A stretch of DNA of 46,815 bases from Firmicutes bacterium HGW-Firmicutes-11 (GTDB lineage: Bacteria; Bacillota; Clostridia; Peptostreptococcales; Anaerovoracaceae), in the NCBI GenBank assembly GCA_002840285.1, contig PHAE01000016.1:1-46815 (forward strand), given 5' to 3'. A model generated the notes under the pieces. That model worked only from the letters and a program-made list of their open reading frames with translations, made no database searches and was not told the origin of the DNA. The number at the start of each line of letters is the position of its first letter. The first letter of the stretch is position 1. The position numbers and the translations under genes were made by a program. Of the stretch, positions 1 to 46,815 are shown piece by piece.

Positions 1-39
1 ATGATCATCGGCGCCGTCATCGGTTACAACCGCATGTAG
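1..39 (+). CDS. Possible 3' end of a truncated gene
   Basis: Reading from base 1 the frame gives MIIGAVIGYNRM followed by TAG at 37-39. The small hydrophobic, glycine-rich string could be the C-terminal end of a membrane protein entering from the left and converging on the minus-strand gene at 66-641. There is too little sequence to identify a family, and the frame may simply be non-coding. Confidence 0.25.
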   Translation: MIIGAVIGYNRM

Positions 40-65
40 TCACTCTTTCCAGATTTTGATCTATT

Positions 66-641
66 TTACAGCGGGCAGGGGCGGTTTCCGATCCATTGCA
101 TCGCCAACAGAAAAGCGATTCCCAAAATGAGATAAAACACACCTGACATGGGAAACACTTTGGATTCAACCGCCAGGATCCTTGTCTTCAGACCCGCCAG
201 GAGTTCGGGATAGAATGCCATTTTTCTTACACTACGTAGATTCACTTCAACCGTGTTTGTATATTCGCGGAATTTGATCTCTACGCCTTCATGACCTGTC
301 AGGGTGAAGGATTCGTCGTCCTCTTCCCTGGCGATCCCCCGTGCATCCAGTTCTTCCTGCAACAGCGGAAGGAACGATTCCTTTTTGAAATTTACAACAG
401 AAAATTTCCCGGCGGAGAACCAGATGGCCCATCCTCCCAGAATAAGAAGTGCCCCTACCGACCAGGCATAGTACATTCCATATCGCAGGGTCAGCAAAAT
501 AGGCGACAGCATACAGGCGAAGACCAGCAACAGGCTGTCGAACCATCGAGGAACGATGAGTTTCTTTCCAGTGAGATACACTGCGCCGATTCCCATCAGC
601 AGTATTCCGACGATCCATCCGATCACGATTGTTGTTGGCAT
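66..641 (-). CDS. Integral membrane protein of unknown function (191 aa)
   Basis: The protein is not recognised. It has three hydrophobic segments in the first 76 residues (about 4-24, 35-53 and 58-76), a soluble charged stretch of about 80 residues (KKESFLPLLQEELDARG and onward), and a last hydrophobic helix at about 164-185. The layout is a small membrane anchor with a cytoplasmic domain between helices. The ATG at 641 sits 6 nt after AAAGGAG, which lies inside the last codons of malQ. It starts 2 nt after the malQ stop, so it is the last gene of the metG-tatD-ABC-malQ run. It ends with TAA. Confidence 0.75.
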   Translation of the reverse strand: MPTTIVIGWIVGILLMGIGAVYLTGKKLIVPRWFDSLLLVFACMLSPILLTLRYGMYYAWSVGALLILGGWAIWFSAGKFSVVNFKKESFLPLLQEELDARGIAREEDDESFTLTGHEGVEIKFREYTNTVEVNLRSVRKMAFYPELLAGLKTRILAVESKVFPMSGVFYLILGIAFLLAMQWIGNRPCPL

Positions 642-643
642 AA

Positions 644-2131
644 TTATCTCCTTTTGTATGTCACGGCCAGATCCAGGATCTCCGCTGCCATATCATCTGT
701 CAGTCTCCCGGGAAGCAAGCGCCACCGCCAGTTTCCTTCCATGGTGGATGGTGTGTTCATACGAGCTGTTTTGGAAAGTCCAAGGTAGTCCTGGACCGGG
801 ACGATGCAGAGGTCAGCAACCGATGCCATTGCGTTTCTGATGATTCTCCAGACAGGATCTTCGGTTCCGTCCAATCGAAAATAAGCTCTGGCAAACGCAG
901 ATGCTTCTTCTCCCGCTTCATTCAACCAGCCCCGTAACGTATTATTGTCGTGGGTTCCGGTGTAGACGATGCAGTTTTCCGGATAGGTATGGGGCAGGTG
1001 GCAGCAATCCGCGCCGGAATCGAAGGCAAATTGAAGCACCCGCATACCGGGGAATCCGGAATCACTCAGCAGCTGGTGCACCTCCTCAGTTAGTATTCCC
1101 AGATCCTCAGCAATAAACAGAGTCTGAGGAAATCGTTCCTTGACCCGGGACACAAAGGTCATTCCCGGTCCTTTTTTCCATTGACCGTTGATCGCGTTGG
1201 GTTCTCCATAGGGGACACTCCAGTAGCTTTCCAGACCACGAAAGTGATCGATTCGTATCGCGTCATATTTTTTTGCCGTCGCGGCGATGCGCTTCATCCA
1301 CCATTCGTATCCGTCAGCTGCCATTGTCTCCCAGTTGTATAAGGGATTTCCCCAGAGTTGGCCGGTAGCGGAAAAATAGTCCGGCGGCACACCGCCTACC
1401 TCCAGCGGTCGTCCCTCCTCATCCAATTGAAATCCTTCCGGATAGGTCCAGACATCAGCAGAATCCAGAGACACGTAGATCGGAAGGTCTCCGATCAAGT
1501 CGATGCCCCGGCGCTTGCCATAAGCCTTCAATCTGTCCCATTGATCGGAAAAAGTAAATTGCACGAATTCCTGAAACTCGATCTCCTCTGCAAGTTCGCT
1601 TCGGTACCGCATCATGGCTTCCGGTCGTCTGAGACGAATGTCCCTATCCTCCCAGTCCAGCCAGGATACCATTGAAAAATGGACCTTCAGTGCCATGAAA
1701 AGACTATAGTCCCTTAGCCAGTGGCAATTGCGCTGCCGAAACAGCAACCAGTCTTCTTTTGGATTCATTTGGTGTCGAAGAAAAGCCTTCCGCAGCAAGG
1801 GCTCCCGGTTGCTATAGAGAATTCCATAGTCTACCGTTCCCGGATCGTCGCCCCAGTCAACCGCTTCGATCTCTTCTTTATGAAGCAAGCCCTCTTCCGC
1901 CAGCAGGTCCAGATCAATAAAATAGGGGTTTCCCGCATAGCTGGAAAAGCTCTGGTAAGGAGAATCGCCAACGCTGGTCGGTCCCAGGGGCAACATCTGC
2001 CAGTACCTTTGGCCTGACCGATGGAGGAAATCGATAAATCGATATGCTTCCCTGCCCATAGTGCCAATGCCGTAGGGCGAGGGAAGTGATGTGATGTGCA
2101 GCAGTATGCCGCTGCCTCGTTTTAATTGCAA
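644..2131 (-). CDS. malQ: 4-alpha-glucanotransferase (amylomaltase)
   Basis: This GH77 enzyme transfers alpha-1,4-glucan chains between maltooligosaccharides in the cytoplasm. At 495 aa it has the usual bacterial length. The N-terminus RGSGILLHITSLPSPYGIGT is the family hallmark. The nucleophile aspartate is in AIRIDHFRG (about residue 294), the acid/base glutamate in IAEDLG (about 342), and the third carboxylate in GTHDNNT (about 394). The start is TTG at 2131, eight bases after AAAGGA; no ATG gives a family-length N-terminus. The gene follows the ABC exporter by 27 nt, and the exporter's TAG stop is in frame with this TTG. It ends with TAA. No other glycogen or maltose genes are nearby. Confidence 0.95.
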   Translation of the reverse strand: MQLKRGSGILLHITSLPSPYGIGTMGREAYRFIDFLHRSGQRYWQMLPLGPTSVGDSPYQSFSSYAGNPYFIDLDLLAEEGLLHKEEIEAVDWGDDPGTVDYGILYSNREPLLRKAFLRHQMNPKEDWLLFRQRNCHWLRDYSLFMALKVHFSMVSWLDWEDRDIRLRRPEAMMRYRSELAEEIEFQEFVQFTFSDQWDRLKAYGKRRGIDLIGDLPIYVSLDSADVWTYPEGFQLDEEGRPLEVGGVPPDYFSATGQLWGNPLYNWETMAADGYEWWMKRIAATAKKYDAIRIDHFRGLESYWSVPYGEPNAINGQWKKGPGMTFVSRVKERFPQTLFIAEDLGILTEEVHQLLSDSGFPGMRVLQFAFDSGADCCHLPHTYPENCIVYTGTHDNNTLRGWLNEAGEEASAFARAYFRLDGTEDPVWRIIRNAMASVADLCIVPVQDYLGLSKTARMNTPSTMEGNWRWRLLPGRLTDDMAAEILDLAVTYKRR

Positions 2132-2158
2132 GGAGAGTTCCTTTCTAATGTACCAGGT

Positions 2159-4015
2159 CTATTCCAATTCAAACATGCCGGTATAGAGTTGATAATATTT
2201 GCCTTTGGCAGCAAGTAGTTCTTCGTGATTTCCCCGCTCGATCACCTTGCCATGCTCCAGCACCAGAATCGCGTCAGCGTTTCTGACAGTGGACAGTCGG
2301 TGGGCAATGACGAAGACGGTCCTGCCTTCCATCAGCTGATCCATCCCCTTTTCGATGAGAGCCTCTGTTCTCGTATCGATGGAACTGGTCGCTTCGTCTA
2401 GGATCAAAACCGGTGGATCCGCCACCGCTGCACGAGCAATAGCCAGCAGCTGTCGCTGTCCTTGCGAGAGATTGGCGCCGTCTGCGGTGATCACCGTATC
2501 ATACCCTTGTGGCAAATGTTTGATGAAGAAATGGGCATTGGCCAGTTTGGCTGCCGCCACGATCGCATCATCATCCGCCGTCAGGTTTCCGTATCGTATG
2601 TTTTCCCTCACGGTCCCGGTGAAGAGATGTGTGTCCTGAAGAACCATGGCCAATGAGCGGCGAAGGTCCTGTTTTTTGATATGATTCAGCGGGATGCCAT
2701 CGTATGTGATCTTCCCTTCCGGGACGTCATAGAATCGATTGATCAGGTTGGTCACTGTGGTCTTCCCTGCGCCGGTGGATCCTACGAGAGCGATCTTTTG
2801 CCCCGGTTTCGCGAAGAGGGACACATCGTCCAGCACGGTTTTTTTGCCATCGTAACTGAAGGTGACGTCGTGAAAACGCACGTCTCCCCGCAGCGGAACG
2901 AAGTTTTCTTTACAGTCCTCCATCGGGCAGTTCCAAGCCCACCCATCCGGCGCATCCAGTTGCACCAAAGTGACCACACCGTCGTCTTCTTCCGGTGTCT
3001 CATCGATCATGGCAAAGACCCTCTCGGCCCCCGCCAGCGCATTCAACACGGAATTGAAGAGCTGGGCGACCTGAGTGATCGGATGACCAAAGGATCTGGT
3101 ATATTGAAGAAAAGAAGCGATGGTGCCGAGATCCATACTTCCTGCGATCGCTAGTCCGGCTCCGGTCACCGCGATCAGAGCATACAGGATGTAGGACAGG
3201 TTGGCCATGATGGGCATCAGCACGTTTGCAAAAGTGTGCGCTTCTGTGGCAGCGCTTCGCAAGTTTTCATTCAAAACGGAGAATTCCGCTTTCACCGAGG
3301 TCTCCCGGGTGAATACCTTGACGACCTTCTGCCCTTCGATCATTTCTTCCACATAGCCGTTGACCTTCCCGATGGCTTCCTGCTGCTTGCGGAAGTAGGT
3401 CGACGTTCGTTTGCCTATCCGTGTGATCACCAGGAACATCACGATCACCATGCCGATCACCAGAAGTGTGAGAAGCGGGCTTAGGATCAGCATCATAGTA
3501 AATACGCCGATCAGAGTGATCCCGGAGGAAATCAGCTGCGGAACTCCTTGGGACAGCATCTCCCGTAGCGTGTCGGTGTCATTGGTAAACCGACTCATCA
3601 ATTCTCCATGGGTATGGCCGTCGTGATAGGGAATAGGCAGCTTCTGCAATTTGGTGAACAGCTCCGTTCTGATTTTGTATAACGTTCCGGTGGCGATCTG
3701 TATCATCCATCGGCTGTAGGCGTACGTAGACAAGACGCCTACCATATAAACGGCGGCCATCATGCCCAGAAATGCTGCCAGACCCGACAGGTCCGGATCG
3801 GGAACGCCAATCAGAGGGATGATGTAGTTGTTGATCAAGGGTTTAAGGAAATAGGTGCCAGCCACACCGGCGCCGGCGCCGATGATGATAGCGAAAACCA
3901 CCATGATCAAACGGATCCGATACTCCATCATATACCCGAGGATTCGACCCAGTGTTTTCTTGGCATCTTTCGGCTTTTTCAATGGTCCAGTCTGTCTTGA
4001 TATTGGGCCTGCCAT
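2159..4015 (-). CDS. ABC exporter half-transporter, catalytically complete subunit
   Basis: This is a membrane-spanning domain (six helices, about residues 30-330) fused to a C-terminal nucleotide-binding domain. The NBD shows Walker A GSTGAGKTT (about 413), signature LSQGQRQ (about 518), Walker B ILDEATSSID with catalytic Glu (about 539) and switch His in IAHRLST. It pairs with the preceding gene to form a heterodimeric multidrug or lipid exporter of the YknUV/LmrCD/TmrAB type. An inserted segment before the NBD carries a CPMEDC motif. The ATG at 4015 overlaps the upstream TGA (TGATG) behind AGGGGGTGGAG; a GTG 3 nt upstream is possible. The gene ends in TAG, which is unusual context in a pyrrolysine user. 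The substrate is unknown. Confidence 0.93.
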   Translation of the reverse strand: MAGPISRQTGPLKKPKDAKKTLGRILGYMMEYRIRLIMVVFAIIIGAGAGVAGTYFLKPLINNYIIPLIGVPDPDLSGLAAFLGMMAAVYMVGVLSTYAYSRWMIQIATGTLYKIRTELFTKLQKLPIPYHDGHTHGELMSRFTNDTDTLREMLSQGVPQLISSGITLIGVFTMMLILSPLLTLLVIGMVIVMFLVITRIGKRTSTYFRKQQEAIGKVNGYVEEMIEGQKVVKVFTRETSVKAEFSVLNENLRSAATEAHTFANVLMPIMANLSYILYALIAVTGAGLAIAGSMDLGTIASFLQYTRSFGHPITQVAQLFNSVLNALAGAERVFAMIDETPEEDDGVVTLVQLDAPDGWAWNCPMEDCKENFVPLRGDVRFHDVTFSYDGKKTVLDDVSLFAKPGQKIALVGSTGAGKTTVTNLINRFYDVPEGKITYDGIPLNHIKKQDLRRSLAMVLQDTHLFTGTVRENIRYGNLTADDDAIVAAAKLANAHFFIKHLPQGYDTVITADGANLSQGQRQLLAIARAAVADPPVLILDEATSSIDTRTEALIEKGMDQLMEGRTVFVIAHRLSTVRNADAILVLEHGKVIERGNHEELLAAKGKYYQLYTGMFELE

Positions 4016-5745
4016 CACTCCACCCCCTTTTGCTGGGAATCGCAGACTTCCCGGTATATAGAGGATGTTTCCAGCAGTTCTTCGTGGGTGCCGATCCCAT
4101 CGATCCGACCTTCGTCCATAACAACGATACGGTCCGCATCCATAACCGATGCGATTCTCTGAGCGATGATGATGGTCGTGACTCCGGAAAGTCCTTTTGA
4201 AAATTCATTCCGGATCCGTCGATCGGTTGAAGTATCCACCGCGCTAGTGCTGTCATCTAGGATCAGCACTTTTGGTTTTTTGACCAAAGCTCTGGCAATG
4301 CAAAGACGTTGTTTCTGTCCGCCGGACAGATTGATTCCTCCCTGCCCCAGGCGGGTCTGAAACCCGTCAGGGAATGCGACGATAAAATCGTATGCCTGCG
4401 CTGCGCGACAGGCAGCTTCGATATCTTCTTGCGAAGCGGTTGGATCGCCCCATCGCAGGTTTTCCAATATAGTTCCGGAAAAGAGAACGTTCTTCTGCAG
4501 CACCATAGCCACAGAACCTCTCAGGGATTCAAGGGGATAGTTCTTGACGTCAACACCGCCGACCAAGACCCTGCCCTTCTGAACATCGTACAAACGCGGA
4601 ATCAACTGCACCAGGCTTGTTTTTCCTGAACCGGTGCCGCCGATGATACCAATGGTTTCTCCTGGCTGGATCGTGAGATCGATATCTTCCAGGATCATTG
4701 CCCCTTCCGCCCCGCCATACCCAAAGGAGATACCCTCAAAGGTGATGGAATTGTCCGAGACTTCTTCTTGTAGTAACGCACCTTGTGCTTCCGTGATCTC
4801 GCTGACTTCATCCAGCACTTCGATGATCCTGGTCACGGATGCTTTGGACATGACCAGACTGACAAAGATCATGCCGAACATCATAAGTGAAATCAGTATC
4901 TGTGTGACATAGCTGATGAAGCCCATGAATTCTCCGGTGAGCATCGTGCCGCCGATGATCATATTGCCACCGAACCAGGAAATCGCGATCATGCAGGCAT
5001 ACATGACCAGCTGCATCAGCGGCATGGTCACGATGACGATGCGTTCCGCCTTGCGCTGAGCATCCCGAAGCTCGCCAGCCGCCGTTCGAAACTTCTCGTT
5101 TTCGTGATCTTCCCGCACATATGCTTTGACTACCCGGATCGCGATCAGATTTTCCTGTACGATGCTGTTCATCCGGTCGACTTTTTTGAGCATCTTCTGA
5201 AACTGGGGAAACGCTTTGGACATGATGATGGCAAGGAAGAATACCATGACAGGGATGGCGACGAAAAAGACGACCGAAAGTCGCCGGTTGATCACGATCG
5301 CCATCGTTGTGGCCATGACCAGCATGATCGGCGATCGCACCAGCATGCGCAACATCATCTGAAGGACGTTTTGCGCGCTGGTGACGTCGGTGGTAAGCCG
5401 CGTGATCAACGACGCAGTGCTGAAACGGTCCACATTGGCAAAGGAAAACTCCTGGATATGGTCAAACAGACCTTGCCGCAGGTTCTTTGCAAAGCCCATG
5501 CTTGCCATCGCAGCAAAACGTCCGGCCAGCGCGCCGAAGCCAAGGGAGCAGATCGCCATCGCGACCATGAGCGCTCCGGTGCGAAGCACATAGTCCATGT
5601 CGTTTCCGGCGATACCGATGTCGATGATCCTGGCCATGAGAAAAGGAAGGAAGATTTCAAGCACAACTTCCAAAATGATTGCCAGGGGAGCAAGGACCGC
5701 ATAGATCCCATACCCTTTCAGATAGGGAAACAGTTTTTTTATCAT
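4015..5745 (-). CDS. ABC exporter half-transporter, degenerate-site subunit
   Basis: The 576-aa protein has an N-terminal six-helix domain and a C-terminal NBD: Walker A GGTGSGKTS (about 370), signature LSGGQKQRL (about 473), and Walker B ILDDSTSAVD (about 496). Here the catalytic Glu is replaced by Asp, and the switch His is Gln (IIAQRIAS). This combination is what one subunit of an asymmetric heterodimeric exporter shows: this NBD contributes the non-hydrolysing site while its partner (2159-4015) supplies the active Glu and His. The ATG overlaps the tatD stop as ATGA, so the two are translationally coupled. It ends with TGA. Confidence 0.93.
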   Translation of the reverse strand: MIKKLFPYLKGYGIYAVLAPLAIILEVVLEIFLPFLMARIIDIGIAGNDMDYVLRTGALMVAMAICSLGFGALAGRFAAMASMGFAKNLRQGLFDHIQEFSFANVDRFSTASLITRLTTDVTSAQNVLQMMLRMLVRSPIMLVMATTMAIVINRRLSVVFFVAIPVMVFFLAIIMSKAFPQFQKMLKKVDRMNSIVQENLIAIRVVKAYVREDHENEKFRTAAGELRDAQRKAERIVIVTMPLMQLVMYACMIAISWFGGNMIIGGTMLTGEFMGFISYVTQILISLMMFGMIFVSLVMSKASVTRIIEVLDEVSEITEAQGALLQEEVSDNSITFEGISFGYGGAEGAMILEDIDLTIQPGETIGIIGGTGSGKTSLVQLIPRLYDVQKGRVLVGGVDVKNYPLESLRGSVAMVLQKNVLFSGTILENLRWGDPTASQEDIEAACRAAQAYDFIVAFPDGFQTRLGQGGINLSGGQKQRLCIARALVKKPKVLILDDSTSAVDTSTDRRIRNEFSKGLSGVTTIIIAQRIASVMDADRIVVMDEGRIDGIGTHEELLETSSIYREVCDSQQKGVE

Positions 5746-6560
5746 AATATATTGAAAAACCTCTTGGCATTGTCGCAGGTGATCCTGGCGGCTTCTTCAT
5801 AGGAGATGCCTTTTATTTCTGCGACTCTTCTTGCCGTGTATTCCACATAGGGGGACATGTTCGGTTTGCCCCGGAAGGGCTCTGGTGTGAGATATGGCGC
5901 ATCGGTCTCGATCAGCAGCTGCTGGATGGGGATCGCTTCCACCACCTCCACCAGTTTCCTCGCGTTCTTGTAGGTCACCGGCCCAGCGACGGAAATCGTA
6001 GCCCCCAGCTTCCGATACTGCTCCGCTAGCTCGCGGCTTCCGGAATAGCAATGCATCAGTAGTCTGGCGTCCGGCAGACCGTCGCTTTGTTTGGGAAAAA
6101 TATCTGTGCGGGATTTGGAAAACACACCCTCTTCTTTCAGGATGTTCAAGACGTCCTGGTTGGCATCCCTGTCGTGGATCACGATGGGAAGTTTTAGCGA
6201 CAACGCCATCTGGATCTGCCTGCGAAACCAGTACTGCTGCGTGTCCCGGTCGGAGTGGTCATGATAATAATCCAGCCCGATCTCTCCGATGGCACAGACC
6301 TTTGGCTTTTTCGCAAGGCCTGCCAAAAGGGTCAGTGTCGTTTCGTCCATTTTCTTCGTGTCGTGGGGATGGCAACCAACCACCGCATAGCACCAGGGAT
6401 ACGCAGCGGCATGGGAAACCGCCGCGACGGAGCTTGCCAGGTCGAAGCCGACGTCCATTACGTAAGACACGTCGGATGCTTCGATAGCCCGAATCACTTT
6501 GTCGCGGCTTTTATCATCGTAAGTTTCATTGTTTAGGTGCGTGTGGGAATCAAATAGCAT
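5742..6560 (-). CDS. tatD: TatD family metal-dependent deoxyribonuclease
   Basis: The 272-aa protein is a TIM-barrel metallohydrolase of the amidohydrolase superfamily, with reported 3'-5' exonuclease activity and roles in DNA repair. The metal ligands are visible in order: HTH at residues 6-8, Glu in AIGEIGLDYY, His in PIVIHDRD, His in LMHCYSG and Asp in LIETDAPYL. Length is normal. The gene follows metG by 20 nt; a metG-tatD pair is widespread in Firmicutes, and supports both assignments. It overlaps the next ABC gene as ATGA and ends in TGA. Confidence 0.95.
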   Translation of the reverse strand: MLFDSHTHLNNETYDDKSRDKVIRAIEASDVSYVMDVGFDLASSVAAVSHAAAYPWCYAVVGCHPHDTKKMDETTLTLLAGLAKKPKVCAIGEIGLDYYHDHSDRDTQQYWFRRQIQMALSLKLPIVIHDRDANQDVLNILKEEGVFSKSRTDIFPKQSDGLPDARLLMHCYSGSRELAEQYRKLGATISVAGPVTYKNARKLVEVVEAIPIQQLLIETDAPYLTPEPFRGKPNMSPYVEYTARRVAEIKGISYEEAARITCDNAKRFFNIL

Positions 6561-6580
6561 GGTCGTTTCCTGGTTTCCCG

Positions 6581-8494
6581 TCAGCTGACGATTTCTCCAT
6601 CGGGGGCAATCGTAGTGACAAATTCAAAGCGCTCGCCGTTGTCAGCAAATAAAAGCATGCCCTTGGACTCCATGCCCCGCAACATTCTGGGGGCGAGATT
6701 GGCAACGACGATCACCGTCTGTCCGATCGTATCTTCCGGTTTGTGGCATTCCGCCACACCGGAGATGACCTGGCGGGTCTCGCTTCCCATTTTGATCTGG
6801 AACACCAATAATTTGTCCGCTTTCGGATGTTTCTCGCAGGACACAACTTTTCCAACGCGGAAATCCAGCTTTGCAAAGTCTTCATACTGAATCAAATCCT
6901 TGATCGGAGGATATTCTTTTTCGTCTTCTTTGGTCTCTGATAGTTTTTCCAATTCTTCCAGTTCCTTTTCAATATCAAGTCTCGGGAAAATGCCGTCGCC
7001 TTTTTTCACTACTTCGCCATCCATAGTGTCGAACACTTGGGTGTCTTCCCAAACCGGCTCCGCAAACCACAGTCCCATCTGTTTTCTGATCTTCGAGGAC
7101 GTGGTGTGCATGAATGGATAAATCAGCACTGATACGATCCGAAGGGATTCCGCCAGGTTGTGAAGCACCGTTTCCAGCCGCGGCTTGTCCGCTTCATTTC
7201 TTGCAAGGATCCACGGTGTGGTTTCATCGATGTATTTGTTGGTTCTGCGAATCAATGTCCAGATCTCTTCCAGCGCCTGGCTGAAGCTGAACCGATTCAT
7301 ATGCTCTTCCACTTTGGCTGCAGTGGACAATGCCAGATCCTTCAACTCGCTGTCGGTTCCTTCCAGCGGACCCGCCGGCGGAACGATGGAGTTGTTATAT
7401 TTTTCGATCATGGAAGCCGTCCGGCTGACCAGATTTCCAAGGTCATTGGCCAGATCCGAGTTCATTCGGTTGAGCATGACCTCGTTGGTGTAAAGGCCGT
7501 CCTGTCCGAAAGTATATTCCCTAAGCAGAAAATACTTAAGCGCATCGACGCCGTACCGTTCGATGAGTTTCACCGGATCCACGATATTGCCTCTCGACTT
7601 GGACATCTTCCCGCCTTCCAGCAGGATCCAGCCGTGACCTAATACCTTCTTCGGCAATGGCTGGTCAAGGGACATCAGCATCGCCGGCCAGATGATGGAA
7701 TGGAACCGAACGATTTCTTTTCCCACGAGATGAACATCCGCAGGCCAATACTTGTCGTATTGCTCCGGCTCATCGGGATAGCCAAGAGCGGTGACGTAAT
7801 TGGAAAGCGCATCCAACCAGACGTAGATGACATGTTTTTCGTCGATGGGCACCGGTATGCCCCAGTCAAAGGAGGAGCGGGAGACACAAAGGTCTTCCAG
7901 GCCCTGCTTTGCGAAATTCAACATTTCATTTCTTCTGCTCTCCGGCTGTAGGAATTCCGGATCGTTCTCAAAGAGATCGATCAATCGAGCTTGATAGTTG
8001 GAAAGGCGGAAAAAGTAAGCCTCTTCCTTCGCCCGTTCCACCGGCCGCCCGCAATCCGGGCAGGTTTGTTCTGTCGCCTGGGTATCGGTCCAAAAGGCCT
8101 CGCAAGGGGTGCAGTACCAGCCTTCGTATTCTCCCTTATAAATGTCGCCCTTTTCGTACATTTTCTGAAACATTGCCTGGACCCGTCGGACATGGCGGTC
8201 TTCTGTCGTTCTGATAAAATCGTCGTAGGAAATCTCCATCGTGTTCCAAAGGTCTTTGATCCCTTCGACGACCCGGTCCACGTATTCCTGCGGCGTGTTG
8301 TTGTTTTCCTTGGCGATCTTTTGGATTTTCTGCCCGTGCTCGTCGGTTCCGGTGAGGAACATCACATCATATCCGGTCAACCGCTTGAACCGTGCCATAG
8401 CGTCAGCCATCACGGTGCAATAGGTGTGTCCGATGTGCAGATTCGAGCTGGGATAATAGATCGGTGTCGAGATGTAAAATGTGTCTCTTTTCAT
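6581..8494 (-). CDS. metG: Methionyl-tRNA synthetase
   Basis: This class I synthetase charges tRNA-Met and fMet. It has the HIGH motif at residues 20-23, a four-cysteine zinc knuckle (C128, C131, C145, C148), the KMSKS loop at about 297-301, an anticodon-binding helical region, and a C-terminal EMAP/Trbp111-like tRNA-binding domain at about 535-637. The 637-aa length is typical of the Firmicute form. The ATG at 8494 has GAAGGAGAAGCGA upstream. It is the first gene of a co-directional run through tatD, the ABC exporter and malQ. No T-box leader is visible upstream. It ends with TGA. Confidence 0.97.
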   Translation of the reverse strand: MKRDTFYISTPIYYPSSNLHIGHTYCTVMADAMARFKRLTGYDVMFLTGTDEHGQKIQKIAKENNNTPQEYVDRVVEGIKDLWNTMEISYDDFIRTTEDRHVRRVQAMFQKMYEKGDIYKGEYEGWYCTPCEAFWTDTQATEQTCPDCGRPVERAKEEAYFFRLSNYQARLIDLFENDPEFLQPESRRNEMLNFAKQGLEDLCVSRSSFDWGIPVPIDEKHVIYVWLDALSNYVTALGYPDEPEQYDKYWPADVHLVGKEIVRFHSIIWPAMLMSLDQPLPKKVLGHGWILLEGGKMSKSRGNIVDPVKLIERYGVDALKYFLLREYTFGQDGLYTNEVMLNRMNSDLANDLGNLVSRTASMIEKYNNSIVPPAGPLEGTDSELKDLALSTAAKVEEHMNRFSFSQALEEIWTLIRRTNKYIDETTPWILARNEADKPRLETVLHNLAESLRIVSVLIYPFMHTTSSKIRKQMGLWFAEPVWEDTQVFDTMDGEVVKKGDGIFPRLDIEKELEELEKLSETKEDEKEYPPIKDLIQYEDFAKLDFRVGKVVSCEKHPKADKLLVFQIKMGSETRQVISGVAECHKPEDTIGQTVIVVANLAPRMLRGMESKGMLLFADNGERFEFVTTIAPDGEIVS

Positions 8495-8547
8495 ATTCGC
8501 TTCTCCTTCTGCGGCCGGCCAAATGAGAGCCGTTTCCGTGCTTACTT

Positions 8548-8576
8548 ATCATACCACAGTTGTGTCGTTTCGTACC
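8548..8576 (-). promoter_or_regulatory. Weak promoter candidate for metG
   Basis: On the minus strand an extended -10 (TGG then TATGAT, 8553-8548) lies about 55 nt before the metG ATG. The -35 position 17 bp upstream (GGTACG) is poor, so the extended -10 would have to compensate. The gap 8495-8653 shows no T-box or hairpin plus T-run. Confidence 0.35.
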
Positions 8577-8653
8577 ATCGAAATTGCTTTGTAGTGCTCC
8601 TGCCGGGCCTTCAGGCGGCGCTTGAACGCTCCAAGATCTTTTCCGCCAGCCTA

Positions 8654-9133
8654 TCAGTACCCTAAAGCTTTCAGCTGGCGGGACAAGGTGGCGAACCGCT
8701 CGCTCAATAATTCGTCGTCTTTGGTCAGCACATCCCGGAAGAGTCGAATATCTTCGTCGATCTTTTCATTACCGGTACAGACGGAAACCGTCATCGCATC
8801 ACCCTGCAGGCCGATGCGGTCCAGCACCGTCTGTTCCGTGTCATATAGCTTCGGGTAACGGTAGGCTTCCCGAAAATGCAATTGCGCCCGACAGACCAGG
8901 ATCGCCAGATCCAGTACCCGGTGGAGCGGCAACTCCTCCGACTGGCGAGACCATTTCTCTCCTGTATAACGCCAGACCTTGGCGGAAATGTCGACCTTCC
9001 CTCTGTCGTTCCATTGCGCCAGGCCGAGAGACAACCCCTTGGTGTCCGTGTCATATGCGTTGCGGCCATCGATGTTTTCGTAGTCCTCGACGACGATCAC
9101 CGGCTTATGCTTTAATGCGGTTGGCAGTTTCAT
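8654..9133 (-). CDS. Small conserved protein of unknown function (159 aa)
   Basis: I cannot assign a function. The protein is soluble, with no signal peptide or membrane helix. It starts MKLPTALKHKPVIVVEDYENIDG and has a helical middle (LDLAILVCRAQLHFREAYR) and an acidic C-terminal half. From memory it resembles the DUF6530 family, but this is uncertain. The start is well supported: GAGGAGG 7-8 nt before the ATG at 9133. The gene ends in TGA, with metG beginning 159 nt downstream. It may be monocistronic, with the AT-rich tract 9134-9529 as its upstream region. Confidence 0.75.
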   Translation of the reverse strand: MKLPTALKHKPVIVVEDYENIDGRNAYDTDTKGLSLGLAQWNDRGKVDISAKVWRYTGEKWSRQSEELPLHRVLDLAILVCRAQLHFREAYRYPKLYDTEQTVLDRIGLQGDAMTVSVCTGNEKIDEDIRLFRDVLTKDDELLSERFATLSRQLKALGY

Positions 9134-9529
9134 GATGGTTCCTCCTCGTGTTTAAAGCGTTCCGTACAAACCCGTACGGCAAACTACGTAGTAAACGTCA
9201 AATCGCGTAGTGATTTACTAATCTACTACATAATTTACGCTACTATGACCGGCCTGTCAATCGATTTTCTTGTGCATTTCTCTATTTTCACTACCAACTA
9301 TCTTCTGAGCACGAAAAATAACACCGAAGATAAAATAATCAGCATGTACTTAACTTTTTAATGATTTTTTGTGCGCAGAAGATAGTAATGATGAATTATG
9401 TAATATATTGCCATGATATAATTTACATTTATGTTACTATATGTCATTTTCATTATCTTTTCAGTGACTTTTGGTGTCGCGAAGATAAAAATGACTGAAT
9501 CAACGCGAAAAAGCTTATTATTGATCTGT
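9134..9529. other. AT-rich non-coding tract with inverted repeats
   Basis: This 396-bp stretch has no credible gene and is clearly richer in AT than its surroundings. It contains a near-perfect inverted repeat with 23-nt arms at 9297-9319 and 9364-9386 (core ATCTTCTGNGCAC, two mismatches). There are several scattered GAAGATA words, and a looser inverted repeat at about 9461-9500 (TCAGTGACTTTT against AAAAATGACTGA). The part nearest the 159-aa gene (9170-9240) repeats GTAGTAAA/TTTAC-like words in both orientations, which could be regulator sites. The short open frame at 9358-9612 looks like chance. Confidence 0.6.
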
Positions 9530-10285
9530 TTAAACGATTGGCTGTCTGCCGCGGATCGCTTCGGCGATCTCTGGTCGGAGTAGATCAGCGAGCGCCGCGT
9601 CAGTGAAGGCAAAGAAAGTTATGCCTGCGGCATACGGAGCAAGCTCGTAGACGGAAAAGTAAACGACGATCTGGTTGCCATTGATGTAGAATGGGAAATC
9701 TCCCTGGTATTTACTCAGTTCCGATTCGGCCCCTGGGAAAAAATCTCCACTGGCTGATATTGCTTCTGTGATCTTTTCTTCGATATATGCCGGTCCTTCA
9801 ACGGCGTCTTCGAACAAATCGGAGAAAGCAAACATCTTTCCAGATGCGGCCGAGAAGGTGTAGCTTTCGATCCAGGAAATGCCGTGGGCCCCACCGGTGT
9901 AGTTGGCCATCGTGATCCAAACAGAATAGAGATCGTCTTCAGGGAAACTGTAGCAAAGATAAGACCCATCCAGTGTGGCTTTGTTGGAGATCTCATTCTG
10001 TTCCATCATCAATGCGGCACCCATGATCTCCGCGACCGCTAAATCTGACGAGGTAGAAATCAGCTGATTGATGGAGTCTGCTCCCGGGAAGCCGATGAAG
10101 GTTGGTATCTGAACGTCGATGGAAAGAAATTCGTCGGTTTGAGCGATGGTTGTCGTTTCAACGGCAACATCTTCCTGCGTTGCGCCCGCGGGAGAATCGT
10201 CACAGCCGCTTACGATCAATACCATCACGAAAAGGAGCAGCAAAGCCTGTCCTGCTCTTTGGACTGTCATACTATTGTAAGTCAT
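9530..10285 (-). CDS. Lipoprotein with DUF3298-like domain
   Basis: The N-terminus is a lipoprotein signal peptide (hydrophobic residues about 11-26, lipobox IVSGC with Cys at 28), so the mature protein should be anchored to the outer face of the membrane. The rest resembles DUF4163/DUF3298 proteins (RsiV-like extracellular domains). Typical features are the YTGGAHG motif followed by a strand ending in SGKMFAFSDLFED, and a C-terminal YFSVYELAPYAAGI segment that matches the family signature. The ATG at 10285 is preceded by GAGGAAGGA at a longish spacing. No sigma factor gene is adjacent, so an anti-sigma role is not supported. It is divergent from birA and ends in TAA. Confidence 0.8.
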   Translation of the reverse strand: MTYNSMTVQRAGQALLLLFVMVLIVSGCDDSPAGATQEDVAVETTTIAQTDEFLSIDVQIPTFIGFPGADSINQLISTSSDLAVAEIMGAALMMEQNEISNKATLDGSYLCYSFPEDDLYSVWITMANYTGGAHGISWIESYTFSAASGKMFAFSDLFEDAVEGPAYIEEKITEAISASGDFFPGAESELSKYQGDFPFYINGNQIVVYFSVYELAPYAAGITFFAFTDAALADLLRPEIAEAIRGRQPIV

Positions 10286-10412
10286 GCCGCGTCATGTCCT
10301 TCCTCACTGATTTGCTGTTGCTCTAATCCTTTCGACGAGAATTCGGCTGTTCCGGTTCCGGTTGCTGTATTCTTTTGGGAAAACCTTTGAAGCTTCGGCA
10401 AATGCCTTTCGA

Positions 10413-10466
10413 ACGTAAACCATTTGCATGTAATTGGTTGACATTGTCGATATTGACCGTTACAAT
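10413..10466 (+). promoter_or_regulatory. BirA operator overlapping the birA-bioY promoter
   Basis: Two inverted half-sites, GTAAACC (10415-10421) and GGTTGACA (10436-10443), are separated by 14 bp, the arrangement of the biotin operator bound by holo-BirA. The second half-site contains the -35 TTGACA (10438-10443). A 17-bp spacer leads to -10 TACAAT (10461-10466). Binding would therefore block RNA polymerase. The site lies 30 nt before the birA start, so the operon is probably autoregulated by biotin status. Confidence 0.8.
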
Positions 10467-10495
10467 CATTCATGACAAGGTGAAAGGAGATGCGG

Positions 10496-11560
10496 ATGGA
10501 TAAGACAACGAGAGAGAATGTGTTGAGTCTTCTGGAACAACACCGGGGCGGACTGCTCTCCGGGTCGGAGATCGGAGAAGCATTAGGCATATCCCGTGCA
10601 GCCGTCTGGAAGGCGATTCATTCGCTGCGTGAGGACGGACATCAGATCGATGCGGTCACCAATCGCGGTTACGGTTTATCGGAAGAGAGCGATCTGCTTA
10701 CAGTGGCGGGCATTTTTGTTCACCTGCGCCACCGGGAGGTCGAAGCGCAGATGATACATATAAGGAAGCAGACCGGGTCCACCAACCAGGACGCCAAGGC
10801 ACTTGCTCTGGAGGGCGCCGCCCACGGCACCGTCCTCCTGGCCGACGAGCAGACGGCGGGCCGTGGGCGGCTGGGCCGCAGCTTCCACTCCCCGAAAGGC
10901 ACCGGTCTGTATCTGAGCATGGTGCTGCGGCCCGGCGGCACGCTGGCGGCGGCGGTACCCATCACCCAGGCCGCCGCGGTGGCAGTGTGCCGCGCCCTCT
11001 CGGTCACAGAAGGGCTTGAACTTTCCATCAAATGGGTCAACGACCTCTTCCTCAACGGCAAAAAAGTGTGCGGCATCCTGACGGAAGCCGTTTCCGATTT
11101 CGAAACCGGTCACATCGAAGCCTTGATTTTAGGGATCGGCATCAACGTTGCGCCACCAACCGCAGGTTTTCCGCCGGAGATCCGCAAGGTGGCAGGCACC
11201 CTTGCGGATGGTGAATTGGATGCCAACGAGGACATGGCCACTGATAGTGCGCCACTCTCTCGTAACCGGTTGGCCGCCGCCATCATCGACGAGCTGCTTG
11301 ACATCCTTCCGGAGCTGGAAACTCTTACGTTCCTTGAGGAATACCGGCAACGTTGCTTTATCCTCGGACAGCGAGTTACCGTGCAACGCGGGAATGATTC
11401 CTTCGAAGCAATCGCTGTGTCGATCGACGCAACTGGCGGATTGGTGGTCGAAACAGATGATGGCAGGCAAGTGACCTTAAACTCGGGAGAGGTGTCACTG
11501 ATCTTGGACAGGAATGACTTGATATTGAATACTGGAGACAATTTAGGAGGCGACCGATGA
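10496..11560 (+). CDS. birA: Bifunctional biotin-protein ligase / biotin operon repressor
   Basis: BirA makes biotinyl-AMP, transfers biotin to carboxylase carrier domains, and as a biotinyl-AMP-bound dimer represses transcription. The N-terminal winged helix (about residues 3-65) holds the recognition helix GISRAAVWKAIHSLREDG. The ligase core has the adenylate-binding loop GRGRLGRSF, SPKGTGLYLS and KWVNDLFLNGKKVCGIL (usual KWPND, here with Val). A C-terminal SH3-like domain follows. I prefer the ATG at 10496 over 10490, because AAAGGAG directly abuts the earlier one and is 6 nt from this one. It overlaps bioY as ATGA. It ends in TGA. Confidence 0.95.
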   Translation: MDKTTRENVLSLLEQHRGGLLSGSEIGEALGISRAAVWKAIHSLREDGHQIDAVTNRGYGLSEESDLLTVAGIFVHLRHREVEAQMIHIRKQTGSTNQDAKALALEGAAHGTVLLADEQTAGRGRLGRSFHSPKGTGLYLSMVLRPGGTLAAAVPITQAAAVAVCRALSVTEGLELSIKWVNDLFLNGKKVCGILTEAVSDFETGHIEALILGIGINVAPPTAGFPPEIRKVAGTLADGELDANEDMATDSAPLSRNRLAAAIIDELLDILPELETLTFLEEYRQRCFILGQRVTVQRGNDSFEAIAVSIDATGGLVVETDDGRQVTLNSGEVSLILDRNDLILNTGDNLGGDR

Positions 11561-12111
11561 GCCAAACCCACAAAACCAATCGAATCATACTCTACGCTTT
11601 TTTTGCCGCGCTGACTGCAGTTTGCTCCTGGATCTCGATCCCGTTGCCATTTTCTCCCGTACCCATCAATTTGGCTACGCTCTCGGTGTTTCTTGCCGGC
11701 GGCCTCCTCGGCGCGTCGGGAGGAGCGGTCAGCCAGATCGTCTTTGTGTTTCTCGGCGCCGTAGGACTTCCGGTCTTCCACAGCTTCACCGGAGGCATCG
11801 GCATTTTAGCCGGCCCAACCGGCGGCTATCTGATCGGATATATCACAACCGCCTATCTTACCGGTCGGTTGCTTGGCGCTCCTCTCGGCAATAAAAAACC
11901 GCCCCTTCTCATGGGGGCGGGAAAACTTGCGCTGGCCTTGCTTTCCTGTTATGTCCTGGGCACTGCATGGTTCATGTTTCTCACAGGAACCGGACTGATG
12001 GCTGCGCTCTTTCTCTGCGTCTTTCCCTTCCTTCCGGGAGATGCGTTGAAAATCATCGCTGCATTGCTTCTGATCCGTAAGCTTTCCCCTCATCTGGGTC
12101 GTCAGATCTGA
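11557..12111 (+). CDS. bioY: Biotin ECF transporter S component BioY
   Basis: BioY is the membrane substrate-binding subunit that captures biotin and works with an ECF energy module (EcfA, EcfA', EcfT), usually shared and encoded elsewhere. The 184-aa protein has about six hydrophobic helices. Family motifs include SWISIPLPFSPVPINLATLSVFLAGGLLG near the N-terminus and the glycine-rich FTGGIGILAGPTGGYLIGY stretch. AGGAGG precedes the ATG. Coupling to birA and the BirA operator upstream mean uptake is controlled by biotin supply. No biotin synthesis genes are present, which suggests reliance on scavenging. The 3' end overlaps the convergent cyclase gene by 10 bp. Confidence 0.95.
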   Translation: MSQTHKTNRIILYAFFAALTAVCSWISIPLPFSPVPINLATLSVFLAGGLLGASGGAVSQIVFVFLGAVGLPVFHSFTGGIGILAGPTGGYLIGYITTAYLTGRLLGAPLGNKKPPLLMGAGKLALALLSCYVLGTAWFMFLTGTGLMAALFLCVFPFLPGDALKIIAALLLIRKLSPHLGRQI

Positions 12112-13991
12112 GGTATCGCAAGCTGTTCCGTTCCATCGTCCTCGCCGGTGATGGTCGCTCCGGCGCAGAAGGCAAAGCCGCTCTTTCCCTGATTTTTTAC
12201 CTTATACATGGCGGTATCTGCCGCGTGATACAACTCGTCGAAGGTTTTTCCATGCTCCGGATACAGTCCGATGCCAATGCTGATGCCGATCTCCAGTTGT
12301 GACTGAATAGTTTTCAACAGATGCATCGTCTTTGACGCTACAAAGGCTTCTCCGGGAACGTCCTGTATGAATATCAGAAACTCGTCGCCGCCGATCCTTC
12401 CGATCAGATCTGAAGTCCGCAACGATTCTCTGACGATGGCTACGATGTGGCGGATGATCTGGTCACCGTACAAATGGCCCCTTTGATCGTTTAACAACTT
12501 GAAATCGTCAATGTCCAGCACTAGTACAGCATGCGATCTGTCATAGTCTTGCTCCAGGTGCCTACCAACCAAGTACTCCGTCGCCCCCTTGTTGAAGGCT
12601 CCGCTTCCCGGATCGATCCTTGATTTCGCTTGAAGACTTTCCAGTCTTTTCTTTTCTTCGTCGATATCCCGCATACGACCGATGATACGGATCACATTGC
12701 CCTTCTCATCCCGTAGCAAAAGCTCTTCAAAGCGGAACCATCGGTATTGTCCCTCTCGATCGAGAAGGCGATATTCACCATACCGCTTGTCCTCATCGGT
12801 GGGGTAGGCGATGTAGGCGTCAAGAAAGCGAGCCTTGTCCTCCTGGTGGATCAGCCCGTTTCGCGCAAAAGCCTTAGGGAAATCTTCTTTGGGTGGCGGA
12901 TACCCAATGATTTTTTTGAATCCGTTGGGAAAGATCACATCCGAGGTTTCTGTGTTCAACTCATAAATGATGTTCTCCGACAAGGAGGAAAGCAGGCGGA
13001 ACCGCTGTTCGCTGATCGCCAGTACTCTTGCCCGTTCTTCTGCTTCCTTACGCCTCTCTGCCTGCTGGATCCCAATGTAGCTGGCGAGAAGAAGCATGAC
13101 CACAAGACTGCCCAGACTGGATAAGATGAGAACGTTCCAATGTTCTTTTTGATCTTTCAAGAATACTTCACGGGGCGTCGTCGTGACCAGCATCCAATCG
13201 TTTCCGATCACAGGCGTATAGTAAGCGTGAAAAATGGATTCGCCCATCCGTATGGTGAAACTACCGCTTCCACCTCCCGCAAGCTCGGAAAGGAGTGTGT
13301 CCCGGTCCGGTCCTTCGATCAGCTCCACATTGGCAAGTCCCTCCATCACCGTTGTAGTGTCAAAGGCTTGCACCGGTGCGCCGATCGTCAATGCAACCCG
13401 TCCATCTGAGGTCAACACGTTGCTGAAGCCGTCGGCATACCAGGAGGGAACCCGAAGGGAGGCTTCCAGCAAGCCGGCTTCCATCACTGCATAAAGGCGT
13501 CCGCCTTTGCTTTCTTCGCTCAAGATCGGCATGGTGAAGAGGATCCATCTGCGACCCCCCTCGATGTAAGGTATCGTGCTGTAAGATGCATCTCCCGTCC
13601 AGTCTCCCATCAGAAGAAAGGCTTCGGTTTCGCTTGGAACATCTCCGACTATTGTACGCACGCCGTATTTGTCGCTCAACGAGATCCCTGTGAATCGCCC
13701 GATCCGCTTCACTTCCAGCATCAATCGTCTTAACTTGGGGTCAGAATGAAAGTCATCCAGGCTACGGGCATAACCGACCAAGGGAGCCAATAGCATGCTT
13801 TGATCCTTGATCGCTTCAGAAACCGTTGCAGAAAGAAAGCTGGCTTTTTTTTGCAGCTCCTCTTCGGCATGGGTCTGGACGTGTTGTTGCATATAGTTGG
13901 TGAACGAAAAAAGCGACAGCGACAAGATCAAAAATGCGCTGATAAGCAGCCCGTATTTCAGATGTGCCTTAGACAAGATCCGGTTTCGCAT
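12102..13991 (-). CDS. Membrane-bound diguanylate cyclase with Cache and PAS domains
   Basis: The protein synthesises c-di-GMP from two GTP. In order it has an N-terminal helix (about 10-33), an extracytoplasmic Cache-type sensor domain (about 35-285), a second helix (about 287-308), a short signalling helix, a PAS domain (about 335-455, ending YRWFRFEEL...IGRMRDID), and a GGDEF domain (about 460-615). The active site is an intact GGDEF preceded five residues upstream by RTSD, the RxxD inhibitory site, so product feedback is expected. The start ATG at 13991 has GAGGGAAGG. It lies 54 nt after phoR on the same strand, with a palindrome between them. It ends TGA. Confidence 0.92.
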   Translation of the reverse strand: MRNRILSKAHLKYGLLISAFLILSLSLFSFTNYMQQHVQTHAEEELQKKASFLSATVSEAIKDQSMLLAPLVGYARSLDDFHSDPKLRRLMLEVKRIGRFTGISLSDKYGVRTIVGDVPSETEAFLLMGDWTGDASYSTIPYIEGGRRWILFTMPILSEESKGGRLYAVMEAGLLEASLRVPSWYADGFSNVLTSDGRVALTIGAPVQAFDTTTVMEGLANVELIEGPDRDTLLSELAGGGSGSFTIRMGESIFHAYYTPVIGNDWMLVTTTPREVFLKDQKEHWNVLILSSLGSLVVMLLLASYIGIQQAERRKEAEERARVLAISEQRFRLLSSLSENIIYELNTETSDVIFPNGFKKIIGYPPPKEDFPKAFARNGLIHQEDKARFLDAYIAYPTDEDKRYGEYRLLDREGQYRWFRFEELLLRDEKGNVIRIIGRMRDIDEEKKRLESLQAKSRIDPGSGAFNKGATEYLVGRHLEQDYDRSHAVLVLDIDDFKLLNDQRGHLYGDQIIRHIVAIVRESLRTSDLIGRIGGDEFLIFIQDVPGEAFVASKTMHLLKTIQSQLEIGISIGIGLYPEHGKTFDELYHAADTAMYKVKNQGKSGFAFCAGATITGEDDGTEQLAIPQI

Positions 13992-14019
13992 ACCTTCCCT
14001 CTTTGGCGTCTGTCAGAAC

Positions 14020-14041
14020 ATTCTGTAACTAGTAACAGAAT
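14020..14041. repeat. 22-bp palindrome between phoR and the cyclase gene
   Basis: ATTCTGT and ACAGAAT form 7-bp arms around a central ACTAGT, giving a near-perfect 22-bp palindrome. No T-run follows on either strand, so it is not a typical intrinsic terminator. It may be an operator for the cyclase gene or an mRNA processing hairpin. Confidence 0.6.
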
Positions 14042-14045
14042 CCTA

Positions 14046-15728
14046 TCACAAAGACTTTTTTATTGCAATAGGAAATGTCACCGCTATCGAAGTCCCCTGT
14101 CCCTCGAGGCTAGTCAGTTCGATGGTTGCCTTATGGTATGCAGCAATATGCTTCACGATGGAAAGACCCAAACCGGTTCCACCTGTTTCCTTGGAATGGC
14201 TCTGATCCACCCGGTAAAACCGTTCGAAGATCCGTTCCTGGTGCTCTGCCGGGATGCCGATCCCGGTATCTGCCACAATCAAGCGGATCCCGGTCGGAAC
14301 CTGTTCAACCGAGATGTCGACGCTTCCACCTTCCTTGTTGTATTTGATCCCATTGTCACAAAGATTGATCAACAGTTCTTCTATGAGATGGGGAACGGCT
14401 AAAATGAGACCGCCGCTTCCGTCAACCGTCATCTCGATGTTGGCTTGTTTCGCCTTGGAGGCCAGTCGCGCCATAACGGATCGGGCGGCCATCAACAGGT
14501 CCACCTCTTCCAGTGGTTCCGGCACGCTCCGTTCATCAAGTTGGGACAGCCGGATCACGTCTTCCACGAGTGCGATCAAGCCGGAGGCCTCCTCAAAGAT
14601 ACGACCAGCGAAATCCGCGGCTTCGTCTCCCGGCACCATGCGATTCTTCAGCAATTCCGCATATCCCGAGATCGCTGTCAGAGGGGTTTTTAGTTCGTGA
14701 GAGACGTTTGCAGTGAATTCCCGTCGCTGGAGTTCAGATTTTTGTTTTTCCGTCACATCCAGAAGGAGCAGGATCACGCCGCTCACTTCACCATGCCTTG
14801 TGACCGGATTCGCCCGAAGCTGAAAGCTCCGGTTGCCGGCGGTCATGACCGTCTCGCTGCTGTTGCCAAGCAACGCTGCTTCCACAGCATTTCGCAGTGA
14901 GAGACTTCGGTTCATGGTAGAAAAATGTCTCCCGGCGTACTCTCCGTCTCCCGACTCCAGGAATGTCAAGGCGCTGGGGTTGGCCGACACCACATGTCCG
15001 ATCTCATCCAGTATGACGAGCCCCTCCTCCATGCTTTCGGTGATTTCTGAGAAGTGCTTGTTCCGCTCTGCCAATTCCTGCATCTGCTCTTCTACGGAGT
15101 CATGAAGCCGGTGGATTCGAATGAGAAGGGGTGCCAGTTCGTCATACACCTTGTTTTTCATCGGCTTCTCCAGGTCGATCTGGTTGATCGGTTTCACGAT
15201 ACGTCTGGTCTCAAATCTCGCCAAAAGAATCGCCAGACAGATCATCAGGATCAGGATCATGACGATCACAACGCCGCTGCTGGTCAATGCGTCAGTCACA
15301 CTATCGCTGCTGCTGGATACCCGTAAAACCCGGCCATCGACAAGTCGGGTCGCCAGATAATAGTATTGGGTCCCAACGGTATCCGACTGCCGAATCGTTT
15401 CTCCCTCTCCTTCAGAAAAGGCTTCCGCGATCTCCGGACGATCCCGGTGATTGTCCATCGTTGCAACATCAGCCCGGTTGTCAAAGAGTACCGTTCCGTC
15501 CCTGTCGACCAGTGTGATCCGGGACTCCCGGTCTGCCCCACGTATGGCCTCCAGGTATTCTATGTCCCCTTCGTAGTAACCGGCAGTTACATAGGCTGCC
15601 TGATTCCTCAACTCCCGCTTCATGTCATCAGCCAGCTGCTGGTACAAGACGATCGACAGCAGAGCCACCGATAAAAACAGCGTAACGAGGGAAAGAAGCA
15701 ACATGCTTCTGAAAATTTTCCGTTTCAT
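14046..15728 (-). CDS. phoR: Phosphate-sensing histidine kinase PhoR
   Basis: This 560-aa membrane kinase partners PhoB. It has a first helix at about 7-29, an extracytoplasmic domain, a second helix at about 152-170 and a linker region. Next come a PAS domain (ITESMEEGLVILDEIGHVVSANPSA onward) and a HisKA domain with phospho-acceptor in NVSHELKTPLTA (about His343). The HATPase region has N box NLCDNGIKYN, G1 VADTGIGIP and G2 GGTGLGLSIVKH. The ATG overlaps the phoB stop as ATGA. Position at the end of pstSCAB-phoU-phoB supports the PhoR name. It ends TGA. Confidence 0.93.
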   Translation of the reverse strand: MKRKIFRSMLLLSLVTLFLSVALLSIVLYQQLADDMKRELRNQAAYVTAGYYEGDIEYLEAIRGADRESRITLVDRDGTVLFDNRADVATMDNHRDRPEIAEAFSEGEGETIRQSDTVGTQYYYLATRLVDGRVLRVSSSSDSVTDALTSSGVVIVMILILMICLAILLARFETRRIVKPINQIDLEKPMKNKVYDELAPLLIRIHRLHDSVEEQMQELAERNKHFSEITESMEEGLVILDEIGHVVSANPSALTFLESGDGEYAGRHFSTMNRSLSLRNAVEAALLGNSSETVMTAGNRSFQLRANPVTRHGEVSGVILLLLDVTEKQKSELQRREFTANVSHELKTPLTAISGYAELLKNRMVPGDEAADFAGRIFEEASGLIALVEDVIRLSQLDERSVPEPLEEVDLLMAARSVMARLASKAKQANIEMTVDGSGGLILAVPHLIEELLINLCDNGIKYNKEGGSVDISVEQVPTGIRLIVADTGIGIPAEHQERIFERFYRVDQSHSKETGGTGLGLSIVKHIAAYHKATIELTSLEGQGTSIAVTFPIAIKKSL

Positions 15729-16417
15729 GCCCGGCTCCTGATCCGATAACCAACGCCCCGGACTGTATCGATCAAGTCCGCGAAGTCACCCAATTTTTGT
15801 CGAAGGCTTCTGATGTGTACATCCACCGTCCGTGTCTCACCCTCAAAATCATAGCCCCAGATCGTCTCCAGCAGCTTGTCCCGGGACAACACCAAGTTTT
15901 CATTCCGCATCAGATGCTGCAGCAATTCAAATTCTTTAAAAGTGAGTGTCAATTCTTCGTTTTCCAGCAGTACCCGCCGCTGTTCAGCAGAAAGCAGCAA
16001 CGGGCCGACGCGAAGTTCTTGTGATCCGGACTCAGGAGTCGAACGGCGAAGCACCGCCCGGACTCTCGAGAGCAACTCCATCACTCCGAAGGGCTTTGCG
16101 ATATAATCGTCAGCCCCGGCGTCAAGGCCTTGCACCTTGTCATACTCCGATCCTTTTGCCGTCAGAAGGATCACAGGTATGTCCCTGGTATCTTTTTTGT
16201 TTCTTAGTTTGCTCAAAAGAGAAAGCCCATCGGTTCCCGGCAACATGATGTCCAGCAGGACAAGGGAGGGTTTTGCGATCTCCAGTCCTGCAAAAAATTC
16301 TTCCGCATCAGCGTATCCTTCTGCCTGGTATCCACCGCTTTTCATGGCGTATACGACCAACTCACGGATGTTTTTGTCATCTTCGACGCAATAGATCAGC
16401 TGTCCGGTTTCCTTCAT
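15725..16417 (-). CDS. phoB: Phosphate response regulator, OmpR/PhoB family
   Basis: The protein has a receiver domain (acidic pair DD at 13-14, phospho-acceptor D56 in LVLLDIMLPGTDG, Lys in LLTAKG) and a C-terminal winged-helix DNA-binding domain (LTFKEFELLQHLMRNENLVLSRDKLLETIWGY...RTVDVHIRSLRQKL). It should bind the Pho box upstream of pstS when phosphorylated by PhoR. The start is the ATG at 16417, which overlaps the phoU stop as ATGA with GGGAG upstream. A longer reading frame to 16477 would run back into phoU. It could also be called phoP, as in Bacillus. It ends in TGA. Confidence 0.94.
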   Translation of the reverse strand: MKETGQLIYCVEDDKNIRELVVYAMKSGGYQAEGYADAEEFFAGLEIAKPSLVLLDIMLPGTDGLSLLSKLRNKKDTRDIPVILLTAKGSEYDKVQGLDAGADDYIAKPFGVMELLSRVRAVLRRSTPESGSQELRVGPLLLSAEQRRVLLENEELTLTFKEFELLQHLMRNENLVLSRDKLLETIWGYDFEGETRTVDVHIRSLRQKLGDFADLIDTVRGVGYRIRSRA

Positions 16418-17085
16418 ATTTGATCGACGCTCCCATCGATGTCCTTGTGTTCTCCAGTAAGAGAAAATACGACCCATTCCGCAATGTTGACTGCATGGTC
16501 TCCGATTCGCTCGAAATACTTTGCGACCATCAAGAGGTCCATCGCCTGGCCGCCATGTAGGGGATTCTTGTGTATCATATCGATGAGGTTGTTCTTCACC
16601 GTCACAAAGAGATCGTCTACGATATCGTCGGCGTCGATCACTTGTCTTGCAAGATCCAGATCCTTTTTAACAAAAGCGTCGATGCTGCCGCTCACCATCT
16701 TGATCGTTTCCTCTGCCATTTTGGGGATGATCTCCAATTTTTTTACATAGGGTTCATCCGCCAAAAAGATTGCGATCTCAGAAATGTCCGCTGCCTGATC
16801 GCCGATCCGCTCCATATCGGTGATCATCTTCAGCGCAGCAGAAATGAGTCTAAGATCTCTCGCTACCGGTTGCTGTTGGAGTAAAAGTTTAAGGCAAAGA
16901 TCTTCGATCTCTTTTTCTTTTAAATCCACCAGTTGGTCCAGTTTGATGGCGCTTTTCGCTTGTTCCTTGTCTTGCTGGCAAAGGGCGCAGACAGCGCTGT
17001 TGATAGCGTCTTCCACAAGAGCGCCCATGTGGATCAACTCGGTGTTCAATTGATCCAGCTGTGTGTCGAATCGATTTCTCATCAT
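16414..17085 (-). CDS. phoU: Phosphate signalling complex protein PhoU
   Basis: PhoU is a peripheral helical-bundle protein that links PstSCAB to PhoR and dampens the Pho response. The 223-aa protein has the two PhoU three-helix repeats, with recognisable motifs [45 protein letters not shown] in the first half and [16 protein letters not shown] in the second. It starts at ATGATG (17085) 5 nt after GGGAGG, overlaps the pstB stop, and ends in an ATGA overlap with phoB. Confidence 0.96.
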
Positions 17086-17837
17086 CCAAACCTCCCGGTG
17101 ATATAATCCTCAGTACGCTTGTCCTTGGGAACCGAGAACAGAAGATCGGTATCGTTGTATTCGATCAGTTCGCCCAAGAGCAAAAATGCTGTCTTGTCGG
17201 ATATTCTGGCCGCTTGCTGCATATTGTGGGTGACTGTGACAATAGTATACTGTTTTTTCAACTCCACAACAAGGTCTTCGATCTTTGCGGTCGAGATCGG
17301 ATCAAGTGCGCTGGTTGCCTCATCCATCAAGAGCACTTCCGGCTCTACAGCCAAGGCGCGGGCGATGCACAGCCGCTGTTGCTGTCCGCCCGACAGTGCA
17401 AGAGCTGATTTTTTTAGATTGTCCTTTACTTCTCCCCACAAGGCGGCCTGCTTCAGACTTTTTTCCATGATTTCATCCAGATCCGTCCGGTTGGTCATCC
17501 CGTGGCGCCTCGGTCCAAATACCACATTCTCATAAATCGATTTTGGGAAAGGGTTAGGCTTTTGAAACACCATGCCGACCCGCTTCCGCAGAAGCACCAC
17601 ATCGGTGCTGGAACTTAATATGTCTTCTCCATCCAGGAAGATGGAGCCTTTGACTTTCGTTCCATCGATGAGATCGCTCATGCGATTCAAGGTCTTGATC
17701 AGCGTTGATTTCCCACAGCCCGAAGGGCCGATGAGAGCAGTGACCTTGTTCTCTTCCATTTCCATACTTATATTATGTAACGCCTGATTGTCTTCATAGA
17801 AGAAATCGAGATTCTCGACTTTTATTTTCGTTGCCAT
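17082..17837 (-). CDS. pstB: Phosphate ABC transporter ATPase PstB
   Basis: PstB energises high-affinity phosphate import. The 251-aa protein has Walker [10 protein letters not shown] (about residues 36-44), the Q-loop [15 protein letters not shown] characteristic of PstB, signature [15 protein letters not shown], Walker [13 protein letters not shown] and switch His in VTHNMQQA. The start has GGAGGAAACT before the ATG at 17837. It is 19 nt after pstA, overlaps phoU, and ends TGA. Confidence 0.97.
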
Positions 17838-17856
17838 AGTTTCCTCCTGCGCGCTC

Positions 17857-18720
17857 CTATTCCATTCTATTTTGGTATTTATTGCGGAGCAGAATCGCTA
17901 CCGCATTCATCGAAAGCAACAACACCATCAGAACGATGATCCCTGCGGATGCGATGTTTTGAAATTCGATCTGGGGTCGTGACGTCCAATTGAAAATCTG
18001 AACCGGCAGGACCGTGAACGAATCCATTGGTCCGGTCGGCAGAAAGGCGATATATCCAGCAGCTCCCACCATGATCAGCGGAGCCGCTTCCCCCATTGCT
18101 CTTGAGATCGCAAGGATAGCGCCGGTCAGGATTCCAGGCATCGCATAGGGAAGCACAACTCCGGTGATTGTCTGGAGTTTGGTGGTTCCCAGGGAATAAG
18201 ATCCTTCTCGAAGGGATTTTGGGACACTCTTGATCGCTTCCTGAGAGGCGACTGTGATGACCGGCAAGATCAAAAGCGTCAGGGTAAGTGCGCCCGCTAA
18301 GATGCTTCGTTCAAACTGGAACAACCTTACAAACACAGCCAAGCCCAGCATACCATATACGATGGCTGGAACGCCTGCGAGATTGGCAATATTTACTTGA
18401 ACGATTTGATTGATACGACTTTTAGGGTTGGTGTATTCCTCCAGATAGACCGCGGTGCCCACTCCAAGCGGCAACGAAAAGGCTGCAGTCAGTCCGATGG
18501 TCCATATACTTCCAACCAAAGCCGAATATATGCCCGCCTTTTCTGGAAATCGGGACGGCATGCTGGTAATAAAATCCCAATCCAGCCAGGCAAGCCCGGT
18601 GCTCAGGATCTGATAGAGGAGCAGCCCCAGCACGACGATGGAGAACAGGATGCAGGCGAGGAGCAAGCCATGAAAGAAGATGTTCTTTCGATGTCTCGCC
18701 CGATACAGTTTCATGTTCAT
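17857..18720 (-). CDS. pstA: Phosphate ABC transporter permease PstA
   Basis: PstA is one of the two membrane channel subunits. The 287-aa protein has about six transmembrane helices and the cytoplasmic EAA-type coupling loop ([34 protein letters not shown]). The preceding stretch [36 protein letters not shown] is typical of PstA. The ATG at 18720 overlaps the pstC TGA by one base behind GAGAGG. The gene ends in TAG, out of frame with pstB. Confidence 0.96.
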
Positions 18721-19622
18721 CAGTAGACCTCTCTGTTTTTCTTGATGATCGCTCTGGCCACCAGGTTCATGAGCAACGTGAGTAGGAAGAGCATGGTACC
18801 AACTGCAAATAGGGTTTTAAACTCGAGGGTACCCTGCTGGATGTCGCCTAAGCTGATATTGACCATGAAGCCGGTCATGGTCTGGATGCTTTTCAATGGA
18901 TTCAAGGTGAGAACCGGGCTCTGACCCGCTGCGATTGCAACGATCATGGTCTCACCGATGGCTCTGGAGATGGCAAGCACAAAGGCAGCGCCGATGCTGG
19001 ACATGGCTGCCGGTATCGTGACCTTGGCGGCAACTTCAAACCGGGTCGATCCTAATGCATAGGCACCTTGCCGAATCGAATCCGGCACCGCCATCATCGC
19101 ATCCTCGCTGAGGGAAGCGACCATAGGCAATGTCATGATCCCTACTGCGATGCTGGCGCTTGCTGCATTGAACACCTGGGTATCCGGTATGATCGTCTGT
19201 AGGATCGGAGTGATAAATGTGAGCGCAAAAAAACCGTACACGATGGAGGGTATCCCCGCCAGGATCTCCAACACCGGTTTGACGATTCTACGTACTTTTT
19301 TATGGGCATATTCGCTAAGATAGATCGCGCTTCCCAAGCCCAGCGGCAAGGAGACGAGGCTGGAACCGATGGCGATCATCATAGTCCCTATAAGTAAGGG
19401 AAGGATCCCGAAACTTCTGGGCTGGAGCGTCGGCGTCCATTGGGTCCCGGTCAGAAATTCGAAGAGAGAAACCTCCCGAAAAAAGGCAAAGGTCTCACCA
19501 AACAAAATAAGTACGATCGCCACCGTGGTCAAAATCGATACGGCGGCAAACGACATCAAAACCTTTTCGACCACGAGCTCTCCGGTACGGAGTCTGGCCA
19601 TATCCTGTGATGTTTTTCGCAT
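18720..19622 (-). CDS. pstC: Phosphate ABC transporter permease PstC
   Basis: PstC is the other channel subunit. The 300-aa protein has an N-terminal helix, then five more. The motif AIYLSEYAHKKVRRIVKPVLEILAGIPSIVYGFFAL and the coupling loop DAMMAVPDSIRQGAYALGSTRFEVAAKVTIP identify it. The ATG at 19622 is chosen because AGGAG lies 6 nt upstream; the frame stays open to 19676 but without a start signal. An intergenic hairpin separates it from pstS. It ends TGA. Confidence 0.96.
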   Translation of the reverse strand: MRKTSQDMARLRTGELVVEKVLMSFAAVSILTTVAIVLILFGETFAFFREVSLFEFLTGTQWTPTLQPRSFGILPLLIGTMMIAIGSSLVSLPLGLGSAIYLSEYAHKKVRRIVKPVLEILAGIPSIVYGFFALTFITPILQTIIPDTQVFNAASASIAVGIMTLPMVASLSEDAMMAVPDSIRQGAYALGSTRFEVAAKVTIPAAMSSIGAAFVLAISRAIGETMIVAIAAGQSPVLTLNPLKSIQTMTGFMVNISLGDIQQGTLEFKTLFAVGTMLFLLTLLMNLVARAIIKKNREVY

Positions 19623-19650
19623 TGTGCTCTCCTGTGCTAGAACGGGCCAA

Positions 19651-19684
19651 CAAGCACCTGCCCCGATCGGGGGCAAGCGCTTGC
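19651..19684 (-). other. Hairpin in the pstS-pstC intergenic gap
   Basis: The 80-bp gap contains nested inverted repeats: GCCCC/GGGGC around CGATC, flanked by CAAGC/GCTTG, next to a 12-bp palindrome GCAAGCGCTTGC. No T-run follows. It may partly terminate transcription or protect the pstS message, which would give the excess of binding protein over permease common in pst operons. Confidence 0.55.
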
Positions 19685-19702
19685 AGAGGAGGGGTAGTTA
19701 AG

Positions 19703-20635
19703 TTAGTTGAGCAGTTCCAATTCTTCCTGGTACTTGTCAGCGGGCAAGGCCACATATCCTACGTCAGGAATGATGTCTGTTGCGATGGTCAGGTAGAAGG
19801 TGACAAACTCGACAACCTCCGGACGTTCAAGTGAAGCTGTTTTTACGTAGATGAATATCGGTCGGGACAGAGGAGCATAGCTACCGTCCTGGATGCTGTC
19901 GAAGTTGGGAAGAATCGCACCACTTCCGTTATCTATTGCCACCAGCTTCAGTTTATCCTGATTGGCTTCGTAGTATGCGAATCCGAAGAATCCGAGTGCA
20001 TTTTTGTCACCTGCGATACCCTGAACGAGGACATTGTCATCTTCGCTTGCAGTAAAGTCGGGGCGGATGGCTCCGCTTTCACCATTGATCTCTTCAGTGA
20101 AGTAGTCGAAGGTTCCCGAGTCGGTTCCCGGCGCATAGAGTTTGATCTCTTCGTTAGGCCATCCGGGTCTCACGTCGCTCCAGGTCATAACTGTGCTGTC
20201 CGGTGCCCATATCATTTTCAATTCTTCGACGGTCAAACTGTCGACCCAGGTGTTGTCCGGATTGACCAATACAGAGAGTCCGTCGTAAGCGACCATCAAT
20301 TCAATGTACTCGATGCCGGCGTCTGCAACGGCCTGGGCTTCTTCGTCTTTAATAGGTCTTGATGCATTGCTGATGTCGGTTTCGCCAGCGATGAATTTCT
20401 TAAACCCGCCACCGGTTCCGGAGACACCTACCGGAATTCTGACTCCGGGATAGACGGCATTAAATTCCTCTGCGATCGCTTCTGTAATAGGGAATACGGT
20501 GGAAGAACCATCAATGGCGATCTCGCCGGTCAATTCATCTCCGCCGCCGTTATCCGTCGTACCGCCACAGGCAGCAAGACCAAAGACCAAAATTCCTGTT
20601 AAAAGTAGTGCCAGCCATTTATTTCTCGTCTTCAT
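19703..20635 (-). CDS. pstS: Phosphate-binding lipoprotein PstS
   Basis: PstS captures phosphate outside the membrane and delivers it to PstCA. The 310-aa precursor has a lipoprotein signal ending LAACGG (Cys23). Phosphate-binding motifs are present: [17 protein letters not shown] near the N-terminus, [27 protein letters not shown], and [14 protein letters not shown]. It is the first gene of the seven-gene pst-pho operon, directly behind a Pho box. The ATG at 20635 has AAGGAGAAC upstream. It ends in TAA. Confidence 0.97.
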
Positions 20636-20667
20636 TCCTGTTCTCCTTGTTATCCATTCATGTTTTG

Positions 20668-20733
20668 TTTATAGGACAACAATAACCCGTGATTGTTAAG
20701 GTTTCTCAAATAGAAATGTTAAGATCTTGTAAA
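20668..20733 (-). promoter_or_regulatory. Pho box and promoter of the pst operon
   Basis: Read on the minus strand, TTTACA (20733-20728), TTAACA (20722-20717) and ATTTGA (20711-20706) recur every 11 bp, followed by another TTAACA (20699-20694). This is the direct-repeat TT(A/T)ACA array bound by Bacillus PhoP, not the Escherichia coli PHO box. A -10 like TATAAA lies at 20673-20668 and no -35 is needed for an activated promoter. It fits phosphate-starvation control by the phoB and phoR products encoded at the end of the same operon. Confidence 0.8.
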
Positions 20734-21936
20734 TTATTTGACTTCTTCCCTTCGTTCGCTCCTTTTCAAAATGAACAGGTTCACAGCAGCAAGGACGGTG
20801 GCGATCACCGCGGTCACCGTGAAGGCGGCTTCCAGATCGAAATGCTCGCCGATCCATCCAAAGGCGGGAAACAGAAAGATCATAAAAAAGCTGAATACCA
20901 TATTGGAAAACGAGAGCAGTGTCGCTCTCCGCTCACTGGGGAGCAAGCGGTTGATGTAGTCCGAGTAAACGACGAACATCAAGCTGTCGATGAATCCGAT
21001 CACGAGAAACGCGCCCACCGCCGTGTCGAATCGGACCATGCCCCACATGACGATCATAAAAAGAACCGGCAGCGCATACAGCAATCGCCGTTCTTTGACG
21101 AAACGCTCAAGTCGGTAGGCAAACAACCCGCCAAGCGCGCCGATCCCGCCGGAGGCGGCAAAGAGAAGCCCAATTGCGTTTTCCTTTACACCGTTGTCTT
21201 TGCAATAAATTTGCATGTAGAAGAAGGTCGTCGTGGTGAAGATACCCAACGCATTGATGCACAGTATGAGATAGATCAGACGTCGATTGCCACGAACCAC
21301 CTGAAAACTGCCCACATACTGATCTCTTATGCTGGATCGGAACTTCATTTTACTTCGATCGCACTTGTCAATTTTTGTTTCCCGAAACAGGGTCGCCAGC
21401 AGAATGGAAGCGATGAGAACGATCACCTGGCCCAAGTACAGATCCTCATAACTGTGAAGGGCGATCCAGCCCCCGATCAGAAGCGCGAGGCCAAGGGCGA
21501 CTTGATATACGACTTCGTTGATTCCCTGGACTTTCATGAATCTGGACTCGTCCCCGAATTCCTTGAGCGAGTCATACACCATCGCTTCCCCCGCCCCGGA
21601 TTCCAGGTTCCATCCGATGGCGCAGAAAACAAAAGAAATCTGGAAATGAAAAAACGTCTCTCCGTATAAAGTCAAAAGAATGTACGCAATGATAAAAAAG
21701 CGGCCGAGGATGCGGCTTGTCTTCCGGCCGAAGATGTCGGCGATGGCTCCCGTCGGAGTCTCCATCAGAAAGGATGTGATATGAAAGATACCTTCCAGTA
21801 TACCCAGTTGCAACAGACTCATTCCTTTGGAAGCCAAGTAGATCATCCAGAAGCCATGAGTCAGGTTGAAACTCTGGAGAAAGGTGAACCCGTAGTTGAT
21901 TCGAATATTGCGTTTATAAAAGTTGCCCAGGTCCAT
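20734..21936 (-). CDS. MFS transporter
   Basis: The 400-aa membrane protein has about twelve predicted helices and the MFS loop 2-3 motif GAIADIFGRKTSR (about residues 62-74). An N-terminal segment NYGFTFLQSFNLTHGFWMIYLASKGMSLLQLGILEGIFH is typical of a broad Firmicute group of uncharacterised drug-efflux-like MFS proteins. The substrate is unknown. It begins 8 nt after the HD-GYP regulator gene, so it may be transcribed from upstream. It ends TAA just before the Pho box. Confidence 0.88.
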   Translation of the reverse strand: MDLGNFYKRNIRINYGFTFLQSFNLTHGFWMIYLASKGMSLLQLGILEGIFHITSFLMETPTGAIADIFGRKTSRILGRFFIIAYILLTLYGETFFHFQISFVFCAIGWNLESGAGEAMVYDSLKEFGDESRFMKVQGINEVVYQVALGLALLIGGWIALHSYEDLYLGQVIVLIASILLATLFRETKIDKCDRSKMKFRSSIRDQYVGSFQVVRGNRRLIYLILCINALGIFTTTTFFYMQIYCKDNGVKENAIGLLFAASGGIGALGGLFAYRLERFVKERRLLYALPVLFMIVMWGMVRFDTAVGAFLVIGFIDSLMFVVYSDYINRLLPSERRATLLSFSNMVFSFFMIFLFPAFGWIGEHFDLEAAFTVTAVIATVLAAVNLFILKRSERREEVK

Positions 21937-21944
21937 GACGCTTC

Positions 21945-23003
21945 CTATAGCGGGAACAGGATCGGATGCTCCCGTTCGTCGATCTCATAATTGTCGTTGA
22001 GAAACAGATCACAGCACGCTTCTACCACTTCGATGTCATACAGACGGCCGGCGTTTTCCCTGATCTCCCCGATGGCCGCCATCAGGCCTCGGGCCGGCCG
22101 ATACGGTCGATGGGACATCATGGCCTCCACCACATCGGCTACGATCAGGATCTTCGATTCCCGGCTCAGGGTGCTTTTGTCCAGACCCCGTGGGTAGCCG
22201 CTGCCGTCGCAACGCTCATGATGCTGGTAGATGGTTTCGGCGATGACATCCGGCAAGTTCACTTTGGCAAGCATCTCATACCCTTTAGAGGGATGTAGCT
22301 TGATCATCTCCATTTCCAACTGGGACAAATCTCCCGGCTTGGTCAGGATCTCCGCGGGAATGACGATTTTTCCGATATCGTGGATATACCCGCTGATCCT
22401 AAGATAGTCGATCGACTGCTTGTCCAAGTTCATCTTCTCGGCGATTTTTACCGCCAGGTTGCCGACACGACGTTGGTGGCCGGCAGTGTAGGGGTCCCTG
22501 ACTTCCACGACAGAAGACAGCAGATAGATGACCCCTTGCATATTCTTCTGCAACTCGCCGGTACGGCGCTCTATGGTCTCCTCCAAATCTTTTTGATAGC
22601 GTCGGTTTTCCGCCTCCAGTGCCTGTTTCTCATTGATCAGCTGTTTGACCTTTAGTGCATTCTGAACGGTCTTGAGAAAGGCATCCTTACGAATCGGTTT
22701 CGTCAGGTAATCATTAGCACCCTTTTGGACAGCGAGTACCGCTGTATCCACCGTCGGTTCGCCTGTCATGATGATGATCTGTGTCGCAGCATCCTGTTTG
22801 CGGACTTGCTCCAAAAGCTGTATTCCTGTGGTGCGTGGCATGATGATATCGGAGACGATCACGTCATACGCATTCCTCTCATGGAGCGTCAGAGCTTCGT
22901 CCGCATCCGCCGCCGCGTCGCAATGGTGTCCGTCGGGGCGGAGAAATTCGCACAAAGTGACCCGGATGCTACGCTCGTCGTCAACGATCAATATTCTTGC
23001 CAT
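21945..23003 (-). CDS. Response regulator with c-di-GMP phosphodiesterase (HD-GYP) output
   Basis: The protein has a receiver domain (DDE at 8-10, phospho-acceptor D52 in VIVSDIIMPRTTG, Lys in LTKPIRKDAF), a coiled linker (about 120-155), and an HD-GYP domain. The latter has HDIGKIVIP and HHERCDGSGYPRGL, so all metal and GYP residues are present and c-di-GMP hydrolysis is expected. It follows the sensor kinase at 23022 on the same strand, so the two form a likely two-component pair. Its ATG is in frame with the kinase's TAG stop. It ends in TAG. Confidence 0.93.
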   Translation of the reverse strand: MARILIVDDERSIRVTLCEFLRPDGHHCDAAADADEALTLHERNAYDVIVSDIIMPRTTGIQLLEQVRKQDAATQIIIMTGEPTVDTAVLAVQKGANDYLTKPIRKDAFLKTVQNALKVKQLINEKQALEAENRRYQKDLEETIERRTGELQKNMQGVIYLLSSVVEVRDPYTAGHQRRVGNLAVKIAEKMNLDKQSIDYLRISGYIHDIGKIVIPAEILTKPGDLSQLEMEMIKLHPSKGYEMLAKVNLPDVIAETIYQHHERCDGSGYPRGLDKSTLSRESKILIVADVVEAMMSHRPYRPARGLMAAIGEIRENAGRLYDIEVVEACCDLFLNDNYEIDEREHPILFPL

Positions 23004-23021
23004 GTTGCTGCCTTTCCCTTT

Positions 23022-25103
23022 CTATTTCAGGTCCCAGCCGTTGTCCACCGGCAGATCCAGGATCATCCGAGTGTACTCTCCTTCTTTGGAGTCGACAGAC
23101 AAAATGCCGTGATGATCATGGACGATGCCGAAACTGATGGAAAGTCCCAGTCCGGTGCCCAGATCCTTTGGTTTGGTGGAGAAAAATGGTTCAAAAATCT
23201 TATCTTTGATCTCTACCGGGATCCCGGAGCCCCTGTCTTCCACTACGAAACGAATCCAGCGACGATCATCCTTTGCATGCTGTTGGACGAGGAGACGTAT
23301 CTTTTTGTTCTCGTCGTATGTATCGTATTTCTCGTTCAGCGCATCTCTAGCGTTGGTCAGCAGGTTCATGATCACCTGTTGGATTTGCTGGCTGCGGCAT
23401 TTCAGTTTGGGCAGACCGGGTTCCATTTCGATCTCCAGCTCGATCTGGTCCTTCTTGATGATGGTACGTATCAAAGAGATGGTCTGTTCAACGATGTCGT
23501 AAGGACTTGCGTAACTGTGAGACTGTTTTTCCTGTCGGGAAAACTGAAGCAGGTTACGGACGATCTGAGCGATCCGTTCGGTCTCATGGATGATCTCCCC
23601 AGCATAGACTGCCTGTTCCGAGCCGTCCGTCGCCTTATCCTGAATCAACTGCGCGTAGTTCATGATGCCGCTGATCGGGTTGTTGATCTCATGGGCAACA
23701 CCACCAGCCAGCGTGCCGATGGCTTCCATCTTCTGACGCTGCCTCTGCTGCGCTTCCATCTCCGATTTGACACGTTCCATCTGGATCCGCTCAGTCACGT
23801 CCTGAGCGAACACCAATGCGCCGTGCTTCCCTTTGTATTGGATCGGAACTGCGCTGATATCCACAATGACTGTCGAGCCGTCCAAACGCACCATCGTTCC
23901 TGTTCGAATCGGTACTGCCAGCTTACTTTCGTTCAACAAGCGGATTCGTTTCTGCACCGCTTCCCGTTCGTCCGGGTGACAGCGTTCCACCACCGAAGTC
24001 CCAATGAGATCCTGTGGCCGCTTCGCTCCCAAAAGCTCCATCGTAAACCGGTTCACGAAGACAAACACGCCGTCGGCTTGGATGAAGATGGCCGCAGGGG
24101 CGCTGTCGATCAGCCGCCGGAATCGGTTTTCGCTGTCCTCCAGCTCGCGTTGAACAGCCACCCGTTGGGTGATGTCGTGGGTCGCCGAGTACAACATCGT
24201 CTTTCCGTCGATTTCGATCGGGCCGCTGTATACCTCTACATCGACGACAGTTCCGTCGGACTTCCGGTGCTGGACCTGAAAATAGTTTTGCTGTCCTGCG
24301 ACCGCTAGATCCATCTCGTTTTTGACCTCAACGGCAGACAGCGTGCTGATATCACTGACTCGCATCCCTTTCATCTGCTGGGCCGTCCAACCGTAGTAAT
24401 CGACTGCTGCAGGATTGACATCCAGAATCTTTCCCGATGCCGGATCCACCAGCATATTGATCGTCTTACTGCCTTCAAAGAGTGTTCGATAGCGGTTTTC
24501 CGCTTCTACAACGCGACCCATCGCTTCGTGTCGGTCTCGTTGGTGCAATAGCAATACGGCCAGAAACACCGAACCGATGGGGTAGATCGCCAGTACGGGC
24601 AGTCGGATCGCCCGTACCACGACGATGGCGCTCTCAAAGGGCATCAGGAACATGGCGCCAAGCATCAGGATATGAACCACAAGTCCCAGAACGTAGATCT
24701 GAAGCCAGATTCGCCTGGGAAATATTTGGGGTCCGATCCGTCGCCACAAAAGTCCCAGAGCTACGGACAAGATCACTACTGTGACCCCGGTGAATACTCC
24801 GACGCCTCCCATGCTGACCCGATACGCGATCCCGATCGCCCCTGCGATGATCGACGGGATCGGTCCAAAGACATAAGCGGAAATGCTGAGCAAGATCGAA
24901 CGGGTATCGAAGACAAGTCCGGAGGTAAATTGAAAGGGCACCAGCATGATCGCAAGACAGATCATTCCGATCAGCAGTCCTTTGATGATTTCGACAGCTT
25001 TGTTCCATCGGCTGGGCAAGGAGTAACTGACCTCGTAAATGACCCCCAAGGCCAATAACAGCGCCAAGTTGTTGATGAGACTGATGATCATGCCTTCTGC
25101 CAT
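23022..25103 (-). CDS. Sensor histidine kinase with LytS-type 5TM, two PAS and HisKA-HATPase
   Basis: The first 190 residues match the 5TMR-LYT membrane module (FDTRSILLSISAYVFGPIPS then GIAYRVSMGGVGVFTG). Two PAS domains follow (about 205-325 and 330-450). The NtrB-type HisKA domain has the phospho-acceptor in GGVAHEINNPISG (about His470), and the HATPase has N box NLLTNARDAL, G1 VEDRGSGIP and G2 GTGLGLSISFG. The ATG at 25103 sits 6 nt after AAGGAGG, which overlaps the previous stop. The signal is unknown. The gene ends in TAG, 7 codons before and in frame with the downstream regulator ATG. Confidence 0.92.
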   Translation of the reverse strand: MAEGMIISLINNLALLLALGVIYEVSYSLPSRWNKAVEIIKGLLIGMICLAIMLVPFQFTSGLVFDTRSILLSISAYVFGPIPSIIAGAIGIAYRVSMGGVGVFTGVTVVILSVALGLLWRRIGPQIFPRRIWLQIYVLGLVVHILMLGAMFLMPFESAIVVVRAIRLPVLAIYPIGSVFLAVLLLHQRDRHEAMGRVVEAENRYRTLFEGSKTINMLVDPASGKILDVNPAAVDYYGWTAQQMKGMRVSDISTLSAVEVKNEMDLAVAGQQNYFQVQHRKSDGTVVDVEVYSGPIEIDGKTMLYSATHDITQRVAVQRELEDSENRFRRLIDSAPAAIFIQADGVFVFVNRFTMELLGAKRPQDLIGTSVVERCHPDEREAVQKRIRLLNESKLAVPIRTGTMVRLDGSTVIVDISAVPIQYKGKHGALVFAQDVTERIQMERVKSEMEAQQRQRQKMEAIGTLAGGVAHEINNPISGIMNYAQLIQDKATDGSEQAVYAGEIIHETERIAQIVRNLLQFSRQEKQSHSYASPYDIVEQTISLIRTIIKKDQIELEIEMEPGLPKLKCRSQQIQQVIMNLLTNARDALNEKYDTYDENKKIRLLVQQHAKDDRRWIRFVVEDRGSGIPVEIKDKIFEPFFSTKPKDLGTGLGLSISFGIVHDHHGILSVDSKEGEYTRMILDLPVDNGWDLK

Positions 25104-25114
25104 TGGAAACCTCC

Positions 25115-26404
25115 TTAAAGGACTGGCACCTGATGGAGCAGGATCGTGTACAGGATCATGCCCACCAGGGCAAAGGGATAAGTGGCGCCGTATCCGGCCG
25201 CCGGATCATCGCTTTTCAAACTGGAAATCGCCGTTCCCAGGCCAGGGGTCGATGTCATCCCTCCGCACAAGGCACCAGCCAGCATGACCCAATTGAGGCG
25301 AAATACATATCGACCGACCAGAAAGCCGGCCATCACGGAAATGAATCCGATTCCTAGAGAAAGAAGCGCCAACGAAGTGCCGGAAACCAGTAACGCCTCC
25401 ACCGCCTTATATCCATAATTGAGTCCGACGATCGCAAGAAAGAATGACAGTCCGATCTCCCGCAGCAAAGCAAGCGCCTTGGCATCCATACGAAATGACA
25501 GGGGACCGATCTTTCCGATGCTGCCCAATGCCAGTCCAAGAAGCAATATGCCGCCGGTCGCTCCCAGGCTGAAGCGACCCAACGCTCCCAAAGGTATCTG
25601 AATGCTTCCCACCAGATATCCCGCCAGACATGTCACTGCGAAAGGCACCATTCGAAAAGGCTCCTTATCCTGGTCCGATCGACCGTCCAAAGCTCTGGCC
25701 GTCTCCATTTCAATACGATATCGCCTCTTCTCCTCCTCTACATCGATACGGAAGAGGGCAGGCAGAAAATTCACGGCAAGGATCACGATCAAGACTCCGA
25801 AGGGATAACCGATCGCATGGCCGGCTCCGACGCCGGCTTTCGCTTCCCGAATGTAAAGAGTTTGTTCTTCTTTTGAAAGTCCGGCTGCTTGTCGTGTTGC
25901 ATGATCTTCGGCAGTCTCCAACGCGGCGGCTAGTCCCGGCGAACTGGTCAATGCGCCGGTATACACGCCTGCTACTTCGTAGGGATCCATTTCGTTCATC
26001 AGCGACGTGGCAGCATAGGTGGACAACGCCCCGATAAAAGTGATCAAAAGGCCAAGAGCAATGAATCGTCCGCCATATTTTTTCAATACGACGCGCATGT
26101 CTTTCGCCGCCAACAGCCCGACCGAAGCCACAAAGAGCATCAGCGCCACATTGAAAAAATGGGAATGAATGACGCCGCCTTCCAGTATGCGGAGCGCATC
26201 TCCATACCCGTCGGCACCCTCTCCCCGTTCAATGATATGGCTACTCAGCCGAAACACGCCCCAACCGACCGCGAGGCCAACAAAGAGTGGACCGGAATTG
26301 CCTAAGCTGAAGCGTCCGATCTTTGCCTGACCCAGGGCAAGTCCCAGGGCGACGACCAGAAACATCAATACAAAGGGATCCATTGTCAGTGACACAAGTT
26401 TCAT
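25115..26404 (-). CDS. AspT/YidE-type transporter
   Basis: The 429-aa membrane protein has two copies of a membrane repeat typical of the aspartate:alanine exchanger family (AAE). The first begins FLVVALGLALGQAKIGRFSLGNSGPLFVGL and the second has LLREIGLSFFLAIVGLNYGY, each followed by the GxxxTSxPGLxxA-like signature (TGALTSSPGLAAALE and GGMTSTPGLGTAIS). No RCK/TrkA-C domain lies between them. Whether it exchanges amino acids or dicarboxylates cannot be told. The ATG at 26404 with GGGAGG 8 nt upstream overlaps the preceding gene as ATGA. It ends TAA. Confidence 0.88.
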   Translation of the reverse strand: MKLVSLTMDPFVLMFLVVALGLALGQAKIGRFSLGNSGPLFVGLAVGWGVFRLSSHIIERGEGADGYGDALRILEGGVIHSHFFNVALMLFVASVGLLAAKDMRVVLKKYGGRFIALGLLITFIGALSTYAATSLMNEMDPYEVAGVYTGALTSSPGLAAALETAEDHATRQAAGLSKEEQTLYIREAKAGVGAGHAIGYPFGVLIVILAVNFLPALFRIDVEEEKRRYRIEMETARALDGRSDQDKEPFRMVPFAVTCLAGYLVGSIQIPLGALGRFSLGATGGILLLGLALGSIGKIGPLSFRMDAKALALLREIGLSFFLAIVGLNYGYKAVEALLVSGTSLALLSLGIGFISVMAGFLVGRYVFRLNWVMLAGALCGGMTSTPGLGTAISSLKSDDPAAGYGATYPFALVGMILYTILLHQVPVL

Positions 26405-29139
26405 ACTCGATCCTCCCACTGCGGGAGATCCATCAGGTTTGGTCCGTGTCCAACCACCTGCAGAAATGCGTCGACAACTGCAGGATCAAAGCTGGTGCCA
26501 GCCTCTCGCTTGATGATCTCTATGGAGTCTTCATGACTGCAAGCTCCCCGGTAATTACGCGACGATCGTAAGGAATCGTATCGTTCCGCCACTGCGATGA
26601 TTCGCGACACCAGCGGGATCTCAAGACCCTTCAGACCTTTGGGATACCCACTGCCGTCCCAGTTTTCATGATGGGACAGAACCAGATCCGCCAGATCCAG
26701 GGTCTCGTCAAAAGAGTTGAGAAGCCGGTATCCCACCATGGAATGCTGTCGCACTTCCTGCCGGTCGGTTTCTGTGTAGATCGACTCATGATTCAGGATG
26801 TTGTCGTCCAGAACGACTTTTCCAATATCATGCAGAGAAGCTGCATCCCGCGCTTGGCGCAGTTTCGTCTCAGTGAGACCCAGGAACTTGCCGATCTGCT
26901 CCGAGAGGGATCGGACCGCAGTTGCGTGCCGCTGTTCCTTTGGGCTTCTCCGATGCAACGTCTCCACGATCCCCTCCAGCATTGCCGTGTTGGCGTTGGT
27001 CCTGTGAAGTGTCTTTTCCCGATACATGTTCCCTTCCGCATCGGCCAGGATCTCTTGTATCGACGTCGAATCGCTGCTTTTTACAGCGAAACCGATGGCG
27101 ATGCTGCCTCTAAGGGCACCGATCTGTTCCTTCGCGAATGCCTCACTTATTCGATCGGCGATGGTCTGGGTCGCCGCGTTTCCGGTTTTTAACAGCAGTA
27201 TGGCAAATTCATCGCCACCGACCCGGGCAATGATATCGTCCTCCCTGCAGACCTGACGCAGAGTATCGGAGACACGGCGGAGGAGTTCATCTCCCATCTC
27301 GTGTCCGAAGATATCATTGGCCAGTTTCAGACCGTTCACATCGCCATATATGACCGAAAGAGGCAGGTTGCGTTCTGTGTCCAGGCGACGCAATTCCTCT
27401 TCAAAAAAGTTTCGATTGTAAAGGCCGGTCAGCAGATCGTGATACGTAAGATGCAGGATCTTTGCCTCCGCCGCTTTGCGTTCGGTGATGTCAGAAAAGG
27501 TCACTACCGAACCAATGATCGTTCCGTTTTTGATCTGCGGATACGAATAATATTCTACATCGAAGCTGGTGCCATCCGCTCGCCAGAAGATCTCATCTTC
27601 CACATGAGTCCCTTCACCGACTTGAAATGACTGGAATATTCGACACTCGTGCAGCGGCATCGGGGCACCATCTTTTTTGGTATGGTGGATCATATCGTGC
27701 ATATTTTTTCCGATAAGCTCGCTTTCTTCTTTGTAGCCGAGCATTCGGATACAGCTGGCGTTACAGAAGGTGCAGCGTCCACGGTCGTCCAGCCCGTAGA
27801 TCGCTTCCGCAGCGGAGTCCAGGATCAGCCGCAGGTCTCCCCGGCTGGCAGCCAGTTCCCGAGTCGTTTCTTCAAGGTCCGCGGTTCGTTCTGCCACTTT
27901 TTCTTCCAATTCCCCGAGCATGGACTGGATCGTGTCTGCCATCGCGTTGAAGGAAAGCCCGATCTCACCAAATTCATCATTGCGTTTGACCGTGACGCGT
28001 CGGTTTAATTCTCCCCTGGACAAACGGCGGGTCGTGTCCAGCAAATCTTTCAAAGGAAGCAGATACTTACGAGTCGTGATCAGGTAGATCAAAAAGGAGA
28101 TCAAAAGCGCGAGAACTGTCAGAGTCAGCGTCCACTTAAAGTTATCGATGACCCCGGCAGTAAAGATCCGCTCCGGGATCGCCGTCACAAGGAGCCAGTC
28201 CATTCCAGGCAACTGGTACGGCACGACTGCTACATGATAGGATTCGGATTGCCCTTTGATGGAAAAACTCTCTTCGCCTGTCGCATCATAGTGCGCCATT
28301 GACTGTTCGATGATCGGATTTGAAAGCTCGGTCAGCTTGATACGAGTGATCGTTTTGTCTGCATTCTTTATATAATTCGGTGTTTCCATGGAATTGGCGA
28401 TCAAGGCTCCTGTCGATCGTTCCGCAAGGATAGCCAAACCCTCTTCTTCGCGAACTGCTTCTTTCAACTGCCCATCGATGCTGGAAAGCAAAGTATGGGT
28501 GCCTATGACGCCAACCAGTTCGCCGTTTGCTCGATAAACTGGTGATGCTGCGGAAATGGCCAGATCGTCCATGACAAAGTGCTTATAAACAGGAGAAAAC
28601 ACATTGCGTCCCGCCGAAACTGCTGTCTTATACCAATCCCTGGTACGTGGGTCGAATGCGCCGGCCTGAATGACGAGGTCGCCGGCGGTGCTGTCGTCCT
28701 TGACATTATAATACCAAGACTGGCCGCCGGTGGTGCTGTCGTTTTTCATGATCTCCAGATCACCGTCGCCATTGAGACGGGCACCGTAGTAAGTGCCGTT
28801 TTCTCCTCCGAAACTGAAACTGTAGATCCCTCCATCCCGATGGTTCTGCATCACTCCAACAAAAAAACGCTCCCGTTCCATCGGATCCGACAAGTCCACG
28901 ATCCCATTGAGCAATAGGATCTGATGCACATCGTTGACATGAAGCGCCTCCGATGCGATCGCATCGACTTGTCTCAAGATTTCCCTGCTCATGTTTTCCT
29001 GGGCTTCGTGGATAAAGTCATCCGTAGAAGACATCCAGTTGGAGTAGACTACAAAACCCAGAACGGCCAGTGTCGCCGTCATCAGAAGGAGAAATATTAG
29101 AATGATGATGCTGCGAATCGGTAGTGCTTTTTCTTTCAT
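26401..29139 (-). CDS. Cache-HAMP-PAS-GGDEF-HD-GYP membrane signalling protein
   Basis: The 912-aa protein has both c-di-GMP synthetic and degradative modules. It has a first helix (about 10-33), an extracytoplasmic double-Cache domain, a second helix (about 330-350), HAMP, a coiled coil (MLGELEEKVAERTADLEETTRELAAS) and a PAS domain. The GGDEF domain is intact (GGDEF with REDD as RxxD site) and the C-terminal HD-GYP has HDIGKVVLDD and HHENWDGSGYPKGL. Which activity dominates is unknown. I place the start at the ATG 29139 just before the first helix; the Shine-Dalgarno GGGGGAG there is close. It overlaps the AspT-like gene. It ends TGA. Confidence 0.9.
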   Translation of the reverse strand: MKEKALPIRSIIILIFLLLMTATLAVLGFVVYSNWMSSTDDFIHEAQENMSREILRQVDAIASEALHVNDVHQILLLNGIVDLSDPMERERFFVGVMQNHRDGGIYSFSFGGENGTYYGARLNGDGDLEIMKNDSTTGGQSWYYNVKDDSTAGDLVIQAGAFDPRTRDWYKTAVSAGRNVFSPVYKHFVMDDLAISAASPVYRANGELVGVIGTHTLLSSIDGQLKEAVREEEGLAILAERSTGALIANSMETPNYIKNADKTITRIKLTELSNPIIEQSMAHYDATGEESFSIKGQSESYHVAVVPYQLPGMDWLLVTAIPERIFTAGVIDNFKWTLTLTVLALLISFLIYLITTRKYLLPLKDLLDTTRRLSRGELNRRVTVKRNDEFGEIGLSFNAMADTIQSMLGELEEKVAERTADLEETTRELAASRGDLRLILDSAAEAIYGLDDRGRCTFCNASCIRMLGYKEESELIGKNMHDMIHHTKKDGAPMPLHECRIFQSFQVGEGTHVEDEIFWRADGTSFDVEYYSYPQIKNGTIIGSVVTFSDITERKAAEAKILHLTYHDLLTGLYNRNFFEEELRRLDTERNLPLSVIYGDVNGLKLANDIFGHEMGDELLRRVSDTLRQVCREDDIIARVGGDEFAILLLKTGNAATQTIADRISEAFAKEQIGALRGSIAIGFAVKSSDSTSIQEILADAEGNMYREKTLHRTNANTAMLEGIVETLHRRSPKEQRHATAVRSLSEQIGKFLGLTETKLRQARDAASLHDIGKVVLDDNILNHESIYTETDRQEVRQHSMVGYRLLNSFDETLDLADLVLSHHENWDGSGYPKGLKGLEIPLVSRIIAVAERYDSLRSSRNYRGACSHEDSIEIIKREAGTSFDPAVVDAFLQVVGHGPNLMDLPQWEDRV

Positions 29140-29198
29140 TGCTCCCCCAGACTGACATCTGATTGCGACGGTCCATCGAACTATAAACATTCTTCTAT

Positions 29199-29227
29199 AA
29201 TTTACTATGTTAGCATAAACAAGTCAA
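29199..29227 (-). promoter_or_regulatory. Promoter candidate for the minus-strand GGDEF/HD-GYP gene
   Basis: TTGACT (29227-29222) is 17 bp from TAAATT (29204-29199) on the minus strand. Its -35 and that of the divergent hyd promoter form an inverted repeat GTCAATG/CATTGAC (29223-29229 and 29244-29250). The -10 is a weak match. Confidence 0.4.
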
Positions 29228-29245
29228 TGATCATGGGCACTACCA

Positions 29246-29279
29246 TTGACATATACCCAAAAAATAATTAGAATATTCT
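29246..29279 (+). promoter_or_regulatory. Promoter of the hydCBA hydrogenase operon
   Basis: TTGACA (29246-29251), a 17-bp spacer and TAGAAT (29269-29274) form a near-consensus promoter 33 nt before the hydC start. A perfect 10-bp palindrome AGAATATTCT (29270-29279) overlaps the -10 and could be an operator half. No Rex site (TTGTGA or TTGTTAA inverted repeat) is evident. Confidence 0.7.
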
Positions 29280-29306
29280 GTATTATAAGGAAAGGAACGT
29301 GAGGAG

Positions 29307-29840
29307 ATGGAAACAACCAAATCGACTGCCATGGATTTTTCCAAAGAGACGCTAAAGGCGCTTGACGATTACATCGAGAGTTTGGACGACAAACAGGGTC
29401 TTTTGATCCACATTCTGCACAAAGCCCAGGAACTTTTCGGCTATTTGCCTCAGGATCTGCAACTTTACATCGCAAGAAAGTTGGACATTCCTGCTGCGAA
29501 GGTCTTCGGTGTCGTGAGCTTCTATTCCTTTTTCGCCCAAGAAAAAAGAGGCAAGCACAATGTAAGTATTTGTATGGGGACTGCCTGCTTCGTGCAGGGC
29601 GCGGAACGTGTTTACGATGCGCTTCGCAGCGCCCTCGGCGTGGAGGCCGGAGGTACTTCAGAGGATGGTCTGTTCACCCTGAACGCGGTACGTTGCATAG
29701 GAGCCTGCGGCCTTGCGCCGGTTGCATTGATCGACGACAAGGTCTTTGGCCATTTGTCTGAAGAAAAGATCAAGGATATCATAAAGGAGTACAGGGAGGG
29801 GATGCAAGATGAAGATCAATACGCTGAGTCAGCTGTCTAA
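29307..29840 (+). CDS. hydC: NAD-linked [FeFe] hydrogenase subunit C (NuoE-like)
   Basis: The 177-aa protein is a thioredoxin-fold [2Fe-2S] subunit like NuoE. The four cluster cysteines are C89 and C94 (CMGTACFVQGA), and C130 and C134 (RCIGACGLAP). An N-terminal helical region (about 10-65) with LLIHILHKAQELFGYLP is typical. It passes electrons between the HydB flavin site and HydA clusters. The gene overlaps hydB by 32 bp, so translation is probably coupled. GAGGAG abuts the ATG at 29307, with AAGGA further upstream. It ends TAA. Confidence 0.94.
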   Translation: METTKSTAMDFSKETLKALDDYIESLDDKQGLLIHILHKAQELFGYLPQDLQLYIARKLDIPAAKVFGVVSFYSFFAQEKRGKHNVSICMGTACFVQGAERVYDALRSALGVEAGGTSEDGLFTLNAVRCIGACGLAPVALIDDKVFGHLSEEKIKDIIKEYREGMQDEDQYAESAV

Positions 29841-31677
29841 GCTGAGAGAAGACGGCGCTGCGGTCTGTCAGCTGCGGGAATCCGGTATAGGAGGAGGCTC
29901 CACTGCCGAGATCCTTGTCGGAATGGCCACATGCGGCGTTGCCGCCGGAGGAAAGCAGACCTTTGCTGCTCTAGAACGCGCATTAAGAAATCGTGGATTG
30001 TCGCATGTGCGACTGGTCAAAGTCGGCTGCATCGGTTCCTGTTACTGCGAGCCGACGATCCAGGTGAATATCCCCGGCCAGGAGCCGGTCTTTTACGGTA
30101 ATGTCGACGAAGACGCTGCAATAGCGATCGTCGATAGCCACCTTCTGAAGGGAAACGTATTGGAAAGCAACCGCCTGCAGATCGGGTACGAAAAAGCTGG
30201 TCTAAACTCCAAAGGGCAAAAAAAACAACAGAGGATCGCATTGCGGAACTGCGGTTCTGTCGATCCGGAAAATATAATGGACTATATCGCCTTTCGAGGG
30301 TACGAGGCGCTGGGGAAGGTATTGGCTGAAGGAAACCCGGAAGCCGTGGTCAATTCCATCAAGGCCTCGGGACTTCGAGGCAGGGGAGGTGGGGGATTTT
30401 CTACCGGCTCCAAATGGCAGGCCACCGCACAGCAGCCTACAGGCGAGAAATATATCATATGTAACGCCGACGAAGGCGATCCCGGCGCTTTTATGGACCG
30501 CTCCATTTTGGAGGGTGATCCCCACAGTGTTTTGGAAGCCCTTGCCATCGGGGGATACGCCACCGGCGCAAACAAAGGGATCATCTACATCCGAGCCGAA
30601 TACCCACTGGCAATCGAGCGACTGAAAATAGCAATTGTCCAAGCCGAAGAACTGGGACTTCTGGGCAAGAATATCCTTGGAAGCGGGTTTGACTTCACTG
30701 TCGAGTTGCGGCTGGGCGCCGGCGCTTTTGTCTGCGGAGAGGAAACCGCGCTGATCCACTCTGTCGAAGGTGGCAGAGGAGAGCCGACGAAAAAGCCGCC
30801 CTTTCCTTCCATTTCCGGCTACTTGAAGAAGCCGACGACGGTGAACAACGTCGAGACTCTGGCAAACATTCCTCCCATCATCCTGAATGGCGCCGGTTGG
30901 TTTTCCGGAATCGGAACCGAAAAGTCAAAGGGGACCAAGGTGTTCGCTCTGGTCGGCAAGATCAACAACGTCGGTCTGGTTGAAGTTCCGATGGGTACGA
31001 CACTACGCGAGATCGTCTATGAGATCGGCGGTGGTATACGAAACGACCGGGATTTCCGCGCCGTACAAACCGGAGGCCCTTCCGGCGGAGTGATCACAAA
31101 AGCGGATCTGGATACGCCCATCGACTACGAAAGCTTGAAGGAAATCGGATCGATGATGGGTTCCGGCGGCATGATCGTCATGGACGACAGCGACTGTATG
31201 GTCAACATCGCCAAATTCTACCTGGGCTTCACCAGAGATGAATCCTGTGGCAAATGCACACCCTGCCGCATCGGCACCAAGCGAATGCACGAGATACTCG
31301 AACGCATCACCAATGGAGAAGGGGTTCCGGAGGATCTGGTCAAGTTGGAACGGCTGGGCAATACCATCAAGATCTCGGCGCTCTGTGGTCTGGGTCAGAC
31401 TGCGCCCAATCCCGTTCTCAGCACATTGAAGTATTTTCAGGACGAGTACAAGGCCCACGTCATCGATCATAAATGCAGTACTGGAAGTTGCAAAGGACTT
31501 TTGCGCTATCGCATCTCCGAAGAAGCCTGCACCGGCTGTCGCGCTTGTGTCAAGGTGTGTCCCGTCAACTGCATCCACCTGGCGAACAAGCCTGCCTACC
31601 GTATCGACTCAGCAGTCTGCACCCGCTGCGGCGCTTGCCTCGCTGCCTGCAAATTCGATGCTGTCATCGTAGAATAG
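29809..31677 (+). CDS. hydB: NAD-linked [FeFe] hydrogenase subunit B (NuoF-like flavoprotein)
   Basis: This subunit holds the FMN and NAD(H) site. The 622-aa protein has an N-terminal thioredoxin-like [2Fe-2S] domain (VKVGCIGSCYCEP) and the NuoF core with GRGGGGFSTGSKW, NADEGDPGAFMDR and GAGAFVCGEETALI. Next is a [4Fe-4S] site (ESCGKCTPCRIGT with SALCGLGQ), and a C-terminal pair of [4Fe-4S] ferredoxin motifs (CTGCRACVKVCP and CTRCGACLAAC). This is the architecture of the electron-bifurcating HydABC of acetogens and Thermotoga. GGAGGGG lies 7 nt before the ATG. It ends TAG followed by TGA two codons later. Confidence 0.95.
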   Translation: MKINTLSQLSKLREDGAAVCQLRESGIGGGSTAEILVGMATCGVAAGGKQTFAALERALRNRGLSHVRLVKVGCIGSCYCEPTIQVNIPGQEPVFYGNVDEDAAIAIVDSHLLKGNVLESNRLQIGYEKAGLNSKGQKKQQRIALRNCGSVDPENIMDYIAFRGYEALGKVLAEGNPEAVVNSIKASGLRGRGGGGFSTGSKWQATAQQPTGEKYIICNADEGDPGAFMDRSILEGDPHSVLEALAIGGYATGANKGIIYIRAEYPLAIERLKIAIVQAEELGLLGKNILGSGFDFTVELRLGAGAFVCGEETALIHSVEGGRGEPTKKPPFPSISGYLKKPTTVNNVETLANIPPIILNGAGWFSGIGTEKSKGTKVFALVGKINNVGLVEVPMGTTLREIVYEIGGGIRNDRDFRAVQTGGPSGGVITKADLDTPIDYESLKEIGSMMGSGGMIVMDDSDCMVNIAKFYLGFTRDESCGKCTPCRIGTKRMHEILERITNGEGVPEDLVKLERLGNTIKISALCGLGQTAPNPVLSTLKYFQDEYKAHVIDHKCSTGSCKGLLRYRISEEACTGCRACVKVCPVNCIHLANKPAYRIDSAVCTRCGACLAACKFDAVIVE

Positions 31678-31687
31678 GAGAATTGAC

Positions 31688-33430
31688 ATGGAAACCGTGA
31701 AAATCACGATCAACGATATTGAGTTGCGTGTGCCGAAAGGGAGAACGATTCTTGAGGCAGCCAAAATGATCGATATTCAGATTCCCACACTCTGCTATCT
31801 TAATATGGAAGGGTTCCATATTGCAAACCAGACCTCCTCCTGTCGTGTCTGTCTCGTGGAGGTCGTCGGCCGCGCTGCGCTGGTCCCTTCCTGTTCAGAG
31901 AAAGTTACGGAAGGTATGGTGATCCGCACCGACTCGGCGAAAGCGGTGGCGGCCCGAAGGATGAGCGTCGAGCTTCTGCTCTCCAACCACCCGAAGGAAT
32001 GTCTGACCTGTCAGAAAAACCTGGAATGTGAACTCCAGTCATTGGCGCAACGTCTGGGGATCACTGACATTGGCTTCGAGGGTGAAATGATGAATTATGA
32101 GATCGATCATTCCTCCCTTTCTCTGGTAAAAAACCCAAACAAATGCATCATGTGCCGACGCTGCGAAACCATGTGCAACGAGGTCCAGACCTGCGGTATT
32201 CTGTCTGCGATCTCCCGTGGTTTTGATGCCTATGTCGGACCTGCCTTTCATCTGGACATGGTCGACACTTCCTGTACCTTCTGCGGCCAATGTGTGGCCG
32301 TATGTCCCACCGGTGCGTTGACTGAGGTGAACAACGTCAGGGATGTGGTCGACGCCTTGAACGATCCAAGCAAGCATGTCGTCGCGCAAGTCGCACCTGC
32401 GATTCGGGTCGCCATTGGCGAGATGTTCGACATGGATCCGGGAACCATCACCACCGGCCAGTTGGCAACATCCCTGCGGCGTCTTGGCTTTGACGGCGTC
32501 TTCGACACAGATTTCGCCGCCGACCTGACGATCCTTGAGGAAGCATCCGAATTGGTCCACCGCATAAAGCACGGTGGACGCCTGCCGATCCTTACCAGTT
32601 GCTGCCCGGCTTGGGTGCGCTTCTTTGAGCACCAGTTTCCGGATCTGCTGGACGTTCCCTCGACTTGCAAGTCACCGCAGATGATGATGGGCACCATCGT
32701 CAAAACCTATTATGCGGAAAAACTGAACATCGATCCAAAAGACCTGGTCGTCGTTTCCATCATGCCCTGTCTTGCGAAAAAGGCCGAAGCTGCTCGTATG
32801 GAGATGGATGTCGACAGCATGCATAACGTTGATCTGGTGCTTTCCACCCGGGAGTTCGGAGCCATGTTGAAAGAAGCCGGCACAAATTTTGCCCACCTTC
32901 CTTCCAGTGATTTCGATTCCATCCTTGGCGAAAGCACCGGCGCTGCTGTCATTTTCGGCACCACAGGCGGCGTGATCGAGGCCGCTGTCAGGACTGCCTA
33001 TGAGTGGCTCACCGGAGAAGTGCTGAAAAATGTCAACTTTGAACAGCTTCGGGGTCTGGAAGGCATTCGGAGCGCAACCGTAAAGATCGGAGACATGGAT
33101 CTGAACATCGGAATCGCACATGAACTGGGCAATGCCCGAAAACTACTGGAAGAGATCCGCCAGGGCAAATCCCATTACCACGCCATCGAGATCATGGCCT
33201 GTCCCGGCGGTTGCATCGGCGGTGGCGGTCAGCCCTACCATCACGGCGATATGGAGATCATACGGAAACGGCAGGAAGCGATCTATCGTGAAGATGCGGG
33301 AAAAACCAAGCGCAAGTCCCATGAAAATCAAGAAGTTTTAAAGCTTTACGAGGAGTATCTCGGTGAACCCTATGGTGAGATGGCACACAAGCTCCTGCAC
33401 ACCAAATATACTGCCAAGGATCGGATTTGA
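31688..33430 (+). CDS. hydA: [FeFe] hydrogenase catalytic subunit A
   Basis: HydA makes or consumes H2. The 580-aa protein has an N-terminal [2Fe-2S] domain (CYLNMEG...SSCRVC...VPSC), a His-ligated [4Fe-4S] motif (HPKECLTCQKNLEC), two [4Fe-4S] sites (CIMCRRCETMC and CTFCGQCVAVCP), and the H-cluster motifs L1 TSCCPAW (about 304), L2 MPCLAKKAE (about 358) and L3 MACPGGCIGGGGQP (about 502). A small-subunit-like tail follows. With HydC and HydB it should couple NADH and reduced ferredoxin to H2 in the cytoplasm. Maturases HydEFG are not in the window. It ends TGA. Confidence 0.96.
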   Translation: METVKITINDIELRVPKGRTILEAAKMIDIQIPTLCYLNMEGFHIANQTSSCRVCLVEVVGRAALVPSCSEKVTEGMVIRTDSAKAVAARRMSVELLLSNHPKECLTCQKNLECELQSLAQRLGITDIGFEGEMMNYEIDHSSLSLVKNPNKCIMCRRCETMCNEVQTCGILSAISRGFDAYVGPAFHLDMVDTSCTFCGQCVAVCPTGALTEVNNVRDVVDALNDPSKHVVAQVAPAIRVAIGEMFDMDPGTITTGQLATSLRRLGFDGVFDTDFAADLTILEEASELVHRIKHGGRLPILTSCCPAWVRFFEHQFPDLLDVPSTCKSPQMMMGTIVKTYYAEKLNIDPKDLVVVSIMPCLAKKAEAARMEMDVDSMHNVDLVLSTREFGAMLKEAGTNFAHLPSSDFDSILGESTGAAVIFGTTGGVIEAAVRTAYEWLTGEVLKNVNFEQLRGLEGIRSATVKIGDMDLNIGIAHELGNARKLLEEIRQGKSHYHAIEIMACPGGCIGGGGQPYHHGDMEIIRKRQEAIYREDAGKTKRKSHENQEVLKLYEEYLGEPYGEMAHKLLHTKYTAKDRI

Positions 33431-33435
33431 CCGTA

Positions 33436-33464
33436 TTGTTGAAGAGGATAGCATGATGTATAAT
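33436..33464 (+). promoter_or_regulatory. Promoter candidate for the multi-PAS GGDEF/HD-GYP gene
   Basis: TTGTTG (33436-33441), a 17-bp spacer and consensus TATAAT (33459-33464) lie 45 nt before the ATG at 33509, inside the short gap after hydA. The gene may thus be expressed separately from the hydrogenase operon. Confidence 0.6.
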
Positions 33465-33508
33465 AAATGCTGTGCAACGATATGTTATGATCACACGAGG
33501 AGGCAACG

Positions 33509-36493
33509 ATGGCGGGAACCGGTATCCAAGAACTTCTGAAATCAAATATCTGCTTTGAAATGATGTTCGACCTCAACCCGGACGCGGCCATCGTGACGCG
33601 TTTGAGCGACGGTTTGATCGAAGGAGTCAATGATGGTTTCATCGCCATGTTCCAATATAGCCGCGAGGAAGCGATCGGCAATCGAACCCTCGAACTAGGG
33701 CTCTACGCCAATCCGATGGATCGCAAAAAAATGGTCGCGCTGCTTTCGGAACGCCAGTCCTTCAAAGGCGAGGAAGCCATTTTTCGAAGGAAAGATGGAA
33801 CCAACTTCAACGGGATCCTGTCTGCCAAAACGATAGCGTTCAGCGATGAATTTTTTATATTTTCCAGCATCCGCGACATCACTGCCCAAAAGAAAATGGA
33901 AGATGCGTTGAAGCAAAGCGAACGCAACTACCGGACACTCACAGAAAACATCACCGACGTCGTCTGGACCGCCGATCTGGATCTCCAGACGACTTTCATG
34001 AGTCCTTCCATCGAGAAACTTTTGGGGGAAACTCCAGAAGCCCATATGAAGCGTCGTCTCTACGAGAAATTTCCTCCGCAATCCATCAACTTGTTGTACC
34101 AGACCTTGCAAGAGGAGTTAGAAAAAGAAGAAGATCCGACGGTGGACAAAAACCGTTCAAGAACCCTGGAACTGGAGCAGTACAAGGCGGATGGCTCCGT
34201 TTTGTGGGTGTGTATGAGGGTCTCCTTCCTAAGAGATGAAGCTGGCAAGGCCATCGGCATTTTAGGTACCAGCAGCAACATCACGGAGCGTAAACTGACC
34301 CAGGACAAACTGAGCGAAAGCGAAGAGCGCTTCGAGTTTCTCTTCAACAAAGTTCCTTTGGGTTACCAATCGCTGGACGCGGATGGTTGTTTTCTTGATG
34401 TCAACCAGCAGTGGCTGGATACCCTGGGCTATGCTCGCGAAGAGGTCATCGGCAAATGGTTTGGGGATTTTCTCACGCCTGCGCACCAGGACGTGTTTCG
34501 TCAACGATTTCCGGTATTCAAGTCGAAGGGGCAAAGCCGCAACGAATATGAAATGATCCATAAGGATGGCCGGTCCCTGTTCATTTCCTTTGAAGGCAGG
34601 ATCGGATATGACGAGACCGGAGAATTCAAACAGACCCACTGTGTTCTCCAGGACATTACAGAACAGAGATATACAGAACTGGCCTTGAGGGAAAGCGAAG
34701 AGCGGCACAAGCTTTTATTTCAGTACTCCGGCGTTGCGATCGAATACTACTCCCCCGACGGCGTCGTCCTATCCTACAACAACAAAGCAGCGGTAAACAT
34801 GGGAGTCAAAGGAGGAGATCTTCTCGGGAACTCCCTCTATATGATTTTTTCCAAGGATGTCGCTGACCTATATATGAACCGGATACGGGAAGCGTTGACC
34901 AGCAGCCGCCCGCAAGAGTATGAGGACCATATCCACCTGTTCAGCGGTCCCAAATGGTTTTCCCGCACCTACAGCAGGATCATGGACCCAAAGAACCAAA
35001 TCACCGGTGTGCAAGTCGTGTCGTTGGACATCACTGACCGCAGATTGACAGAAGAGGCGCTCAGGGAATCCCAGGCGATTCTTATGACTGCTTTCGAGAC
35101 CAGCCAGGCGGGGATCGCGATCGCCGATGCCCCCGACGGGAAACTTCGCTATGTCAACAAAGCCGGACTGCTGATCCGGGGAAAAACCCATGACGAGATC
35201 GTCCAGGATGTGGACGCCTCGAAGTATGTAAGAAGCTGGAACATGTACCACTTGGACGGAACACCTTATAAGACCGACGAAGTTCCTTTGACCAGAGCCG
35301 TCAAATTCGGAGAAACCTGTAGTGAGGAATTCATCATCCGCAGGGACAATCTTGAAAGCCGGTTCGTGCTCGCAAATGCGGCGCCCATCAAAGACAAAGA
35401 TGATAATGTGGTGGCCGGCATTGTGGTCTTCATCGACATCACCGATCGGAAGAACGCAGAAAATTCCCTGGTCTTCCTGAGCTACCATGACTACCTGACC
35501 GGACTCTACAATCGCAGATACTTCGAGGATGCAAAAACAAAACTGGACAGTGATGAAAATCTGCCACTGTCCGTTTTGATCGTCGATATCAACGGGATCC
35601 GCCTGATCAATGATGCCTTCGGTCATTCAGAGGGCGACAAGGTGATCAAGGAGATCACAGAGATCATGCAAGAGAATTGCCGCAAACAGGATGTCCTGGC
35701 GCGAACCGGCGGAGACGAGTTCACCTTGCTTATGCCGAAAACCGAGCATGCGGAAGCATATACGACACTTACCGATATTCTTCGGAAGTGCGAGGCCTAC
35801 AACAAAACGCTCCGAAGCCGCGGCTACGACATCAGCCTCTCTATCGGCTACGACACAAAGAGCGCCCCGGAAGAGAACATCGATAAGGTCTTGAAAACGG
35901 CTGAGGATTACATGCATAAGCGGAAGCTTTTGAACAGAAGAAGCTCCTACAGTAGTTTGCTGTCATCTATTATGGCTACCATGTACGAACGGAGCCAGGA
36001 AACCGAAGAGCACGCAGAACGGATCGCGGAACTGTCCCGAATGATGGGCAAGCAGTTCAACCTTCCCCAGAAGAGTCTGGATGAGCTCGAGCTGTTTTCT
36101 ATGCTCCACGACATCGGGAAGGTTGGGATCGATGATCGAATCTTGAACAAACCGGAGGAGCTTACCTCCGGCGAATGGGTCGATATGCGCAAGCATCCCG
36201 AATCCGGCTTCCGTATCGCCATGTCTTCTGCAGAACTCCAATCGATAGGGGAATACATCCTTACTCACCACGAAAGATGGGACGGAACCGGATATCCCCA
36301 GGGCTTAAAGGGAGAAGAGATTCCCTTGCTTTCCCGCATATTGGCTGTGGCCGATGCCTACGACGCAATGACCGAAGACAGAGTATACCGCAAGGCCATG
36401 TCGAAAGAAGCCGCCATCGAAGAAATCAAAAAAGGCGCCGGAAAGCAGTTCGACCCTCATGTGGTCAAGGTGTTCCTAAAGAGCATGAAGTAG
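33509..36493 (+). CDS. Multi-PAS GGDEF-HD-GYP signalling protein (994 aa, soluble)
   Basis: There is no signal peptide or membrane helix, so the protein is probably cytosolic. About five PAS repeats fill residues 10-650; several end in the PAS/PAC signature such as ILGTSSNITERKL, CVLQDITEQRY, VVSLDITDRRL and VVFIDITDRKN. A GGDEF domain follows (intact GGDEF with RKQD as RxxD site), then an HD-GYP domain (HDIGKVGIDD and HHERWDGTGYPQGL). Both opposing activities may be present. It starts with GAGGAGG 6 nt before the ATG. Its place after hydA raises the possibility of redox or gas sensing, but no cofactor motif is visible. It ends in TAG. Confidence 0.92.
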   Translation: MAGTGIQELLKSNICFEMMFDLNPDAAIVTRLSDGLIEGVNDGFIAMFQYSREEAIGNRTLELGLYANPMDRKKMVALLSERQSFKGEEAIFRRKDGTNFNGILSAKTIAFSDEFFIFSSIRDITAQKKMEDALKQSERNYRTLTENITDVVWTADLDLQTTFMSPSIEKLLGETPEAHMKRRLYEKFPPQSINLLYQTLQEELEKEEDPTVDKNRSRTLELEQYKADGSVLWVCMRVSFLRDEAGKAIGILGTSSNITERKLTQDKLSESEERFEFLFNKVPLGYQSLDADGCFLDVNQQWLDTLGYAREEVIGKWFGDFLTPAHQDVFRQRFPVFKSKGQSRNEYEMIHKDGRSLFISFEGRIGYDETGEFKQTHCVLQDITEQRYTELALRESEERHKLLFQYSGVAIEYYSPDGVVLSYNNKAAVNMGVKGGDLLGNSLYMIFSKDVADLYMNRIREALTSSRPQEYEDHIHLFSGPKWFSRTYSRIMDPKNQITGVQVVSLDITDRRLTEEALRESQAILMTAFETSQAGIAIADAPDGKLRYVNKAGLLIRGKTHDEIVQDVDASKYVRSWNMYHLDGTPYKTDEVPLTRAVKFGETCSEEFIIRRDNLESRFVLANAAPIKDKDDNVVAGIVVFIDITDRKNAENSLVFLSYHDYLTGLYNRRYFEDAKTKLDSDENLPLSVLIVDINGIRLINDAFGHSEGDKVIKEITEIMQENCRKQDVLARTGGDEFTLLMPKTEHAEAYTTLTDILRKCEAYNKTLRSRGYDISLSIGYDTKSAPEENIDKVLKTAEDYMHKRKLLNRRSSYSSLLSSIMATMYERSQETEEHAERIAELSRMMGKQFNLPQKSLDELELFSMLHDIGKVGIDDRILNKPEELTSGEWVDMRKHPESGFRIAMSSAELQSIGEYILTHHERWDGTGYPQGLKGEEIPLLSRILAVADAYDAMTEDRVYRKAMSKEAAIEEIKKGAGKQFDPHVVKVFLKSMK

Positions 36494-37492
36494 CTATTTG
36501 TGTTTCACGACGACTCGACCGACGAGTCGTCCTTTTAATATCAGATCGATTTTTTCACTGACCTGTTCCAGGCTGATCACTTCGATGCTCTTTTCCAGAT
36601 CCTGTAGTTCCCAACTTCCAGCCAGTAAATTCCAGACATCCAGGCGCCGCTCCATCGGACATTGCACCGAATCGATGCCCAAAAGAGAGACTCCACGCAG
36701 GATGAACGGGAAGACCGTCAAACTTAATTCGGCCGATGCTGCGTTGCCGCAAGATGTGACCGTTCCCCCGTACTTCGTTGACTTGATCGCAGACGCTAGT
36801 ATGTTGCCGCCCACCGTATCGATGACTCCTGCCCATCGCTCTTTCAAGAGAGCTTTGCCGGACTGGTCGTCGAGTGTGTCCCGCAACGCAATGGCAGAAG
36901 CGCCGATCTTCTTCAGCATTTCCTCCGTCTCCGGCTTTCCCGTACCTGCGACTACCGTGTATCCCAGTTTGCTAAGAAAACCGACTGCAATACTGCCCAC
37001 GCCTCCGGTGGCTCCTGTCACGAGGATCTCTCCATCCTCTGGCCGAACTCCGTTTTCGATCAGTCGCTTGACCGAGAGAGCTGCAGTGAACCCCGCGGTT
37101 CCGTACATCATGCTTTTCTGTTCTGTCAACCCTTCCGGCAGTTTCGCGACCCACTGCGCCGGTACTCTGATGTACTCGCCCAATCCCCCGGCGGTGTTCA
37201 TTCCCAGATCGTATCCGGTCACCAGCACTCGGTCGCCGACCTGAAACTGTTCATCCACGCTTTCTTCTACAACACCGGCGGCGTCGATCCCGGGGGTGTG
37301 AGGATATTGTCTCGTGACTCCCTTGACCCCGGTGGCGGACAATGCATCCTTGTAGTTCAAAGAGGAGTAGCTTACCTTGATCAGCACATCCCCAGGCGGC
37401 AGATCATCGATCTCCCGGTCCAAAATTTCTTGAGAGTAGCGCTTTTCAGCATCCTCCGTGACCCAATACGCTCTAAATTTCTTGTTCTTCAT
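36494..37492 (-). CDS. YhdH/AcuI-type zinc-less quinone oxidoreductase (acryloyl-CoA reductase family)
   Basis: The 332-aa medium-chain dehydrogenase lacks the catalytic zinc cysteines and matches YhdH/YhfP. Family signatures are SYSSLNYKDALSATG near the N-terminus, HTPGIDAAGVVEES, and the NADPH-binding VTGATGGVGSIAVGFLSKLGY. Characterised relatives (AcuI) reduce acryloyl-CoA to propionyl-CoA with NADPH; others have unknown substrates. It follows mtbB by 22 nt with GGAG upstream of its ATG, so the two are likely co-transcribed, yet no pathway link is known. Its TAG stop abuts the TAG stop of the convergent PAS gene. Confidence 0.9.
   Translation of the reverse strand: MKNKKFRAYWVTEDAEKRYSQEILDREIDDLPPGDVLIKVSYSSLNYKDALSATGVKGVTRQYPHTPGIDAAGVVEESVDEQFQVGDRVLVTGYDLGMNTAGGLGEYIRVPAQWVAKLPEGLTEQKSMMYGTAGFTAALSVKRLIENGVRPEDGEILVTGATGGVGSIAVGFLSKLGYTVVAGTGKPETEEMLKKIGASAIALRDTLDDQSGKALLKERWAGVIDTVGGNILASAIKSTKYGGTVTSCGNAASAELSLTVFPFILRGVSLLGIDSVQCPMERRLDVWNLLAGSWELQDLEKSIEVISLEQVSEKIDLILKGRLVGRVVVKHK
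36509..36536 (+). terminator. Terminator hairpin for the multi-PAS gene
   Basis: GACGACTCG (36509-36517) and CGAGTCGTC (36523-36531) form a perfect 9-bp stem with a 5-nt loop, followed by CTTTT. It lies 15 nt after the plus-strand TAG, within the last codons of the convergent YhdH-like gene. The T-run is short. Confidence 0.55.
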
Positions 37493-37514
37493 ACTACACC
37501 AACTCCTGTTCCTG

Positions 37515-38897
37515 TTAGATTCCTGTTTTCTTTTTGAATTTCTCTACACAGTTGATCTCAAGGTCCAATAATCTTGCTATGTTGAATTTTGCTTCGATCC
37601 CTCTGCTTGCCGAACCATATCCCATAAAGATCGAGGAGATGTCCAGGTCCTCCCTGACTTCCCGCATCGTGACTTCATCGGTCAAGTCGCGCAAGCTTAC
37701 TTTTAATTTATCTGCTACATATTTTTTTGCGTCGTCCAGCCTCATGTTTTTCGCCAGCTGCATCCTTGCAACCAGGTCCCCTGAGGTTCTTACGCCGCCC
37801 ATACCTGACGCCTGACTGTGTACGATCGCCATTCCCGAGGGATCACCGTAGCCCACCTACAACCCGTCGAGCTTGCCGATTTCCGCCATAGCGGTGGAAG
37901 CTCTCGAAACGCAGTCGATGGGTGGCGTGATCTGCATCGGTACGCCACCGACGCCCATTCCCACATTTGCATGCACCGGGATCGTCGATACAGCTGCAGC
38001 GTATTTACACATCGTCAGCGCTCGTGCCAGGTTCCAGGGGAAACTTCTGCTTGAATTGGTGTTGACGACCACGCCTGCGACATTTGCGCCAGCTTCCGCC
38101 AGCATTCTGCACTGTTTGTGGGGATACATGCCGGCAAGCCGTTCTCCTTTGTATTCCAAAGCGCTGTGAAATCCAAGGACGAATTCGCTGGACATCCCGA
38201 CCTCGATGTTCATCCGGGGATATTTGGCTCGGAGTTGCTCCACCGCCCGAAGGCAAGCGTAAAACTCCGCATCCCCTCCTGCAGCGGACGTGTCGAAGTC
38301 CAGGCCATCGGCGCCGGCTTCGTTCATCGCAGCTCCAAGTAGCAGGAGATCATGTTCCAACATAGACGCTGCTTCCATCTGCGCTTCCCGCGCTTCTGTG
38401 ACCATTCCCTTCGGTAGTAGCTCTGCCGCATTCTCGCATGGACCGTCGGGCTTTGTATAAGTTGGCATATTCGGCATCACACCATACAAGAGCGCCGGTG
38501 TTGTGGTGAGCAATGCCTCCGCGACGGCATACTGTTCCTCCGGCAAAATCGTCTTTACCGGCTTGGCGCTGTAATGGACGTAGGCCATTTCCAGCGTGTC
38601 GGCCATCAACGCTCGCTCATAGATCTGAAGAATTTGGACCCGGTCGATCGGGATCCCCAGGCGTGCGAATTTCATTGGCTGGGAATCATACGTCAAAACA
38701 AGTTCATTGCCGCGCTCTACACTGACAAATTTCCTCGGATCGCAGATGATATCCATCAAGTGTTCCGTATCCTCATCGGTCAGCGGTGGACACTTGGCTT
38801 TTTTCACCGCATCTTCGATTCCGGCTTCCACGTCTACTCGGATTTCCGCTGTTGTCATCTCAACAAAGGATCCGTCTCCCATTCTTGTCAGGATCAT
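37515..38897 (-). CDS. mtbB: Dimethylamine:corrinoid methyltransferase with in-frame TAG (pyrrolysine)
   Basis: MtbB moves a methyl group from dimethylamine to a cognate corrinoid protein. The gene reads 346 codons, TAG at 37857-37859, then 113 more codons to TAA, giving 460 residues with pyrrolysine at 347; archaeal MtbB is of similar length with Pyl near 356. The flanks match the family (AEIGKLDGL before and VGYGDPSGM after the TAG), as do MGVGGVPMQITPPIDCVSRAS upstream and a C-terminus ending AKFNIARLLDLEIN. The ATG at 38897 is 7 nt after GGGAGG. No mtbC corrinoid protein or pyl genes are adjacent. Annotation pipelines would split it into 38897-37857 and a downstream fragment. Confidence 0.93.
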
Positions 38898-38934
38898 AGC
38901 GATTCCTCCCTTTTGTTTCTTTTCCCGTCGATTC

Positions 38935-38962
38935 ATTCTATCACAGAAAACCACAGTGGCAA
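38935..38962 (-). promoter_or_regulatory. Promoter candidate for mtbB
   Basis: TTGCCA (38962-38957), a 16-bp spacer and TAGAAT (38940-38935) lie about 38 nt before the mtbB ATG. The same hexamer on the other strand (TGGCAA) sits at the -35 position of the divergent MaoC-like gene, so the two promoters overlap back to back. Confidence 0.55.
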
Positions 38963-38986
38963 CAGATGGTAATTTTGTGGTATAAC
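38957..38986 (+). promoter_or_regulatory. Promoter candidate for the MaoC-like gene
   Basis: A -10 TATAAC (38981-38986) preceded by TG (extended -10) is 18 bp from TGGCAA (38957-38962), a weak -35. The start codon is 30 nt downstream. Confidence 0.45.
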
Positions 38987-39015
38987 TGAAGTAGGAAGAA
39001 TGGAGGTGAATCATC

Positions 39016-39432
39016 ATGAGTATCAACGAACGTTTCCAGATAGGTCAGACCGCGGAGGACCATGTAATCGTAACGGAGAAGTTGATTTATGAGACGGCGG
39101 ATTTCAGCGGGGACTACAATCCGGTCCACACATCAGAAGATTTCGCCAGAAAAACCAAATTCAAGAGTCGTATCGCACACAGTCTCATCTGCGAAGCCCT
39201 CGTATCGAAACTGATCGGGACCCAACTCCCCGGGGCCGGCGCGGTCTTCATCAACATCAGTTTCGCTTGTCTGAAGCCAGTCTATATCGGCGACGAGATC
39301 AAGGCCATAGGCACGATCAAAGACATCGACGTGGCACGAAGCATCTTAGACATTCAGGTCGCATGCTTTAATGAGCGTGAAGAAGTTGTAGTAGAGAGCC
39401 AGGCGAAAGTACTTTACCTGGACATAGAATAA
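39016..39432 (+). CDS. MaoC-like (R)-specific enoyl-CoA hydratase
   Basis: The 138-aa single hot-dog protein has the hydratase-2 motif: FSGDYNPVHTSEDFARKTKF, with the catalytic Asp and His, followed by IAHSLICEALVS. Relatives (PhaJ, MaoC) hydrate trans-2-enoyl-CoA to (R)-3-hydroxyacyl-CoA. A C-terminal strand region matches the family length of 130-150 aa. GGAGGTGAATCATC precedes the ATG. It is divergent from mtbB and followed by a strong terminator, so it is monocistronic. The physiological substrate is unknown. Confidence 0.9.
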   Translation: MSINERFQIGQTAEDHVIVTEKLIYETADFSGDYNPVHTSEDFARKTKFKSRIAHSLICEALVSKLIGTQLPGAGAVFINISFACLKPVYIGDEIKAIGTIKDIDVARSILDIQVACFNEREEVVVESQAKVLYLDIE

Positions 39433-39435
39433 GGA

Positions 39436-39478
39436 CGGCCCTCCTCCGCTCCGGCGGAGGAGGGCCGCCCTCTTTTTG
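39436..39478 (+). terminator. Strong intrinsic terminator after the MaoC-like gene
   Basis: A 13-bp GC-rich stem (39436-39448 with 39455-39467, core GGCCCTCCTCCG) and a 6-nt loop are followed by TCTTTTTG at 39471. It lies 3 nt after the TAA. Confidence 0.92.
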
Positions 39479-39494
39479 AAAGGGGGTCGTTCCT

Positions 39495-39974
39495 GTGTTG
39501 AAAAACTGGAAACCTTGGCAGAAGAACCTGGCGTCTTGCCTGGTCATTCTGGCAGGCGGTTTCGTATTGTTCAATGTGGCATTCATGCTTGCCGCAGCCG
39601 TTAGAACAGTATTCATGATGGTGCTTGGAACGTTTGGAGCTCTGCCCCAGGGACCGGAAGACTTTCTGGCAGCGGTCTCATGGCACTATGTATTCGTCCT
39701 TGTGGTGCTTCTGCTCACCTGGCTGGTGTTCCGGACCAAATGGAACGATCTGGTCAAGGCGACGTTTCTCACTATGCCGCTGATGGTCGTCATCGTGGAG
39801 ATCGGCATACAATTCTACGAGCGGCCTGCCTGGATCTTTCCTGTCGGCGCTGCTGTGATCCTTCTCGTATTGCTTTGGCTGTACAAAACCAAGCGACCCT
39901 GGCAGTATTGCTTCGCTACATTTTATGTGGCAGCCATCGGAATCTACATTCAGGTCACCGGAATGGATATTTAA
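39495..39974 (+). CDS. Membrane protein of unknown function (159 aa)
   Basis: The protein is not recognised. It has about four to five hydrophobic helices (residues about 13-40, 58-75, 87-105, 112-127 and 135-153) and very short loops. The start is GTG at 39495, nine bases after AGGGGG; the next codon TTG is the only close alternative. It lies directly after the terminator, with no obvious promoter, and its TAA overlaps by 3 bases the stop of the convergent stalk-domain gene. Confidence 0.75.
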   Translation: MLKNWKPWQKNLASCLVILAGGFVLFNVAFMLAAAVRTVFMMVLGTFGALPQGPEDFLAAVSWHYVFVLVVLLLTWLVFRTKWNDLVKATFLTMPLMVVIVEIGIQFYERPAWIFPVGAAVILLVLLWLYKTKRPWQYCFATFYVAAIGIYIQVTGMDI

Positions 39975-41455
39975 TAGGGCATCAAGGTCTCATAGTCCAT
40001 GATTTTTGCTCCTGCCGGCAAGGACAGATCCACAGTCTTGGAAGTCTCAGCCATCACTGAAGTGATCGTCATGGACATGTTCATCATGCTTTCCATCGAG
40101 AACTCCGTTGTCATATCGGAAGTCAACGGAGTTCCGTTGAGAGCAAAGTTGAAAGTCGTTCCTTCCGCTTCTCCGCTTCCCGTCATGGCGTAGGTGGCAA
40201 GTTTTCCTCCGGTCGTTTTGATCGTAAGATCTGCCTCAAAGTCGATGGCATCCAGTCCCGCCTTCATCTCTGCAAGTTCTGCCGGGGTCATCAGCATGCC
40301 CTCAGTCAAAACCGTTTTTGCATACGCCGCAGTGATCGCAGCCGCGTCTAGTTTCAATGTGTATGTTGATGTGCTACCGACTGTAGTCTTTTTGAATGCA
40401 TCGTCTCCGACCAGGTTTTTCAGGAATACGTAGGCAGATGCTGCATTTTTATAGGTATCAACATCCGTCGGTGCCGCAGTTGATACAAAGCTGGAAATCA
40501 GTTTGTCCAGACTGACCGGTGAGGAACTCATATCCATCAGCGGGCGGATGTCGAATCCCATTTCGTCATAGAGTTTGAATATATCCATCTTCAGCCAAGT
40601 GTTTGCGTCGATGGAAGGATCCATAACCGCAAACATCGGAGCATTCATATACATGATTCCATCTGCGCCGTTCATCTTCATTTTCATTGTGATGTCTTTC
40701 AGCATATCCAGGCTTGCTGTAAAGGCTGCCTGCTGATCTTCCGGCATCTGGGCGATAGCTTCGCTGGCATCCACAGCAAAGTGCATGGTCATGTCAACAT
40801 CTGTTTTGTGCTGGATCCCGTCGATGTCTCCTTCCATGGTAAATGCCATCATGTCTGCCCCGGCCTTCACTTGGATTTCCGAATCAAAGCTGCCTTTCAA
40901 AGTGTAGGTTTTCTCCAGGTCGAGATCCGTGGAAAGCAGAAGATTGATGATCGAAAAATCGGCATCTGCGTTGGCAAACAGCTTCTCGAAGTCATTGATC
41001 AAGACCGTTTTTTTGCCGCTGTCCCAACCAACATTGTAACCGAGGCTTTCCGCCATAAACCGGGCGGAAACAAACGTCCGGCTGGTCGCCTTATCAATGA
41101 AGGGAACGACGTCCATCTTCTTGACGGTGGTCTTGCCATCTTCTACGATGTTGATGTCGCTGCCGCCGATCTGAAATGACAGAGTCAATGCATCGTTGTT
41201 CGCTGTTACTGTTCTGGTCGCCGCATCGAAGGCGACGGTCATGCCCATTTCCTCCAGGATCTGACGGAATGGCACCATGGTCCTGCCGTTTATGATCTGC
41301 GGGACTGCATCCTTAAATGTGATGTATTGTCCATCGTACAGCACCTGTATCGATGCCGGCGCCGATGCCTCAGCGCCGAAAGCCGTAAAGGTCGCGCTGA
41401 AGACCATCAGGATCATCAATGTCGTAAGTAAGACTCGTTTCAATGATTTCTTCAT
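39971..41455 (-). CDS. Secreted protein with copper-amine-oxidase-like stalk domain
   Basis: The 494-aa protein has a Sec signal peptide (residues 1-27, ending AFGAEA). Next is a copper amine oxidase N-terminal-like stalk domain (about 35-150): VLYDGQYITFKDAVPQIINGRTMVPFRQILEEMG, then TFVSARFMAESLGYNVGWDSGKKTVLI. This module is common in cell-surface proteins of Clostridia and is thought to be structural, not catalytic. The remaining 340 residues, rich in Asp, Met and Thr, are not recognised, though they resemble beta-rich lipid- or sugar-binding domains. It ends TAA, overlapping the convergent neighbour. Own promoter upstream. Confidence 0.88.
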   Translation of the reverse strand: MKKSLKRVLLTTLMILMVFSATFTAFGAEASAPASIQVLYDGQYITFKDAVPQIINGRTMVPFRQILEEMGMTVAFDAATRTVTANNDALTLSFQIGGSDINIVEDGKTTVKKMDVVPFIDKATSRTFVSARFMAESLGYNVGWDSGKKTVLINDFEKLFANADADFSIINLLLSTDLDLEKTYTLKGSFDSEIQVKAGADMMAFTMEGDIDGIQHKTDVDMTMHFAVDASEAIAQMPEDQQAAFTASLDMLKDITMKMKMNGADGIMYMNAPMFAVMDPSIDANTWLKMDIFKLYDEMGFDIRPLMDMSSSPVSLDKLISSFVSTAAPTDVDTYKNAASAYVFLKNLVGDDAFKKTTVGSTSTYTLKLDAAAITAAYAKTVLTEGMLMTPAELAEMKAGLDAIDFEADLTIKTTGGKLATYAMTGSGEAEGTTFNFALNGTPLTSDMTTEFSMESMMNMSMTITSVMAETSKTVDLSLPAGAKIMDYETLMPY

Positions 41456-41484
41456 TATTTTCCTCCTTTTCGATCCAATAACAC

Positions 41485-41499
41485 ACTCTAAGTTAGAGT
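41485..41499. repeat. 15-bp palindrome in the stalk-gene leader
   Basis: ACTCTAA and TTAGAGT are perfect 7-bp arms around one base, 30 nt before the ATG at 41455 and downstream of the predicted start of transcription. It may be an operator or a leader hairpin. Confidence 0.55.
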
Positions 41500-41550
41500 A
41501 ATACCTTCTTTATTTTGTTCCCGACTTTGTTTATTTTTTGTCTGGTTCGT

Positions 41551-41579
41551 ATTATATTCCCATTCATTCCGGGATACAA
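41551..41579 (-). promoter_or_regulatory. Promoter of the stalk-domain gene
   Basis: TTGTAT (41579-41574), 17 bp, and consensus TATAAT (41556-41551) on the minus strand. The leader would be about 90 nt and includes the palindrome at 41485-41499. Confidence 0.65.
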
Positions 41580-41605
41580 GCCGTTTTGCACTTTTTAGGG
41601 ACTGC

Positions 41606-41809
41606 TTATGCCAGCTTTCTTACAGACAAAACGATCATCGCTACTGCCATGGCTGTCGTCAGGACCGCTGACAGGATCCCGATGTTCATATGGAAATTCA
41701 GCGAGCTGACCTCCGTTACTTTGTTGGCCTTGATCCACAATCCACAGACGAGGGTTGACAGCATGGACAAACTTGTCACGATTCCCAAAATCACTAAAAA
41801 CACTTTCAC
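41606..41809 (-). CDS. Small two-helix membrane protein (67 aa)
   Basis: The protein is unrecognised and has two hydrophobic helices (about residues 1-25 and 43-62) joined by a short polar loop containing NKVTEVSSLNFH. The start is GTG at 41809, eight bases after GAGG. It follows tetR by 37 nt in the same operon, so the TetR protein probably controls its own gene and this one. A role in envelope stress or transport is only a guess. It ends TAA. Confidence 0.7.
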   Translation of the reverse strand: MKVFLVILGIVTSLSMLSTLVCGLWIKANKVTEVSSLNFHMNIGILSAVLTTAMAVAMIVLSVRKLA

Positions 41810-41846
41810 CTTTTCTTCCTCACTTTCTTCAACTCAAACTGTTTCA

Positions 41847-42422
41847 CTACAATTCTTTTGATACCAGGTTGTCGACCAAGGTATCGATGTACTTGTTTCT
41901 CTGCTCTTCATTGTGAAGATCGATCCCGCTGTAAAAATGAAATGCCGATGGATTTAGGCTGGCGACCTGGATCGGCAACAGGATCTGCAACGAAACGATC
42001 CGGAGTTCCATTTCATCTTTTTTGTCTGTAAAAAGTTCCCGGAGCGGGGGAATCAAGAACAGCATTGCTTCGAAATCACCGCTTAGCAGTGTTTGGGTGA
42101 TGAGATACTGCACAAGCTTTTCATGAGATTCCGCAAAGCTGTACAATTCGCTGATCATGCTCTTTAGTCTTGACGCCGGATCCAACGAGGAATGGCTTTC
42201 GCTGCCCACGAGGCTTCCCGCCATTTTCGTCATCATATCGCCAACGGCGATGCCCAACAGGTTGTCTCTTGATTTGAAATGATAGTTGATTGACCCGATG
42301 GCCACATCTGCGCGCTCCGCGATCTGACGCACAGTCACTTTTTCAACGTCTGACAGTTCTCCCAGCAACTCGGTGGCTGCATGAATGATCTTTTCCCGTA
42401 TACCTTGTTCGCGAGCAACCAT
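41847..42422 (-). CDS. TetR/AcrR family transcriptional regulator
   Basis: The 191-aa protein has an N-terminal TetR helix-turn-helix (about residues 8-55): IREKIIHAATELLGE, then VTVRQIAERADVAIGSINYHFKSRDNLL. A ligand-binding helical C-terminal domain shows no close similarity that I recognise. The ATG at 42422 with GGAGG 8 nt upstream is chosen over the longer frame to 42482, which would run through its own operator. It likely binds the palindrome at 42455-42485. It ends in TAG followed directly by TGA, so readthrough would stop at once. Confidence 0.92.
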   Translation of the reverse strand: MVAREQGIREKIIHAATELLGELSDVEKVTVRQIAERADVAIGSINYHFKSRDNLLGIAVGDMMTKMAGSLVGSESHSSLDPASRLKSMISELYSFAESHEKLVQYLITQTLLSGDFEAMLFLIPPLRELFTDKKDEMELRIVSLQILLPIQVASLNPSAFHFYSGIDLHNEEQRNKYIDTLVDNLVSKEL

Positions 42423-42454
42423 GGCTATTTCCTCCGTGATTCTTGTACAAATAA

Positions 42455-42509
42455 AATATGAACATGTTTTGAACATGTTCATATTACTTCAAGATAATTC
42501 GGTTGTCAA
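42455..42509 (-). promoter_or_regulatory. tetR promoter with palindromic operator
   Basis: TTGACA (42509-42504), 17 bp, and TAATAT (42486-42481) give a consensus promoter. A palindrome with perfect 12-bp arms AATATGAACATG/CATGTTCATATT (42455-42466 and 42474-42485), spaced by 7 bp, covers the -10 and the start of transcription. This is the geometry of TetR autorepression. Confidence 0.82.
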
Positions 42510-42527
42510 CACGCTTTTTAAATTTTT

Positions 42528-42941
42528 TTATAAGTCGAGCAGATCGATTTTCTCTGCCAATTCCTTTACCTTCGCTTCTATGGTTGCAATCGTTGTCCGG
42601 AAGACCTCGTCGCCCAGCCCGGAGGGATCGTCCAATCCCCAGTCTTCCTCATATTTACTGGGAAGATAAGGGCAGACCACATTGCATCCCATCTTGATCA
42701 CGACGTCTACCTCCGGCAGATCGAACAGAAGCTTGGGGTGTTGCGTGGCTTCCATGTCGATGTCATAGATTTCCTTCATCAATCGAACCGCATCAGGATT
42801 GATCTGATCACGCTCTTCCGTTCCCGCCGAGTAGCTTTCAAACGCGTCGCCGGCGAAGTGTTTTCCCAGCGCTTCCGCGATTTGGCTACGGCATGAATTG
42901 TGAACGCAGACGAATGCTACTTTCGGTTTATTTGAAGACAT
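42528..42941 (-). CDS. arsC: Arsenate reductase, thioredoxin-coupled (ArsC)
   Basis: ArsC reduces arsenate to arsenite for export. The 137-aa protein belongs to the low-molecular-weight phosphatase-like class. The P-loop CVHNSCR holds the nucleophile C12 and R18 (CX5R). The resolving cysteines are C86 and C90 (GCNVVC), as in Bacillus ArsC, with reduction by thioredoxin. SAGTEERDQINPDAV and the terminal DDPSGLGDEVFRTT are family motifs. GGAAAGGAG precedes its ATG, 3 nt after the acr3 stop. It ends TAA and is the last gene of the ars operon. Confidence 0.95.
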   Translation of the reverse strand: MSSNKPKVAFVCVHNSCRSQIAEALGKHFAGDAFESYSAGTEERDQINPDAVRLMKEIYDIDMEATQHPKLLFDLPEVDVVIKMGCNVVCPYLPSKYEEDWGLDDPSGLGDEVFRTTIATIEAKVKELAEKIDLLDL

Positions 42942-42944
42942 GTG

Positions 42945-44000
42945 TTACTCCTTTCCTTCCTTGAACCATCCTTTTGTATTGTTGGCGATTTTGACCAGCG
43001 TCAGCATGACCGGAACCTCCACTAATACGCCGACCACCGTCACGATCGTCGCTCCTGATTCGAGGCCAAAGACTGAAATGGCAACCGCCACGGCTAGTTC
43101 AAAGAAATTGGATGCGCCGATCATCCCTGCGGGCGCTGCTATGTTATGAGGAAGTTTCCAGATCCTCGCCCAGGTATAGGCAACGAAAAAGATGAAAAAC
43201 GTCTGAATGATCAATGGGATCGCGATCAAAACGATGTTGAAGGGATTGTCCACGATGATCTGCCCCTGGAAGGAAAAGATGATGATCAAAGTCAGAAGCA
43301 GACCCCCGATAGTGACATTGCTGAATTTGGGTATGTAGGTATTTTCAAAATAGTCCAGCCCTCTGTTCTTTGTGATGATCACCCGGGAGAACCATCCGGC
43401 TGTCAGAGGGATGACGACAAATAGTACCACGGAGAGAAACAGCGTCATCCAGGGGACTTTGACGTCACTGATGCCCAGTAGAAATGCCACGATCGGTACG
43501 AAGGCGACCAGGATGATCAAGTCGTTGGTCGCGACTTGTACCAGTGTGTACGCCGGATTTCCCTTGGTCAGATGACTCCAGACGAATACCATAGCCGTGC
43601 ATGGTGCGGCTCCTAGCAATACAGCCCCTGCCAGGTAGTATTTTGCAGTTTCCGCAGGGATCATGTCTTTGAACACGACATAGAAGAAGAAAACTGCGAT
43701 CCCATACATGGTAAATGGTTTGATCAACCAGTTGGTGACCCAGGTAACGATCAATCCCCTTGGGTTTTGGCCGACCTTCTTGATGCTGTGAAAATCCACC
43801 TTGAGCATCATCGGATAGATCATCAGCCAAATCAGGATCGCGACCGGGATCGACACGCTGGCGTATTCGAATTTGCCGAGAAACTTCGGGACACCGGGCA
43901 AATACACGCCGATCAAAACACCAACGATCATGCAAAGTATGACCCACACAGTCAGATACCGTTCGAAAAACCCGATTCCGGACAGCTTTGCTTTGCTCAT
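42945..44000 (-). CDS. acr3: Arsenite efflux permease, ACR3 family
   Basis: The 351-aa membrane protein has about ten helices of the BART superfamily. It extrudes arsenite formed by ArsC. Motifs are FLGKFEYASVSIPVAILIWLMIYPMMLKVDF, the GAAPCTAMVFVWS helix with the essential cysteine, and AAPAGMIGASNFFELAVAVAIS. The ATG at 44000 with AAGGGGG 9 nt upstream is preferred to the longer frame to 44081, which overlaps the DUF2703 gene with charged residues. The order acr3-arsC is common. Name arsB is also used. It ends TAA. Confidence 0.95.
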   Translation of the reverse strand: MSKAKLSGIGFFERYLTVWVILCMIVGVLIGVYLPGVPKFLGKFEYASVSIPVAILIWLMIYPMMLKVDFHSIKKVGQNPRGLIVTWVTNWLIKPFTMYGIAVFFFYVVFKDMIPAETAKYYLAGAVLLGAAPCTAMVFVWSHLTKGNPAYTLVQVATNDLIILVAFVPIVAFLLGISDVKVPWMTLFLSVVLFVVIPLTAGWFSRVIITKNRGLDYFENTYIPKFSNVTIGGLLLTLIIIFSFQGQIIVDNPFNIVLIAIPLIIQTFFIFFVAYTWARIWKLPHNIAAPAGMIGASNFFELAVAVAISVFGLESGATIVTVVGVLVEVPVMLTLVKIANNTKGWFKEGKE

Positions 44001-44016
44001 CCTACCAGTCCCCCTT

Positions 44017-44457
44017 CTAACAACATCCGTTGCAGTTGCAGCCGCAACCAGTGCTTTTCTTCTCTTCTTTCTTCGCATCATCCATGCCCAAAACTCTTAA
44101 CGCTGCCTGTCGTATGGCTTTCGCTGGAACATCCTCATATTCATTTCCTTCAAACTCCACCGTCCGGCAGTAGGTTTCCTTTCCAATCAGATCGGTGCAT
44201 GAACTGCAGAAATTTTCTGCTACTTTGATCTCTAGGATGTCCTCGATGGGAATCCCGTTGAACAGCAGACTGTTGGACTGCTGTACCATGGTCTCATCCA
44301 GTTTCGTGTCAACCAGCACGACTTCGATATCTTGGGGCTGCAACGAACGATTGAGGCGTTTTACTTCATTGGCCAGATTTTCTCCTGTGTCGTAGCAGCG
44401 GTCGCATGTTTCTCCTTCTACATCCAGGTGTTTCCATTCGATCGTCAGTGTTTTCAT
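44017..44457 (-). CDS. DUF2703 family protein with cysteine-rich tail
   Basis: The 146-aa protein starts TLTIEWKHLDVEGETCDRC, a DUF2703 signature with paired Cys (C18, C21). It has a second pair in ENFCSSCTD and ends in a GCGCNCNGCC tail. Family function is not established; it co-occurs with arsenic or metal resistance genes and may bind As(III) or hand it to the permease, by analogy to ArsD. That is inference. It overlaps the thioredoxin-like gene as ATGA and ends in TAG right after the last Cys. Confidence 0.85.
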   Translation of the reverse strand: MKTLTIEWKHLDVEGETCDRCYDTGENLANEVKRLNRSLQPQDIEVVLVDTKLDETMVQQSNSLLFNGIPIEDILEIKVAENFCSSCTDLIGKETYCRTVEFEGNEYEDVPAKAIRQAALRVLGMDDAKKEEKKSTGCGCNCNGCC

Positions 44458-44699
44458 TTCGCTTCACTCCTCTTTATCAATTCAATGATTGCGTCTGTCT
44501 TAAGAACTTTTCCAAAGGAGACAACTTTACCGTCGATCACCAAACCTGGTGTCGACATGATCCCATACTTCGCGATCTGTGCATAGTCGGTCACCTTCTC
44601 GAAATCCGCTTCCAGCCCCAGTGTGTCGATTGCCGCTTTCGTGTTTGCTTCCAGCGTCACACAGTTTTTGCATCCCGGTCCCAATACTTTGATGTCCAT
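44454..44699 (-). CDS. Thioredoxin-like small redox protein (TM0996/MTH895 family)
   Basis: The 81-aa protein has a thioredoxin fold with GPGCKNC near the N-terminus (C10, C13) and the cis-Pro segment MSTPGLVIDGK. Such proteins are encoded beside DUF318 permeases and ars genes; it may reduce ArsC or deliver electrons to bound arsenic, but the role is unproven. The ATG at 44699 has AGGAGG 6 nt upstream; a longer frame to 44762 lacks a signal. It overlaps the DUF2703 gene as ATGA. It ends TGA. Confidence 0.9.
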   Translation of the reverse strand: MDIKVLGPGCKNCVTLEANTKAAIDTLGLEADFEKVTDYAQIAKYGIMSTPGLVIDGKVVSFGKVLKTDAIIELIKRSEAK

Positions 44700-44721
44700 T
44701 TCTTTCCTCCTATCTGTGAAC

Positions 44722-45726
44722 TTATACGAACAAATAGCCGATAGCGTTGAATGTATATCCAATGATGATGATCCCGATGGTCACAACACTAAAGAACAGT
44801 GCCAGTAGCTTCGTCTTGACGACTTTTTTCAGCATGATCATCGAAGGCAGCGAGAGCGCCGTCACTCCCATCATGAAGGACAATGCGGTGCCAAGCCCAA
44901 CGCCTTTAAGGACCAGAGCTTCTGCAATGGGTAGCGTTCCGAAAATATCTGCGTACATGGGAACGCCGATGATCGTGGCGACCAATACGGAATACCAGTT
45001 GTCTTGACCGAGAATAGCAGAGATGAATTCTTCCGGGATCCAGTTGTGGATCGCAGCGCCGATACCCACACCGATCAGAATATACAGCCAGACCCGATGG
45101 ATGATTTCTCCGACCTGCCCGCGGGCGATGACGATTCGGTCTTTCACAGTCAGTTCATCCTGCTCGGCCTCAGTCAGAACGTTCCCATATACAAATGGCT
45201 CCACATACTTTTCCATGTTCGCCTTGCTGATCACCGTACCGCCGAGGACAGCAAGAACAAGGCCGACCACCACATAGGCAATGGCGATCTTCCAGTTGAA
45301 TATGCTGGCCAGCAAAATGATCGAAGCCAGATCCACCAGTGGTGATGAAATCAGGAATGAAAAAGTGACTCCAATAGGCAGACCTGCGCTTGTGAATCCA
45401 ATAAAGAGCGGGATCGAAGAGCAGGAGCAGAAGGGCGTTATGGTTCCCAGCAAGGCGCCGAGAATATTCGCCGACACCCCATTGTATCGCCCCAGGATCC
45501 TTCGGGTCCGTTCCGGCGGAAAGAAGCTTTGGATGTAGGAAATCACAAAAATCAAAACGGAAAGCAATATGAAGATTTTGATCACGTCGTAGATGAAAAA
45601 GTGTAGGCTTCCGCCGACCCGTCCGTCCATAGACAATCCAAAAACGGATTCCACCAGCCAGAGGACTGCATTGTACAGCCACTCCATCTTCAACAGTTGG
45701 TCATTGAGCCATCCAAAAACGATCAT
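44722..45726 (-). CDS. Permease of the DUF318/ArsP type
   Basis: The 334-aa membrane protein has about eight helices and the family motif TPFCSCSSIPLFIGFTSAGLPIG, with the repeated-like VPMYADIFGTLPIAEALV in the second half. Related ArsP proteins export trivalent organoarsenicals, and others are linked to metal export. In this operon an arsenic role is likely but the substrate is unknown. The ATG at 45726 overlaps the arsR stop (TGATG) and is 7 nt from AAGGAGG; the TTG three bases upstream is less likely. It ends TAA. Confidence 0.9.
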   Translation of the reverse strand: MIVFGWLNDQLLKMEWLYNAVLWLVESVFGLSMDGRVGGSLHFFIYDVIKIFILLSVLIFVISYIQSFFPPERTRRILGRYNGVSANILGALLGTITPFCSCSSIPLFIGFTSAGLPIGVTFSFLISSPLVDLASIILLASIFNWKIAIAYVVVGLVLAVLGGTVISKANMEKYVEPFVYGNVLTEAEQDELTVKDRIVIARGQVGEIIHRVWLYILIGVGIGAAIHNWIPEEFISAILGQDNWYSVLVATIIGVPMYADIFGTLPIAEALVLKGVGLGTALSFMMGVTALSLPSMIMLKKVVKTKLLALFFSVVTIGIIIIGYTFNAIGYLFV

Positions 45727-46040
45727 CAACCGGCCTCCTTGCAGTCACAAACTTCGATTCCCTCGGGAATGCCTTCAGCGATCCGATTCAAAAAACCGAT
45801 CATCTCCGCCAGCGTTTCCTGCCGAACGGTGTATCTCATCCAAATGCCGTCACGCCGGGCGGAAACCAATCCGCAGTCGCACAGGATCTTCATGTGATAG
45901 GACAAGGTGGGCTGGGTGACTGAGAATTCATCCAGCAGTTTACAGGCGCAGCGTTCTCCTTCCGACAGCATGTCGAATATCTTCACTCTGGTCTCATCCC
46001 CCAGCGCTTTCATGATCATGGCATATGCCTTGTAATCCAT
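45726..46040 (-). CDS. arsR: ArsR family metalloregulator
   Basis: The 104-aa winged-helix repressor has the metal-binding ERCACKLL motif (C31, C33; ELCVC type) and the helix-turn-helix SVTQPTLSYHMKILCDCGLV, with two extra cysteines (C54, C56), and a CDC near the C-terminus. Arsenite binding should release it from the operator at 46062-46097. It is the first gene of the ars operon, overlaps the permease (TGATG), and its ATG follows GGAGG by 6 nt. It ends TGA. Confidence 0.95.
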   Translation of the reverse strand: MDYKAYAMIMKALGDETRVKIFDMLSEGERCACKLLDEFSVTQPTLSYHMKILCDCGLVSARRDGIWMRYTVRQETLAEMIGFLNRIAEGIPEGIEVCDCKEAG

Positions 46041-46061
46041 TTTCGACCTCCGTTTCCAGCG

Positions 46062-46123
46062 TAGTCATCATATCGATAATTGTCTATATGATGACTATAC
46101 CGCAACACATAGACATCTGTCAA
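46062..46123 (-). promoter_or_regulatory. ars operon promoter and ArsR operator
   Basis: On the minus strand TTGACA (46123-46118), an 18-bp spacer and TATAGT (46099-46094) form the promoter. A perfect inverted repeat with 12-bp arms TAGTCATCATAT/ATATGATGACTA (46062-46073 and 46086-46097), spaced by 12 bp, overlaps the -10 and start of transcription, as expected for an ArsR site. Confidence 0.82.
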
Positions 46124-46134
46124 TATAGAATATT

Positions 46135-46190
46135 GGACGGTTCTCGTGTTTTAAAACGCAGAACCGTCCCCATGTTCTACTCATGTTCTA
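46135..46190. repeat. REP-like palindromic element with tandem repeat
   Basis: GGACGGTTCT (46135-46144) and AGAACCGTCC (46160-46169) are perfect 10-bp arms around an inner palindrome GTTTTAAAAC. CATGTTCTA then repeats twice (46171-46179, 46182-46190). The 17-bp piece at 46164-46180 recurs inverted at 46629-46645, on the other side of the selenoprotein gene. GAACCGTCCCC-type palindromes of this look recall REP elements moved by Y1-type transposases; this is from memory and unconfirmed. Confidence 0.6.
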
Positions 46191-46232
46191 AAAAACAAAA
46201 CCGGCCTTCCCAGAGGGGAAGAGCCGGTTTAT
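46187..46232 (-). terminator. Terminator of the HesB-like selenoprotein gene
   Basis: On the minus strand a hairpin of AAACCGGC...CTTCCC paired with GGGAAGG...CCGGTTT (small internal bulge) is followed by TTTTGTTTTTT. It starts 22 nt after the TGA stop at 46255. Confidence 0.88.
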
Positions 46233-46254
46233 ATTGTACAATTAGTCTCTCAGA

Positions 46255-46554
46255 TCAGCAGGAGCCAATGCCTCCGCCGGTCAGGCGAAAGCCTTTGTTG
46301 AAGCCTGTATCGGTATAATCCAACTTAAGGCCATTCACATATCCTTCAAGATCCTTGGAAAAAACTACCTTGATCCCATTGGACTCAACCAACAGATCGT
46401 CTTCATATTGTTGCTCATCCAGAGCAATCCCCAATTTGGGGCCGCCTCAGCCATGGCCGGAAAACGAGATCCGGAGCAATTCTCTGTTAGGTTCACCGCT
46501 GCCCGCTACGATCTCTTTGATTTTTGAAGCAGCTGTTTCGCTTACTGTCATCAT
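46255..46554 (-). CDS. HesB/IscA-like selenoprotein with in-frame TGA (selenocysteine)
   Basis: The frame runs from ATG 46554 through TGA at 46447-46449 to TGA at 46255, 99 residues with selenocysteine at 36. It begins MMTVSETAASKIKEI, a HesB/IscA-type N-terminus, and the TGA lies in FSGHG-U-GGPKLGIALDE, where relatives have Cys. It ends GGGIGSC. A hairpin at 46411-46427 (TTGCTC, loop TGGAT, GAGCAA) begins 19 nt after the TGA, with G in the loop, as expected for a bacterial SECIS. GGGGAGG lies 8 nt before the ATG. A role in Fe-S or redox chemistry is inferred; HesB-like (seleno)proteins have no settled function. Normal gene callers miss it. Confidence 0.9.
46411..46427 (-). promoter_or_regulatory. 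Bacterial SECIS-type hairpin
   Basis: In the message the stem TTGCTC/GAGCAA has a 5-nt loop TGGAT with G in second place, 19 nt after the UGA (loop at 26-30 nt). This fits the SelB-binding bSECIS pattern. A second short hairpin CCCC/GGGG lies between it and the UGA (46429-46441). Confidence 0.75.
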
Positions 46555-46628
46555 AATATGTACCTCCCCTAGTGTTAATACTTCTCTACTTTAACATCTT
46601 GTTCCGTGCTTTACTGTGATTTAGTCAC

Positions 46629-46645
46629 GTAGAACATGGGGACGG
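46629..46645. repeat. Inverted copy of the 17-bp repeat
   Basis: GTAGAACATGGGGACGG is the exact reverse complement of 46164-46180. The two copies flank a 480-bp segment holding the selenoprotein gene and its terminator. Confidence 0.85.
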
Positions 46646-46688
46646 CGCGGGCGGGATCGAAGCGAAGGAAAAAAGTGAAAAGAGCCAC

Positions 46689-46717
46689 TTGACAGCCAAT
46701 TCCGATTGGGGTAAGAT
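46689..46717 (+). promoter_or_regulatory. Promoter of the T-box leader
   Basis: TTGACA (46689-46694), 17 bp, TAAGAT (46712-46717). Transcription would begin near 46724 and enter the T-box stem I. Confidence 0.75.
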
Positions 46718-46723
46718 ACTGAA

Positions 46724-46815
46724 AACCGATGATGAGGGAGAAAAACTGCGAATTGGTCGCACAGCGAACCGGGGATGGTGGGAGCCCGGCGGACACAGCG
46801 CAGACATGAAGGCCT
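46724..46815 (+). ncRNA. T-box leader, 5' part of stem I (cut by window end)
   Basis: The sequence has T-box stem I features in order: a GATGAGGGAGAAAAA start, CTGCG (46746-46750) that pairs with CGCAG (46799-46803), and a distal CCGGG/CCCGG hairpin whose loop carries GATGGTGGGAG, with an AGCGA bulge-like run before it. GAGG near 46734 can pair with CCT at the end. The specifier loop therefore holds ACATGAAGG, but the codon (ATG or GGC are candidates) cannot be fixed because the window stops. An amino-acid-related gene, often an aminoacyl-tRNA synthetase, should follow. Confidence 0.8.

Follow-up and report, generated by a model that had tools for sequence, protein, structure and literature searches.

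Whether a bacterial methyltransferase gene interrupted by an in-frame TAG is read through into a single pyrrolysine (Pyl)-containing protein, and which compound such a protein would demethylate, is the question raised by a locus of Firmicutes bacterium HGW-Firmicutes-11 (GCA_002840285.1). The window is the whole stretch of DNA analysed, the entire contig PHAE01000016.1 (C55; 46,815 nt), and belongs to a draft assembly (G000) of 1.93 Mb in 75 contigs that is 95.85% complete. On its minus strand, positions 37515..38897 carry a gene of the mtbB family, the Pyl-type dimethylamine:corrinoid methyltransferase family, starting with an ATG at 38897 and having GGGAGG upstream at 38910-38905. The frame runs for 346 codons, meets a TAG at codon 347 (37857..37859, minus strand), predicted to encode pyrrolysine from its place in the pyrrolysine column of the family, and continues for 113 more conserved codons to a TAA at 37515-37517, giving 460 residues with one TAG read through and zero other internal stops. 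The frame is as the initial annotation had read it, with homology on both sides of the TAG. The mechanical list of open reading frames divides the gene in two, as gene callers would, and standard gene calling breaks Pyl genes such as mtbB into two.

Regarding the continuity of the protein, the read-through translation matches TIGR02368 with 459 bits (cut-off 369) over positions 8-465 of 466 and PF09505 with 601 bits (cut-off 25) over positions 5-463 of 463, and this nearly whole coverage of both profiles indicates that the sequences on either side of the TAG form a single protein. An open frame of 113 codons is expected by chance with a probability of about 4% at the same composition, which is a weak test by itself. 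The relative L015, from the uncultured Firmicutes MAG SRR12377477_bin.4 (CAMJRV010000159.1), shares with the window gene the TAG, the VGYGDPSG motif and 81% identity. Identity is 80% before the TAG and 86% after it, with a pN of 0.12 and a pS of 0.73 before and a pN of 0.08 and a pS of 0.77 after, the pS values lying where synonymous sites are near saturation. As identity to L015 is high and pN is far below pS on both sides, the frame after the TAG is no chance opening, and, as judged from this sequence comparison, it is under protein-level selection.

The TAG had also been claimed to lie at the pyrrolysine site of MtbB, and indeed this column of the family holds TAG in every one of the 59 distinct MtbB sequences compared, those of the window and L015 included. 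Its presence throughout these sequences, and in L015 at the identity given above, makes it extremely improbable that the codon is a sequencing or assembly error, a reading favoured by the draft status of the assembly and nothing else, or that an ordinary residue is inserted there by a near-cognate tRNA, as a cognate tRNA-Pyl is encoded. As for the structure, no relative was found among the PDB sequences at an E-value of 0.001. The AlphaFold model, built with eight sequences, is poor (mean pLDDT 57.8, pTM 0.63, with pLDDT below 50 for residues 345-369), and the 50 Foldseek matches listed for this poor model are all weak, with no methylamine methyltransferase among them.

The initial annotation had supposed that the cell possesses pylT and pylS, and both were found in the same assembly, on contig C67 (region 40000-59000, named L012): a tRNA-Pyl with the anticodon CTA, cognate to TAG (L012 5972-6043, minus strand), and a synthetase split into PylSc (292 bits, cut-off 178) and PylSn (116 bits, cut-off 51). 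PylB (461 bits, cut-off 348) and PylD (190 bits, cut-off 150) lie on the same contig, so that the genome is not devoid of pyl genes and the proposed search for pylBCD succeeded for two of the three, PylC not being found by two profile searches. The order on C67 is an MtaA-like protein with a thioredoxin-like end, a corrinoid protein, MttB, canonical MtbB, a CobW-type protein, an AcsV/RamA-like activase, PylSc, a second corrinoid protein, PylSn, PylD, tRNA-Pyl and PylB, with all cassette genes in one direction and, at the start of the cassette, a divergently oriented PocR/AraC-type regulator. The Pyl-type MttB and the canonical MtbB have one in-frame TAG each. The names MtaA, MtbC and RamA are given here from matches mostly below NCBI's specific cut-offs; one corrinoid protein passes TIGR02370 (222 versus 215 bits), and the two score 226 and 170 bits with the MtbC-specific NF041607 (cut-off 350). 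A second MttB-superfamily gene, with no internal stop, is located on C34 beside an MtgC-like corrinoid protein, and MtmB was sought in this genome and not found. In the same cassette, TAG serves the canonical mtbB both as an internal codon for Pyl and as terminator, and the MtaA-like gene is likewise terminated by TAG, followed by TGA one codon later (L012 11388-12902 and 14996-16354).

Related Firmicutes MAGs carry a similar cassette, pylC being seen in L016, L017, L018 and L020. In the genome of the window, TIGR03909 gave no PylC match at an E-value of 0.001, and a profile made from the PylC of four relatives gave none at 1e-5. Among the 47 genomes of the family Anaerovoracaceae that carry MtbB, the same four-relative profile detects a strong PylC (E at most 1e-30) in 40, PylS being found in 40 and PylD in 38 of the 47; among these 38, the sole genome without a strong PylC is that of the window. 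In the two relatives with the MtbB closest to the canonical copy, L016 and L018, pylC comes directly after pylB (the L016 gene passes TIGR03909 and that of L018 is 73% identical to it), whereas the cassette studied here (L012 3915-6056) lacks pylC and has in its place an unrelated protein, with a hydrophobic start as seen by eye and a weak match to TIGR01620. The distance between pylC and pylS is about 243 kb on one contig in G063, and the two genes are on different contigs in G333, a genome with 9% contamination. Since pylC of relatives can be distant from pylS, an assembly gap is likelier than a true loss.

A cell without PylC would be unable to make pyrrolysine, and the window gene would then be a relic, untranslated past the TAG or unused, as the failure of both profile searches and the absence of a corrinoid gene within 5 kb might suggest. 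This is unlikely, considering the strong purifying selection on both flanks of the TAG relative to L015, the single TAG in a frame with no further stop, the presence of PylB, PylD, PylS and tRNA-Pyl together with three TAG-containing methyltransferase genes, and the missing ~4% of the genome, which could hold a pylC as remote from pylS as in G063 and G333. In two other genomes of a single genus, G334 and G337, PylS and a TAG-containing MtbB are present and PylC and PylD were not found, and ARAGORN detected no tRNA-Pyl on the two contigs L091 (G337:C24) and L092 (G334:C89); in G337, the synthetase genes adjoin pyrH, frr and uppS. These two may be pyrrolysine scavengers, or their assemblies may have gaps.

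Judged from the sequences, the window carries a selected and probably working MtbB-family gene for a Pyl-containing methyltransferase, and its bacterium encodes the apparatus for Pyl translation, a reading held with high confidence. PylSn and PylSc would charge tRNA-Pyl, which would then compete with termination at codon 347, the full-length enzyme being made when pyrrolysine is available. The Pyl residue would bind an N-methyl substrate, whose methyl group would go to a trans-acting corrinoid protein, presumably one of the two encoded on C67 or the MtgC-like protein of C34, from which it would pass onward through the MtaA-like methyltransferase. From the gene content, we infer Pyl incorporation and enzyme activity, as well as the corrinoid partner and this flow of the methyl group.

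Regarding the selectivity of such a reading, TAG ends 27 of 93 sampled frames (about 29%), TAA 28 and TGA 38; these frames have at least 150 codons and were mechanically picked, so a few may not be genes, and the 93 are left from 96 after removal of three, namely the Pyl sites of both MtbB genes and a frame that lies antisense to mttB. According to PMC9723677, UAG accounts for 21% of the stops in Sifarchaeia, a level described there as like that of Pyl-encoding bacteria, and PMC9723677 and PMC3941956 describe TAG as still a frequent stop in Pyl bacteria. A backup second stop as a safeguard was considered and rejected, the median distance to the next stop being 21 codons after TAG, 9.5 after TAA and 11 after TGA. 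As TAG is a common stop and is not guarded by a nearby second one, the selectivity at codon 347 is not accounted for by these means.

A downstream RNA element does not convincingly explain it either. The Rfam family PYLIS_2 matches positions 37760..37859 on the minus strand with 61.8 bits (gathering score 36), and 11 of its 18 pairs can form in the window. Over the 59 sequences, which are related to one another, 64.4% of the 18 pairs form, compared to 62.7% (sd 0.65) after synonymous shuffling, the observed percentage being reached by 0 of 200 shuffles; sliding the partners by 1-3 bases leaves 27-42% pairing. Conservation of the coding sequence thus probably contributes more to this match than RNA structure does, and the pairing offers little for PYLIS as a decoding signal, being hardly above the level forced by the protein.

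The presence of pyrrolysine in a bacterial MtbB is of a known kind, and the TAG itself is no surprise. Pyrrolysine had been called rare in bacteria, a description that does not hold well for the Anaerovoracaceae, where it is not very rare: MtbB occurs in 47 of 349 genomes and 18 of 92 genera, and in 40 of those 47 genomes PylS accompanies it. The MtbB matches listed that span the site have one TAG each, and the four rows without TAG are non-spanning fragments. In 40 relatives, mostly of other genera, no MtbB or PylS above the family cut-offs was found. With a profile of the window clade, the genome of the window was the sole match among 391 genomes drawn evenly from the class, the other 390 giving no MtbB match whatever at an E-value of 1e-10, and the clade was not found in the plasmids and viral contigs searched. 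In PMC10653893, Pyl-type mttB is already reported in Emergencia and a novel genus of Anaerovoracaceae. Pyl in methylamine methyltransferases, as here, is described for Acetohalobium, Bilophila and marine Deltaproteobacteria; the synthetase is likewise split into two genes in Bilophila (PMC7593587), and a dimethylamine methyltransferase with in-frame Pyl is found in marine Deltaproteobacteria (PMC8318568). Compared to those bacterial systems, the present genome differs in that pylC was not found and in having an extra divergent mtbB on another contig.

This extra copy resembles MtbB in its full-length match across the TAG, passing the cut-offs of both TIGR02368 and PF09505, and in having TAG at the Pyl column; unlike a canonical MtbB, it has no adjacent corrinoid gene, shares 50% identity with the canonical MtbB in the C67 cassette and stands on a long separate branch. 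In the tree of the 59 distinct sequences, the window and L015 alone form a clade with support of 100/100 and a branch of 1.1 changes per column. Across the other 57 sequences, 123 columns show a constancy of at least 95%, and 15 of these are changed in both members; the same measure, which in such a comparison is biased towards small clades, gave 6 for a side-clade of nine members. The window copy is thus, by its sequence, a divergent paralogue in a distinct side-clade of MtbB.

It could nevertheless be an ordinary second dimethylamine methyltransferase that keeps the substrate and role of the canonical copy and has merely diverged and moved, a reading that concerns the substrate only and not the reading of Pyl. 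Passing the equivalog cut-off of TIGR02368 and sharing half of its residues with the canonical copy are in keeping with it, as are the lack of a detected BCCT carrier in the genome (none in the one genome searched) and the existence of organisms with several dimethylamine methyltransferase genes, such as Methanosarcina barkeri, where several are reportedly present (Paul et al. 2000). It is at odds with the long and fully supported branch, with the near-constant columns altered in both members of the clade and with the position of the gene, unlinked to mttB, corrinoid or pyl genes. The locus of its close relative L015 also speaks against it, being ordered as BCCT carrier, PucR regulator, mtbB and corrinoid protein, while part of an activase gene is found where the contig ends on one side; in the window, by comparison, mtbB is followed by a YhdH/AcuI-type gene and has no adjoining corrinoid gene. 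On balance, an ordinary second copy is a serious possibility, held with somewhat less than even confidence.

Beyond this pair of sequences, the MtbB of Anaerovoracaceae appears to be split into several side-clades, many of them beside BCCT, sodium-symporter or amino-acid carriers. Several side-clades adjoin genes for carriers of betaines or amino acids, belonging to the BCCT carriers, sodium:solute symporters or amino-acid permeases, often with MttB homologues, either split (Pyl-type by appearance) or unsplit, and some with sigma-54 activators. Of the 59 distinct sequences, 46 entered a comparison of the flanks, and the other 13 were left out for their short flanks (12 canonical and one non-canonical, L047). 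Among the 21 non-canonical loci, 11 have a match to BCCT, SSF or amino-acid-permease proteins within 5 kb, as against none of the 25 canonical loci, a count biased by seeds that were picked from non-canonical loci after looking. A less biased measure, the presence nearby of a protein of at least 300 residues with at least seven hydrophobic segments, gave 15 of 21 versus 7 of 25 (Fisher p 0.007), in loci that are related and in some cases cut by contig ends. The window is counted among those 15 solely through an ACR3 arsenite carrier, unrelated to amines, and thus gives no support to the association. A Pyl protein of 150 codons or more is encoded within 5 kb at 14 of the 25 canonical loci and at 1 of the 21 non-canonical ones.

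From these arrangements we infer that some side-clade enzymes act on substrates imported by the carriers; by analogy with dimethylamine, these may be secondary N-methyl amino acids. A substrate other than dimethylamine is possible for the side-clade enzyme of the window, and it is tentatively proposed that the gene is part of a Pyl enzyme subfamily demethylating another N-methyl compound. If true, the secondary N-methyl substrates handled with the help of pyrrolysine would extend beyond the three methylamines, and a larger share of amine metabolism in bacteria would be linked to the expanded code. A partial search of the literature found none on the substrates of divergent MtbB clades.

In the neighbourhood of the window gene, no match to corrinoid, pyl or tested carrier proteins was found within 5 kb. 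An oxidoreductase of the acrylyl-CoA reductase/YhdH family (36494..37492, minus strand), above the cut-off of TIGR02823 and below that of the AcuI-specific model, follows mtbB on that strand after a gap of 22 bases, ends in TAG and is possibly co-transcribed with it. A MaoC-like domain protein (39016..39432, plus strand) is divergent from mtbB and connected to it by adjacency alone. A dimethylsulfoniopropionate- or beta-alanine-type substrate, to which these two neighbours might point, is no more than a guess, as neither is on the L015 contig by tblastn. Behind the MaoC-like gene, a strong G+C-rich inverted repeat at 39428-39475 is perhaps a terminator, an Rfam microRNA match there being far below the gathering score. 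Elsewhere in the window, a probably false tRNA-Lys was called by ARAGORN at 12883-12975 (plus strand) inside a GGDEF gene of the opposite strand, and an arsenic-resistance cluster at 42945-46040 comprises the ACR3 arsenite carrier, an ArsP-type permease and an ArsR-type regulator. Positions 29809-33430 encode a NuoF-like subunit, whose gene ends in TAG, and a group A6 [FeFe] hydrogenase.
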